Of a stretch of 64,000 nucleotides of DNA, positions 1-64,000 are shown one piece after another. Source of the stretch: Glandiceps talaboti (Eukaryota; Hemichordata; Enteropneusta; Spengelidae); the NCBI RefSeq assembly GCF_964340395.1, contig NC_135553.1, positions 9,584,501 through 9,648,500 on the forward strand, written 5' to 3'. Made by a program: the position numbers and the translations under genes. Each line of letters begins with the position of its first letter. The stretch's first letter is position 1. The notes under the pieces were generated by a model that ran no database searches, had not been told where the DNA came from, and saw nothing but the letters and a program-made list of their open reading frames with translations.

Positions 1-368
1 CCACTGCTTCAGATAGAAACATCCCGAATACTTGCCAGCTGGTGAAGTTTACAATTTCTGTGTCCAAAATGAGAGAAAAAGCAGTACATCATCAAAAATG
101 ATAATTTAAGTGAGACTACTATTTTGGTAATCATTCTGCGTGAAAATAATGTTTACAAAAAATCTGTATCTTTCCCATCATTTTAACATGCATGCAGCAG
201 ATAATGAAAACATGACAGCCCCAGTAATATCAGATTGTCATTGTCAGATTATGATGTTATCTGCTTTCTTCATGTCTTTGTATAGTTTTATAAAATGACA
301 ACAAAGTAATGTAATGAGGTGTTACTTTTCTTGTTGTGATATTCATTGTATCTTGTCTTCTCCAATAG
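1..368 (+). other. MDN1 intron (partial)
   Basis: The window opens inside an intron of the midasin gene. The intron ends with a pyrimidine-rich tract and AG at 367-368. I see no gene or repeat in it. Confidence 0.7.
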
Positions 369-3300
369 GTTTGGTTAGTATGGAGTCCTTGCCAGATCCA
401 ATCATAGCCCATCTATATCCATTCTTTGTCAAATTCAATGGTCACATTGAAACCAGTCTACAAGCTGACAGCCCTCTGACAGACACAGCTACTGTACAGG
501 TTTGTCTTGCGTTTCTTTTGAAATAAACAGCAAAGATCTAATGTTGTGTTTTCACAGGATTATGCAAAATATATGACAGTAGATGTGATCAATTTTTAGC
601 CTTCAAAACCACTCCTTTGAATCCAAATTATAGCTACCATTAAGTACTTAATCTCACCTTGCCAGGTGCAACTCTTGAGTGGAGGCCATATTATAAATTT
701 GTTCTGTCAATCAATTTTCAAATGTTACACTGTATTAAAGGGACAAACCACTTCTGGAAATAAAGGCATTTCATCAACTATAGGTTCTGGTGAATCATTT
801 CATGATTTCACATCACCTACAGTTACGTGCGGTTTCAGAGAAACGTCATTGCATTAATGAATCCTAAGTGCCCATTCCCTTCAGTGTAAATCATCTTCAT
901 GAATATTCATTATGTAACCATGAGTATATTATTTCTGCTGACTCCCATGATGCAATGGCCCACAGCAAAGGCACAATTTCAACTTCACTGATGTTTCCCT
1001 GAAATTAAAAGTAATTGTAGGTGATGTAAAATCATGAAACGAATCTCCAGAACCCATAGTTTATGAAAATGTCTCTATTTCCTGGAATAGTGTTCCCCTT
1101 TAACATTTTGATTTGTCTTCAATAAACACTTGTCATGGGCTTTCGACAGTCAGCATTGAATTTGAATCACTGATGTATTTGTCCATAGATATTTGAAGCC
1201 CTTCAATGGAGAGACAGGCTTTGGGATGTATCTAATGAACACATTACAGGGAGGCAACAGTTTACATTATCACAACTGAAATTACATTGGAGTTGGGTTT
1301 ACAAGAAGACCTTGATGACTGCCACCAAGCTGTTGGCTGGGGAAGACACAGAGTAAGTACAGGGTCGGCAAAGATGTAGATGTAGAGAAAGTTTAAGACT
1401 ATGTAAACCAAGAAACCATAGTTATTTTTCAATATGATAATTGTTGATTGTAGGGAGCAGTCCTTTTTGTGGTACATGACTTTCTTCATTCCAGTTCATA
1501 TAACTGAAACTGTGACTCTGTCGTTGACCAAACAAGATATTTTATCAATAACTCACCTAATGTTTTGAACATATGTGTGGACAATAAACTTTTGAAATGC
1601 ATATCAGTTTTGTTGTGGCGCTTACCATTTTTCAGTCTGTTAAGATTTCTTTGAATGAAAAGCTTTATCCCACCACAATTGATACTGTCGATACCATATG
1701 GTCTGATCCGTAAATAAAATTAGAATGTAGATATCAAAAATATATGTATCAGTCATATCTTGTCATACAACAGTTCATAAATATCACTGTGTCATGAGAA
1801 ACTTGTTATCCCAAGAACTAAATGTGCAGTCTTTTTATGCAGGTTTTTTGGGAATCTCTTTAACAAGGGGTAAATCAGATCAAATCTACATAGCTTATTT
1901 TCATATATTATACAACAGTTTTGGTGATGAATACCAGTATTAAAAACAACTGAGGAACTATGGTAGATTTTGCATACTTAACCACTGTTTACACTTTGGT
2001 TTTGACCTTTGAACTCTGAACTTTGAACCTTTCTAACTTTGAACCTTTCTTTGTGTTTTGATACAAAATGAATCGTCTTTCTTGAGAAGGGTAAAAAAGA
2101 TTATGTTCATCCTATCTTTCACACAGATTTCCAGTCGAGTTGAACACTATAGTGTCTCGTATACAGCATACACTTGGTTCGGATGGAAGGGCATCACAGA
2201 TTCAGATTCATGTCTGGAAAGACTTGGGTTTTCCCATCCCGTACAAAAGTAGCGTCATGGCAGACATGATGGAGCATGTCTTGACTCTTTGTCAGAGTGT
2301 AGATGTACAGAGTAGTGGTAGCAATATAGCCATGGTGAAAGCCAAGCAGGAACAAGAAAAGCGAATCAGATTTGTGGTGGGGAGTGATGGTAGACAAGTT
2401 TGTCATCACCTTACAAATATTCTTCTTGATGGATACTGTGCAAATGAATCTGCCAAAGATAATATAGGTAAGTTCTTAACACACGTCTGACTTTTTAACC
2501 CTTCCCCCATATTACTGGCATCAGCTTAGGGGAGGAGTTGCATCTTCCCCAAAGACTAGCTTTGATGTAATCTAATACTGCAGTGATGAGCTACCTTGTC
2601 TACCAGACTTATATATGAGGATTTGACAAGAGGCTGTTTCTGAGCAGACAATGATGTTTCGTTTAACTTCAAAATGTTCACATGAAAAGTATGTGTGTGT
2701 ATTACATAGTATTAAGAAACTGAATGAAATAATCGATGTGTGCATTCATACATAGGCAATTTTTGTAACTGTTTGTCTGTCAACTGTAAATTTGCAAAAG
2801 TGTCAAAATATATCACTGCACAGAGATGCTATTGGAATGGTGCCACCATGCAGTCCAGCAGTTGTACATGCATCGGTGTCTTTGTCTGCATCTCTCTCTC
2901 TGCAAACTGAGTTGTTTTAGTAATGTATGATTTGTATGAATGATAATACATGTAAGGATAATCAGTTGTACTACAGTGTCATTGGCGTTATAGTATATTG
3001 ATATTAATGTTAGAAGGTGACCACTGCCTTCACTCCATATTTACCATAGTTGTGTTCTCTCACCAGACACGTTGCTTGACAGGATAGACCAAGTAGAATC
3101 TAAACTTAGTCAATATCAGCTGTATGAAGACCAAACCATTCCAATGGAAGTTGATGACACTGAGAAAACAACCCTACCAGTGTCGAATGTATCAGATACA
3201 GTGTTAGAGACTCAAGTACAACTATGGCCACTGTATGACCAGATGACATTGCTACATGGATGTAGACTTACAACTGCTATATTAGGAGGAAAGCTACATT

Positions 3301-6300
3301 ATGGACAGCGAGAGTAAGAATAATAATTTGTCATGTAATAACTTGTCATTTAATATAGATGAACTTGATGAGTAGTAGACTACATGGTAGCCCACCAAAA
3401 ATGACATTGACTTGAATCCTTGTACAAATTATACAGTTTTGCTACAAGAAGTACAGAAATCAGAAAAAACTTCAAAACTGGTGGTATTCTGATGAAATTC
3501 TTGGAAGGAAATAGGAGCAGTGAAGTGAACACAGCAAAAGAGTTTTCTGTATAAAGGTCCATGCACTTCAATTTTGATGTGATGCATATTAACAACCATG
3601 TTCATAATTGCTATAAAAAAAAATGTGAAAATGTAACAAAAAAATGACTGTAGTGATGAGCTACCTTGTCTACCAGATTTATATATGAGGATTTGACAAG
3701 AGGCTGTTTCTGAGCAGACAATAGTGTTACTACATGTTCACTCATAAAGAGTATGATTGAATAGTGTTTCTTTTGACTTCAAAATGCTCACATGAAAACT
3801 ATGTGTGTGTTTGTGTATTACAAAGTACTACATGTAAGAAAATGAGATTGAAAAAATGATCGAAACAGAAAATTTTTAATGAATGGCCAAAAGAAAGGGG
3901 GTGATTGTTGTACATTAGACAAGAACAAGTTTGGTCAAAAATTTGATGTAATAGGATGGAAACATTAAAAGATGTAAATGGCAAATTAATGTTCATGTTT
4001 TAACATTTTTTTCAGATTCCAAAGAGAGACAAGTATATCTGACAATTTGAGAAGTCTGTTGAACTACTTGAAACAATGGACACTAACCAAACCACAACAA
4101 CTCGCACTCTACACAAGAACAATGCAGTCTGTCTGCAGTGATCAGTCACTCAGCCCTATCAGGTCAGAGGTCATGATGAACTTCCTGAAATCACAGTGGA
4201 CTGCAAGTGTTGCTAAGTATCCATACCAGTGGTTGTCATGGAAACCATCTTTGGCTGCCAAGGATGATGCCTCCGTCGTTAAGAGGAATAACCCATATGA
4301 CATTAATTATGTAAGTTGTAAATGTGTATTTATAAACATCTCAAATTAAAAAGTTAAAATAGGAAAGGGGAACATATTTTTCAGAGAGTGAAAATGTGAT
4401 AAGACTAAAACATATTGGTATAAAAAGTGAGTCAATGGATACATTGTCTGTTTATCTCAAGTTGAAAGTACTTTAGTATGAGCATTCTAGATCTTTTTTC
4501 TTTTTTTTAACCTCAATTTTTGGTGCTGGGAATTGCTCCCAGCAAATTCCAGCATTCTTGATCTTATTATTTTCATGCTGATCAGGAACAATTTGACAAA
4601 ATCAAAATACTTTGATTGTATTAAAATCATAGTGATATATTTTTTTTCTGTAGGGTCCTGGGTCACTCTATTTGTCATGTGTTGGATCATTCACCTTTGA
4701 CCTCTTACTACCAAGACCCAGTAACCAAGACAACAGTAACCAAGACAACAGTAACCACAGTGAGAGCGATGGTCAGTCAATACAAGCTAAGAGTTGGAAC
4801 AGTGATGGAAGTCACGATTCTCTGCTACTAGGAATGTTTAGAGAGAAACTTGAACAGGTTCACCAACTGACAGAGTTTTTATGGACCAATGGTGGTTCAC
4901 TATCAACAGAAATGCTTCATTATAGGTACTTTTGTGTAATTTAAATTCGATTATACAGTCATTTCACGTCATATAAAATTTTACATCCAGAAAAGTGGTC
5001 AACAGAAAAGTGCTTTTGGTAAAAATGAGAAGGACATGTCAACATAACACTGAATTACTAAATTCCCAAATGTTATCAGGCCGTATGCATTGAATGTCTC
5101 TCTGCTCAACTTGCAAAGTGAATATTTTTTTACCCAAAACATTTTTGGTAATTTACAATGGTTGAAAATCATCTCGATCAAATGATTTGTTTAGCCTTTT
5201 ACAATATTGCTGTCACTGAAGTCTGTGTAAACATTAAGGTGCAGTCTGATTCCATTTTTGGTGAAAGTCGACACAGTTATGTACAAAGAGGCCAGGAGAG
5301 TGAGAATGTAGCATTTTTCGATTTTGTTTTTGGAATCCAAAAATTATACAATAATGTGATTTTATATCACATCTGAATAGTTTCTGTTTGTTCGAGATCT
5401 TCCACTTGTGAGACATGATTCAACATGTTTTAGAAGTTGGAATGATGTATATTTTGAAATGAAATGTAAATAGCAACCAAAACCCAACAAATCTACATAC
5501 TGTGCCTCTTTTGGTATTGCTTTGCCTTGACTTAGTGTAGTTTTGGTGTTGCAAATTCCCTAGTTTGTTTAGGGACTTTGTCACTTTTGCTGAATTTCTC
5601 CGATGAATGAGAATTCACAATAATACTTTATATTTCACTTTCAGGTTCAATAACTGGAATTCTCTGTCAGCCAATCTAGCTAATCTCATACACGCAATGA
5701 GATCTTTTGTCTCAGAAGTAGAAAAACCAAGACTTGACTGTGCAGCTGCTATTTTACTTGACTTTACTGGTAAAAGAGATTCAGACAGTCTAACAGAAAC
5801 AATTGCTACACTGCCAACGTTATTTCATTACGGTGGCCCTGAAGCTCAGAATCAAGAAGAAACAGTCTTGCCTGAATATGTGAAAGAGTTACTAGAAGGT
5901 TGCATACAGTGTTTACAATTCAATCCTCAGATGTCGTCCAATCAGCTTGTCTGTGTTGATCAATCACAAGCCATGAAAACATTTGATCATCTGACTGACC
6001 AATTACATTGTGGTACTGGTTGGATACACCTGGGTTTGTTACAGACTTTACTGTTGTCACCTCAGGGACCAGTTGATCCGGCTGAAAAGACAGCAATGAA
6101 ACTTAAATATATCAATAGTGAGGTAAGATACATGAAATGAAAAATACCAATTTCATTCATTACTCATTACTCCTCACTCACTCACTCACTCACTCACACA
6201 CACACACACACACTCGCTCACTCACACGCTCACTCACACACACACTCACTCGCTCACTCACTCACTCAATCAATCAATCAATCAATCACTCACTCACTCA

Positions 6301-9300
6301 ATCAATCAATCAATCAATCAATCACTCTCCCACTCAAAGTTGATTATTATTATTATTATATATTTGATCTATTGTGTAATAAGTTCAAAAATGGATGTTT
6401 GTTGTTAGTGATGGCAGCAATACATATTAAAATATATACATGTTGAATGAACATGATGATAAATGTTGCAGTATTTCAGTTCCAGAGTTGTTCATGTGAT
6501 AACATCACTGGCGTTCCCACTGCAGAAACTAAATGTTGTGCCGCTATCTCACCTGACTTGATACAAGTAGTCAACTGAGACGAAGTACAACGACAGACCA
6601 AATAGTGTTGTATGTTGATTGGGGTGTACTGGTACAAGGAGAAAGAAGATTTTGGTTTTGGAGCATAACTGTACAATAAGTTACACTTCACTAGAGACGT
6701 AAAGTTGTGATGATGGTGAAAGATTAGAAGGGGCTGACTTGTAACTTTTATGCATGTAGCTAGTTCAATCTGTGTTGTTACGGTTTTAGCTCCACTGATT
6801 AAAGTTAGTGTGAGTGCAAAAACATGGAATTCAAAGATGTGGTTTTAAAAGACTCAATTATTATATATTTAGTAATAGGATAAGTTGAAACATGGCTGTT
6901 TACTGCCAGTGATGACAGTAAATTAATACATGTGGAAAGATAGGCTTTTGGAGCAAACATGTTGCTTTATGATAACGTTAACAGACATCACAAATTCAAT
7001 ACCCAATGTATAAATATCTCTTCACAGTGTGAAGAAATACAGTGTGAATTGGAGGTAAGAAACCAAACATCTGAACTACTGACAGGCCTGAGATTGGAGG
7101 AGATGCAGAATGCTGCACTGCCCTCTAGAGTAAGATATTTGCAAGAGAGACTTGTCAAGTTGAAAGATATGGCCAGGGATCTCGCCAAGAAAACTGCTAT
7201 CAGACCAGACCCTCCCAGAGTAAGTGAAAACTTTTACCATGTATTCTGATAATGTCTAATCTCAAAACCTTGTTAAGTAAAGATTATTTTCATGATAAAT
7301 GTTGCAGTATTTCAGTTCCAGAGTTGTTTATGTGATAACATCACTGGCGTTCCCACTGCAGAAACTAAATGTTGTGCGCGCTATCTCACCTGACTTGATA
7401 CAAGTAGTCAACTGAGACGAAGTACAACAACAGACCAAATCGTGTTTTACATTTTATGTCAAGATGGTTTTGATTTTGAAGCACATTCAACTTACAACAA
7501 GTTACACTTTTCTAGACTTATGATGCTTGAATGATTAGACGGGGCTGGTTTGTAACTTTTATTCTTAAATTCAATCCATGCCATTGTGATTGTAGCTCCA
7601 GTGATATTCACCGTGCATTTACGTGTGGTTGGAAGCCATTGAGGCTTTTAAAGACAGACCCCTTACTGTTTTGATGTGGTTATCAATGCCTTGAAGTGAT
7701 TAATTGATGTAGTAGCAATAGCCCTTTCTGGTAAATTGTTCTAAAGGTCTACGAAATGTTGACTGAAAAAATATTTATTTACGGTATATATGGTAACACT
7801 AGTACAAGAATGTGGTATTCAAACATGACGCTGTAAAGATTTAAAAGCCAAGGTCATGTATTTGTTTACTGATAAAAATACCGTGTAGGTACAACTTTGT
7901 CTTACAAACTCAGAAATCAGCCTGTGTTTCATCTGTAATTTATCATCTGGGACATAGTAACTGTGTGTAGTTTTGAACTTGAATTAAACTTCATCTGTCT
8001 ACATTTATGTTTCAGTTTGATGCGCTCCTCCAAGAAGTCCATCACTTTACCTCCAGTGTTGGATCACTCAGTACTGTACAGAACCTTCAAAGAAAGCTGG
8101 AAAAGTCATTCAAAAACCAGGCAAGAACAAGGGGGAAGCACTCCTATATCACAAACCTTATAAATGAAGAGAAGGCCTGGCAGAGTTCCGTTCATCAGTT
8201 CATCAAGAGAATAGAGGATGAGTACCCCCTGTACAGAGATCTGACTATTCCATTTCTGACAGGGGTGTTACAACTTTCTCATGGAATGAGAACAGTGGCA
8301 CATGCTGTGTATTGTAAAAACCAACAGGTCAAAGTTCATCACGCCATAGTTAAATCGGATCAGGTGAGAAATTGCATGGTTCAAATTTTCTCCTTTGGTT
8401 TCGTGAAAAAGTAGATGAAATGTCATTGAATGATAGGTTTGAAAATTTGACTATTTGACAGAAGGCTGTTAGATAAATATTTTTTTCATGATAAATGTTG
8501 CAGTATTACAGTTCCAGAGTTGTTTATGTGATAACATCACTGGCGTTCCCACTGCAGAAACTAAATGTTGTACCGCTATCTCACCTGACTTGATACAAGT
8601 AGTCAACTGAGACGAAGTACAACGACAGACAGACTCATAAGTATTTGATGAAAATACCAAATAGTTAGAAGATTTTGGTTTGAAACTAAACTTGACATTG
8701 AGTTATGCTGTTACAGTCATTATGGTCTGATATTTAGAGGAACTGACTCATAATAATTGTACTGTGCTTTGTTTTTGTAAGTTGTCACAAAAACCTGTGC
8801 ATTTGCAAAAGTATCATTACTTGGCAAGGTAACTATTCAAATCCTTACCATTGTCAGTTTAGTACACAAAGGTTGGCCATTTCCAGTATGACACTTAAGT
8901 CAGCCATTTTCATTTTCTGACTATAGGTTTCTACATAACTACATGCATTTGATTTGTATCTCTTCCTTAGATCAATTCTGTCCAACATCTACTGCAGACA
9001 CTGGTACGATTTCCAACAGTTACTGAGTCCACACCGACATCATTGAGTGTAGCTGAAGCTCTGTGTGATAAGAATACCTTACAGCTGATAGAGAACATTA
9101 CAAATTTGACCTTTGACACGAATGATGTTGATAAACCAGGAAGTAGTAATCACAAAGACAAGTAAGTTGTACAGTTATGTTAGCAATTTGTAATAAAATG
9201 ACCAATTATGGAATTGAAGAACATGATTAGTTGGCAATCACAAAAAATTTCAATTTAAAAAAAAATAAGATTGACAACTGTGTGTCGGAAATACTTCATT

Positions 9301-10176
9301 TGACATATTGAATAATATTAGAAAGATTGTTAGATCTAAAGGGTCAAGAATGTGTTAGTGGAATATTTTGCTGTACAAAGGTTCGGAGAAGCTTGTAGAG
9401 TGACATCTGTGACGGTCCAACTGCAGAATGGCTATCTCATTTGATCTGATTGAATGGTCACTTTGAGATGAAGTACAGCAAACACTGGAGACAGGAAGAC
9501 AGAGACACACAGACACACGTACACCCTCTCTCACAATGCCTGTCACAATATGTCACAAGTCTCACTCACTCACATGAACTCTACACTTAGGCAAGTTGAA
9601 ATAAATATAACAACAACAAATACATTAATTCCAAATTGCACTAATTCTAACACTTTTTTCAGGTTGTTGAAGATTGCTCTGTTACACACTAGAAACCATG
9701 CTATCAATAGAGGTGAACTAGATGTAGCTACACAGGACCTTGTCAAGGATTTGTTTGACGCTGTTGTCGATTCTTTAAAACACACTGAAGAACTGGCAAG
9801 ACTGAAAGAGGAAGAAGAAGCCCAGTTATTCAAATACAGAACAAAAGTACATGGTGATGGATTGACGGAGGAAGAGAGGGAAGAAAGAGAATTCAGAAAG
9901 ACTTTCCCAACATTCCACAAGGTACATAGTTAGTTAGACTTTATAGGACATATCTGCTTTGTTATGGTTAACATGTGTACCAAATTATATTGAATTTGAA
10001 GCTTGCATTCTTAAGGTATAGCCTAATTACTGAAAATCATTAATTATGCAAATGACTAAATGAATGTTTAGTGGATGTTTACCAAAATCTAATCAGTTCT
10101 TGTCATTACCATATGGAAGATGTGTCGCAAGTTTCTTTAGAATCGATGCAGTAGTTTTTGAGATATCGTGTCTACA

Positions 10177-10225
<49 letters not shown>

Positions 10226-13200
10226 ACACACACACAGACAGACAGAAGTATAACATAACCTCCCCTTATGTAAAATGTGCCAAAATTTACAGAAAGTTTG
10301 ATTGTAAGGTTCAATCTGGATTTATTTTGAGTGAGAAAAACCGTTGTGTGGCATATAATGCAGCTATACAAAAAAAGCTGGTCATGAACAAAACAAGGAT
10401 CCTGACTTTTTAAAGAGAATTTTTTACATGATAAATGTTGCAGTATTACAGTTCCAGAGTTGTTTATGTGATAACATCACTGGCGTTCCCACTGCAGAAA
10501 CTAAATGTTGTACCGCTATCTCATCTGACTTGATACAAGTAGTCAACTGAGACGAAGTACAACGACAGACAGAATAATGTTTTCTCTAATCCTTATGGCT
10601 CCACTGATAAGGTTAGCACTAATGTGAGAGCCTGGGATTGAATGATGGGTCTTTAAATTTGTTGATCATAAAGAGACACATGAGGATAACAACTAATACA
10701 TTTCTATGTTTGTCTTGATCTGACAGACCCTTATTTTGAATGACGCCCTCTCTGGCCACATCAGAAAAAAAATGATGACACCACAAATGCATGGTTTGAT
10801 GAAACATATGATTTGTGGCTGAAATGCATTACCTTCAAGGAAACAAATCGTTCATCATTTCCACCTGACTTTCATTTCTGCATAATTTAGGTATCCAGAG
10901 ACTTAAAAATGCAACTGAATTAAAAGCCTCAATGAAATGTACACACTTACTATTTTATAACTGACCGACCAACCCATTATTATCAAGTGTGGCAATGAGA
11001 AACAAAGAAATAAATAAAGCCACCATAATAGCGGGATTGATATTCTAAGGAGAGAATTTTTCTTAGTATATGCATTAGTATTGATGGTTCTGGATGACGT
11101 TTAGATGAGTGTTTGGCCATACAGGGGTAGGTTTATTGCAGACATTGAAATTTAATTCCCTAACATGTAAACAGGGATAAAACTTATGGCAACTGGAGAG
11201 ACTTCAGTGTTCATTGATTCAGATATGCTGAGATTTTGAATACAAAGTATAATTTTCTTGTGTAGGATTTTGAAGATCTGACCGACCCACCTTCACTGGA
11301 ACGTAAAGAGTCAGATCCTGAGGATATAGATGGGACAAAATCTGACTCTGTCGTCAAGGCAGGCAAGTTGGATGTCACCGAGATGTCAGAGATGTGTAGA
11401 GTGCATCAGTTACTGTACTGTGGTTTAACAAGAACATCTTGGCTACAGCCTGGTCATGGTGTGGAGAGATACGTGGACTATAGCGAACCATTCTCTATAG
11501 CTTACCAGATGACTGCCAGACTTGTACAAAGTGCTAGATCCGTGACAGGTAAGAAATTAGTCTATTTGACGGACAATACTAGTAAGACAAGCTATGAAGG
11601 TTAGCATACTTTGCTAGGTTTCTGACATAGTTATGAAATGACTGCACTTTTACATCACTTAAAAATCTTAAGTACGTTCTTTAAACACCAAGTTCACCCC
11701 ATATAAACACCAAATTAGACCCATCACCCCCTTTACAAGTACACCTCATAACACCCAAGTGAAACCTGTTACACTCAAGTACAACCCATAACACCCAAGT
11801 ACAACCCATAACACCCAAGTATACCCAGTGACACCTGAGTGTACAACCCATAACACCCAAGTATACCCAGTAACACCTGAGTGTACAACCCATAACACCC
11901 AAGTATACCCAGTAACACCTGAGTGTACAACCCATAAAACCCAAGTAGTAAACCCTTTAACACCCAAGTTCAATTTTGCAGTATTACAGTTCCAGAGTTG
12001 TTTATGTGATAACATCACTGGCGTTCCCACTGCAGAAACTAAATGTTGTGCCGCTATCTCACCTGACTTGATACAAGTAGTCAACTGAGACGAAGTACAA
12101 CGACAGATGAAATACAAAATGTATGTGATTGCTCTAATTGCAGTCAGTCTGTTATTGTTTACAGCAATGTTAACAGTGCAAATACACAAATGACTAGAGT
12201 ATGGACATTGATGCGATACAACATCATCTACTCGTACATCTCATTGAGATGGCTAAATATAATCAGTTGTGATGCTGTCATAGTTCTGAAATCGGTTGGC
12301 TTTTTTTCATCAGCCAACATTATTTACAAACTGACTACAGATGAAAGTCACATGCTACCTCATGTAAGTTCTGATGTATACCATCAAGTCCAAAGATTCT
12401 TAAAATTGAGTTTACTTTTGATTTTTTTCAGATGCCAGTCTTGACAGTTCATTACTAGGATCTCATCTATTGATGTCGTATCTACTGCACAGTTCAGCTG
12501 CAAAGTCTGAAAACAAGGACCCAAAAGAAAACGTCTCTACAAGTATCTTGTTTAATAAACCATTTGATATCTATTATGATTCACATGTTGAAGAAGCAGT
12601 ACAGTGCAGACCAGTGTTGGAAAAATTGACAACAAGAATTGAAGAGTTGTTGTCTGAATGGCCTGAACATCCAACGCTAAAACAGGTACAGAATATATGA
12701 ATGAACAAAATCTTGTCATTATGTGCATCATATTAAAATCATGAAATCTAGACAAACCATCGTCTGGTGCGACCAAAATATTACCAATACTGCTACATTT
12801 ATCGTCTGGCTCAAAAAAATATTACCAAGAGAGATATTTGTTGAGCAAGACAATGATATGTTGGTTAGATTTTTATTGAGCAGACGACATTTTATGTTGG
12901 TTAGATTTTTGTTGAGCAGACAACATTTTGTGTCAGGTTTTGTGATTATAATTTTACATTTGTATCACACTAACGTTTCAATCTAGGGAAAATTTGTGAA
13001 GAACTTGATGACAAGTTGTACAAGTGTAGGTTTGGTCATTTTGTAGGACAGTCAACTTCTCAGATTTGGGTTGTATTGAGAAATGTGCACTGAAAGACAT
13101 TGTCCTTCTTTTACACATCGTGGGTTGAATTTCTATGAATTTCTCACATTTTGACAATAAAAATATCTTGATACCTGTATTTAAGAACATTCACAAGTAA

Positions 13201-15579
13201 GAGAAATAAGTTCAACATGTAGGTTTTCATGGGATGTTTTAGTTACTTTCTGTTACTTGAAAAGTTTATTACTTGTCAATTTAATGAAAATATTTGACGT
13301 CGTGAATCAAATGTTGATGAAAGTACATTTTCATTTTTAAAAAAAGTTTTAAAAACCCAAGTCATAATAATTACTTCCTTTTCTGTAGCTGGTTGAAATC
13401 ATTAGCAGAATCATGGCTTTCCCAATCACCAGTCCACTGATGAAATTTGTCACTGGGCTAGAGGTGCTCCTTGAAAAGGCACAGGTAAGTTTGTCTTGAA
13501 AAAATTTCTGATGGCATTATGCAGATGAAAACAATGAGTAGAATTTCTCCCAACACCAGCATGCATGCAACCCCTACTCAATCACCTACTCTTTCACATC
13601 AGATTTTTGAAATACTTTCATGACACACTCCAAAGAACACTGTCACATATACTGTGATAACAGTTTGTCAAATGTTTTATAAGAAAATTTGTACTAAACT
13701 TTGTCATTTTTATTGACGGCTATGTTAGTTCACAGCATTTTCTTCTAGCCAGTACAGTTTATGTTCTTCATGGCCCAGCACCAGCAACGGAAAATACGAG
13801 TGACCTAAGGGGTTTGTCACTGCTCGTCTAGTGACGCATAGTGACTAAGCCCCTTCAGGTCACTCATATTTTCCTTGGCTGAATGAAGAAAAATATTGAG
13901 GAATAACTTCTAATTGTTTTTCATGTCCATTTTGTAGGAATGGGAATCTAATGCATCCAGACAGGTATCAGTACAGACTCATCTAGACAGCATTACACAA
14001 ATGATTATACAGTGGAGGAAGATAGAACTCAGGTAAACTTAGTCTTTGTATGGAGTAGATTATTCAGAATTTCTTGAGGTGTAATATCCTAACCTAGCAA
14101 TGTGTTGATCTATCATATTGCTGGTTAGGTTATATACAATTTTTTAAGATAAACTCAGTACCGATCACAAAGCCTTTGGTGTTTTTGTAAGTATCACCAA
14201 ATAGATTCAATTGATACAGTATATATTTTGATGTCCTGGCTGCTTTTCCTTTGTTTGGTAATCTCTAAGATTCAAAATGGTACATTTTCAATTTTTCAGT
14301 TGCTGGTCATCTTGTCTCAACATGGTGGTGTACAAATATGTACTCAAAGCCTGCAAGAGATGGTATCATTTATACCAGCTAGTGGAATACTACTTGGCTC
14401 ATCCACAAGATAGCGATGAAGGATGTGATGTTGCCATGGGAGAGGAGTCAGTTGCCCTAGCAACCAGTGATGAGTTGCATGAGAAGGAGGCAAGCGGTAT
14501 CAATAAGTTTGTGAGGAACCTCCAGCAGTTCATGGAAGGAACTAGTCTGGGAGAGTTTTCCTGTAGACTTCAGATGATGATGGCTTTTCACTGCCAAGCT
14601 GTACAGACTGCAGAGACGCCTGAACAAGGTAAGTTATAATGGAACTGCATTTAATAAGAGACTGCATGAAAGTCACGTAAACAGATTCAGGATGCTTAAA
14701 ACCATGGAAACATGTTTTGCATTTGCAAGTAACGAGAGAAGTGAATTTGGTTCATTTCAGTTCTAACGAAATGCAAGTGATGTGCATCGTTTATAGTAGT
14801 GCATAATTTGAAATGTTCTGTGATCTTACTAATGAATTACGTGTGAACACTATACATGAGGCTGTTGCTCATATAAGTTCAACTTATTTGTTACTGTGAG
14901 ACATACATGTAAGTGTACGAAGCGTGTAGTCAAAAATTTCAGATACTAATTCCTACGTTTGTGTTTTGAAGAAATATGTAATTTGATACACAATACACGT
15001 GATTGTTTAGTGTAGTTCATGTGTTACCGTCATGGTAAATTATTTTTGAAATTTGACTTTTACAGGAAAGGTTGTGAACATACTGTGGAATGTGTACCAG
15101 TACTACAAGCAATTCTTACCAGCTGTAGAGGCTAAAATACAGGAATTAAGGAAACCTATTGAAAAAGAACTGAAGGTAAGAGATACCAATAGACTGGGGG
15201 GCGGGGGGGGGGGGGGGTGTATTTGTTCCAGAGGGAGAGAATGAGAGTGTATATGAGTGTCCATTTGTCTGTTCATGTGTTCGGATATAAATTTACAAGA
15301 TAACATTAAGTTAGGGCTAAAAAAATCTTGTCTTCATTTTTGCATGTAGTTTGTATTCCCACATCTATCAACAAATATTGTATGGCCTTGTCAAATGTAA
15401 AGTTTAAAGACAGCTATACATATTGCCATAACTGTGTTTTGATTGCTTATCCATCTGTCTGCAACCTTTCACAGGGTTTTGTGAAGATAGCAAGATGGAG
15501 TGATATGAACTTCTGGGCCATGAAGCAATATGTGGAGAAATCACACCGGACTCTTCATAAATACAGGAAGAAATTTGAG
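369..15579 (+). CDS. MDN1: MDN1 exons 1-18 of the window (linker region)
   Basis: Exons: 369-499, 1189-1352, 2127-2467, 3067-3313, 4016-4310, 4654-4925, 5645-6122, 7028-7219, 8016-8363, 8971-9161, 9663-9921, 11266-11548, 12432-12685, 13389-13484, 13938-14032, 14300-14628, 15066-15175, 15475-15579. They encode the long helical linker between the AAA ring and the acidic tail. Two stretches strongly recall vertebrate midasin. One is WRKIELSCWSSCL, split across the 14032/14300 junction. The other is GFVKIARWSDMNFWAMK, followed by VEKSHRTL, in the 15475 exon. Phase bookkeeping was checked exon by exon; for example, 1-nt and 2-nt overhangs at 2467/3067 and 9161/9663 restore sensible codons. The 8971-9161 and 13389-13484 exons are too short or too closed to show as long ORFs and were placed from splice sites and frame. 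Confidence 0.92.
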
Positions 15580-18500
15580 GTAAAACTAATCATTTTGTAA
15601 CATTTTCATAGCAATCATACAACCATAGATTCTACTTGTGTGTGTGATATAACTTCTTTGTGTCTTTAGATTTGTTGGTATTTTTAATAGTTCATGTGAA
15701 AGGAGGTAGATATAGTGTTCTACATACTGAAGCATAGATTATTCTCTTCCTTCCAAGCTGTATGACATACCTGCATGGTACACAGAGAGAGGGGATTAAT
15801 ATAACCATAACTTGCTATTGGCAGAACCCAAACTTGGTATTTACACATAGCATATAAATAATTCTTGATACTTGTAACAGAATTTTACCACTTATGCATG
15901 TCATAAAGTCATTGATCATTCCATTTCTCAGTGGACTCGATGACTGCCACTCTTTATGCTGCACATGCATTACTATAGGCCTGAGAGAATAAGTCATCCT
16001 TCTTGTTCTATTTTACTCTCTAGCATGAGGTAAAATGCTATTGCAGGTACTGAGAATAAGTCAACCTTCTTGTTCTATTTTACTCTCTAGCATGAGGTAA
16101 AATACTATTGCAGGTACTGAGAATAAGTCAACCTTCTTGTTCTATTTTGACTCTCTAGTGTGAGATAAAATGCTATGCAGGAACTTAGAATCCAATGACA
16201 CCATGTACATTTGTGCATACACAAAATGTATGTAGACTAACTTTGTTGAAGAAACCGCTGATAATTCCATTAGCTGTTCCAAAAATGCCAGAAGATGATA
16301 TTTTCAAAAGTGACTACGAATCATGAATGATATTACACATTAGTTTTCTTGTAATATTTGTGCATGAGCATCATAGCAATTGTATGATGTGTTGAATGAC
16401 AAAAAAATTGTTGTAATCTTCACAAAATACACGAGCTGTAAATTGCGTGCATATTTGATTTATTTATTTATTAAATATCTTAATAGTATTTTTGTGGTGC
16501 ACTAAAACTTCAATTTTAAATGTCAGTTTTTTGAAAATGATAGAAAAAACATGTTCTCTTGTAGGCAAATGACCAAGAAATGTATTCTCTTAAAAAAAGT
16601 GATCATACATGTACAAAACAAATAACTGCACTCTTACAAATCCTATTGGTTTTCAGTGTTTTGTGCATCAAAATGAATGCAAGACATGAATTTGAACAGA
16701 ACAAGATGTTGATATTGTTTATACTATGCAATAGATGTGGCACCAACAGAAATATTTTTCACAATATAAATCTGTACAAATCATATCCATGAAATTCCCA
16801 TGACAAGCAAATTTGGGAAATGATTGCAGACACAAAATAATGGGAGCATTTTAAAGGCTCATGATTCAATCCCAGGTTCTCATATGGGTGCTATCTTATC
16901 AGTGTAGCCATAAAGATTGAATGACTCATACTTTTGTCTTGGACTTTTCTATAGCTCTGTCAGATGACTGTTTTTCACACCAAATTTTAAACCTAATCCG
17001 TACTGGGCCTTTTTATGTCAATTTAGACATTAGATTAAATGCATAAGATGGAATCTTACTCAGTTTCAGTTTTTATACTGCCTTGTTTAGAATCATTGCA
17101 GTCAGACTCAGAGGTGATCAAATGATGTTGAAGTTGTTCTTCAATGGCAGCAAAGTTACTTGATAACACTTGTAAATCCCTCTGGTTGGAGAAGAGTCTT
17201 AATTGATGCACCCACTTCAGGGCGTCTTGGTACGAGTTGATACGTAGTTCATCTGTATCTCCATTGTTTGTCTGGATTATGCTGTTTTCTGGTGATGAGT
17301 CAAGATTCTGTGGGTTTACAGTCCATTCTACATTGCTATCTGGTGAATTAGGATTCTGTTGGCTCTCAGTTTCTGAGATGTCATTCGGTTCTGATTTCAC
17401 TACATACCAATTTGATGCAACATAGATTTCTTGTGAGTCAGTGTTAAGCTGGTGTTGTGATTTGATTTCTGTTTGTGGCGAGTCCTTGCTTTCAGTATGT
17501 ATCGCAAGTGTTGAGTTTGATTGCCTGATGGGCAGATGTTCCCTAGCTGCCATGCAGTGTGTTGATGGTATGGCAGTCTGTGTCACAGTTGGTGAGTTTG
17601 ATTCACAGGTCTCGCATTCCCTACAGTTGGTTGATTGTGTTTCAGTATGTATTACAAGTGTTGAATCTGTTTGACTTGTCGGGCATTCCCTGCAGTGTGT
17701 TGGTGGTGATATAGCTGTAGTCCTACTGTAGTTCCAGGGCTTATCAAAGACGGTCATCAGTTGTGATGTTGGCATTGTTTCTGTGTCCCTATCCTCAAGA
17801 CAGTTTGTGTGAATAGTGACGTGAGAGTTCAATGACTCCTGGTTACTTTGACCACCCTGTAGTTGTTGAGGGAGCTGTTCACATATACTGTTTTTGTCAC
17901 CATGGCTTTCAAAATCATGACGCTCAGCAAAAACTGGTACTTCTTGAGTATTCACCATAGTTTTGTCAAAAATAGGGTTAGGTTCATTGTTCATAGCCCT
18001 GAACAAGTTCTTGTGCCGTTTCTTAAAACTCTCTAGCCATCCATTTGATCCTTTGAACTGTGGTTTGTTCAACTGCCTTGCAATGCTGCGAGCCTGTTCC
18101 TGCAGCATTGGTCCCGAGATATGAACACTTTGTGAGCACATCTGCAGCAACCATTGAAGTGTCAAATTGTTGACATCGTCGTTGACACGACAACTCGATC
18201 TTATTCTTTTCCTGTTGTTGTCAAAGCTGGTTCCAAATGATTCTAGTATCTCCTGCTTCCTCTTCAAAATGGTATTGACTTGACCTTTACAGATGTTGAA
18301 TAGCCTGGCCAGGTGTCGTTGACTTTTACCTTGACTTTGATGGATCAGTTTGACTTTTTCACCCAGAGTGAGTTCATTACGTTTGTGTCTGATTGACTCC
18401 ATTATTGCAGATGGATGGTTGTAGAGGGTTGTGCACCCAGAAATGATTGTTGCTGTGTAACACAAGCACTCAGCCTGGAATACGTTTGTTATCAGATATT

Positions 18501-20891
18501 AACAATCGTTGTGTACAGGCAGAGGTTATAATGTGTACTACAGGTGTACTGTACTCTATAAGAGTTCAAGGTCATTAATTTGGTCCAGTATTTGTAGTTG
18601 TGTTCAAAATTTAAAACCCGAGAGGTAGAGTTCAGTGTACATGTATGCATCTGATCCAAGTATAATCCACAGCTACAATTCAATGCAACACCTTTCAGAG
18701 AAAGTGTGATACTTGATTACACATGCGTAGTATTACAATGTATAGTAGTCTATTCAATCCTCAATGTTGATAATGCCTTGCTGATCATTCCACTGAATTT
18801 ACAATTACTCCCAGTTATAAGACATTTACACTTCTGTAGCAAGTCATTTTAGGATATGGAAAAGACTATCACCTCCTGTGTGCACACTTCAATGTTTTGC
18901 TGAATGCTGTATTAAATCCCATCATAATGTGGCTCTCTGCAGTTCAGCGCATCCGTGTGTGTGCAGGGAAGCCGGCCATGTTAGTAGTGACCTCATTATC
19001 ATAACACATTAACAGGCACCTGATTTTATCACCTGACTTGGGTTAAAAGGTCAAGGTTTTGACTTCATGAATATTGATGAAAACAGCCTGAATAGAAAAT
19101 GTCCTGTGAAAACCTGTGGTTGTTCACACTACTGCAGTACTTTTTGGAGAAAGAAATTTTGAGAGCAGACATGTTTTTTTGGGGGAAGAAATTTCAGGAG
19201 CAAATGTATTCTTTTGGTGCAGAATAAGAAAATGGAGCTATTTTTTCAGATGCATAGAAATAGCAAATGAAAAAAAAACCATGAATTTACTTCTATATGT
19301 TCAGGAATATGGACTGGTTGTATTTTAATTATTCTAAGTATTCATATTCTTAGCTCCTATTAATTAGTCTTTTGTGTCCATTTGACCTTTGACCTCAGTA
19401 TAAGTAGTTTAATAGAAACAGTTTACAGACTGATTGTGATAGACTTGTGGAACTGTATAAGGTACCCCACAAATCAAGTTTTGCATTTATGTATTTTGCT
19501 ATATCTGTTTATTTGGTGTCATTGAATTATCTTTATAAATTTTTGTCTTGCAATTTTGTAAAATTTGTGGAATTGTATAGTTACAGTTGTAATGGTAACA
19601 ATACAGGACTTCCTAAAATCAATAGTTGCACAAATTTGAACGCATGAATATTCACAATAAGATAAAAATGTAACGAAAGTGAACAAAATTTGAACAGTAT
19701 CTTGACTTCTTGTACATCCATGCATACTTCATATACGTACATAAACTGTGCCAGAAAGTGTACATTGAACAGTCCTTGCCATAGTCTGCATGTTTCTTAT
19801 AAATGTTGTGTGCAAGACTTCAAAATTGCAAATTTTCTGTAAAACTCATCCTTCTGTTTGCTTCTTTTGTAGAGTGCATTATTGGAGCTTGCCAGGAATG
19901 TGTTCACGGACAGCAATATTGGCAACAAGGAGAACCAGAACCAGCAGACTCTAACGATATCACAGGTTGACATGTTTGTGTCTCCACACAGTATGAAAGT
20001 AAGATTTTAACCCTTGCTCTGCATTACTCAATATTTGTATGAGAGGAAATCTGATGTTAAAGATAGCATTTTAGTTCAAGAGGTATAGCTGCAATTGCAC
20101 TTGAACTTGAATGGAAAAAAACGTGAAACCTGTCTGAAAAGAACACTATCTTCCATCTACCACTACCCGTATTAGAAATACCTGATATATTTAAGGTGAC
20201 TTTAGAAAGAATTTTAACATGAGCCTCTGCTGACTATTCTGGCAAACCTGTCCACAGAGTTTCCACAGTAATAGGTTTCACTGTATCTACACTGATGTCT
20301 ATGACAATAGTAAACTTCTGTCATAGATATATTGTATGGTTTTGAGTGTTCCGATATTGACATAATGTATGCTTCATAGTTAGCACAATAACACTTTGAT
20401 ACACTTTGTAACTGCCATGTTTTTATCATTTACCCAGGATTACTTTGATGACCTAGACGAATCTTCACCACTAGAGGGCATACTTCCAAGACTGCCATTC
20501 CTGTACTCCAAAATGACAAAGTTATGTCATAAGATGTTCAAAACATCATACTACCCAGAACTAATCACTTCAATTGACGACTTTACCGGCGATGTTATTG
20601 ATACAGTTCATCAACTCCAAGCACTGGACGTAACAAAGGTATTGTGCATTGTTCATGCATTTTATCATAAAAAGTATTAAAAAGGTCCATGATTCAATCC
20701 TAGGTTCTCACGGTTAGTGCTATGTTATCAGTGGTGCCACTCTTTTGTTCCTGATCCACTTTTTTTATCGTCCTGCCAGACAATTGTTTTGTTTGCCCAA
20801 ATTGAAGTCTAATGCTACATGGGCCTTTAAGAACACCTACAAATAATGGCTCAAAGTGAGAGACATGGGTGGTCTTTCAATATTTCAATAT

Positions 20892-20930
<39 letters not shown>

Positions 20931-22705
20931 TTTGTTTGTTTGTTGATCATGTAATAAAGAATACACATACAACAAAGAATGTAAAAAAAAAGACATACAA
21001 ACACAAGATGTAGAAAGAGACACATATTTTGTTCTGACTGTAGTCTTATGTAGTATTGTGACAAGTGTTTGCTTCATCAATATCCTCTCCATGCAGATAT
21101 TTCAGAAATGTTTTCAACAATACAAAGGAACAGCACATAGTGTTTTCGCTTCTGTTGTATGTAAGGTGATAGACAACCCTCACCCACTAAAATACAAGAC
21201 TTTTTTGTCATGTCAATCATATCTGTAGGATGCTGATAAAAAGAAACAGAAGTCAGAGGCTAAACACATCAATGTGAGGAAGAGGAAAGCTCTGTCTGAT
21301 CTCTTCAAATACTTGTCAACCATCGGTTTGTCATACAGGAAAGGACTGACTTCATCTCAACAAAGTGAACAGCATCAAGCTATGCATGCCCAGCCAATAG
21401 ATATCAACACTGCTTTTATGCAAACAACGACACGCACATCTGGCAGGTAAGGGTATGGTTGGCTTCAGCTGTTGGTAATTGTTAATGTTAGCCAGAAACT
21501 CAGCTGTGTCTCTTGTGTTCAGATGCTCAGGCTGTGATCTAGATGGTGTTGTGCAGTTCTTTACAGAGAGAAATGCTTCAGTTTTGATATTCATCTTCCC
21601 CTTTGTTCCACAATTGGTAATCTTCAGTCACAGACTTCTTGCCCCCTCCCCCCTCCACTGACCTTGTTCCACAATTGGTAGTCTTTGATCATAAACTTCT
21701 CCTCCCCATTGATTACAAACCCCACTCATTTCGTCTCATTTTCCAATACCAATACTCTTGTGATCAGAATAAGATCTAATTTTGTCAGAATACAATTTCA
21801 AAATGAACATTTTCAAGGTCGACTATTTTGAGGTAATAAAAGTTTAATTGATTTGTTTTAGGGATGCCACGGCTGCTGAGATGAGTGCATTCTGGGAAGG
21901 TTGTCAACACTACTACTACAGATGTATTGCAAGGAAGGCTTCACTGTATGCTGCTCTAGTCACTCCATCAAAGGTAATTTTAAATAATTATTTGACCTTG
22001 AGGATGAAGGTCAAGGTCAAATGTCAAAGTCTCATACCACACCATACCATGTTGTTTTCTATTCTGTCCGACTTTCAGACTATTGAAACATTTCGTTATT
22101 GCTGTATTAGTCTGTAGGAAAGCTAGTGTTTAAGAAAAAAAGCGCCCTCACACATTGGTCAACCCCTCTCAGGAGAGGGAGAAAGGAGGCCAGTGAGGGC
22201 AGAGCGATGCAACGTATTGCATAGTCTAGGATATATTTTACCAACTCACTGCCTGAGATATATCCAGCTTTAGATTTCAGGAGAGGTGAGAAAGATAAGG
22301 CACTGTTAAACTAAGGGTTGGTCTGTGCACCTCACTGTCTTGAAATTTTCTGATGTCATGTCTGGTGTGTCATTGCAGGAACTTGGAGTGGCTAATATAG
22401 ACAGAGTAAAAGGATTTACAGAACACCTCATACAGATTGTTACCAAGCAGAGAGAGGAATTATCACTACTTGTCAGTGATGTCATTTGTCTAAGGTAAGA
22501 GTTGTACTTTAAATACAGTATTGACAAGACCCGTAACCCCAGTGTAGATGACTCAGCTAATGTACATCAACTGTAAACAAAAACATCAACATTTGATTTG
22601 TTACGTAAATTATTTTGAATTTAAATCTGTGTCAAGCTACAAGAATATGTTAAAATATAGAGTGAAGAGTCCAATCAATTTGTACATATACATACCACTG
22701 ATTGT

Positions 22706-22746
<41 letters not shown>

Positions 22747-25268
22747 CTATTGATTTTGTGGTGCTTGCGATGTCACTTCTGTCACTTCATTTCTGAAAGT
22801 ATCATGGCCACAGAGAACATCCTGCAACTATTCCCAAGTACACCACAAACGCCTTGGCATATTCATGTGTCATGGAATTCTGTTATTGTAACCATTTCTG
22901 AGCTGAGATTGTACCAGTGGTTGGAGCATACCTGAATCATGATCCATGATACGACTCTGGTGACCGATGTTTCAGTTGACTAACATAGACACAAACTAAA
23001 TCTATTGTATTGTATTGTATTGTTCTTCAATGTGGTAGATTACAAAATTGGGTGATAGTAGTTCCTTTGTTGTGTGTATCTAATCACCCGGTGGCCAACA
23101 TTGGAAGTCCCAAAACAGTGCACTGCAAGTTTATGAAACGAATTTTCAGAGAGCCACCCTACTGACACTATAATTAAACCAATGTCCATTCATTATCTTA
23201 TCACTGTTGTATCAACATGTTACGACAACAGTTTTAGTTTGTGTATGTCTTAGTAAACTGAAGCCTTGATTACCAGACTAATATATTTTGCATCCATCAT
23301 AAATTGAAGAAACTAATTCTTTATTTTTCATCACTTACAGAAAACAATTGTTCACACTAGAGCATTTCAAGTCAAGTATTTGTAGTAGAGACAGTAACAA
23401 AGTCAGAATGCCAGTACAGAAAGAACTCCACCAGTGGATCTGTACAACCAAGGACTTGGCTGACAAAGCTCAGAATACACTGCAGCAGGTCAAGCTGGTC
23501 TTACAGTGCTGTCCAGAGAAGAGAGAGAAGTTGGTGTATCCGTCACCCACACTGCCAAGTCAGTTAGCTAAAATAGAACTAGCCAGGAAAAGGAATGATA
23601 CATGGAATGAAGTCTCTGAGAAACTACAAGTAAGAGAGTTTTTGTTGATAGAAATCAGAGTTTAGTAACGTTTTGTCAAACTGCTTTCTTCAGTTTTTTT
23701 AAAGAAATGTAACCACATAACTCATTATCTGTCACCAATTCTGTTCATAACTGCATATTTATAATTTTCCCCCTTCATTGATAGGCATCACTGTCAGAAG
23801 TATCTTCCATCAAAGCTGGACTAGATGAAGCCAGTCATAGGATGTCACTTTTTACTGTCAGCTCTTCACCGTACCTCTATTCATGGTAAGAACCGAGTGT
23901 GAAGTTTCAACCTGCATGGGAAATGCTTGAATGTGTAGATTATTGATAGAAAACTTTTTTGAAGTGATACTAACATAGCGTAAATTTGTATAACAAAGAC
24001 AGTTGATATCTCGCCTCCATGACTTTTTTGTAAAGGTTGTCTGTCATACAGTCAACTTCATAATTTACTGGTGTTTACTACAAGATTTATGGGTGAAAAG
24101 ACATTTGAAGATACTGCAAAACTTACTGAGAATCCCAACACCATATCAAAATGCTGCAACCAGTTCAATAACAGTTTATTCACATGGACTCGTCATCGTT
24201 TGTGTAAATTTCACAGGTCAGAGGTCACTCTTCTACAGACAGTCTACTCCAAACTACAGGTTGTGTATTCATCTCTTGAAAAAATTGAGAGTTTCATCAA
24301 TTTACCTGATACCCAGAGTCCAGCGCCAATGTTTTCCTCAGTTACTGTCATAAAAGATGATATCAGATCCAAATTGACTGAACTTGAGGTGTGGCTGGGC
24401 AAAGTGGATGCACCTCTATTGTCAACAGTTGAGAATGATGGAGAGGATAAAGAAACAGGTGTTATCAAGAAATATCAAGGAGATGTCGAAGAGTTTGTTA
24501 CCAAGATACTTGTAGCAATTCAGAAGCTTGTCAAGTCAAGAAAGATGAGAGAGGTGGAGAGCAAAGATGAGGATGATAATAATGAAGAGGATAATGATGA
24601 TGCGGATGAAAAGGGTAAGTCAAATGATGACTTCATTCAGGGTTGGTCAGAGCTACTTACCGTTTCACTTGCAGTAGAAGTTCACTTATAAAAATTATCT
24701 GAAGTAACTGAGTATACTACAGTGATCAACCAACGTAGTGATGTTTACTTTTGAAGTTTGTGTTGTATATTTCTAACTTCAAGTCATACATATTTCACCC
24801 CCCCCCCCCCCCCCAAAAAAAAAAAAAAAAAAAAAAAAAGGGAAGTTGCCAGCCAGCTGAAATGAACGATTTGTGACACAGACCTAGCACAATACCTATG
24901 TGTACATCATGTAACAGTTACAATTGTGAGCAGACGATTGCTGTGACAGCCCATATGTCATATGAAAAATTCAGCTATTCAACTATCCAAAACAATGGCT
25001 GTCTTGTTTGATATTGCAGAGACAGAAGACTTGCCTGGTCAGCTGCAGGACGATCACCTGAAGAAACTACTAGACAATGGTTTGACTGTAGATAAGGGAT
25101 ACTTAGACATTGAGAAGGTTACAGCTGGTATGGTACAACTTGTCAATGATCTAACCAAGTCTAGGAATGACTGTACAACTCTACAAGATATACAGGTAAT
25201 GGAGGTTGTGTTTTACAGCATGTTTGAAATCTGTTGACCATTACAATGTCTGTGTGTGTGTGTGTGTG

Positions 25269-25362
<94 letters not shown>

Positions 25363-28300
25363 CTTTAACATGTATTTTTTAGCCCCAAACAGGCAGAGTC
25401 CAGAAGAAGATGTACGAATTTCTTCCCATCTTTCTGTCTATGTATAAATCTGTGTCCAGCCATGTCTGTGACTTTTATGAGCCTAGTCTTGTTCAAACTT
25501 GACACCATGATATACTGTAGTTGGTATGCATGTCACTTAGAACTGCAACCATATCGTATTTGCCAAAATCCATAGACTCAGGGTCTGTGTAATCCATGAT
25601 GACATATGTAACAGAATAACAGAGTCATAAACTAAAACAAAAGTTGTGATAACTACCATCATTCATACTACATTGACTAATTCAGTGACCAAATTATTTG
25701 TTTTTGTTTTCTATTCAGGTTTGTGATAGATGTCTGTCTTCACTGCTACATGTCGTACCATTACTACACCAGTATGTAGGAGTGGTCAATCATCATCTAA
25801 CGACTACATTAGCATCTCATCGGTCTTCCTGTAAACTACTCTCTGTACTCCTAGGTGTATTTACAGAACTTGCTAGTAAGGTAAGGATGATTTTAGAGGC
25901 AAAACGTATGTGATATCTTATGATGGTTGATAGCTAAAAATATGACAAATATGTCCACATTCTTAGACAGTGACTTTGTATTATGGATGCAAGTATTGAA
26001 GAAACTGGTAAATTTCAGATATAGTCAGGTCTGGTCATGGTTAACCTGTACAGGTACATTTTTACCATAACATCAAATCAAATATAGTTGTTTGTCAACG
26101 TGTTATAGAGTCAAATTTAGGAAACTTAAAAGTTCGTAAAAACTGAATCAATTTACAGAAGCCAGTTGCTTTCATGCAAGTCTGACTCAGGATGAAAATA
26201 AAAAACTTGTTATTCAAAGGTAGTTTCCATAATTCACAGATGATGAAAAAAAAACCCCACCTTTCTATGATTGTATGATTATTGCATTCATTCATTCATT
26301 CATTCTTTCACACTCTACAGGGTTTCTGTATACCAGCTGAGTTTAGTGATGAAGCAGGTGGTGAGGGTTCTACACAGTTTGAAGACATTGAAGGTGCTGG
26401 TATGGGTGAAGGAGAAGGTGTCAAAGATGTTAGTGACCAAATTGAAAATGAAGATCAGGTAATTGTCATTTAATGGGGTTTAAAAGCGTCTGTAAAGTTT
26501 GTACCATTTACCATAGATGGACGTTATTGAAAGCATGATACAAATGGAAGCGATATTACTCTGGTAGTTGAGCCCTCAGTTTACTGAGATAGACACAAAC
26601 TAAAATTATTGTCACAACATGTTGATACAACAGTGATAAGCTATTGAATGGACTTTGGTTTAATTACAGTCTCAGTAGGAAGGCGTCTCGGAAAACTAGT
26701 TTATTTAGAGTGTCATGGACTTGCAGTGCTCTCTTAGGACTTCCAATGTTTACACTATGTTGATCACAGGGTGATTAGAATCAGCTGGATTACCAGTGTC
26801 GTAAATTAAAATTTGGCTAAAAACTTGGATACCAATACCAAAACTTAATACAGATGTACTGACAATACTTGTAGTGCAATTATTTGTAGCTCTCAATGGT
26901 TATTTTTCTTCACAGGTGCAAGATGTGAAAAAACAAGATGATGAAAACAAAGAAGATAATTTTGATGACCAACCAGATCTTCAAGATGAAGAAGAAGGTA
27001 TTGAGATGTCAGAAGACTTTGAAGGCAAACTACATGATGTAGACAAATCAGGTAATGAGTTGAATGTAGTAATTTCACATTATGTAGCTGGTGTAGTAGT
27101 TAATGCTTCAAGAAGGTACTGGGGGGATGGAGTCATTCAGTACCAGTAATTGAAATGTGCAAGATCGTTCAGACATGTAAATGAAGTTGCATGCTTACTG
27201 TTAGTATAAAAGGGGTAGTGGTAGTGTGTGTAGGAAACTGCAAAATAATACCTACCAGTACTAGCTAATATTTCCAGTTATAAGTCTTTTAAAAAAATGA
27301 GTGTCAATTTCACAGGGGGTTGTGGTTGTTGTGAAAATCATTCTCAGTTTATTTGACGTTTTCTGTCCCTGTAGAGCAACCTGAAGGGTCAGGAGATGAG
27401 AGTGAAGGTGAAGATGAGGAGAAACTAGACAAACAGATGGGGGAAGTGGATGGGGAGGAGAATGAAAAGTTGGACGAGAGGATGTGGGGAGATGACGAAG
27501 ATGAAGAAACAGAGGAGGAGAAAGAGGAAAAAGATGAGGTTGGTCCAGGGATGGATGAGGAAGAAAGTAAGATGGTTGCTAAGGACGATAACAAAGGTAA
27601 GAAAATGGTGACATGAATCTGTGTATGTATATTGTCTATATATTTATATTAAACATGATGACTGTCAATGTTGCTATTTCATCATGGAAATATTTTTATT
27701 TATTGATATTTGCAAATGATATAACCAATACTTCTGTCTCAATTCTCATTGATGGTAATTTGTTTAGTGTAATGTAATGGTAATTTAAAGTCAGACAATT
27801 TCTGAATTATCAATAATTAGAATATGATGTTTTGTATCAATTTCAAGATGCTGTTGATGACGATGAGAAGGGAAACAAAGGAAAAGATGAACAAGAACAG
27901 AAAGAGCAAGAGGAAGTCCAGCCTCATAATCTTGAACCCAAAGATGAGGTGAGTAGGATTTTAGATTTTGCTGAGGGCAGCAAATAGAATGTACCTGAAA
28001 TTCACCTTACAAGTACACAGAAAACTGATTGTCTTGCTAAGTGGTAAATGGTAAAATGCATGATAGTGTTCAGCCCAATCAGGCTTCTCAAATGACAACA
28101 CACACCTACAGTTCAGTACAAATTTGAAGTAATCAGATGATAGTGTGGCATGACATGTCATATCATACAGATTAGCTATGTTCTGTGAAGATTGTGGCAC
28201 TAAATATTTGCAAATGTAGAGATTGAGATTTCTTGTTGTTCACTTCACAGTTTATTTTCACATCAGATGCATTGACACTTGTACAGATGTATAGAGGGAG

Positions 28301-31300
28301 TGACCAGAGCATGATGTCACTCTGTGTGGTCAAGAATGTTTTGACTTCCTGCAGTACCAACTTGTTACTACATCAGGATTTATCCAGTCCATGTTGCAAT
28401 GTACACCATACAACATCCAAAGGACCCTACTAATCATAATGTGTCTGGTATCATAAGATTTGGAATGGTGTGCTCAATCCATTGTAATGTGCCAAACTCT
28501 GTGATAATTTTGATATTGATTTGATTCATTTCAGAGTGAGTTTGATGATGATAAAATTGATCCCAGTAAAGCTAATCTGGAGCCACCGGAAAACACAGCT
28601 GAAGAGCTTGACCTACCCGATGACCTCAACCTGGATGAGAAAGCAGGGAATGAAAGTGATGATAATGAGGAAAAAGCAGAACAAGGTAACAGAATGACAC
28701 AATTATAGTAAATAACTCTCTAACTAAAAATACTTGTGAAGTCCATTTTGTAATCGTTAATCAAATTTTTCCATTTTGCTCAGTTTCTTAAACTTTGTGG
28801 TTATTTTGATGATCTGCAAAAAGTGGGGTTTTTTTGTACTCTGTACTTTTCCAACTCCAAATATCTGTAGTCTGGTAATCAAGGGAAGTCTTGTTATATT
28901 ATGGGATAGCAAGTTATGAAACTGGTTAAAGTTAGTGTTCGTTTGTGTACTTGGAGACTCTTTTACGAAACCAGCATCTTGCTTTGACATTTAGACAATT
29001 TTGCAAACTGTGTTGAATCTATGCCCATATATCTTCTTTTTCAAAATATTGTTTTTCTTCCTTATTCTGACCTCTTTCTTGTTTACCTACACAGAAGAGA
29101 ACCCATTTGATATTGAAACCAAACCAGATACCTTGGTGGAAGAGAGGGGTGATGATGAAAGCATGGATGAAGAGGAAAGTGATCCAACTGAAGAAAACAA
29201 ACAAACCGATGACAAAGATGAGATGGAGAACAAAGATGAAGATGGTGGTGAACAGCAAGATGATGATGATAGGATGGATGTAGAAGAGCAAAGTGGCGAT
29301 GGAAAGGAGGAGGAAGATGTTGTAGATGATGAGGAGACCAATAAAGAGAAAGGACTTCATCCACAGGTTAGAAATTTTAAGTCTTTAGAAACATATTGAT
29401 ACATCCCCTAATACCCAGGTACAACCTGTAAGACCCATGTACAACCCACAACACCCAGGTACAGCCCCCTAACACCCAGGTACAACCCATAACAGCCAAT
29501 TATGACCCCTAACAACCAAGTACAACCCGTAAGACCCAAGCACATCCCATAATACCCAAGTATAACGTGTAACACCCGAGTATACCCTGGAGAACCCAAG
29601 TACAACTTGTAACAACCAATTACAACCTATTTTGCAGTATTACAGTTCCAGAGTTGTTTATGTGATAACATCACTGGCGTTCCCACTGCAGAAACTAAAT
29701 GTTGTACCGCTATCTCACCTGACTTGATACAAGTAGTCAACTGAGACGAAGTACAACGACAGATGAAATAGTGTTATATCTAATCCCTTTGTCCTCCATT
29801 GATGAGATTAGCTCTTTTATTTTTACAACTGACCAGTAACACCAAAGTACAACCCATAACACCCAACTATAACACTTAACACCCAAGTACAACCCATAAT
29901 ACCCAAGTATAACACTTAACACCCAAGTACAACCCATAATACCCAAGTATAACACTTAACACCCAAGTACAACCCATAATACCCAAGTATAACACTTAAC
30001 ACCCAAGTACAACCCATAATACCCAAGTATAACACTTAACACCCAAGTACAACCCATAACACCCAAGTATAACACTGATCCAGTAGCTGTTGTATATTAA
30101 GGCAAACGTTTTCTGAAAAATTATATTTGTCATAGATTGAACTAGAGGAGGAAGACACTGCCAATGATGAAGAGAAGTCGGGTGAAGACACTGATGTTAC
30201 CAAGGAAACAACTGAAACAGCTGAGAACTATGCTAAGACAAAGACCAGCCAAGACCCTGTAGAACTCAGTGAGGATGTTGAGCAGCATGCTGGGAAAAAT
30301 GAAGAAGAGGATAAGAAAGAGGTAGTCTATTTATCTTTTTGTTTCTCGATCATCTGCTGAGACTTTTGCAATAAACAGTGCCCTCTAGTGGTAAAAGTAT
30401 TACAATGTGTTAAAGGTGCATACTGTAAATTATATTTTCACTGAAAGAACAGATTGTAGTGTAAATTTAAAAAGTAATGTTGTAATCTGGAGACCTGTTT
30501 GTATGACTTGATTTCAGGAACACGGAACAGGGACAGCTGAAGCTGAGAAAGATGAAGGCCATGAAGGTGATATGATATCAGATTTGGCACATAGTAATAC
30601 CAAACAACAAAAACAGGTATATAAATAAACTATGGTTGTTATAAGTCATTGACAAATAGGTCGTGTATTTACAAACTGTTTTTCCAGCACCAGCAAATAT
30701 GGTCAGAGCCAGAAATATAGCCTCATGCATCAACAGATATGTTCCTGACTTTAAACTTATATTGTACAATATTTTACAATTTTATGATCATAATTTTACA
30801 AATATGGTCATGCGTTTTGCAAACATGAAAATAGCTATTATTAATGTGTTTTTACATCATGGCGGTGATGTGCAATGTTAACTATGCAGCATAATAGTAT
30901 TTCCAAAATGTTTACATAATCCACTTTCAACAATATTTTCAAATTGTTATACTCATGCACGTTTTGAGTTTCCTGTGTAAATAGGCTGCGCAAACACACT
31001 AAAATGGTTGTCTTCATTTGAGATCAGTTCAAACCTTCATGGGCTGTAAGTGTGGGTTTTTTTTGTGTGTGTGCATCTTTAAATGAACATGCCTGTAGCA
31101 TAGTAGCATGATGTAACTACATTGGTATGCCTGTCTTTGGTTTCACGCAGCACCAGAAGAATAAGCCTGGTCAGTCTAATGCAGATCGAAGTTTAGGCTC
31201 CACGGAAGAGAAGATTGAGAAAAGACTGAAAACTATCGATAATGAAGAGAGAAGTGAATCTAGGAAAGACCTACCACAAGATGAGGTATGTTAACTTGAT

Positions 31301-32046
31301 AAATTAACTCTGGACAACATTAGCATTATTATTATTGTGGCCTGATTTACTTAACATTTGATGATATTTGTAGTCTACTACATATTCATCATAAATCCGT
31401 TTTTGATTAACATTTTCTGTCAAAATATTCCCAGTGAAGGGTGACCCTATTTTTTCCCTTCTGTTTCTCATTACCCGACCTACCCAATTTTCAGCTCCAA
31501 ATTCAAAATAATTTTTTTTCTGCCCACCTGTAATATTTTTTTGGAACAACGCCCTCTCTGGCAAGAATAAGCAAGTGTCTGATTCCCGAAGCTGAGCAAA
31601 CACAGAGTATCCATACGGTCATTTTTTTTTTTTGCAGGAAGAGAAAATGGAATCTGACTTGTATGAACATATCAAAGACTCATCTCATCACGATACTCAG
31701 ACATTAGATGCTGCTACACAAGAACAACAGCAAGAAGAACAAGCTGTGCCTAATGTAGACAGTGACAGTGATGTGGATGCCATGGAAACCGGTGATGAAG
31801 AAACGATAAAACCTCTCAGAGATGCTGAAGATGACAAGGTAAGTAAAATAGAGATAATTGTTTTGTTAATTGTTGTGTACAACCCATCTATGTATACACA
31901 CTGCAGATATCAATACATAAAGTGAATAAAAAAGTGAATATTTTCAAACGTTGTGTTTGCTGAAATATTTATAACTAGAGATACAACAGCATAGCAGTTT
32001 GCCAGTAAGATCTGTATTTGTAGGATTACGTAGCAGTTAATTTGCG

Positions 32047-32127
<81 letters not shown>

Positions 32128-35100
32128 CTCTCTCGCTCTCTGTCTCTGTCTCTGTGTCTCACAATTTTTAAGTTCTGCTTGCAGAATCATAGCTAATAAG
32201 TGTGGGTACTGATTTTCCCTGCAATCTCTGTGTTACATTTGTACACAGGAGCCTGAACAGACCAATTCATTGACAGCAGCTCAATTTAAAAATGACAAGG
32301 AGTCTGACGATACAGGGGACGGTGAAGGAGATGGAAAGCAGAGTAATGAGGAAGAGGATAAAAAGACGGCAGCTGATACAGTGGGACATAAAAGTAGAGA
32401 GTCAACCATTCATACGGCTAGAGACGTCATGATGGAAATAGAGAACCAAGCTAGTGATGTAGATGTAGAGAAGTTGAGAACTGAGCTGGAGCTACAATTG
32501 ACAACATGGACTCATAGTATAGGGTCTGCTGAGGAGGTGAGTGAAATGACAACTGGTTACTGGGTAAATGTAGACACAATCGTTATTACCAGTAATTGAT
32601 ATTAACTTGGTCGATGTAGCTGTATTTATGAGTTCAGAAATTGTCCCTGTTATCCATTAATGATTATAGAAGAGTAACCACCCATTGTGACAAAAGGCAA
32701 TGTTGAAAGAGAGGGAAAGACACTTTTTAAATACCAATATTTTTTGACATATATAGTCATTGGCGTTTTTTTTTATTAGGACAAGATGGCCCAGGAAGCC
32801 TGGTTGAGGTATGAGTCATTGACATCAAGTTTATCCCAAGAGTTATGTGAACAACTTAGACTTGTATTGGAACCATCTCAAGCAACGAAACTCAGGTAAA
32901 TTAGGGTCTATTGGCATGTCAGTTGAGAGGGTGTGAGTTGGACAGAGAGGGTGGGGGGATGGACAGGGAGAGAGAGAATCACACACACACATATACATAC
33001 ATACGTACGTACGTACATACATACATACATACATACATACATACATACATACATACATACATACATACATACGTACGTACGTACATACATACGTACGTAC
33101 ACACACAGCAAAAGAGATGGAGACAGAGATAGTACATTGTAGAAAAGGGGAGGGAGGAAGAGAGAGGGAATGGAGAGACAAAGCAAGTAGTTTTGAAGGC
33201 ATTAGGTTAGGTGTTAATTCGTGCTGCAGTAGAGTTATAATCCTTTCACATTCAAAGATATATATTTTATTTTAAATCTGTTAAAAGTCCACTTTCTTTT
33301 ATGTAGTTTAACCCACAGATTCTTTTGGATTTTAGAACATTCCCAGAGTGTCTTGTACAAGTCTCTTGATGTATCTTCACTGTGACACAGACTACATCCT
33401 TACTGTTTTATCCATTGTCATTACAGGGGTGACTATCGTACTGGTAAAAGACTAAACATGAGAAAAGTTATCCCATACATTGCCAGTCAGTTCAGGAAAG
33501 ATAAAATATGGCTGAGGAGAACTAAACCGAGTAAGAGAAATTACCAAATCATGTTGGCAGTAGATGACTCATCAAGTATGGCTGACAACCGCTCTAAACA
33601 GGTTAGTTATAAAGTTTCTACATTTAATCGTTTTGTTGTTTTGTAATAATCTCTTGTAAGATAGATTGCTCACAACTTCACACTAGAAGAGTTTCCAGTG
33701 TAATAACATTAGAACATTAGAACTGTAGTGTGATCTTTGCTAATTTATGAAAATATTTAATCATTGCAGCTGGCCTTTGAATCACTAGCTGTCATCAGTA
33801 ATGCTCTGACGTGGCTGGAAGCTGGGGAGTTGGCAGTTTGTAGGTAGGTAACAACCTCAGGGGGGGGGGGGAGGAAGAAGGGGTTCTCCTTGAGTAATAT
33901 CTCAAGTAGATAGTGACAAATTCTCATATGGAGCCCACATGTGCTGTGTTTTGCCGGGACAGGATGACTCTGGGAAAGCTTGGACAGTTCCATAGTGACC
34001 TAATAGTGAGCATGTAATATAGTCCTGTTATATAGTCTCAAGGATGAATGGAAATCTGTAGAACTATGTGATGTGTGTCTCTACACCAAAAATAGCAGGG
34101 AGTAATGCCCAACAAAAGAATTTCAGTGAAATTTTTTTTTCAAAGGATGGGTGTGAACCATATTTATACAACTGCATTTTCATCTTTGGATTTGAATATC
34201 AAAACAATATGCAAATGAGATTTAGATAATGTCCCTAGAATTAGTTCTGATAATCAACAATTGTTCATTTACTTGCTTGTGTTGTGTCTAAAAAATTTGT
34301 AACGCCATCAAATATTTGGGCACACACATTTAGAACAGTGTCCCTTTAATGCAGATGATACAAACAAGGGTATGCTAGGGAGTCTCTTTCTACCTCTAAA
34401 CCCAACCCCATGCTAGGGAGTCTCTTTCTACCTCTAACCCCAACCCCAAGCCCCAAACTATATCCCCCAACCACTTAAATACAAATGTGTAGGTATTGTA
34501 CTGTCAATTCACTTTTTACATTGTTGCCACATTTTTTTAAAAGCTTTGGAGAGACTGTCCAGTTGCTACATCCATTCCATGAACAGTTTACGAGTCAATC
34601 TGGTGCCCGAATCCTACAGCAGTTCACATTTGAACAGAAGAAGACCAAAATAGCCCAGGTAAAAATAATCATAAAATTTCATACCCGTAACATTTGTTGT
34701 GATTAACTTTTGTCATCCAAGTGAATTGAATTTGGCATTGGCATAAATTTTGATGATTTGTGAGGTACATTCTATTTAGTCAGACTCATAACAAGTATGG
34801 ATAGATGGAAGAGTTGCTCATAAGTTGCTAAGTGCAAAACAATCATTTTGCTTACATATTTTAGGCCAAGGTATGTCATTTGCATAATGAATAAAACAAT
34901 GGTGGGTATACATACGACATATGGCTGAGGAAGCAAGTCTGAAGTCGTCTATTCCAAAAATCTCACAAAATACCATTGCTATACAATATACATATTGTTT
35001 TGAGACACTTCATGTTGTTTCTATATGAGTGTGTTGACCAAGTGATTATTTACAGCGTTATTGCAAACACTGATGTTTTATTATATATTTTTTTTAATTA

Positions 35101-36033
35101 AAACTTACCCACTCACTGTTTATGTCTCAATACTAACTTAGTTTTTTGTATCATTTCTTGTTTTTTATCACAGTTAGTTGACAAAGCTACAGGTGTGATG
35201 TTGTCAGCTCGTAGCAGACAACACCCAGGTGCAGTCAACCTGGACACATCTCAACTCCTTCTGATTGTCTCTGATGGCAGGGGACTCTTTCTGGAGGGCA
35301 TGGAGGCTGTCAAGTCGGTTGTCAGAGCTGCCAAGGAGGCACATGTCTTCACAGTCTTTGTTGTATTAGATAACCCTGACAATAAGGTAGGACACTGTCA
35401 ATTGTAAAAGCTGCCAAGGGGCATAATATTTTAGGTCACTTAATATTGGCCAATAGATGTCAGTAATTCCTTAATTTGCATAATAAGACACTTATCGGTC
35501 AATAAATGCCAGTAATGTCTCTTAATTTGCATAATAAGACACTTAATGGCCAATAGATGTCAGTATCGTGCTAATTTTGAATAGTGTGTCACTTATTGGC
35601 CAATAGATGTGTAATTTATGTATTAATTTGCATATTGTGTCACTTAATGGCCAAGATATCCCATGCATATTCATACCAAACTATCTTTACATGTGTTAGT
35701 CCAATCGAAATGTTCCTCCTTTTCAAACAAGTTTTATTTTCTTAACAGACCTTACAGTGGTGTCTTGTGTGACATTACAATGACTGGTATAGAAAATGTC
35801 AAATTTCAAGTGATGTAAAAAATAAAATTGTGTTGTTTGATTTTCAGGATTCCATTTTGGACATCAAAGTTCCAGTCTTCAAAGGAGCAGGAGAGATGCC
35901 AGATATCCGATTATACATGGAACAGTTTCCTTTCCCCTTCTACATCATTCTCAGAGACATTAATGCCCTGCCAGCCACTCTAAGTGATGCACTGAGACAG
36001 TGGTTTGAATTGGTCACTGCTGATACTGCATAA
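369..36033 (+). CDS. MDN1: Midasin (MDN1), C-terminal half, 45 exons
   Basis: Midasin is a dynein-like AAA+ ATPase of about 5,600 residues. It works in the nucleolus and nucleoplasm and pulls Ytm1/WDR12-type and Rsa4/NLE1-type factors off pre-60S ribosomes through its MIDAS domain. Forty-five exons can be joined with agreeing phases and GT-AG borders to give about 2,964 codons up to the TAA at 36031. Family hallmarks seen are the LDLPDDLNLDE block, the KLDERMWGDD and GPGMDEEES blocks in the acidic tail, the HPFHEQF motif, and the MIDAS sequence DDSSSM followed by SDGRG. The AAA ring and start codon lie upstream of the window. No stop or frameshift breaks any exon, so the gene looks intact. 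Exon coordinates are given in the four segment entries. Identification is from remembered family motifs, not a search. Confidence 0.96.
735..1103. mobile_element. MITE with long terminal inverted repeats and TTAA duplication
   Basis: TTAA at 735-738 and at 1100-1103 bound an element whose ends match in inverted orientation for roughly 90 bp. The left end starts AGGGACAAACCACTTCTGGA; the complement of the right end starts AGGGGAACACTATTCCAGGA. The inner arm parts around 780-830 and 1015-1070 also pair (ATAGGTTCTGG and CCAGAACCCATAG). It has no coding capacity. TTAA duplication is typical of piggyBac and Kolobok superfamilies, so this is probably a non-autonomous member of one of them. Confidence 0.8.
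2575..2745. repeat. Direct repeat, copy 1 (partner at 3644-3850)
   Basis: Sequence starting TACTGCAGTGATGAGCTACC is repeated about 1.07 kb downstream in the next MDN1 intron with high identity. The intervening exon (3067-3313) is not duplicated. It may be an interspersed repeat inserted twice or a local duplication. Confidence 0.75.
3644..3850. repeat. Direct repeat, copy 2
   Basis: Second copy of the 2575-2745 repeat. It carries about 40 bp of extra sequence (about 3730-3770) in the middle and then realigns at TTGACTTCAAAATG. The extra block means the copies differ by an indel as well as point changes. Confidence 0.75.
6173..6337. repeat. Compound CTCA / CA / AATC microsatellite
   Basis: Tetranucleotide CTCA and CAAT repeats are interleaved with CA repeats just after the donor site at 6123. 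The His/Ser/Thr-rich open frame here is a by-product of the repeat. Confidence 0.95.
6452..6598. repeat. Hairpin-bearing interspersed repeat, copy 1
   Basis: A ~130-bp core runs from TGCAGTATTTCAG to AGTACAACGACAGA, preceded by CATGATGATAAATGT. A stem-loop lies at 6547-6580: TCTCA (6547-6551) pairs with TGAGA (6576-6580), TGAC (6554-6557) with GTCA (6570-6573), and TTG with CAA around a 3-nt loop. I found no clear pol III A/B boxes. The family is not one I recognise. Confidence 0.85.
7291..7435. repeat. Hairpin-bearing interspersed repeat, copy 2
   Basis: Same element as 6452-6598 and same orientation, starting CATGATAAATGTTGCAG. It has a 2-bp expansion (GTGCGCGCTATC) ahead of the hairpin and an AACAACAG variant near its end. 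It is followed by about 250 bp that includes the phrase TAGCTCCAGTGAT, also seen after copies 1 and 4 in diverged form. Confidence 0.85.
8487..8632. repeat. Hairpin-bearing interspersed repeat, copy 3
   Basis: Same element and orientation, with the CATGATAAATGTTGCAG start and an intact hairpin. The end reads ACGACAGACAGA. Confidence 0.85.
9381..9520. repeat. Diverged relative of the hairpin repeat
   Basis: This stretch shares ACTGCAGAA, GCTATCTCA, TGAGATGAAGTACA and their order with the six close copies but differs through most of the rest. The outer stem TCTCA/TGAGA is unchanged. The inner stem is TGATC pairing with GGTCA in place of TGAC/GTCA, so pairing survives the sequence change. It ends in an AGACAGAGACACACAGACACAC tract (22 bp, given here only as its repeat type: AC/AG-rich). 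Confidence 0.65.
10040..10250. repeat. Short interspersed repeat ending in (CA)n
   Basis: The segment ends GTTTTTGAGATATCGTG followed by ACAGACACACAC and a (CA)n/(CAGA)n run at 10177-10248. A similar 'gagata... then (CA)n' layout is at 45219-45345. Phrases such as 'caagttt.. atcgatgcagtagtttttgagatat' are widespread in invertebrate repeats, so this is probably a SINE or LINE tail. Confidence 0.6.
10427..10573. repeat. Hairpin-bearing interspersed repeat, copy 4, within a TTAA-bounded block
   Basis: This copy has the same core, starting CATGATAAATG. The copy plus a downstream segment is bounded by TTAA at 10409-10412 and 10653-10656. The downstream segment (10585-10656) is the reverse complement of the first part of the AGGCC-type MITE seen at 16851 and 20677. 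So here the hairpin core sits inside, or next to, that MITE. Confidence 0.75.
11695..11972. repeat. 20-bp minisatellite (ACCCATAACACCCAAGTACA type)
   Basis: Tandem 20-bp units are organised later in the array as a ~42-bp higher-order unit alternating CCCAGTAACACCTGAGTGTA and CAACCCATAACACCCAAGTA. The array runs straight into copy 5 of the hairpin repeat. Confidence 0.9.
11976..12108. repeat. Hairpin-bearing interspersed repeat, copy 5, fused to minisatellite
   Basis: The core begins TTTTGCAGTATTACAG directly after a 20-bp minisatellite and ends ACGACAGATGAAATA. Both junctions match copy 6 at 29631, unlike copies 1-4. Confidence 0.85.
13763..13890. mobile_element. Small foldback element
   Basis: The arms pair imperfectly: TTCTTCAT with ATGAAGAA, GGAAAATACGAGTGACCT with AGGTCACTCATATTTTCC, and AAGGGG with CCCCTT. 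The centre reads GTCTAGTGACGCATAGTGAC. It has no coding potential. It is a foldback or MITE of unknown superfamily in the 13485-13937 intron. Confidence 0.75.
15194..15217. repeat. Poly-G tract
   Basis: A run of G interrupted by one C follows the donor site of the 15066 exon. It is a likely assembly-error or slippage site and could form G-quadruplex. Confidence 0.8.
15982..16185. repeat. Tandem repeat, three ~67-bp units
   Basis: Units start TGAGAATAAGTCAACCTTCT and contain TACTCTCTAGCATGAGG. Starts are at about 15982, 16051 and 16118. The last unit is more diverged. It lies in the large MDN1 intron. Confidence 0.85.
16851..17012. mobile_element. AGGCC-type MITE, copy 1
   Basis: It starts TTAAAGGCTCATGATTCAAT and ends GTACTGGGCCTTT, so its ends are inverted repeats. 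It shares CAATCCCAGGTTCTCA, TATCTTATCAGTG and CTCTGTCAGA with 20677-20830 and 57004-57165. It lies 44 bp past the stop codon of the antisense Tigger-derived gene. Confidence 0.7.
17056..18402 (-). CDS. Intronless CENP-B/Tigger-derived DNA-binding protein, antisense in an MDN1 intron
   Basis: This is a 448-residue protein from the first ATG (18402) to TAA. Residues about 5-55 form a psq-type HTH (NELTLGEKVKLI, GKSQRHLARLF, KGQVNTILKRK). Residues about 75-140 form the second CENP-B/Tc5-type HTH (LQWLLQMC, GPMLQEQARSIARQL, GSNGWLESFKKRH). In pogo/Tigger transposases a DDE nuclease of roughly 200 residues follows. Here there is instead a Ser/Thr/Gln-rich linker with three degenerate ~25-residue repeats (THCREC, TNCREC, STHCMA). 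A short C-terminal helix (SYQDALKWVHQLRLFSNQ) recalls the tail of TIGD proteins. VKSE and IKTE near the C-terminus match the SUMO consensus. The frame is fully open and I see no terminal inverted repeats beside it, suggesting a domesticated host gene rather than a live transposon. The role is unknown; sequence-specific DNA binding is inferred. Confidence 0.85.
   Translation of the reverse strand: MESIRHKRNELTLGEKVKLIHQSQGKSQRHLARLFNICKGQVNTILKRKQEILESFGTSFDNNRKRIRSSCRVNDDVNNLTLQWLLQMCSQSVHISGPMLQEQARSIARQLNKPQFKGSNGWLESFKKRHKNLFRAMNNEPNPIFDKTMVNTQEVPVFAERHDFESHGDKNSICEQLPQQLQGGQSNQESLNSHVTIHTNCLEDRDTETMPTSQLMTVFDKPWNYSRTTAISPPTHCRECPTSQTDSTLVIHTETQSTNCRECETCESNSPTVTQTAIPSTHCMAAREHLPIRQSNSTLAIHTESKDSPQTEIKSQHQLNTDSQEIYVASNWYVVKSEPNDISETESQQNPNSPDSNVEWTVNPQNLDSSPENSIIQTNNGDTDELRINSYQDALKWVHQLRLFSNQRDLQVLSSNFAAIEEQLQHHLITSESDCNDSKQGSIKTETE
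19873..25880 (+). CDS. MDN1: MDN1 exons 19-28 (distal linker)
   Basis: Exons: 19873-19998, 20438-20638, 21229-21446, 21862-21973, 22379-22494, 23341-23629, 23785-23885, 24217-24614, 25020-25195, 25719-25880. They continue the helical linker. A first Asp/Glu-rich run (KDEDDNNEEDNDDADEKG) ends the 24217 exon; a few more helices follow before the acidic tail proper. Several exons are separated by introns under 600 bp. The preceding intron (15580-19872), at 4.3 kb, is the largest in the window and carries the antisense Tigger-derived gene. All phases agree: 21446/21862 and 22494/23341 each complete an Arg codon, and 23885/24217 completes a Trp codon. Confidence 0.92.
20677..20830. mobile_element. 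AGGCC-type MITE, copy 2
   Basis: It runs from TTAAAAAGGTCCATGATTC to TACATGGGCCTTTAA. The terminal inverted repeats read AGGTCCATG and CATGGGCCT, each next to TTAA. The internal order matches copy 1. Confidence 0.75.
20884..20945. repeat. (TTTA)n microsatellite
   Basis: A tetranucleotide ATTT run changes to TTTG at its right end. Confidence 0.95.
22136..22215. mobile_element. Short palindromic element, copy 1
   Basis: GCGCCCTCACACATTGGTCA pairs with TGAGGGC downstream. The motif order GCCCTCA, CAACCCCT, GAGG, GGCCAGTGAGGGC and the following ACGTATTGCAT match the element at 39798-39896. Confidence 0.65.
22705..22745. repeat. (TG)n microsatellite
   Basis: An uninterrupted dinucleotide run in an MDN1 intron. 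Confidence 0.95.
22971..23263. mobile_element. ~293-bp element with ~30-bp inverted ends, copy 1
   Basis: The left end is TTCAGTTGACTAACATAGAC followed by ACAAACTAAA. The complement of the right end is CTTCAGTTTACTAAGACATA followed by CACAAACTAAAA. No coding sequence lies between them. It is a MITE of undetermined superfamily; an inverted truncated copy lies at 26575-26785. Confidence 0.75.
24798..24839. repeat. Poly-C then poly-A tract
   Basis: A run of about 17 C is followed by about 24 A. It is a slippage-prone tract or a decayed retroposon tail. Confidence 0.8.
25249..25360. repeat. (TG)n-(TCTG)n microsatellite
   Basis: A short TG run passes into more than twenty perfect TCTG units, beginning about 55 bp after the donor at 25196. 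Confidence 0.95.
26321..32536 (+). CDS. MDN1: MDN1 exons 29-39 (Asp/Glu-rich tail)
   Basis: Exons: 26321-26458, 26916-27051, 27375-27596, 27848-27948, 28535-28685, 29095-29366, 30136-30321, 30518-30616, 31151-31285, 31638-31838, 32249-32536. This is the flexible acidic tether that carries the MIDAS domain across the ring. It opens with GEGEGVKDVSDQIENEDQ. Conserved islands KLDERMWGDD, GPGMDEEESKMVAKDDN and LDLPDDLNLDE stand out in otherwise low-complexity Asp/Glu sequence. Breaking a repetitive tract into eleven small exons is notable, as is the weak acceptor (tttcaag) before 27848. Its reading frame is supported on both sides. Confidence 0.92.
26575..26785. mobile_element. Inverted, truncated copy of the 22971-23263 element
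   Basis: It starts CTCAGTTTACTGAGATAGAC and continues with ACAACATGTTGATACAACAG, the complement of the right half of 22971-23263. Similarity extends to the GGGTGATTAGA region, after which the second terminal repeat is missing. Confidence 0.7.
29402..29632. repeat. 20-bp minisatellite upstream of hairpin copy 6
   Basis: Degenerate units such as AACACCCAGGTACAACCCAT. They are more diverged from one another than those in the 29832-30076 array, suggesting an older or less recently homogenised array. Confidence 0.9.
29631..29764. repeat. Hairpin-bearing interspersed repeat, copy 6, between minisatellites
   Basis: Same TTTTGCAG start and GATGAAATA end as copy 5. Related minisatellite arrays flank it on both sides. 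All six close copies have the same orientation within MDN1 introns. Confidence 0.85.
29832..30076. repeat. 40-bp higher-order minisatellite
   Basis: About six nearly identical 40-bp units, each two 20-bp monomers: AACACCCAAGTACAACCCAT and AATACCCAAGTATAACACTT. High identity points to recent expansion. Confidence 0.92.
32046..32158. repeat. (TC)n microsatellite
   Basis: A pyrimidine run broken by a few G, about 90 bp upstream of the acceptor at 32249. Confidence 0.95.
32780..36033 (+). CDS. MDN1: MDN1 exons 40-45 (MIDAS domain, C-terminus)
   Basis: Exons: 32780-32895, 33427-33601, 33770-33843, 34544-34658, 35174-35386, 35848-36033 (TAA). These encode the VWA-like metal-ion-dependent adhesion site that binds the Ubl domains of pre-60S factors. 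The first metal-ligand loop is AVDDSSSM (DxSxS) in the 33427 exon. SFGETVQLLHPFHEQF spans the 33843/34544 junction. LLLIVSDGRG in the 35174 exon carries the later Asp ligand. The final exon encodes MPDIRLYMEQFPFPFYI and ends TADTA-stop. All key MIDAS residues that I can recognise are present, so the protein should be functional. Confidence 0.95.
32980..33106. repeat. (ATAC)n / (GTAC)n microsatellite
   Basis: Tetranucleotide ATAC units with symmetrical GTAC patches at each end; the Tyr/His-rich frames here are by-products. Confidence 0.95.
35434..35656. repeat. Degenerate ~60-bp tandem repeat, about four units
   Basis: Units contain TTAATGGCCAATAGATGTCA and TTAATTTGCATAATAAGACA. It fills much of the intron between the last two MDN1 exons. 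Confidence 0.8.
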
Positions 36034-37520
36034 TTTAAGGGTTTTTTTCAATGTTCTGCCAGTTAACTCAGTTAAGTGTAGTTTTGTGGCTGTCCATTGG
36101 TTTTTAATCTGAAGATCATTTTACCCAATATCTACATCTAGGCAGAGCTTACATGAAATTTCAAGTTCAACCAATGACACCCACGCAATCATGAACATCA
36201 TTCTTGTGTTAATCAATCACAGAATTCTGACCAATGATAAGTTAGTATTTATTGGTGGCAGTTACGTGATGTCCAAATATGGTATCATTTGTCAGTGCAG
36301 TATGCTACTTATACAACCCATAACACCACAGTAAAGCATTTTCTGTTTGTACCAAATCGTTTATAGGATCCATATCAAGTGTAAAAGTATACTGTTTCAT
36401 TTGCTAATTGACCACATTAGAAAGGCCACATGCTAGGCTTGTAAATAAACCAATTGAAACAGTATACTTTTATATTATATACGAATGCTTTAAACAAGTG
36501 TAGCACTTTACTTCAGTGTTACTCATTGTTTACATCATTCTCACAGTTGGGGTTAACTCATTTGCATGAACCACTTTTGGTTCATGATTTCTGTGTGGTA
36601 GACGTGGGGTATTAAGATCTTTCAGACAACTCTAAGTAATACATCAAGACAATGTGTTCAGCCTTATGATTGGCAATACTGTATATGATATATTGTTATC
36701 TAGAACTATGCTAGTCTAAAACTGTCCGTCATCAGACATCAGGAATACTTTATAATCATTTACATAGGATGGATTCTGTTGACGACATATCTGTAAATTT
36801 TGATTCACATACATATGTAGAATGACTTTCTCAAAATGAATATTTTCTATTCAGCACAAACTGCTTTATCATAGTGCCGTTTTTCATTCATATCACCTTG
36901 TTTAACAAAGTAAGATGGAAAAGCATATTTTTATGTATGAAAATTATTTATTTTTAAGTTTTGACAATTTTTTTCTAATGATTGTTGTCAATGTATGGCG
37001 ACACTCCAGGTAGTATAAAATAATGTTTTAAAATGTCACTAATGTGTATAACATTCCTGTCTAAATTGTTATAATCATCACCCCAGTATATGGTCATTTT
37101 AAATGTAATCAGTCTGTAAACAATTTCATCTTACTTATCTTTCAAATCATCCATGGCAAGTACTTGGACAAAGATTTCTTTTACAATCGCAATTTTTAGC
37201 ACATCTGAACAGGTTCGGTTAACATGAGCTAGGTACGTTATCAACCCTCCTAGACTAAATGATGTTACATTTTATATTGAACTCTCTAGAACACTTGTAT
37301 TGTACACAGTTGTGCTTCAATGCCATTGGCACTATTTTTTACCATAAAGCAAGATGGACACCCCTTCATTGTACATAGATGATAAAAGTTTGTTCAACTC
37401 TAATACCAAGCAAAGATGGCATGGTTTCATCTATATATTGTATTTATGGAAGAAATTTTTTTCAAGAGAATTGTACAGTATTGTTTGTACAATAAACATG
37501 TGCAATAAAGTTATGTTAAT
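36034..37520 (+). other. MDN1: MDN1 3' UTR and poly(A) signals
   Basis: AT-rich noncoding sequence follows the MDN1 stop. Two AATAAA hexamers lie at 37491-37496 and 37504-37509. Reverse-strand AATAAA (TTTATT on +) lies only about 20 bp further, at 37530-37535, so MDN1 and the C1q gene appear to end almost touching, tail to tail. A remnant of the 20-bp minisatellite seen in the MDN1 introns (ACAACCCATAACACC) is at about 36314. Using these sites rather than earlier ones is inference. Confidence 0.6.
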
Positions 37521-38006
37521 ATATATATATTTATTTTGTGTGATTTGATTATTTATTGGGATTTGAGTCTGTAAATAATATGCATTATCTGAAACTCAAA
37601 CGTGACATTCAATAGTGTATAACTCAACACACCAAAAATTTTATGAGGTTTCCAAATTTTCTTGTATTTTGCATGGTTGCATTGTACTCCCTAGTAGTGA
37701 CAGAAATGTCACAGTACTCCCTAGGTCAGTGATGAAAAAACCATTTGGTGGATTAGTTGGCCATTGGAATGAAATGCTCAAATTGTGTAATATTTCATTC
37801 CAATCTTTTTTAATATTTCATTTCTTAGTATCAAAAAATTTATATTATGTGCTTTGGAGTATTCAGAGTTATTATAGTACCAATATCTTGCATTGGTTTA
37901 GAATACAGTATACAGTATAATAATACTACTTTGCTGTGAATATACCAGCTATCTGTTTTCTAGTGGTAGAGGGCGCTATAACTCAAATACATGTACTGGT
38001 TTTATC

Positions 38007-39129
38007 CTACATTTGCTTGTATAGGTATCCTGTAAAGGTGGTGTATTCATTCACATTGCTGTGGACAGCATAGTTGCCTTGTAGCTTAACCCAAATCTCA
38101 TCACCCTCCTGTGCATCAACAATGACACTATTAGATCCAGCACCATATGATCTATCTGCTGTATGAGCTACATACACGCATGGTAATTTTTCATCATTCT
38201 TCATCATGCAGGCAAACAGGTTTGATGCAGTATCCCTTAGTAATGACATACTCAACATATACACACCACTAACAGGACATGTGAATTTACCGGTTGATTG
38301 GTCATAGCCACCTCCAAGGTTACTGTACACTTTGCTAAACATGATCACCCGGGCACTGCTCCCATGTGGCATCGCAGTTGTCAATGCTACTGAAAATGCC
38401 ACTTTAACTTCCTGACCTTGGACTGAATCGCCCTTGTTCCCCTTTTGTCCAGGGTTGCCTTTTTCTCCCATCATTCCATCATCTCCTCTAGGGCCTGATT
38501 TTCCTGGTTTTCCTTTCTCACCAGGGAATCCAGAATCTCCTTTTAAACCAGTATCACCTTTGTCACCATTCATGCCAGGTTGCCCAGCAACTCCTGGAAT
38601 ACCATTGGCACCATGAATTCCTTTAAAAAACGAGAGTTGATCGATCAATTGATTGATTGATTGATTGATAGTTAATCAATAGGATCCTTATTCTGTAATT
38701 TTTGTCATTGTTAGGTGATTGATGTTGATAGTTTAATTCGTGATTGATCATTGATTCATCGATTCAATCAGCTCATTCAATAGTATTTACCACCTGTATT
38801 TGGTTGAGGGATGAGTCTTGAGTTATTGCTGTCAATCGATTGAGATTTAAATGAACGATTGACTCACCATTATACTTGAAGTGACATTAGTTCATGTGAG
38901 ATTGTTGTGTGCGCATGTGTGTGTTGTGTTGTGTTGTGTTGTGTGTAACTGTATTATGACATCTATTACCTGGGTTTCCAGGAATGCCAGGTATCCCATG
39001 GCAACAGTTTTCACTTTGTCCGTCCTCAGTGCGTTGACCTGAGGACACCTGAAGTTGTAGCAAAATCAGCGCCAGGTATAACAAACTGACAAGATGATAG
39101 ACAGATCTGCAAGGATTGGCACAACCCAT
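38007..39129 (-). CDS. Secreted collagen-C1q domain protein, two coding exons
   Basis: Exons on the - strand are 39129-38970 and 38620-38007 (257 residues). The phase-1 junction completes a Gly codon in the collagen repeat. Residues about 10-31 are hydrophobic (YHLVSLLYLALILLQLQV), giving a signal peptide ahead of SSGQ. A CC pair (ENCCHG) precedes about 28 Gly-X-Y triplets and could cross-link chains. The C-terminal 130 residues are a C1q head with VYSNLGGGYDQSTGKFTCPVSGVYMLS and a closing FTGYLYKQM (quoted in part only: YSNLGGGYD, GKFTCPVSGVY). It is expected to form trimers and act as an extracellular lectin-like or immune recognition protein, as in C1q/TNF-related families. A TAG acceptor at 39145-39146, 15 bp upstream of the ATG, suggests an upstream 5' UTR exon. 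Reverse-strand AATAAA signals are at 37530 and 37552. No specific ortholog can be named. Confidence 0.93.
38895..38945. repeat. GTGTT-type simple repeat
   Basis: A GTGTT run in the single intron of the C1q gene. A (GATT)n run lies at 38648-38670 close to the acceptor of its second exon. Confidence 0.85.
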
Positions 39130-39797
39130 GGTTTCTATCAATATCTACAAGTAAAGAATTAAGATTTTCAGGAAACTTATCTTTCTAATGTCAAGAGTCT
39201 TGTGCATTTATTGTGTAAAAATCCTGGCGGTGGGAACGATCACAGTGCAGGGAATGATCGATTTGCCCGTACATGTATAGTCATGGTAATCTTGTGTAGA
39301 GTCATCCCACACAATTGATGCGTATACATAAGCTTACACATCTATAACTTTCGTGTTATGTAAGTTTTGATACATTTTATAAATGTTACTATTTCTAAAT
39401 GTTTGATTAGCTATCATAGGACGACTTATTATATTCTATCCCTTCTGTTTACTCTGTGGATTAATATTAATTCGTACGTAATGAAGACGTTAATGCGCAA
39501 AACGTAATTAATGAACAAAACCGATCTGGGTAATTTGATTGTTTGATTTTACAGCCACCGATTCGAGTATAGAAAAATGGTATATTTGAATGTTGATTTG
39601 CGCAATTAAATATAGCATAACAAATGGTGGACGAGAAAGGTAACGGATTATTATATTGCATAAACAGATGATTATTTAAACATTGAATTGAAATAAAGCT
39701 GATCAATGGAAAGGGAGTGTATTAAAATGGATGGGAAAAAATGAAATGCTACGACAACAATGGGCCGGGTGCTATGTACCGATAATACAGTACTAGT

Positions 39798-39896
39798 CTG
39801 TAAGGTACGCCGTGACGGGGCACCCTCAAACATCGGCCAACCCCTAACCTGTGAGAGGAGGCCGGTGAGGGCGAAACGTCACGACGTATCTTACAG
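39798..39896. mobile_element. Short palindromic element, copy 2
   Basis: The ends pair: CTGTAAGGTACGCCGTGACG with CGTCACGACGTATCTTACAG. The inner GGCACCCTCA also pairs with TGAGGGC. CGATAATACA occurs on both sides (39780-39789 and 39901-39910) and could be a 10-bp target duplication. A related copy is at 22136. Confidence 0.8.
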
Positions 39897-39917
39897 TCTA
39901 CGATAATACATACTTGT

Positions 39918-40324
39918 GCAATAATTGTAGCGTTTGTTGTGATTTTGAGGGTTATTTCTCATATTTTTGTACTTTTTTTCTAACTGGAAAGCAAACGCTA
40001 CAATTCCTGAAACGTTAACGCAAATAGACGGAAGCGATTCAGATCTGAATAGCAAAGTTCGGTGTGGATTGTTCTGCCAATTTACGCCTCATCCCCCCCC
40101 CAAAAAAAAAATCGGACATTTCCCTACTTCAACATTAATTACGGAGCCTTCAAGACCCAAGAAATGTTCAGAGGTACCGTTTTTAGCATGATCTCGTCTA
40201 TTTGCATTAACGTTACACTGAGGAATTGTAGCGTTTGCTTCCAGTTCAACATCTGACTGAAAAAAACAACACAAAAATAGAAGAAAACCCCCCTTAAAAT
40301 CACAGCAAACGCTACAATTATTGC
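39918..40324. mobile_element. ~407-bp MITE with AATTGTAGCGTTTG ends
   Basis: The left end GCAATAATTGTAGCGTTTG is matched in inverted orientation by CAAACGCTACAATTATTGC at the right end. Inner parts also pair: AAGCAAACGCTACAATTCC with GGAATTGTAGCGTTTGCTT, and AACGCAAATAGACG with CGTCTATTTGCATT. The TTGTAGCGTTTG word thus occurs four times. There is no open frame of note. A lone further copy of the word, AACGCTACAATTATCG, is near 41232. Confidence 0.85.
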
Positions 40325-40515
40325 ATAAATGTGAGTAAACCAACAAGAGTACTACAAGTTTAAGAAATTTGTAGAAGGACTTTTGTGAAATGTTCGAAAA
40401 AACTTTTGCTCCACAAGTGCATTATCTCTACGATTGCATGGACATATACTAGTATTTAGATATTATAATATTCTCTCTGGCTACTACACCACTTCACGTA
40501 ACTGTAAACCCAATT

Positions 40516-40667
40516 ATCTGATTAAAATCTGATGTTAGATAGGCTGGTTTTCCTGTATTTACCTTTATTCCATCGTTATTGCGTCTTTTACGTGAGTTTT
40601 TTTTTTTAAAGACGCAATAACGATGGAATAAAGGTAAATACAGGAAAACATCAGATTTTAATCAGAT
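40516..40667. mobile_element. Near-perfect foldback element
   Basis: The outer arms are ATCTGATTAAAATCTGATG and its exact complement. The inner arms (40548-40588 and 40608-40648) are 41 bp of perfect complement around a T-rich loop. The left arm has 13 extra bases (40535-40547). CTGTAAACCC lies on both sides (40502-40511 and 40670-40679), a possible 10-bp target duplication. The arm identity implies a young element or ongoing correction. Confidence 0.88.
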
Positions 40668-41968
40668 TGCTGTAAACCCTTGCTTCACGAGTATATTATT
40701 TACACTCTAGTCATCGACATCGTGAAACATTGCACTGACTGGATATTTGTTTTGATTTCGATTCTAGTTTCAAAAACCGAATGTTCGAAATTCGACCAAA
40801 ATCACATGTAATTCTAAATGTTGATCGCTAAGTTATAATACGAATTCATAGTTTGAAATTACGTCATATCTCTAGATAGATTAGGATTTCACTTGAACGT
40901 CGTTAGTCACGCACCGATAATGCAATATTCAGACTGCTCTACTGTCTACACTAGAAAAAATATGCATTTGTATCGAACATCTAATAAAAAATTGCAGAAA
41001 ACACAATATGACATGTTAGTTACGTTTTAAGCATTATATTTGGGACATAGTCTAGATGCAATACGACTTGTAATTGTACTACTGAGCATTAGTGTTTCGT
41101 TTTGACCTAGCTTTCATTTTTTTCAATATTGAGTTTTTTATTCTTCCCGGATTTGCACGCAAAACCTAACTTTACTATAAACCTAGGAATAAATGCTCAA
41201 AAACAAAAAAGAATGCTAGAGAGCAAAACCAACGCTACAATTATCGTAACTAGTCTCAAGCTCCTATATCCGCTATTGTAATTAAAAAAAGTAATCAAAA
41301 TGGCTGTAACCTACCTTCTATCGTGAGAACCGAGAGATCTAGACCCGGGATCTAGAATGATTGCTTAGCTCTGTAAACGCATACTACGGAACCTCTGAAC
41401 TAAATCAGTAAATACCAAGGATGTCGAGTCGAGAATAAATGTAACAAACCTATAGCCTACCAATCAAAGTATGACTTTACGCCAATTAAAATCCCGATTT
41501 CGATCGTGTTCACTTGTGTAATCAACGTTCCATGGATCGACCCAATGACAAATACTGCTGTGAATAAACAATATTTTCTTGAAGGAATGTTGTTTTGTTA
41601 TTCCCTGCATGGCATAGTATAGGGTCCGACAGCTGGTAATAGGCCTATTTGGTATATATGTATAATGTTTTACGAAACGTTGCGTTCAAAAGGGGGAAAT
41701 TTAGTGATATTTCACGGTTTATTTTTCAGATTACATATTAAAGTATCAATGCGATAATATTGTAGTTAATCATAGTCGCATTTGCTTCTCCGCTCTGTGA
41801 TGTGTGCACGTGTGTTGGGGTGGAGCACGAATATGAACTAAAAAGTGGCCAAAAAGAAAATAGTTCGTGAAACTTGGACGTCGACACTTCTAATTTATCT
41901 GTTCTTAAAAACTTGTTTTATGTGTTGATATAAACATGGTAGGTAGTTCTCTTTTTGGAGGATGTGGT

Positions 41969-41984
41969 GGCCCTGAAAAGGGCC
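41969..41984 (-). terminator. Histone 3' stem-loop of H2B
   Basis: The - strand reads GGCCCTTTTCAGGGCC followed by ACCACA, the SLBP-bound stem-loop and cleavage region of replication-dependent histone mRNAs. The purine-rich downstream element CCAAAAAGAGAAC for U7 snRNP pairing follows at about 41945-41957. Confidence 0.95.
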
Positions 41985-42013
41985 GTTTTGTTTGCGTATG
42001 CTAGGCATACGAT

Positions 42014-42791
<778 letters not shown>

Positions 42792-43166
42792 ATGTCCGGA
42801 CGTGGTAAAGGAGGCAAAGGCAAGCGTGGTAAGGCGAAGAGTCGTTCAGCTCGTGCCGGCCTGCAGTTCCCTGTAGGCCGTGTCCATCGTTTCCTGCGTA
42901 AAGGCAATTATGCTAACCGAGTCGGCGCTGGTGCTCCAGTATATCTCGCTGCTGTTATGGAATATCTGGCTGCCGAAATCCTAGAGCTGGCCGGCAACGC
43001 CGCTCGTGACAACAAGAGAACCAGGATCATCCCCCGTCACTTGCAGTTGGCAGTAAGAAACGACGAAGAGCTGAACAAACTTCTGGGTGGTGTAACTATT
43101 GCCCAGGGTGGTGTATTGCCAAACATCCAGGCAGTACTCTTGCCAAAGAAAAGCAACAAGAAGTAA
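42792..43166 (+). CDS. H2A: Histone H2A
   Basis: This is a 124-residue intronless replication-type H2A. The tail [19 protein letters not shown] leads into [20 protein letters not shown]. The acidic-patch region reads [19 protein letters not shown], followed by [19 protein letters not shown] and [16 protein letters not shown]. There is no SQE(Y/F) tail, so it is not H2A.X, and the sequence is not H2A.Z-like. Two less common features are KRTRIIPRH, where most animals have KKTR or KKSR, and the AVMEYL spelling. It is divergent with H2B and followed by its own stem-loop. Confidence 0.98.
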
Positions 43167-43197
43167 ATTGTGTGCTTTAGGCATACGCAAACAAAAC

Positions 43198-43213
43198 GGC
43201 CCTTTTCAGGGCC
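43198..43213 (+). terminator. Histone 3' stem-loop of H2A
   Basis: GGCCCTTTTCAGGGCC lies 32 bp after the stop, followed by AACCACA and the purine-rich element CCAAAAAGAGAAC at about 43224-43236. The block from GCATACGCAAACAAAACGGC through GAGAACTACCTA is almost identical to the H2B 3' flank. Confidence 0.96.
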
Positions 43214-43236
43214 AACCACATCCTCCAAAAAGAGAA

Positions 43237-44870
43237 CTACCTATCTCACCATGCATTTTTGTGATAACGCTACATGAAAAGTTTGTTTTAACATGATGCA
43301 ATTTCAAAATATTAATGCTACTTTATTCATTTCATTGTTATGCTATATTTTCTGATAAAACTCCAGATCAAACTTAATACAATATTTAACCTGCATGAGT
43401 TGGCCAATCCATCCATATCATTTTTGCAACATAAGAATTTCACTTGATAAGGGTGTTTTGTTGCAAGGCATCTGCATTCTTTGGAATATCCACTTGCCTA
43501 TTTACCTGTTTACAAAGGTTTATCCATTAGCCTATTAATCCCTGTTATTTTTGTTACAGGCCATCGTTTGACTGTTGCCAAGGGTGTGACCATTGTTTCT
43601 AGGGCAAGTTGTCTTTAAATAAGTTTTGAGCAATATCTGCAGAATAACACATCCAGAAAATCCCCACCAAATTTCAGCACCATTCAGCCATATTTGATTC
43701 AGTTGCAAAATAAAGTGATGTGCACATTTCTCACCATAGAAAGTGTGGAGATTTCTCCACTGTCTATGGTCTAGTCTCACATAGTATGTTTACGTTTTGG
43801 TTGAAATCAGTCTGTGCATATCAGGGATATGAGGATGAACAGACACAGACATGTGCAATCATGTAAGTACACATGGCCATGGATGGGACCGCCCAATGTA
43901 CAAGTTCCCTACAGGCAGTGCCCATTGGGAACTAAAAAATGAGATCTCGAGAGTTAGATAATGCCAATAAATATTGCTTTTTGACTGCTTTCTGTTGACA
44001 CTTCATTTGCATATTGGGAGTCAATTAATTTTTATTCCCTGTGCCCTCAAAGCCTATTTGACAGGCCACCGACAGATTTCTTGTGACACATCAACATTTT
44101 GTGTTTTCCCATCCCTTACCAAGTAGTTCCTACCACCAGGTTTGAACCAACACAAAAATAAAAAAGGTGTTTTTCATATAACTCATAATACAATAGAAGT
44201 CAGTTAACCTGAAACAGAATGGTGCCTAAATAGATGGCTATCTTATATAGTATTGTTACATTTGATCTGGCCAAACAAAATCTTGCTATATAATTAAACA
44301 TGGTACATTTTATCACCAAAACGAAAACACTTACATTTTCTTTGCACAACTTATATTGTTAGGTGATCACATCCATAAAAATGGATTAAAAATATAACTC
44401 GCGTCCACATGTTGACAAAATATAACAAGATTTTTGTTGAGCCAGATGATGATCTGTTTAAGCTAAACTTGTATCTATTGTATGTATTAAATTTCCAGTC
44501 AATGCAAACAAATAAATGTAGGATACAGGGATTGTCTTTTATTAGAAAAAGATAAACTACATATAATGAAAAAATTAATGATAAATGATGTATTTGTGAA
44601 TAAACTTTGAGGTTACATAAACTGGTATATATTCCTTTTTTCAGATACAGGTCATCCTTTAGTTCAAAATACAGTATTATTATTATCTAGTATGTAAATA
44701 TATGTTTTGTAAGCTAATATAAAATTCACTTCAATATCTCTTTTAATAAATGTTGATGCTGGAAGCGTTTGTTGGTAAATCTTTACTCTTTTGTATGTGC
44801 CAAGTTTCAGATTTCACCATTGTCCTTGAAGATGTATGGCACAATTTTCCTCTTTTTCTTTACTTTGTTA
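43237..44870. other. Intergenic region and CUB-gene 3' UTR
   Basis: No gene is seen. A repeat-like segment with 'ctgttgccaagggtgtgacc', given here by position only (about 43570-43760), resembles dispersed invertebrate repeats. A fragment at 44407-44460 (GATTTTTGTTGAGCCAGATG) echoes the 12870-12940 sequence. The lower-coordinate part is probably the 3' UTR of the CUB gene, with a reverse-strand AATAAA at 44538-44543. Confidence 0.5.
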
Positions 44871-45682
44871 TTACAGTTCATTATGCATGGCAAAACTCTT
44901 TTTGGCGGGAACAGCCCAGTATCTGGCTTTGAAACCTCTTCCTGTATGAGTTCCGTCAGACACAAAAATCACAACCATATTTTTACCTGCAAAATGGAAA
45001 AAAAATATAATAATGTGAAAATGTCTGACAATTGACAAATTTCAGTAGAGTACTGATGTTACTTGACATCTTGGTTGTAGCTGTTTGTAAATGTATCAAG
45101 GTAGACACTTGGACCAGGTCTCTCTCTATTACATTCCTGGGCGACTGCACATACAAGGAATTTTTAATATCAAATAAAGCTGCCATTCATTCAAATTTGA
45201 AAACAGTTCCAAAACTAAGTGTGCCCAGTATGTTATGTCACATTTGTGCTAAGTTTGATTGAAATATTGGCCTGTGGATGTCAGAGATACAGCTGCAATG
45301 GGGACACACACACACACACATGCACGCACATGCACGCACACACACATAATGGCCCCCTCCAGCTTTGCCAATTGGGTGCCAAAAAGACACTTGATAAAGA
45401 ACTAACCTGTGGACTTCAAAATGATGGACCTTATAGCATTTCCACAGTACTGTCCTACTCTGACTGAAGCTCTATGTCTCCCATCATGTACTGCAACATA
45501 ATCAAAGGCACAATACTCGGTGTCCTCAATGTCCACATCCAGAAACTTTAGATTGACTCTGAAATCCCTCGGTGCCGATATCCTCCACATACACTGCAAG
45601 TTGTTATCATAGTCCATAGGGTAGTTAGGACTGCTGAAGCTGGCTGGCTGTAAAGATGTTTTCAAGGTATAAAAGCATCTCT
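44871..45682 (-). CDS. CUB-domain protein, last two coding exons
   Basis: The - strand exons are 45682-45407 and 44986-44871 (TAA). The second is only 116 bp and was found by following frame and domain. The first exon ends after LKSTG, and the next begins in the same phase with KNMVVIFVSDGTHTGRGF and KARYW, which finishes the CUB fold. Present are the four usual Cys (CFYTL, QCMWRI, TEYCAFDYV, QYCGN), SPNYPMDYDNN, and candidate Ca2+ ligands (Glu/Asp of DIEDTEYC, Asp of FDYV, Asp of SDGT). CUB domains are extracellular protein-binding modules. This one is at the C-terminus with a short tail (WAVPAKKSFAMHNEL), so it is not a C1r/MASP-type protease end. Upstream exons, signal peptide and other domains were not found and should lie beyond 45682 on the - strand. 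Confidence 0.9.
45219..45345. repeat. Repeat segment ending in (CA)n, inside the CUB intron
   Basis: TGCTAAGTTTGATTGAAATA and GATGTCAGAGATACAGCTGC precede a CA/GCAC run. The layout is like that of 10040-10250: conserved 3' end, then a CA microsatellite. It is probably the tail of a SINE or LINE family. Confidence 0.55.
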
Positions 45683-48600
45683 CTGGAAAAGGAAGAAAAC
45701 AAAAGGATTTTCAGTGTATCATCCTTTACTGTAACTTGTTTTGTTTGTTTGTTTGTTTGTTTGTTGTTGTTGTTTTTTTTTGGGGGGGGGAGAGGATATA
45801 AGATCAAAGTTAGTATCAGTTGCGCATAACTATGATTTTCAAGGCAAGTACAACTGACATACAGCTTTATGATGTTAAAGTGAACATCACACAGTATAAA
45901 CTGACAGTTGAAAGTAAGTTAGTTTTTACTGTGGTTCTCTAAAATCTCACATTCTAGTAACCTTTTGAAGAAGTTCATGTGATCATACATGAAAAACAAC
46001 TGAGTAGTCATCTTTGCTAATGCGATATGCCAGGCTGATTATTTGGGAACGGTTGATAAATGTCAGATCATTGAAATTAACATAATTACAGGTATCGAGT
46101 TACTGCCAGTGATGTCGTAACTCCTGGTGGGTGCTGGCAAAGACAACACGTCAGTTGTTTTTTTGCAAACATCATTTTTGCAATCGTGATTTTGCAGTCA
46201 CACCATTTCTCTTTTAACATACTTTAATTATTAATTCTAGTAACATCAAAGTAAAAGCAACAACCCAATACTACCAGTCTCATTACAGTCAATTGCCATG
46301 TGTTTTCTTTCTAGTAAATCTGTAGTGTTATGATTTCTTTTCATTTTATCTCAGTCTTTAATTTTCACCAATTATGTTAAAGGAAATCATATTTTTTGAC
46401 TTCAGAAATGTAATACATGTCTTCATTAATTGTCTACATTCCTTCACTTATATCACAATTTGGTACATATTTTATATTTGATACTTTCAGCCCACCTCAC
46501 TAGGTATAAATAAAGTAAACTACCACCAATCCCTTGAGAGTTTTTTTTAAAAGTCTTATAATCTTCAAATGTTTTGAGTTTATTCACTTTTAGAAAAAAG
46601 CCAGTTGACATCAATTTTTTTTTTATATCTGTCTCAGTTATCTGTCATCTCTGGGCTTACGTGTTCATCTGTCTAGTTTGCAATCACTGATCACTCAAAT
46701 TGTCATATCACATAAAAGAATGCAGTTGTATTAAAATAAATATTTTGTTCAAGGAATGAATAAAGCCTGGAGACTTGAGCACAAGCATATGAACATGGCT
46801 AATAAATCAATAAATCAATCAATAAATCAATCAATAATGATAGTTGAAAAGCTTCTTTGAGTTCCATCCATCGTACTATCCAAGACCTCATTTTCGATAC
46901 CACTACAATGATACAAATACTTCACATTACAGGAGTTCGACACAAATTCACCAAACATCTTGTGGCCGAAATTTTGGTCAAAACAGGTGTACATATTGAT
47001 ATATAAACAGTACCTGTATTAATTGGTTATAATTTAGAAACAATGCAATGTTTCCATAAACATACTAAAGTACAAACATCTTCTACCTCATTACAATCAT
47101 ATATTAAACCACTTTAATATCCGGTGTACAATAAATTTACAGCAAACAAATTATCTCATTTCCAATACTAGTCAATTGACATTACTAAACACTTGTAGTG
47201 GTACTATGTGAAGTGTCAAGGACGACCTAATGAAATACCTTTGTCATGCCATTAGTTTGATTTCATATACAAGTATTTGGAGTAAACAGTTGAAATTCTT
47301 AGACACAGAAGAACTCCAGATAATAGCAGCTGTTCAATAAATACATCCTGTGATAAAATGACCCAGTTAATAGTATTGTAGTTGTTAAGTTTGTAAGAAG
47401 TATAGGCAGTAATAAAATCTATCTGAGTTCACCATTTTATCTAGGCTTCCAAATATCTGGTACATATCATACCCAAGTTTTTACCTGATCTTACCTTAGT
47501 TTCTGTTACCAAGGTTACTAAACCTTATGAAACACACTCCAACTACACAAGTTAAGGTTATGTCAACATGCTCCGAGTCTTACAAATAAAACTTTTTTAT
47601 GACATTCCTATTTGATGAAAATTTTGAGAGAAGATCAATCATACCTGTGATGCAGATGAAACAGTGTTACTATACAACAGTAATTGTACAAAAATATGTA
47701 ATTAATCTACAGCTATAAATTAGGCTTTGGCTTGGAGATTATAGACTCTACTTAATTTCATTTCAAATGTACTTTAGAATCACATATTGAATATCTACTA
47801 TCTACCCTTGAGATCAAGACAGACAATCTTTGCTAAGTTATAACCCACATAATTGTTTTAGCTAGGCGAAGCTCCGAGGACTGTGAGAGAGTCTGTCTGC
47901 ACATTTTTATGTCAACCTGATAAAGATAATCCAAACACTTCAAATATTCATATTTTTTGTACAGAATTTAATAACATAAATGTTTTCTTCCTTGTCCACG
48001 GCAGGATCCTGTGTCTCATCATTATATAATTTATTTGTTTATTTGTTTTGGTAAACATTTAGTGGAATTTTGTTTGGCAATTACACATGTATATATCAGT
48101 CAAGTAGGAGTAAAGTTTGAAATAACATTTGGCCGAATAATGTCTAGTTGACACAAAGATAAGAAAAGATTGTGTTTTCAATTACAGTTGTTTCGACATT
48201 GGTAGGATTGTACTTTTTGACTTGCTATCTTTTGATATTGGTTACCAAGGAGATATCTTTTGACATTGGTTACTATAGACGGAGTGTATTTTTTGACATT
48301 GGTTATGAAGCAGTATATCTTTTGACATTGGTAGGAATATACTGTGTATCTAACCTAAACTTATCCAGATGATAATAATGTAAATGTAATTTTTCATATC
48401 AGTGGTTTAATAATATGCGCAAAATACTTGACAATTATTACCCCTGCCAAGGCCTTATAATGGCATGCTAGCTTCCTCAACTCCCTGTGGAGCATACAAT
48501 CCATAAACACATCCTTCACATAGCAACTGCTATCCTAACAGGTCCCCATTTATAAAGCTGGATTGATTGCCGGGGTGACAAAGTTGTTACTGCCACAACG

Positions 48601-51600
48601 TGTGTAAACTTTATAGTTTTTCCTGTACAGCACTTATTTAAGTATCTAAGGAAAAGTTATCACATAATTATGCAGAGTTTTATTTTATCCCTGTGAAGAA
48701 ATCCCATGATTTACATATTGGCTACACCCTCTCAAAGTTACAAAATCATGTGAAAGCTTACTATAGAGATTTTGGAACTTTGAAAATGTAGACAAAAAGA
48801 TGTACAAAATGACATGTGGCACCATGAGCAGAAAGACATTTGTTACATTTGACATCAATTACATGGCCGGCCTGCACTCATGTGACAGCTTGGTGACCCT
48901 ACCAATATATGTTGTGTGTTTATTTGGGTTGTGAAGCATAGGAGAGAGAGATGCATTCTCACTGGCAAGAGTACAATTTAAAAATGATACCTCTTGGCGG
49001 GTATGTTTCAAACAGAGTCATACAGAGGCCTGTGGTTAATGATGTTGATGTATAGTGGACTATATACTTCAGATGTGACAATGTTTATGGAATTTCAGCC
49101 GTTGTGTTAAATAACATAACAATTACAAAACAGACAGAACAAGTCATTGAGAGTAACATTTTTACATTGAAAATCAAAACAGAACTTTAAGATTTAATCA
49201 GTTCCAAACGCATGATGTGCAAAGATGTATTATTTCAAAATAAAAGAAATACTGATGTAAGAAATTGGCTGTATTAACAGTACCTATTTTTGCCTAAAAT
49301 GTTTGCCTCATACACACATCATCCATGCCACTTTGATGTATGGTTGGTACACAAGTATTTCATGTGACGCACTAACATTTAGGGTTCATTATTATGTGAC
49401 GACTCACAAGAAATACATAGTTTTGATCACTTTGACTCACTGTGGGCACACACTGCTCGGCATAACGTTGAAACCATGGAAATATGTAATGGTTGAAACA
49501 TGTGTTTCTCACTGAAAACTACTTGACATGGTTCACAATTAATGCAATATAATTAACTCTTTGTGTGATGAATAATTAACATGATTACCAGATACAGACA
49601 GATAATGTCACAGATAAGTGGTCAAAATATCAAACAAGGTCATCCCACAAGACTTCAATAATCTGATTTTCAGATTAAAAATTAGGCCAGACAAAAGTCT
49701 GACACTATTGATATCTAGTTGTCTGGTTTCATGACCTTGACACAACAGGGCTCTTCTCATGAAATAAAACTTATTTCTTCAAAACTAGTCTAAATTCAGA
49801 TTTGAGCTTTAACAATGAGATAGAAATGAACTTTCTTTAGATAACATCCCAGTATGTAGTTCAGAAGACAAATCATGGTCTGATAATATCAAATATCACA
49901 ATAGTTTCAGATAAATAAATAAATCACATCATATTTCATATTTAAGTAGCTAATATAAATAATCACAACATAATATCAGATTTCAATTTTAATAACTGAC
50001 ATAATGTTTAATTTTCTCATGCATTAATCTCATTTCATCAAGTGGGTCATGACCTTTCGGGTAAAGGGGTGTGCCAGTCACATGAGTCAAGGGGTAATTT
50101 TGTAATCTGAATGCCGACGTCATCATCTATGTGTTAACTTTATCAGTGATCTATTCCTAAGGATACTCAAAACAGCACGTACTGCAAACTTCCTTATCAC
50201 TCGACTCACATGGTACTAAAGTTTTAAACCACACTGACTGCGGACATGACACAGGCAAGTATTATACATGTACACACGTTTTCTTTTCTTTTTTTAAAGA
50301 ATGGAATTGATATTGACTAATTTATGATGGCTTTGACTACAATTATTGTAAGATGACATAAGTTTATTTAACATGTTTGTCATTTTTTTATCGACTTCTG
50401 CTTTATAGTCTGGTATAGGCAGCTTGCCATAAAACAACACAGTCTGTTTTACCTTTTAACCTTTTGGGTAAACATAACTTATCAGTCTTCGGAACGGCTA
50501 CAAAAAGAATGAACTAATGCACTTTTGTGTCACTTTGATTATTCTAATTATTATAATTGCAAATCAATTATGATAATTAGACATACCAGGCATAATATCT
50601 CACAGCACTTTTAACGTTATCAAAGAAATAATAGTTTCCCTTCCATTTGTAAACCCCCCCCCCCCTTACTATTGGTATTAGATCATCATGGCAATGCAGT
50701 CATTGCGAAAATGTTAAACTGCCCCATCGACCTCCCTTCCGATCCGTTACTTTATTTTAGTTTCAAAATATCAATTTCTGACATAAACATTTTACTACAG
50801 TTTCCTTGTCATATTAAACCAAGTATTATTGACTTGGTGTATTGTCATAAGATTGTACATACAGAACTAAACACATTGCAGTGAAGTACCTATGTCTACA
50901 AGTTATTCTTTCTCTTTCTGTATAATAAAAATGCTGTTGCAAAGAATTTTTCATCTGAACTTCTAACATATTAATTTTTCAGAAATTCATGAAAATAATA
51001 TCACAAAACTAGATTCTGTGTTCAATGAAAAGTGAGTTCCTCAAAATATGTAAACTTTGGTAAAAAATGTAAACTTTGGTAATACCAGTAAAATATATAT
51101 TCCACCACTGACCCCACACGAGGGTCTGTGCTCCCACACAGTATCAGAAGTCTGAGGACTTACAGGCTTTTCAACTAAACATCAACTATTTCAAACATTT
51201 TTGGACTGAGGACATTTTTATGGTTACAAATTTTTCATGTAATATGTACCATGAATAGTCTTATTTATGGTTTCTTTCAATAGTTGTCGACTATGTTGGG
51301 GCCTATACCTGATACTATCGATGCTTAATGATCTCAACTTTGAACATGATAAGTAGAATTTGTTCAAGTTGACTAAAGTTAATGGAACACATACTCTGGT
51401 GGACTGTATAATATTAATAGATATATATTTGTTTGTATTCAAGTTTTAGAGTTTGGATTAAGTAAAGGAAATCTTAAGTTGGCACAAGTAACATATTTGC
51501 ATTCTGATTAAATTTCATCACCATCATAAACCACAGACCTCTTTATGTACGACACCATCCAAAACTACTCATATTTCATTGCGTCAACAGAAATACATGT

Positions 51601-52980
51601 ATGTGTTCTGGCTTGCAAGAATGACTTTTATGAGGATGAATGTTCATGTGCATGGTTCATAGAAAATTTCTACATTGAGTTAACATTTTTTTTTTTTTTT
51701 TTTTTTTTTTGGGGGGGGGGGACGAATCCTAAGAGTTTGCTGCATTGATAGGAATGTACTATGGCTAGCAGTTATCATCATGTGTGTCACTGAAGTCACA
51801 TGAAACTTAAACCAAACCAAAAGATGACAAAACACCTATTGAACAACTGTGTGGGGGTTGTTTACATATCAATTATGAGAAATACAACTCAGACTATTAC
51901 TATGTTCAGACTACAACTGTGAGTTTCACTCTGAGGCAACAGAAAGTAGTAAAACTTATATAATAACTTAACTTATGTCCCATTCACACTGAATTTTTGT
52001 ACCTGACACAGATCACATACAAAAGTCATCCAATAGTAGCATAGCCTTCATTTGTTCCAATCATTTAGCAGCAACCCTGAACTTTGGAACCCTCCTTATC
52101 TAGGAAACTAAATACACTTACGTAATCAAATGGAATTTTGTGTCAGACACAAGTCGATTCTAAACCCCCCATTGTACCTGACCTAAATTTAACCCTACTC
52201 AGAGTTGACAATAACTGTTCATATTTGGGGGGTTTTATGTTAGATAAGACTAGAATCATCTCAGAGTCAACTCAACTGGCTATTGAAGCCCCTATATATT
52301 TTCAAAACCACTAAAACCATTGTGTACATCAAAGATGATATTAGCTGTCATCAACATTTATCAATACTGGGTGGAGAATGTCAAAAATCTTGAACAAAGA
52401 AGACCAACAGTAGAGACTTGGGTTGAAGGATTCCTAGCCATTAGACATCCATCAAAGAAAGTCTAATCTAGATCTGGTCATGTCTGTCATGTATTGACAT
52501 CCCAACTTATCTACTAAACTATATGATGAAATATATTGTAAGGTTTACATTTCTCCTCCCTTTATCACAAGTTTGATGAGTCAACTTTCAAACATTCATT
52601 TGCATGTGGGTGCTTCATTTATTAGGAATGACAAATACTATGAGTGACTGCGTACGCTGCTCTTACTGTTTTACATGGAAAATATCGTCATGGTTACTGG
52701 TGATTTAGCAAGCTTGAATGCTATTTATTACCATTGTCCAAGGAGCATAATACGTTATATAGCAATCTTGTATGATCACCATTCAACATACCGCCATATA
52801 AAAAATACATAGATCCGACTCATTGAAGTGATATACAATACCTGCTTATATTAAAGCCCAGTTCAGTACATTCGATGAAGGAGTGAAGTTATAATAGGTG
52901 TGGGTTTTGTATTCAGATAGATCACCCTACTTGACCTCCCTGGACTTGACCACACCTTAAATATCTAGATAACTATATAA
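45683..52980. other. Region without recognised genes
   Basis: AT-rich sequence with short, scattered frames and no domain I recognise on either strand. It should contain upstream exons of the CUB gene, but none could be supported. It has simple repeats at 45740-45795 (TTTG then poly-T/G), 46799-46835 (AATCAATA), 50656-50665 (poly-C) and 51689-51721 (poly-T then poly-G), plus the SINE-like repeat entered below. Confidence 0.5.
48438..48609 (-). repeat. SINE-like repeat
   Basis: Read on the - strand it runs GTTTACACACGTTGTGGCAG, then CCGGCAATCAATCCAGC, AAATGGGGACCTGTTAGGAT, and ends CCTTGGCAGGGGTAA. The central phrases recall tRNA-related SINEs of marine invertebrates. I cannot place clear A and B boxes. 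Single copy in this window. Confidence 0.55.
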
Positions 52981-53338
52981 GGCCTAATAAAAAAAATTCT
53001 GTGGTTCCCATTACATGGGGTAGGTAGATTTTTTATTTCATTTTATGATTATTTTTTTTCATGTTGGAGTATCTTTATTCAGATTTTCCATTGTTTTCCA
53101 TATGGTCTATGTGTTATTTATTTTTTTCTATCAGATGGTAGTACAGCCATTGCAGATTGGAAGAAAAGTTTTATATTGTCTGATGTCAGTTTCCGCATCC
53201 ACTATTTCTTGTGAAACTTCACAATTTTTGCGATTTCATTATTTTTTTTCTCGAATACGTAAAACAAATTTGAGGGTTGTCAGTGAAAAAGTATGTGGGG
53301 TCGGGTAACCGGAACCAAACTATTTTTTTTTGTAGACC
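52981..53338 (+). mobile_element. ~350-bp MITE (GGCCTAA type), copy 1
   Basis: It begins GGCCTAATAAAAAAAATTCT and ends GGTAACCGGAACCAAAC, T-run, TAGACC. The ends are inverted repeats (GGNCTA, A-run, GGTTCC). An inverted copy of the whole element is at 54833-55170. The open frame across it lacks any domain. Confidence 0.85.
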
Positions 53339-54832
53339 TAACTTTATTTCAATGTCTAGAAAACATGTTTGCCAACTCCAATTAGTATTATTGATGAGGT
53401 GTATTTCACTCTGGTCAGTTTGATGACTATTGTCATTTTAATATTACCATATCTGCTGCGGCAATTAATTAGGCCTCTAAAACTTGCTGGGTTTGTGAGG
53501 TACATGCTACATGTATGTGACACCTTGCTACTTTTGTAATGATCTAGATGGATGTATATCTGCTATACTGCCTGAAATTAGAACATGTCACAGGGGTGGG
53601 AGTTGGAAGTAAATTTTAGATAAGTTTATGCTGCCCTGGTTCAAAACATGTACTCTTTTCTATTAAGGGTGCTTCTTTGACAAAAATGGGATATATGCTA
53701 CAGAACCACGGATAAAGATTGTTTGGCCGTTGAGGGCGCTATATACACAATTGCTTACCAAATGCAGTGCTAAATGCTTGAAAAGGGCTATTAAATTGCA
53801 GTAACTTTTTGAAGGAAATTTTGTGTTTTACCCAAAGATTTGGAAACCTTTGACATTTCTTATTCATGGAATAGGTACATGTCTTTAACGACTCTATGTT
53901 TAGGGAATGTTCAAACACAAATGGATTTTTCAATAATTTGAGTCTATTAAAGTAAGAGGAAGCGCTGAGGAAGACACTGTACAGTAAAATCTAGATATTT
54001 TTGCTACGAGAAAATTTTGCGATTTTAATGTCTTCAGCTAGTTCTTAAACACTAATTTATACTAATTGTACAAGAAGGCATTGTAGTCATTCTGAAATAG
54101 GCGAAAATAAGTCTTTGGCCAAAATTCCAGGTTTATATATACACTACATGATTATAAAACACACATCACTTCAACTTGAAGTTTGAGAATATTTTTTTTT
54201 CTGTTGCGAATAATACTCTGGGAGAATTAAGCTATACAACAGGGAGCTGTGATCTGGTTGTTCATCACTCATGAGAGTGACTTCGCATTAGCTAATTTTG
54301 AAGAAACGTGAGTTTACTAGTACCGCTGTAAAGTTGGATCTTATTTAAAACGAGGCCAGGACCTTGAAGTACAAAAAAGCTGACACACATCAACAATGTA
54401 AAGATGACCTTATCTTTACCCGTAAATTAATCAATATTTTAAGTTAAAGTACAAACTGTGTGATTTTCAAATCATGTCAAATTAAGTTGTCTTGATAACT
54501 ACTCAAGTGGTTGAAATTACAAAGATCACCTTGAACAGATTAAAGAATAGTGTAGGTAATTCCTAATTACTTTGTTGAAATTATGAGGACTTTTTGTGAG
54601 TCCGAAAAAATACCATCCTAATGTATTATTTCTAAAAAAGATATCATTTTTGATGTTTAACTCATTCTCAAAGTCCATACTTTTGATTTATCATATATTG
54701 ATTTTAATGTCATCAGACTTTGCATGAATTTCTAGACTTGTCTTAGTATAGTTCATTTCAAAGTGGACCAAGGACTGTACCTTAAAGGGGTATAGTCTGT
54801 AAATTTACAGTTTTTTGGTACCTTTTCTGTTA

Positions 54833-55170
54833 AGCCTAAAAAAAATTGTCTAGTTCCGGTTACCCAACCCCTCCTAGTTTTTCACTGCTGACCCGCACCT
54901 TTTTTTATACATATTCGAGAAAAAAATAATCAATCGCGAATATTGTGGAGTGGATGTGAAAACTAACATCAACTTAAAAAGACAATATAAAACTATTCTT
55001 CCAATCTGTAATGGCTGTACATCTGATGAGAAGAAACCAATAACACAGAGACCATACGGAAAACAACGGAAAATGTCATATGAAAAATAAATTTAAAAAA
55101 TTAAAAATCTACCTACCCCCACCTATTCTAAAATTGAGCGTAATCGGAACCACACAATTTTTTTAGGTCT
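54833..55170 (-). mobile_element. ~340-bp MITE (GGCCTAA type), copy 2, inverted
   Basis: It starts AGCCTAAAAAAAATTGTCTA, then GTTCCGGTTACCC, and ends CGGAACCACACAATTT, T-run, AGGTCT. Through its length it is the reverse complement of copy 1; shared words include CCAATCTGTAATGGCTGTAC and ACCATACGGAAAACAACGGA. The copies differ at scattered sites, so they are not a recent perfect duplication. Confidence 0.85.
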
Positions 55171-55239
55171 ATGTTGAATTATTCTTATGATATTGGAACT
55201 ACTCATGTCACATGTCACTAATAAAATAAATAAACAGAT

Positions 55240-55925
55240 TTTAATGGAAGCTATAAAATGTGCCACTAGGGTGACTTTAACAGAAGCTACACAACATGTC
55301 ACATGTCAGACATGTGACATTCACTCATGAAAACTGAAAGATTTTAAAGTGGCCATATGGATGAGAATTTGGTATTTATTTTGGATTTTTATTTGATAAA
55401 ACAGCTTCACCATGTTTTTCTACTTGAAAACATAATGTGAAATAACATATACCAAGTTCATGTTCACAACTCAATAAACTGCAAAACATTAAACAATGTG
55501 TAAAATGTTTGTTATTGTACGTACAATAACAAACTTTTTACACTTTTTGCATCTTTTTGCAATGTATTGAGTTATGAACACGGACTTGGTCAATGTTCTT
55601 TCACATTATGTTTTCAAGTAGAAAAACATAGTGAAGCTGTTTTATCAAATAAAAATCCAAAATAAATACCAAATTCTCGTCCACATGGCCACTTTAATGG
55701 AAGCTATAAAATGTGCCACTAGAGTGACTTTAACAGAAGCTACACAACATGTCACATGTCAGACATGTGACATTCACTCATGAAAACTGAAAGATTTTTA
55801 TGGAAGCTACAAAATGAGTCACTATAGTGGCTCTCACAGAAGGACGTAGGTACACATGTCACATGTCAGACAGGTGACATTGACTCATGAAAAGTGAATG
55901 AGATTTTAATAGAAGCTACACAACA
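55240..55925. repeat. ~105-bp tandem repeat interrupted by a foldback element
   Basis: Units begin TTTTAATGGAAGCTATAAAA and contain ACAACATGTCACATGTCAGA and CACTCATGAAAACTGAAAG. One unit spans 55240-55343, another resumes at 55694, and a third starts near 55798. Partial sequence runs to about 55925. Each unit has an internal half-repeat (GGAAGCTATAAAATG and AGAAGCTACACAACATG). Confidence 0.85.
55344..55697. mobile_element. Foldback MITE, 177-bp arms, TTAA target site
   Basis: It is symmetric about 55520/55521 (TTGTAC|GTACAA). The arms run from TTAAAGTGGCCATATGGA to TCCACATGGCCACTTTAA with only scattered mismatches. TTAA is present at 55344-55347 and 55694-55697. Uninterrupted units of the surrounding tandem repeat have a single GATTTTAAT at the matching position, which gives the empty site and supports TTAA duplication. 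It has no coding capacity. Confidence 0.92.
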
Positions 55926-57003
55926 TGAATACCCAGTCTTATTTCCATGTTTAAATCTCAACAGTTAACAGAGAATACCATACTGGCATTAATTTTAATG
56001 TCTTTGTTACATTTCAGTAGTGTTTACACAATACAGGACAAGAAGAGAAACAGTCATTAAGCACAGACATCAAAACAAAATGTAAATTTGATACAGTATG
56101 AATAAACTCGACAGACTTTGTCTGAACAAATAAAAAGTTATTGAAACTTAATGACATTCCAAGAGATCATTTAAAATTGAATCAAGGTAGAAATAAATGT
56201 GCAGTCTAATTCTGGATACAACAAGTTATCATACATGATACACATCAAATACACTTTAAAAGTTGTACTAACTGGATCATTCTTTTCAACATTTTTTGTT
56301 CGATAAAATAACATACTCATAATATAGTATACCCTGAATAGTATTGAAACACCTGTGGGTGTATGTTTTTTCATAGCTGTATACAAGATACAGTGCACTG
56401 AATCAAATCAAGTTGATTTTTCGGGTCCGCACCCAAAAATCAGCACCCTCAATGGCGATCATAATTTCAACCTGTTACTGCACTGTTTACAGATAAGATC
56501 GACAACTGATTAACATGCACAATGTCTCTAATTATTGGTATTTTGACAATAATTTTCAATCCTAATTCAAAATGGGCTTTTAAACCAGAACCACCCTCAG
56601 GAAAAACACGGGGTGTACACACTGGGGTAAATAAACAGAGTCATAGAAAGGTATCAATAGATTCAGTCAACTGGTTAATTGGTACGATTTTTTTCAAGAA
56701 TTATTAAAACTACAGGAAAAAAAGGTATCTGTGCAAGAATCTTTCTCGGGTGTTAAAATGTACAACTCTTGCTTCTAGTATTTAACTATTTACTTAAACC
56801 ATTTAACCTCCATCACAATCACAAGCAATTTTTTGATAAAAAAATTATCAGTTCTTGGATCCGCAGACGGATTGATCTGATATCTGTAATAGTATCTAAG
56901 TATCAGTCATCTACTTTTGACCAAATGTTGAGTGAATCCCAAGATGTTGACAAAATGGATGTAAACTGTATAGTACACAACAGATATAAATACTAAGAAT
57001 TAT

Positions 57004-57165
57004 TTTAAAGGCCAGGGATTCAATCCCAGGTTCTCACTTTAGTCTTATCTGTGATGCCATAAGCATTCTTTTGTTCAGGACTAGCTTGTTTTCTATAACT
57101 CTGTCAGACAACTGTTTAGAAAACATGGTTTGGTTGAGACAAACTCCCGTCATGGGTTGATCTAC
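57004..57165. mobile_element. AGGCC-type MITE, copy 3
   Basis: It starts TTAAAGGCCAGGGATTCAAT and follows the order of copies 1 and 2 (CCCAGGTTCTCAC, TTATCTGTGATGCCATAA, CTCTGTCAGACAACTGTTT). The far end with GGGCCTTT is not seen, so it is truncated or diverged there. Confidence 0.65.
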
Positions 57166-57779
57166 AGATGTTACGACATGAATAAAAACAAAAGAACTAC
57201 ACATGAAGTAATTAATCGATATAGTCGTGAAGTTTTAGGTGGTTCTGTAATCAATAGAAAGACTGAAAATGTACAAGCATTGATTTTTGTTTTGTTTAAT
57301 ACATGCAAGTAAACCACACAATAGTAAAAGGGTTCTCATTGTGTAATTACAGGTTGTCCAAAACAATACAGATTATCTCACTCCATATGAGTTATTTATG
57401 GAAAGAAACAACCGTGCAATTTTTGTTTGTTAGGCCTTATAGCAATATCAATTTTGTTAGTATAATTCATTTGAAATAAATCTACCTCAATAATTATGAT
57501 CATTCACATTTTACTGCTAAAAGTGATTTCATTTTCAGGCTAATTTATGTGTAAACTACAACAACTAATAAGTTTAGAAGCTAAGTACTTGATAACTGAA
57601 ATTCTAATATGTACTGTTTGCCAGAGTGATTACAGTAATAATCTTGTACAGTTATCTACCGTCAGGACAAAGCCTACTTTTGAAGGACAGAGTGTTGATC
57701 CTCTGATCTGGGTTACCCTAACCACAGACAAGTAAGAAACTCACTGCTAAAGGATTTTTACTCAATCACTCACCATATA

Positions 57780-57895
57780 AGTCAGCAAGTCAGTCAGTCA
57801 GTCAGTCAGTCAGTCAATCAACCAATCAACCAACTAACAAACTGACTGACTAACTAACTAATCAACCAACCAACTAACCAACGGACCAATCAATG
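57780..57895. repeat. CAGT / CAAC / TAAC simple repeats
   Basis: A tetranucleotide tract drifting from CAGT to CAAC and CTAA units. Confidence 0.9.
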
Positions 57896-59202
57896 GAACT
57901 CTGGTAACATGTGCATTAGATTTCTATATCTTGCAACATAACTTTGGTATGGAACCAAATAACATACCCTAGGAAGTCAATGAAAACAATGACTTGTTTT
58001 CATTTTTCTATTCAAGGTTGCTAATAATTAACACATGTATGTATGCAAATAGATTGTAGATGCTTTTTGTGCAAATATAAAATACACAACAGAATCATAC
58101 ATGTATACATTGCATTCTCAGTCACTGTCTGATTAAAATCAGTCAGTTGCAAATGTCCTTGGATTCCATATACATGTGACTGAGATATGTTGATAGGATA
58201 GTGTGAGATTTAAAGTCTAGCAGACATGGTGTATATGGAATAAACAGTCCAAATAAACAAACATGAAGAAAATAATGGTAACATGAAAAACATTTTTGTT
58301 TAATAATGTATACTAAAAACATTCAGCGGTGAGGATTATACAACTGATAGCTGATTTTCACCAAAGATTTTTTAATTTTTTTTTTTTTTTTTAAACATTT
58401 AGACCTGATTTTCTTTTTTTTTACAAAAAATCTAAAGATCAGACCACGGAAGCATCACTTCCATAACTGGATTAAAATTTCTTTTTGCAAAAACAAAAGA
58501 AGCGACCATACAAATTAATGACATACTTTAGCACCTTCCAATCCCCAAAGCCCTACTTCATATGCTAATATTGGAAGTATGTCTAGTCACAGATAACCTG
58601 TTTATGTGGTGCCATAAAGCACTTAGGAGATAGAAATACTAGGAGTGCTTATTAGCATCTGTTGTCATACCATCACATTGAGTACAACAAAGGGAAAAAA
58701 AATAATGACCCTCTCTGGCCTGTTGTGGGTCTGTCTTTTGTTATCTCTGAATGAAGACATTCAGGTGAGTTAACGCATTTACAAGTTGGCCAACAACATT
58801 CTAAACTAGGGGTGGACAACCTTGAAGCAGGGGGAATGCATTTTTCTCTCTCTTTTGAAAGTATAGGTAGAAAAAATCCATTTTTGTAGAAATTTGTTCA
58901 AAATGGAACAAAAATGGGAGATTCTGGGTCAGTGAACTTGACAAAAATCAGGCCACATTTATTAATTTCTGTTCATCTAAAATATAGACAACCTCTCCCC
59001 CTTTAGACAGATGGATTAACCAACAAATAGTAAAATTGTCACAGTTGCAAGACATGTACACACATTGTTTGGAAAGACTGTCTGAAACATTGCCAGTACA
59101 CATTTGAACATTTTGTCTTTTCTGTTTTTCACGGCAGGAGTGAATAATGTGAAAAAAACTCAACCATAATCTATAAGCAGTGCCGTACTTCTACCTGTAA
59201 AC

Positions 59203-60591
59203 ATGGAAGTCATGTTATTAGAATACAAGTCATCTTGCCATGACAGTCAAGATCTACAACAAATGCACACAAGGGAATGTTTTCAACAGCACCGAAACAG
59301 CCAAATTTTAAATGGAAGCGAGTTTATCTGTGGTTGCCAATGTTCCTTGGAAGACAACAGTGATAGTGAGAGTGACAACACTAATATTCTTCCAGCAGTG
59401 CAAAAGCTATGCTACAGCACTGGATCACAAATCAGCTCAGGGTATGGGACGCCAGATAACGATTCTGATGACTGTAGTGCTGTGTTTGACAACGATATTG
59501 ATGAAGACAGCACTTCCGACACCCAAGATGAAGAAATCTCCAAGAAGCTAACTTACCTTTCTTTAGAGAGTTCCAGTGAAAGTTACCAAGAGAAAAGCAT
59601 GGGTGACGAAACCAATTATCTAAGCATCATTGATGATACGAGTGTAATGAGTTCTAGTGAAATTTACCAGGAAACAAGTGCAATAGATGAAACTAAATAT
59701 CATAGCATTGCTGATGAAATAAGTGCTGTTGGCTGTAGTGCATTTCTTGAGTCTTCCAATAGAAGTGAAGAGTCTCAAAATTATACCGACTTAACTCCGG
59801 AGGATGAAAACACATCAAGCCAACACGTAGAACCCATCGATGACATTGACAATTCCTGGGTTAATATAGACCTTCCCATAGAGATTACGCCAGATCTTTC
59901 AACTCAGAATGAAAACTTAGACAATTCGATAGAATCACAACAAATTGGTACTCCAGAAAGAGAAAGTCACAATGTAGCAAGTTTTGATTTGAGATCACCA
60001 AAGTTGGTGATTAGTGGTGGTCTTACTACTCAAACTAAACACAATATACAATTCCTACCTCAGAGAAGTAGCACACCGAGGAAAACAGATTATACATGCT
60101 CTAAAAACAATGGAATCATCGAATTTCCTTCCTCCTTGTTGGCTGGTTCCCCTGTCGTTACAAATGGTACATTCCAGGAACTTACCACAACTGCCATAAG
60201 TTCACAAGCTAGGAATGATGTTAACAGAATAGACAAAGATATGGAGACTTATATAGACTTTCACAAAGTTGGCAGACCAAAAGGAAACCAACAGTCAGAG
60301 TTTGGGTCATACAAGTCTAGATTGTTACATGGCCGTGATATTTCTATGAATAATGATGGACTGTTAAAGAGAGAAGATCCTCCATTTTCCTCCTTTGAAG
60401 ATGCTGTTGATGCGACAGTCAGTGAGTTAATCAGAGAGAATAGAGACAAACCAGAGATTCTAAACCTACTGGAAGATGAACATTTCATAGATGGACTTAA
60501 AACCAAGTGTATGATATCAAAAGCTTGCTACAAGACCTGGTGCCAGGAACGACTAAAACTGCACTCATCATGCAATATATACCCTTCAGAG
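59203..60591 (+). CDS. First coding exon of an unrecognised acidic Ser-rich protein
   Basis: This exon is 463 codons from the ATG at 59203 to a phase-0 donor (GAG|GTTAGT) at 60592. I do not recognise the family. Residues about 45-260 are rich in Ser, Asp, Glu and Thr, with runs such as SSGYGTPDNDSDDCS and two copies of SSSE(S/I)YQE. A basic/polar stretch follows. The last 65 residues look folded and helical: SSFEDAVDATVSELIREN, then LNLLEDEHFIDGLKTKCM and ACYKTWCQERLKLH. There is no signal peptide or membrane segment. An acceptor-like site (ttcacggcag) at about 59139 suggests an upstream noncoding exon. The long open frame and clean donor argue for a real gene. Later exons were not found with confidence. 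Confidence 0.75.
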
Positions 60592-62954
60592 GTTAGTATT
60601 ACATTCTTTATTTTACTGAAAACTTTAAAATATTGTTATGCCATCATTCACATAAAAGAAACAGTTCCTCAGAGTCACTCCACTATCTCCTGAGCTGATC
60701 AGTAAATAGTAGAAACTTTAAAATTAAAATCAACTATAAATGAAATAAAAAAATACATATTTTATCTATAAATACTTTATAAATACCAGATTATATTTAA
60801 ATTGAACTTCTCTTTTTTAAACTTTGTCTCTCAAAATAACGACATTTCAAAGATTGAAACTTGAGGCTTTCGCACATCACAAAGTAGATGCTAAGTGAAA
60901 ATTGAGGACCTTGTGATAAAAATCTTAATGGTGAGTGTGTTATCACGACCATTGCAAGGCTTCCTTTACTGGCCATTTGTACACTAAATGTGGTAACACG
61001 CTCATTTTGTGGAAATCTTCAGAAAAATGGAAGAAACTATTAAAAAGTTTGACTATACACGTAGATGTTGGTATGAAGTAGACCATGTTGAAGTAGACCA
61101 TGGAATTGTTGATCTTCAAGTGATCACAACATGTCTGAATTTACCACTTAATCGTCTGAACAAAATAGAAGCAAGACTTCACTTGTTTCCATTGACAAAA
61201 AATAACAGTCACCATTACGACTATTGATTTTATAGTAGCTTGGTTTATTTAATGATTTTCTTTGCTATATTGACTCATGAGGCTTTTACTTATAAATTGA
61301 CAATGAGACCTTGTTCAAAATATCTGGTTTAACTGTTATTTCAGGGACTTACTACTATAAATATTTTCATAAAGTTTTTATCTACTTTTAACATTGACAT
61401 AATGTATGCAACTTTATTAATTATTGCACTACTTGTCTTTTCTGCAAAATTTGGATGCAAAAAAATCCCTCAATTTCTTTTCTGAGGCTTCAACTTCAAT
61501 TTGGTCAAAAATACACGGGTCTTGTCTATACCCATGAAATTTCCTGATAAATATTCTGAAAACTAGAACCAAACTACTAAAGTATGCATATGAAACTTTG
61601 GCTTCATTGAATTTCCCAACCTGAGAGGAAGTAGAGTTCAACACTGCTTCCTTATGTACAGTCTGATAAGAGAAAGCTTTTGGTTGGTAATGGCTTCCGT
61701 ACAATTATGGAAATATCATGTACTGGAATAATGAAAACATTCTTGGCATTCATTTTTTGCACTATGGCTCATCTTGTGAAGATTCACAACTTTCATGAAT
61801 GCCCTCATCAGTCCCATTTAGTCATTATCTGGTATTCGGAAACTAACACAACCAAATTGAGATATATTCCAAATTCCATGCTGGTCTATCCAGACATCTG
61901 GCCATGCTTTGACTTTAAATATATATATATATTTTTAGTATTAGTATTAGACCATACACTGTTAGATCATAGACCCTACACGAAAGGGTCTATGGTTAGA
62001 TGAAACAATTAAGTCTTTTATAAGTTTCATCTTGCTTCTGGAGGACAGATAATACTCTCAATGCCATTTCAAATTTAATGCTGTTAACCTTTTCGAATAC
62101 AATATCTCAGGACCATTTTTTTCGGATTTTGACAAGTTTATGTTTTTACAATTTTTTCACTAGTTCCAAAGTTCAATTAATTTCAAGCACCAAGGTCAAG
62201 TTCATGTACACACGTCTGTATGACTCATAGATAAAAACCAGACATTTTGTATACTTCCGTAATAACAATATCATTTTACAAATGTATATATTCAAACATC
62301 AATTTCTAATTCTAATGATTCATGCATACATACTTATATAAATTATATCACTACATTTGACCGTAATCATATTTTGACCGTAATCATATATTTTCGTATT
62401 TTTCATATAAATTTCAAAATGTCGATGAGATAAGGCTATGAATATTATATAGTTACTGAAATTATTCAAGAAGAAAAAAAAATGGTGTCTGTTAAAATTA
62501 TCTTAAATTAGTTATTTATACTGCAATGTGTTCAGCAATACAGATACATTTATATTCAATTCCAAAGTTAAGAGTTAAAGTTAAATAAGAGATAAACTTG
62601 ATGTATGAGTCTGACCTTGGTTGAGGATACAAAGTTCATCAGTTGACCTTTGAACCCCCTCAATCTGGACAATAGTCATAATATAAATATTTTCATTATC
62701 TTTGCATTAAAAATTGTTTATGTTTTAAAATCACTTTAATTTATATTTTGTATTTAACATTCCGTGAAATAAAGTAACTTATAGACATGAAGATAATAAA
62801 CCATTATCTGTTTAGAACTAAAAGAATAATGATTAAATCTCAAACATACGCCATAATTTTCCTTTCAAATTTTGTGAATTTAATCACTTATCAATCATGA
62901 AAATATGTACTTCATATCTTCAAATATTACTACCTATTTTGAAGTCCCTACCCA
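60592..62954. other. Intron or intergenic region
   Basis: Probably the intron of the 59203 gene. It has a 10-bp-armed hairpin at 61969-61994 (CATAGACCCT and AGGGTCTATG). No exon could be supported; see the rejected frame at 60997-61227. Confidence 0.45.
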
Positions 62955-63700
62955 TACTTATTATTATTATTATTATTATTAGACTTTATTTAAACTCGAT
63001 AGACTGTTGAGCCAAAGGCTCTTCTCACACAGTGTCGAGACAAAAATATACAATATAAAAATTAAAAATACTAAACCATTAAAACAAATACAAGGGTGAG
63101 TAAAATGGCAAAAGCCAGAAGAACAGCCAGGCGACTACTAAACTAACTGTTTTCTAAAAGATGACATTTACATTTACGTTTAAAAGACTGAAGAGTGGAG
63201 CATGATTTGATATCAATACTTAAATCATTCCAGGTTTTAACACCATTATATAAAAAACTCTTCCTAAAAAACTGTGTTCTATGTTTTGGGATGTAAAGTT
63301 CATCTCTGTCTGCTGCACGTGTGTTACGAGTGTGCACTTCTCGAATGCCTCTAAAATCATTCAGATAATTTGGAGCCAGGCTATTCTGGACTTTGTACAT
63401 TAAAACAGCTTCATTGTAAATGATACGTTTTCTGAAAGGAAGCCATTGAAGAGATTCAAATAAAACAGTACTAGGTGTATTAAAATTAGTGTCTAAAAGC
63501 ACTCTTGCAACAGCTTTCTGAAGTCTTTCAATGCGGAGTAAAAGCATGTTTGAACAATGACCCCATATGTTAGAACAGTAGTCAAAGTGGGGTAGTATAA
63601 AACAATTGTAAAAAGTAATCATAGCTCTCTGATTTAAAAAAGTTCTAATACGTTTAAGTTGATGAAGTTTAAAAGCAACTTTACTACATACAGTGTTCAC
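62955..63700 (-). mobile_element. 5'-truncated LINE, end of reverse transcriptase ORF and 3' UTR
   Basis: The - strand frame 63700-63143 (185 residues) is the C-terminal part of a non-LTR reverse transcriptase of Jockey/CR1/L2 type: FILPHFDYCSNIWGHCS, LLRIERLQKAVARVLL, LQWLPFRKRIIYNEAVLMYK. It ends in a stop and is followed by a 3' UTR with GTCTCGACACTGTGTGAGAA and a (TAA)n tail at about 62980-62957. The catalytic palm is missing because of 5' truncation at about 63700. The remaining frame is open, so the insertion is fairly young. Confidence 0.88.
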
Positions 63701-64000
63701 TTGTATTCTACACGATCATCTGATAGTGGTAATCTCCGAATACCGAAGGCCAGACTCAGTATTACTCAACACAACATTGTATTTGCTGCAGTCAGACACT
63801 GGAATTCACTGCCACATCATCTAAAACAAATAAATTCAAGATTTAAATTTCAAAAAGCTTTAAAATCTTACCTATCAGCTTTGTGATTTAAAAAAAAAAA
63901 AATTTCCGTATATTCTTTATAGATTTTCTTTTTCTCGACACTGTGTGACTTTTTTGTAAATTTTATTGTAGTAATAATTATGGACTGTGGACTCGATTAG
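63692..64000 (+). mobile_element. Second 5'-truncated LINE 3' end, opposite orientation
   Basis: The + strand frame to 63886 encodes STRSSDSGNLRIPKARL, then AAVRHWNSLPHHLKQ and a stop, the extreme C-terminus of a related non-LTR reverse transcriptase. Its 3' UTR has TCTCGACACTGTGTGACTTT and GGACTCGATTAG, the same landmarks as the - strand LINE, so both belong to related families. It runs past the window end. It starts within about 10 bp of the other LINE's truncation point. Confidence 0.8.

Follow-up and report, generated by a model that had tools for sequence, protein, structure and literature searches.

The window, by which we mean the whole stretch of 64,000 nucleotides that was analysed, contains MDN1 exons on the plus strand, without the 5' part of the gene. 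The exon carrying the MIDAS motif (33386-33646, plus strand) gave a midasin match with an E-value of 8.6e-26, one further exon gave no match among solved structures, and the exons that were given to Pfam returned none. One of the MDN1 introns has splice-like borders (gtaaaa at 15580, tttgtag ahead of 19873) and is, judged by eye, the largest among the MDN1 introns recognisable inside the window, as stated in a preliminary description of this DNA. Within this intron lies an open frame of 448 codons, which was described there as intact and as nested antisense in MDN1. Both statements hold: the frame is on the minus strand, the MDN1 exons are on the plus strand, and no lesion interrupts the 448 codons, whereas shuffles of the same composition contained a mean of 26.8 stops and never fewer than 12 (n=300). 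The frame begins with an ATG in the context caataATGg, an in-frame stop is located 99 nt upstream of it, and there is no second in-frame ATG between the two. The features of the locus are collected in Table 1.

Table 1. Features of the 448-codon gene and of the MDN1 intron around it (window coordinates; residues are those of the 448-codon protein)
Feature	Position	Strand	Basis or remark
448-codon open frame, transposase-derived DNA-binding protein	17056..18402	-	frame, Pfam, genome searches
CENP-B_N helix-turn-helix, residues 5-56	18235..18390	-	Pfam PF04218, E 5.5e-9
HTH_Tnp_Tc5 / second CENP-B helix-turn-helix, residues 75-134	18001..18180	-	Pfam PF03221, E 4.4e-15
Ser/Thr/Gln/Asn-rich linker in the place of the DDE nuclease, residues 145-380	17263..17970	-	41.5% S+T+Q+N
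Three degenerate repeats in the linker, mostly 69 nt (23 residues) apart	17490..17707	-	repeat families D2 and D3
Residues 385-424, possibly left from the helical C-terminal segment of the transposase	17131..17250	-	profile of four resident tails
VKSE, SUMO-consensus-like, residue 335	17389..17400	-	sequence motif
IKTE, SUMO-consensus-like, residue 443	17065..17076	-	sequence motif
MDN1 intron enclosing the 448-codon gene, 4293 bp	15580..19872	+	gt...ag next to coding frames taken as the borders
MDN1 exon preceding the intron	15475..15579	+	weak midasin match, E 0.25
Likely MDN1 exon following the intron	19873..19998	+	frame read by eye, no database match behind the assignment

Several other features of the window were noted in passing. 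A 67-bp minisatellite with three copies (15985-16191) is located in the same intron as the 448-codon gene. Elsewhere in the MDN1 region one translated stretch, CRCTSSQLTTCIKSGEIA..., recurs by eye on the minus strand at 6476-6844, 8469-8702 and 11746-12240, and thus a dispersed repeat seems to have been inserted several times. A divergent histone pair with intact H2B-like and H2A-like frames was seen by eye at 42014-42382 (minus strand) and 42792-43166 (plus strand), and a 188-residue frame with collagen and C1q-domain sequences at 38007-38573 (minus strand). An intact frame of 496 residues at 59203-60693 (plus strand), rich in serine and acidic residues by eye, had no Pfam match at E-values up to 0.01.

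The N-terminal part of the 448-codon protein contains the two CENP-B-type helix-turn-helix modules that had been proposed, CENP-B_N and HTH_Tnp_Tc5. Both Pfam matches are over their curated cut-offs, and two more matches fall under theirs. The best solved structure is the DNA-binding domain of human CENP-B (1hlv), which matches residues 7-130 with an E-value of 1.2e-12. Beyond this part the solved CENP-B chains gave no further match, and Pfam returned nothing over cut-off beyond residues 5-134, so that the C-terminal dimerisation domain of CENP-B was not detected. The proposed loss of the nuclease is likewise confirmed: Pfam finds no DDE_1 domain in the protein, and a search of the 64-kb window with seven resident transposase fragments revealed no DDE-like segment at a credible E-value, the best match outside the binding domain having an E-value of 0.08 and a position (57.6 kb) remote from the gene.

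The expected position of the nuclease is occupied by a linker whose composition agrees with the Ser/Thr/Gln-rich sequence described earlier. The three degenerate repeats reported within it are also present, although Tandem Repeats Finder at score 30 does not report them. The codon score of the linker is 0.065, and none of 2000 samples of DNA presumed to be non-coding exceeded -0.079; the samples came from a hand-chosen pool that was partly also used in training the model. Another frame of the linker scored higher still (0.088); thus, the test shows coding-like composition and not the frame. The coding training set comprised 21 stretches and 2057 codons with five stop codons within, showing that a few of the stretches overrun exon ends.

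Two claims about the C-terminal part could be upheld only in part. A short TIGD-like helix had been suggested to remain there, and the comparison of residues 385-424 with a profile built on the tails of four resident transposases, from which a fifth, shorter tail (L061) was excluded beforehand, is suggestive, since only three of 2000 shuffles (1947 of them scored) reached a higher score; however, six pairwise tests were not significant (P 0.06 to 0.67). The two SUMO-consensus motifs are indeed present, but their number is near chance, with two or more per sequence in 5% of 5000 shuffles. A PCNA-box-like motif, Q..[LIM]..[FY][FYL], was found at the C-terminus of all three transposases tested (L029, L002 and L007) and is absent from the C-terminus of the 448-codon protein. 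The tails of L061 and L064, frames that may be disrupted, show no such box either.

The lack of terminal repeats next to the gene, also claimed previously, stands for what was searched. The region 15000-20500 contains 19 inverted pairs, all weak, and none of those that span the gene exceeds 26 nt at 73% or 15 nt at 93% identity. The terminal inverted repeat (TIR) of one resident family, L014-L020, was used for the TIR searches, and short or distant TIRs or those of other families are outside their reach. Its exact 23-base sequence occurs 15 times in the genome, never on the contig of the gene, and no copy lies beside the gene. With two mismatches allowed, the 13-base TIR end was found six times in the 64-kb window where 2.84 matches were expected, a number reached in five of 100 shuffles. 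We take this slight excess as chance; the matches closest to the gene are at 20239 and 20271.

For copies and relatives we searched the 590-Mb assembly (47 contigs) of which the window is a part. The search scores only the best candidates, and the genome match counts are therefore lower bounds. At the DNA level the gene itself was the only match among those listed, and together with the weak inverted pairs around it this agrees with the absence of many near-identical copies with TIRs. The protein search (E-values up to 1) returned at least 35 matches including the gene itself; the non-self matches listed, at least 34, all lie inside residues 3-160, with 36% identity for the best-scoring one and up to 45% for one short match. 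Residues 145-448 found only themselves among the matches listed at E-values up to 10.

Profile searches of the genome gave 27 hits for CENP-B_N and 50 for DDE_1. A DDE_1 hit starts within 5 kb of nine of the 27, and the other 18 comprise the 448-codon gene, the loci L006, L008, L011 and L021, as well as 13 short copies, the frames of which span 82-86 residues. The first 194 residues of L006 are 98% identical to the L007 transposase, after which it is truncated or interrupted; L008 (region G000:C2:582980) is internally deleted, joining residues 1-82 to residues 496-548 of an L007-type transposase; L011 and L021 are diverged copies whose similarity extends past the DNA-binding domain. An alignment of seven of the short copies (L014-L020) shows a single young non-autonomous pogo family of about 1.26 kb with 92-99% identity, which retains a truncated CENP-B_N frame; the other six were placed there by frame length and profile span alone. 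TIRs starting with CAGTCAAACCTGT and a flanking TA were read in five inspected copies of this family. The 448-codon gene is thus the only one of the 27 hits that has both helix-turn-helix modules, is uninterrupted and is not a recognisable transposase copy.

The binding domain of the 448-codon protein is only 23-38% identical to those of its relatives and nevertheless keeps all 16 family-conserved columns, one of which is the initiator methionine. A column was regarded as conserved if it is identical in at least eight of nine relatives, which include two close pairs. In a similar leave-one-out count the nine relatives kept 13-16 of 16-20 columns, columns gapped in the tested sequence being omitted. 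A random substitution in the frame creates a stop with a chance of 4.7%, and a neutral frame would survive 5% divergence with P 0.04 and 10% divergence with P 0.002, counting substitutions only and not indels. If a transposon had arrived here recently, siblings within such a divergence should exist, and the matches listed include none. Like the retained columns, this is an indirect sign of constraint.

Three resident pogo transposases, L009, L002 and L007, have DNA-binding domains that are 38%, 23% and 27% identical to that of the 448-codon protein; they (L009/L029, L002 and L007) carry the DDE_1 domain that is missing here. The similarity to mammalian CENP-B comprises CENP-B_N and the second helix-turn-helix, with 32% identity over 124 residues. 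In contrast to the 448-codon protein, which has no DDE region and another tail, CENP-B still has a DDE region, the triad of which is no longer recognisable, and acquired a dimerisation domain at its C-terminus (PMC7386202). In a tree of 10 DNA-binding domain sequences the 448-codon protein is placed beside L004 and human CENP-B with a support of 0.66; it offers no DDE domain for a placement. The preliminary description assigned the gene a Tigger/CENP-B origin; the modules are of the pogo type found in CENP-B, whereas the label Tigger is not established, because the placement beside CENP-B and L004 is weak, CENPB is assigned to pogoR in PMC7386202 and the way in which Tigger is classified is, according to PMC7325037, considerably confused. 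In the former account CENPB, TIGD3, TIGD4 and TIGD6 are derived from pogoR, and CENPBD1, JRK, JRKL, TIGD2, TIGD5 and TIGD7 from Tigger.

Domestication of pogo transposases is already well known. The vertebrate host genes TIGD2-7, JRK, JRKL, CENPBD1, POGK and POGZ are pogo-derived, and most of them contain the same two DNA-binding modules (PMC7386202); the 12 vertebrate genes treated there are described as having kept the DDE domain, unlike the 448-codon gene. CENPB-type transcription factors derived from transposons were recruited independently and species-specifically in several invertebrates (PMC10027918), and these share the recruited CENP-B-type DNA-binding domain with our gene. The architecture of the 448-codon gene was not met in the passages compared from that paper. 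Searches of open-licence papers turned up no account of the 448-codon gene, nor of any animal gene that derives from pogo and lacks DDE. What is unusual here is the complete loss of the DDE nuclease together with a long new tail rich in Ser, Thr, Gln and Asn.

Exaptation explains these data best, although it is not proven. The 448-codon gene is probably a host gene that originated from a transposase of the pogo superfamily (Tigger- or pogoR-like) and would most likely encode a sequence-specific, non-catalytic DNA-binding factor. The ancestral transposase would have kept its bipartite CENP-B-type DNA-binding domain and lost the DDE nuclease, recognisable TIRs and the PCNA-box-like end. With all three missing, the protein is hardly capable of its own transposition. 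In pogo transposases the bipartite domain serves to bind the terminal repeats, and CENP-B binds a box of about 17 bp. The two helix-turn-helix modules of the 448-codon protein would most likely bind a specific DNA motif as well, and the bound protein would then act as a transcription or chromatin factor without catalysis. Because of its composition the long tail is probably disordered, and it might provide a surface for interaction or modification. We infer that the gene is expressed and under selection, that its product binds DNA and that the tail has this role.

The main alternative is that the gene is a solitary pogo element with an internal deletion that was stranded recently, has no host function and still has an open frame by chance. 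The genome offers precedents for this: the resident deletion in L008 joins head to tail and is a model for the loss of the nuclease in one step, and the related non-autonomous family has copies that are up to 98.7% identical, indicating recent pogo activity in the genome. Old ends may lie among the weak inverted pairs and the loose TIR-end matches, and a very recent stranding might leave a frame open by chance. However, neither a close copy nor a source element with the same linker is among the matches listed; none of the 15 exact TIR matches is on the contig of the gene, the conserved positions are all kept, and 236 residues of linker unrelated to DDE remain in frame. We consider a stranded element rather unlikely.

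Further alternatives have still lower probabilities. The protein could be specialised in suppressing or reading the pogo elements of this genome: as a transposase reduced to its DNA-binding domain, it would still recognise the TIRs of related, recently active families and recruit silencing factors through its new tail; this is doubtful, and if true it would represent a transposon-derived transposon repressor. A formerly domesticated gene that is only starting to decay would be an early pseudogene, which is improbable for a frame of 448 codons without lesion. Least probable is an antisense regulator of MDN1 acting via transcriptional interference, as the preliminary description had considered possible. 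The antisense position inside the intron would suit such a function, but nested antisense genes are common and nothing in the sequence points to an effect on MDN1; that suggestion is unsupported.

If the 448-codon gene is a host gene, it would add an independent case of pogo/CENP-B recruitment, in which the nuclease is gone altogether and a long low-complexity tail is present instead. The function of the DNA-binding half of a transposase on its own could then be studied in a clean example. Should it not be conserved in related species, it would be of little general interest.

Some observations concern other parts of the genome. A very long open frame with a CENP-B-like domain (L045, region G000:C20:15568646; 2090 residues as listed, partly N) is possibly a second host gene with such a domain. 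Contigs C1 to C23 are apparently chromosome-sized, which together with the mitochondrial code usage given below tentatively hints at a hemichordate. Contig C40 of G000 contains the mitochondrial COX1 three times at a spacing of 15,435 bases (one of them L085, C40:12741-14081) so that the mitochondrial genome seems to have been assembled in tandem there. In the COX1 of this contig, which has a GC content of 53%, TGA is present at 13 tryptophan positions and AAA in none of the 16 AAN codons.
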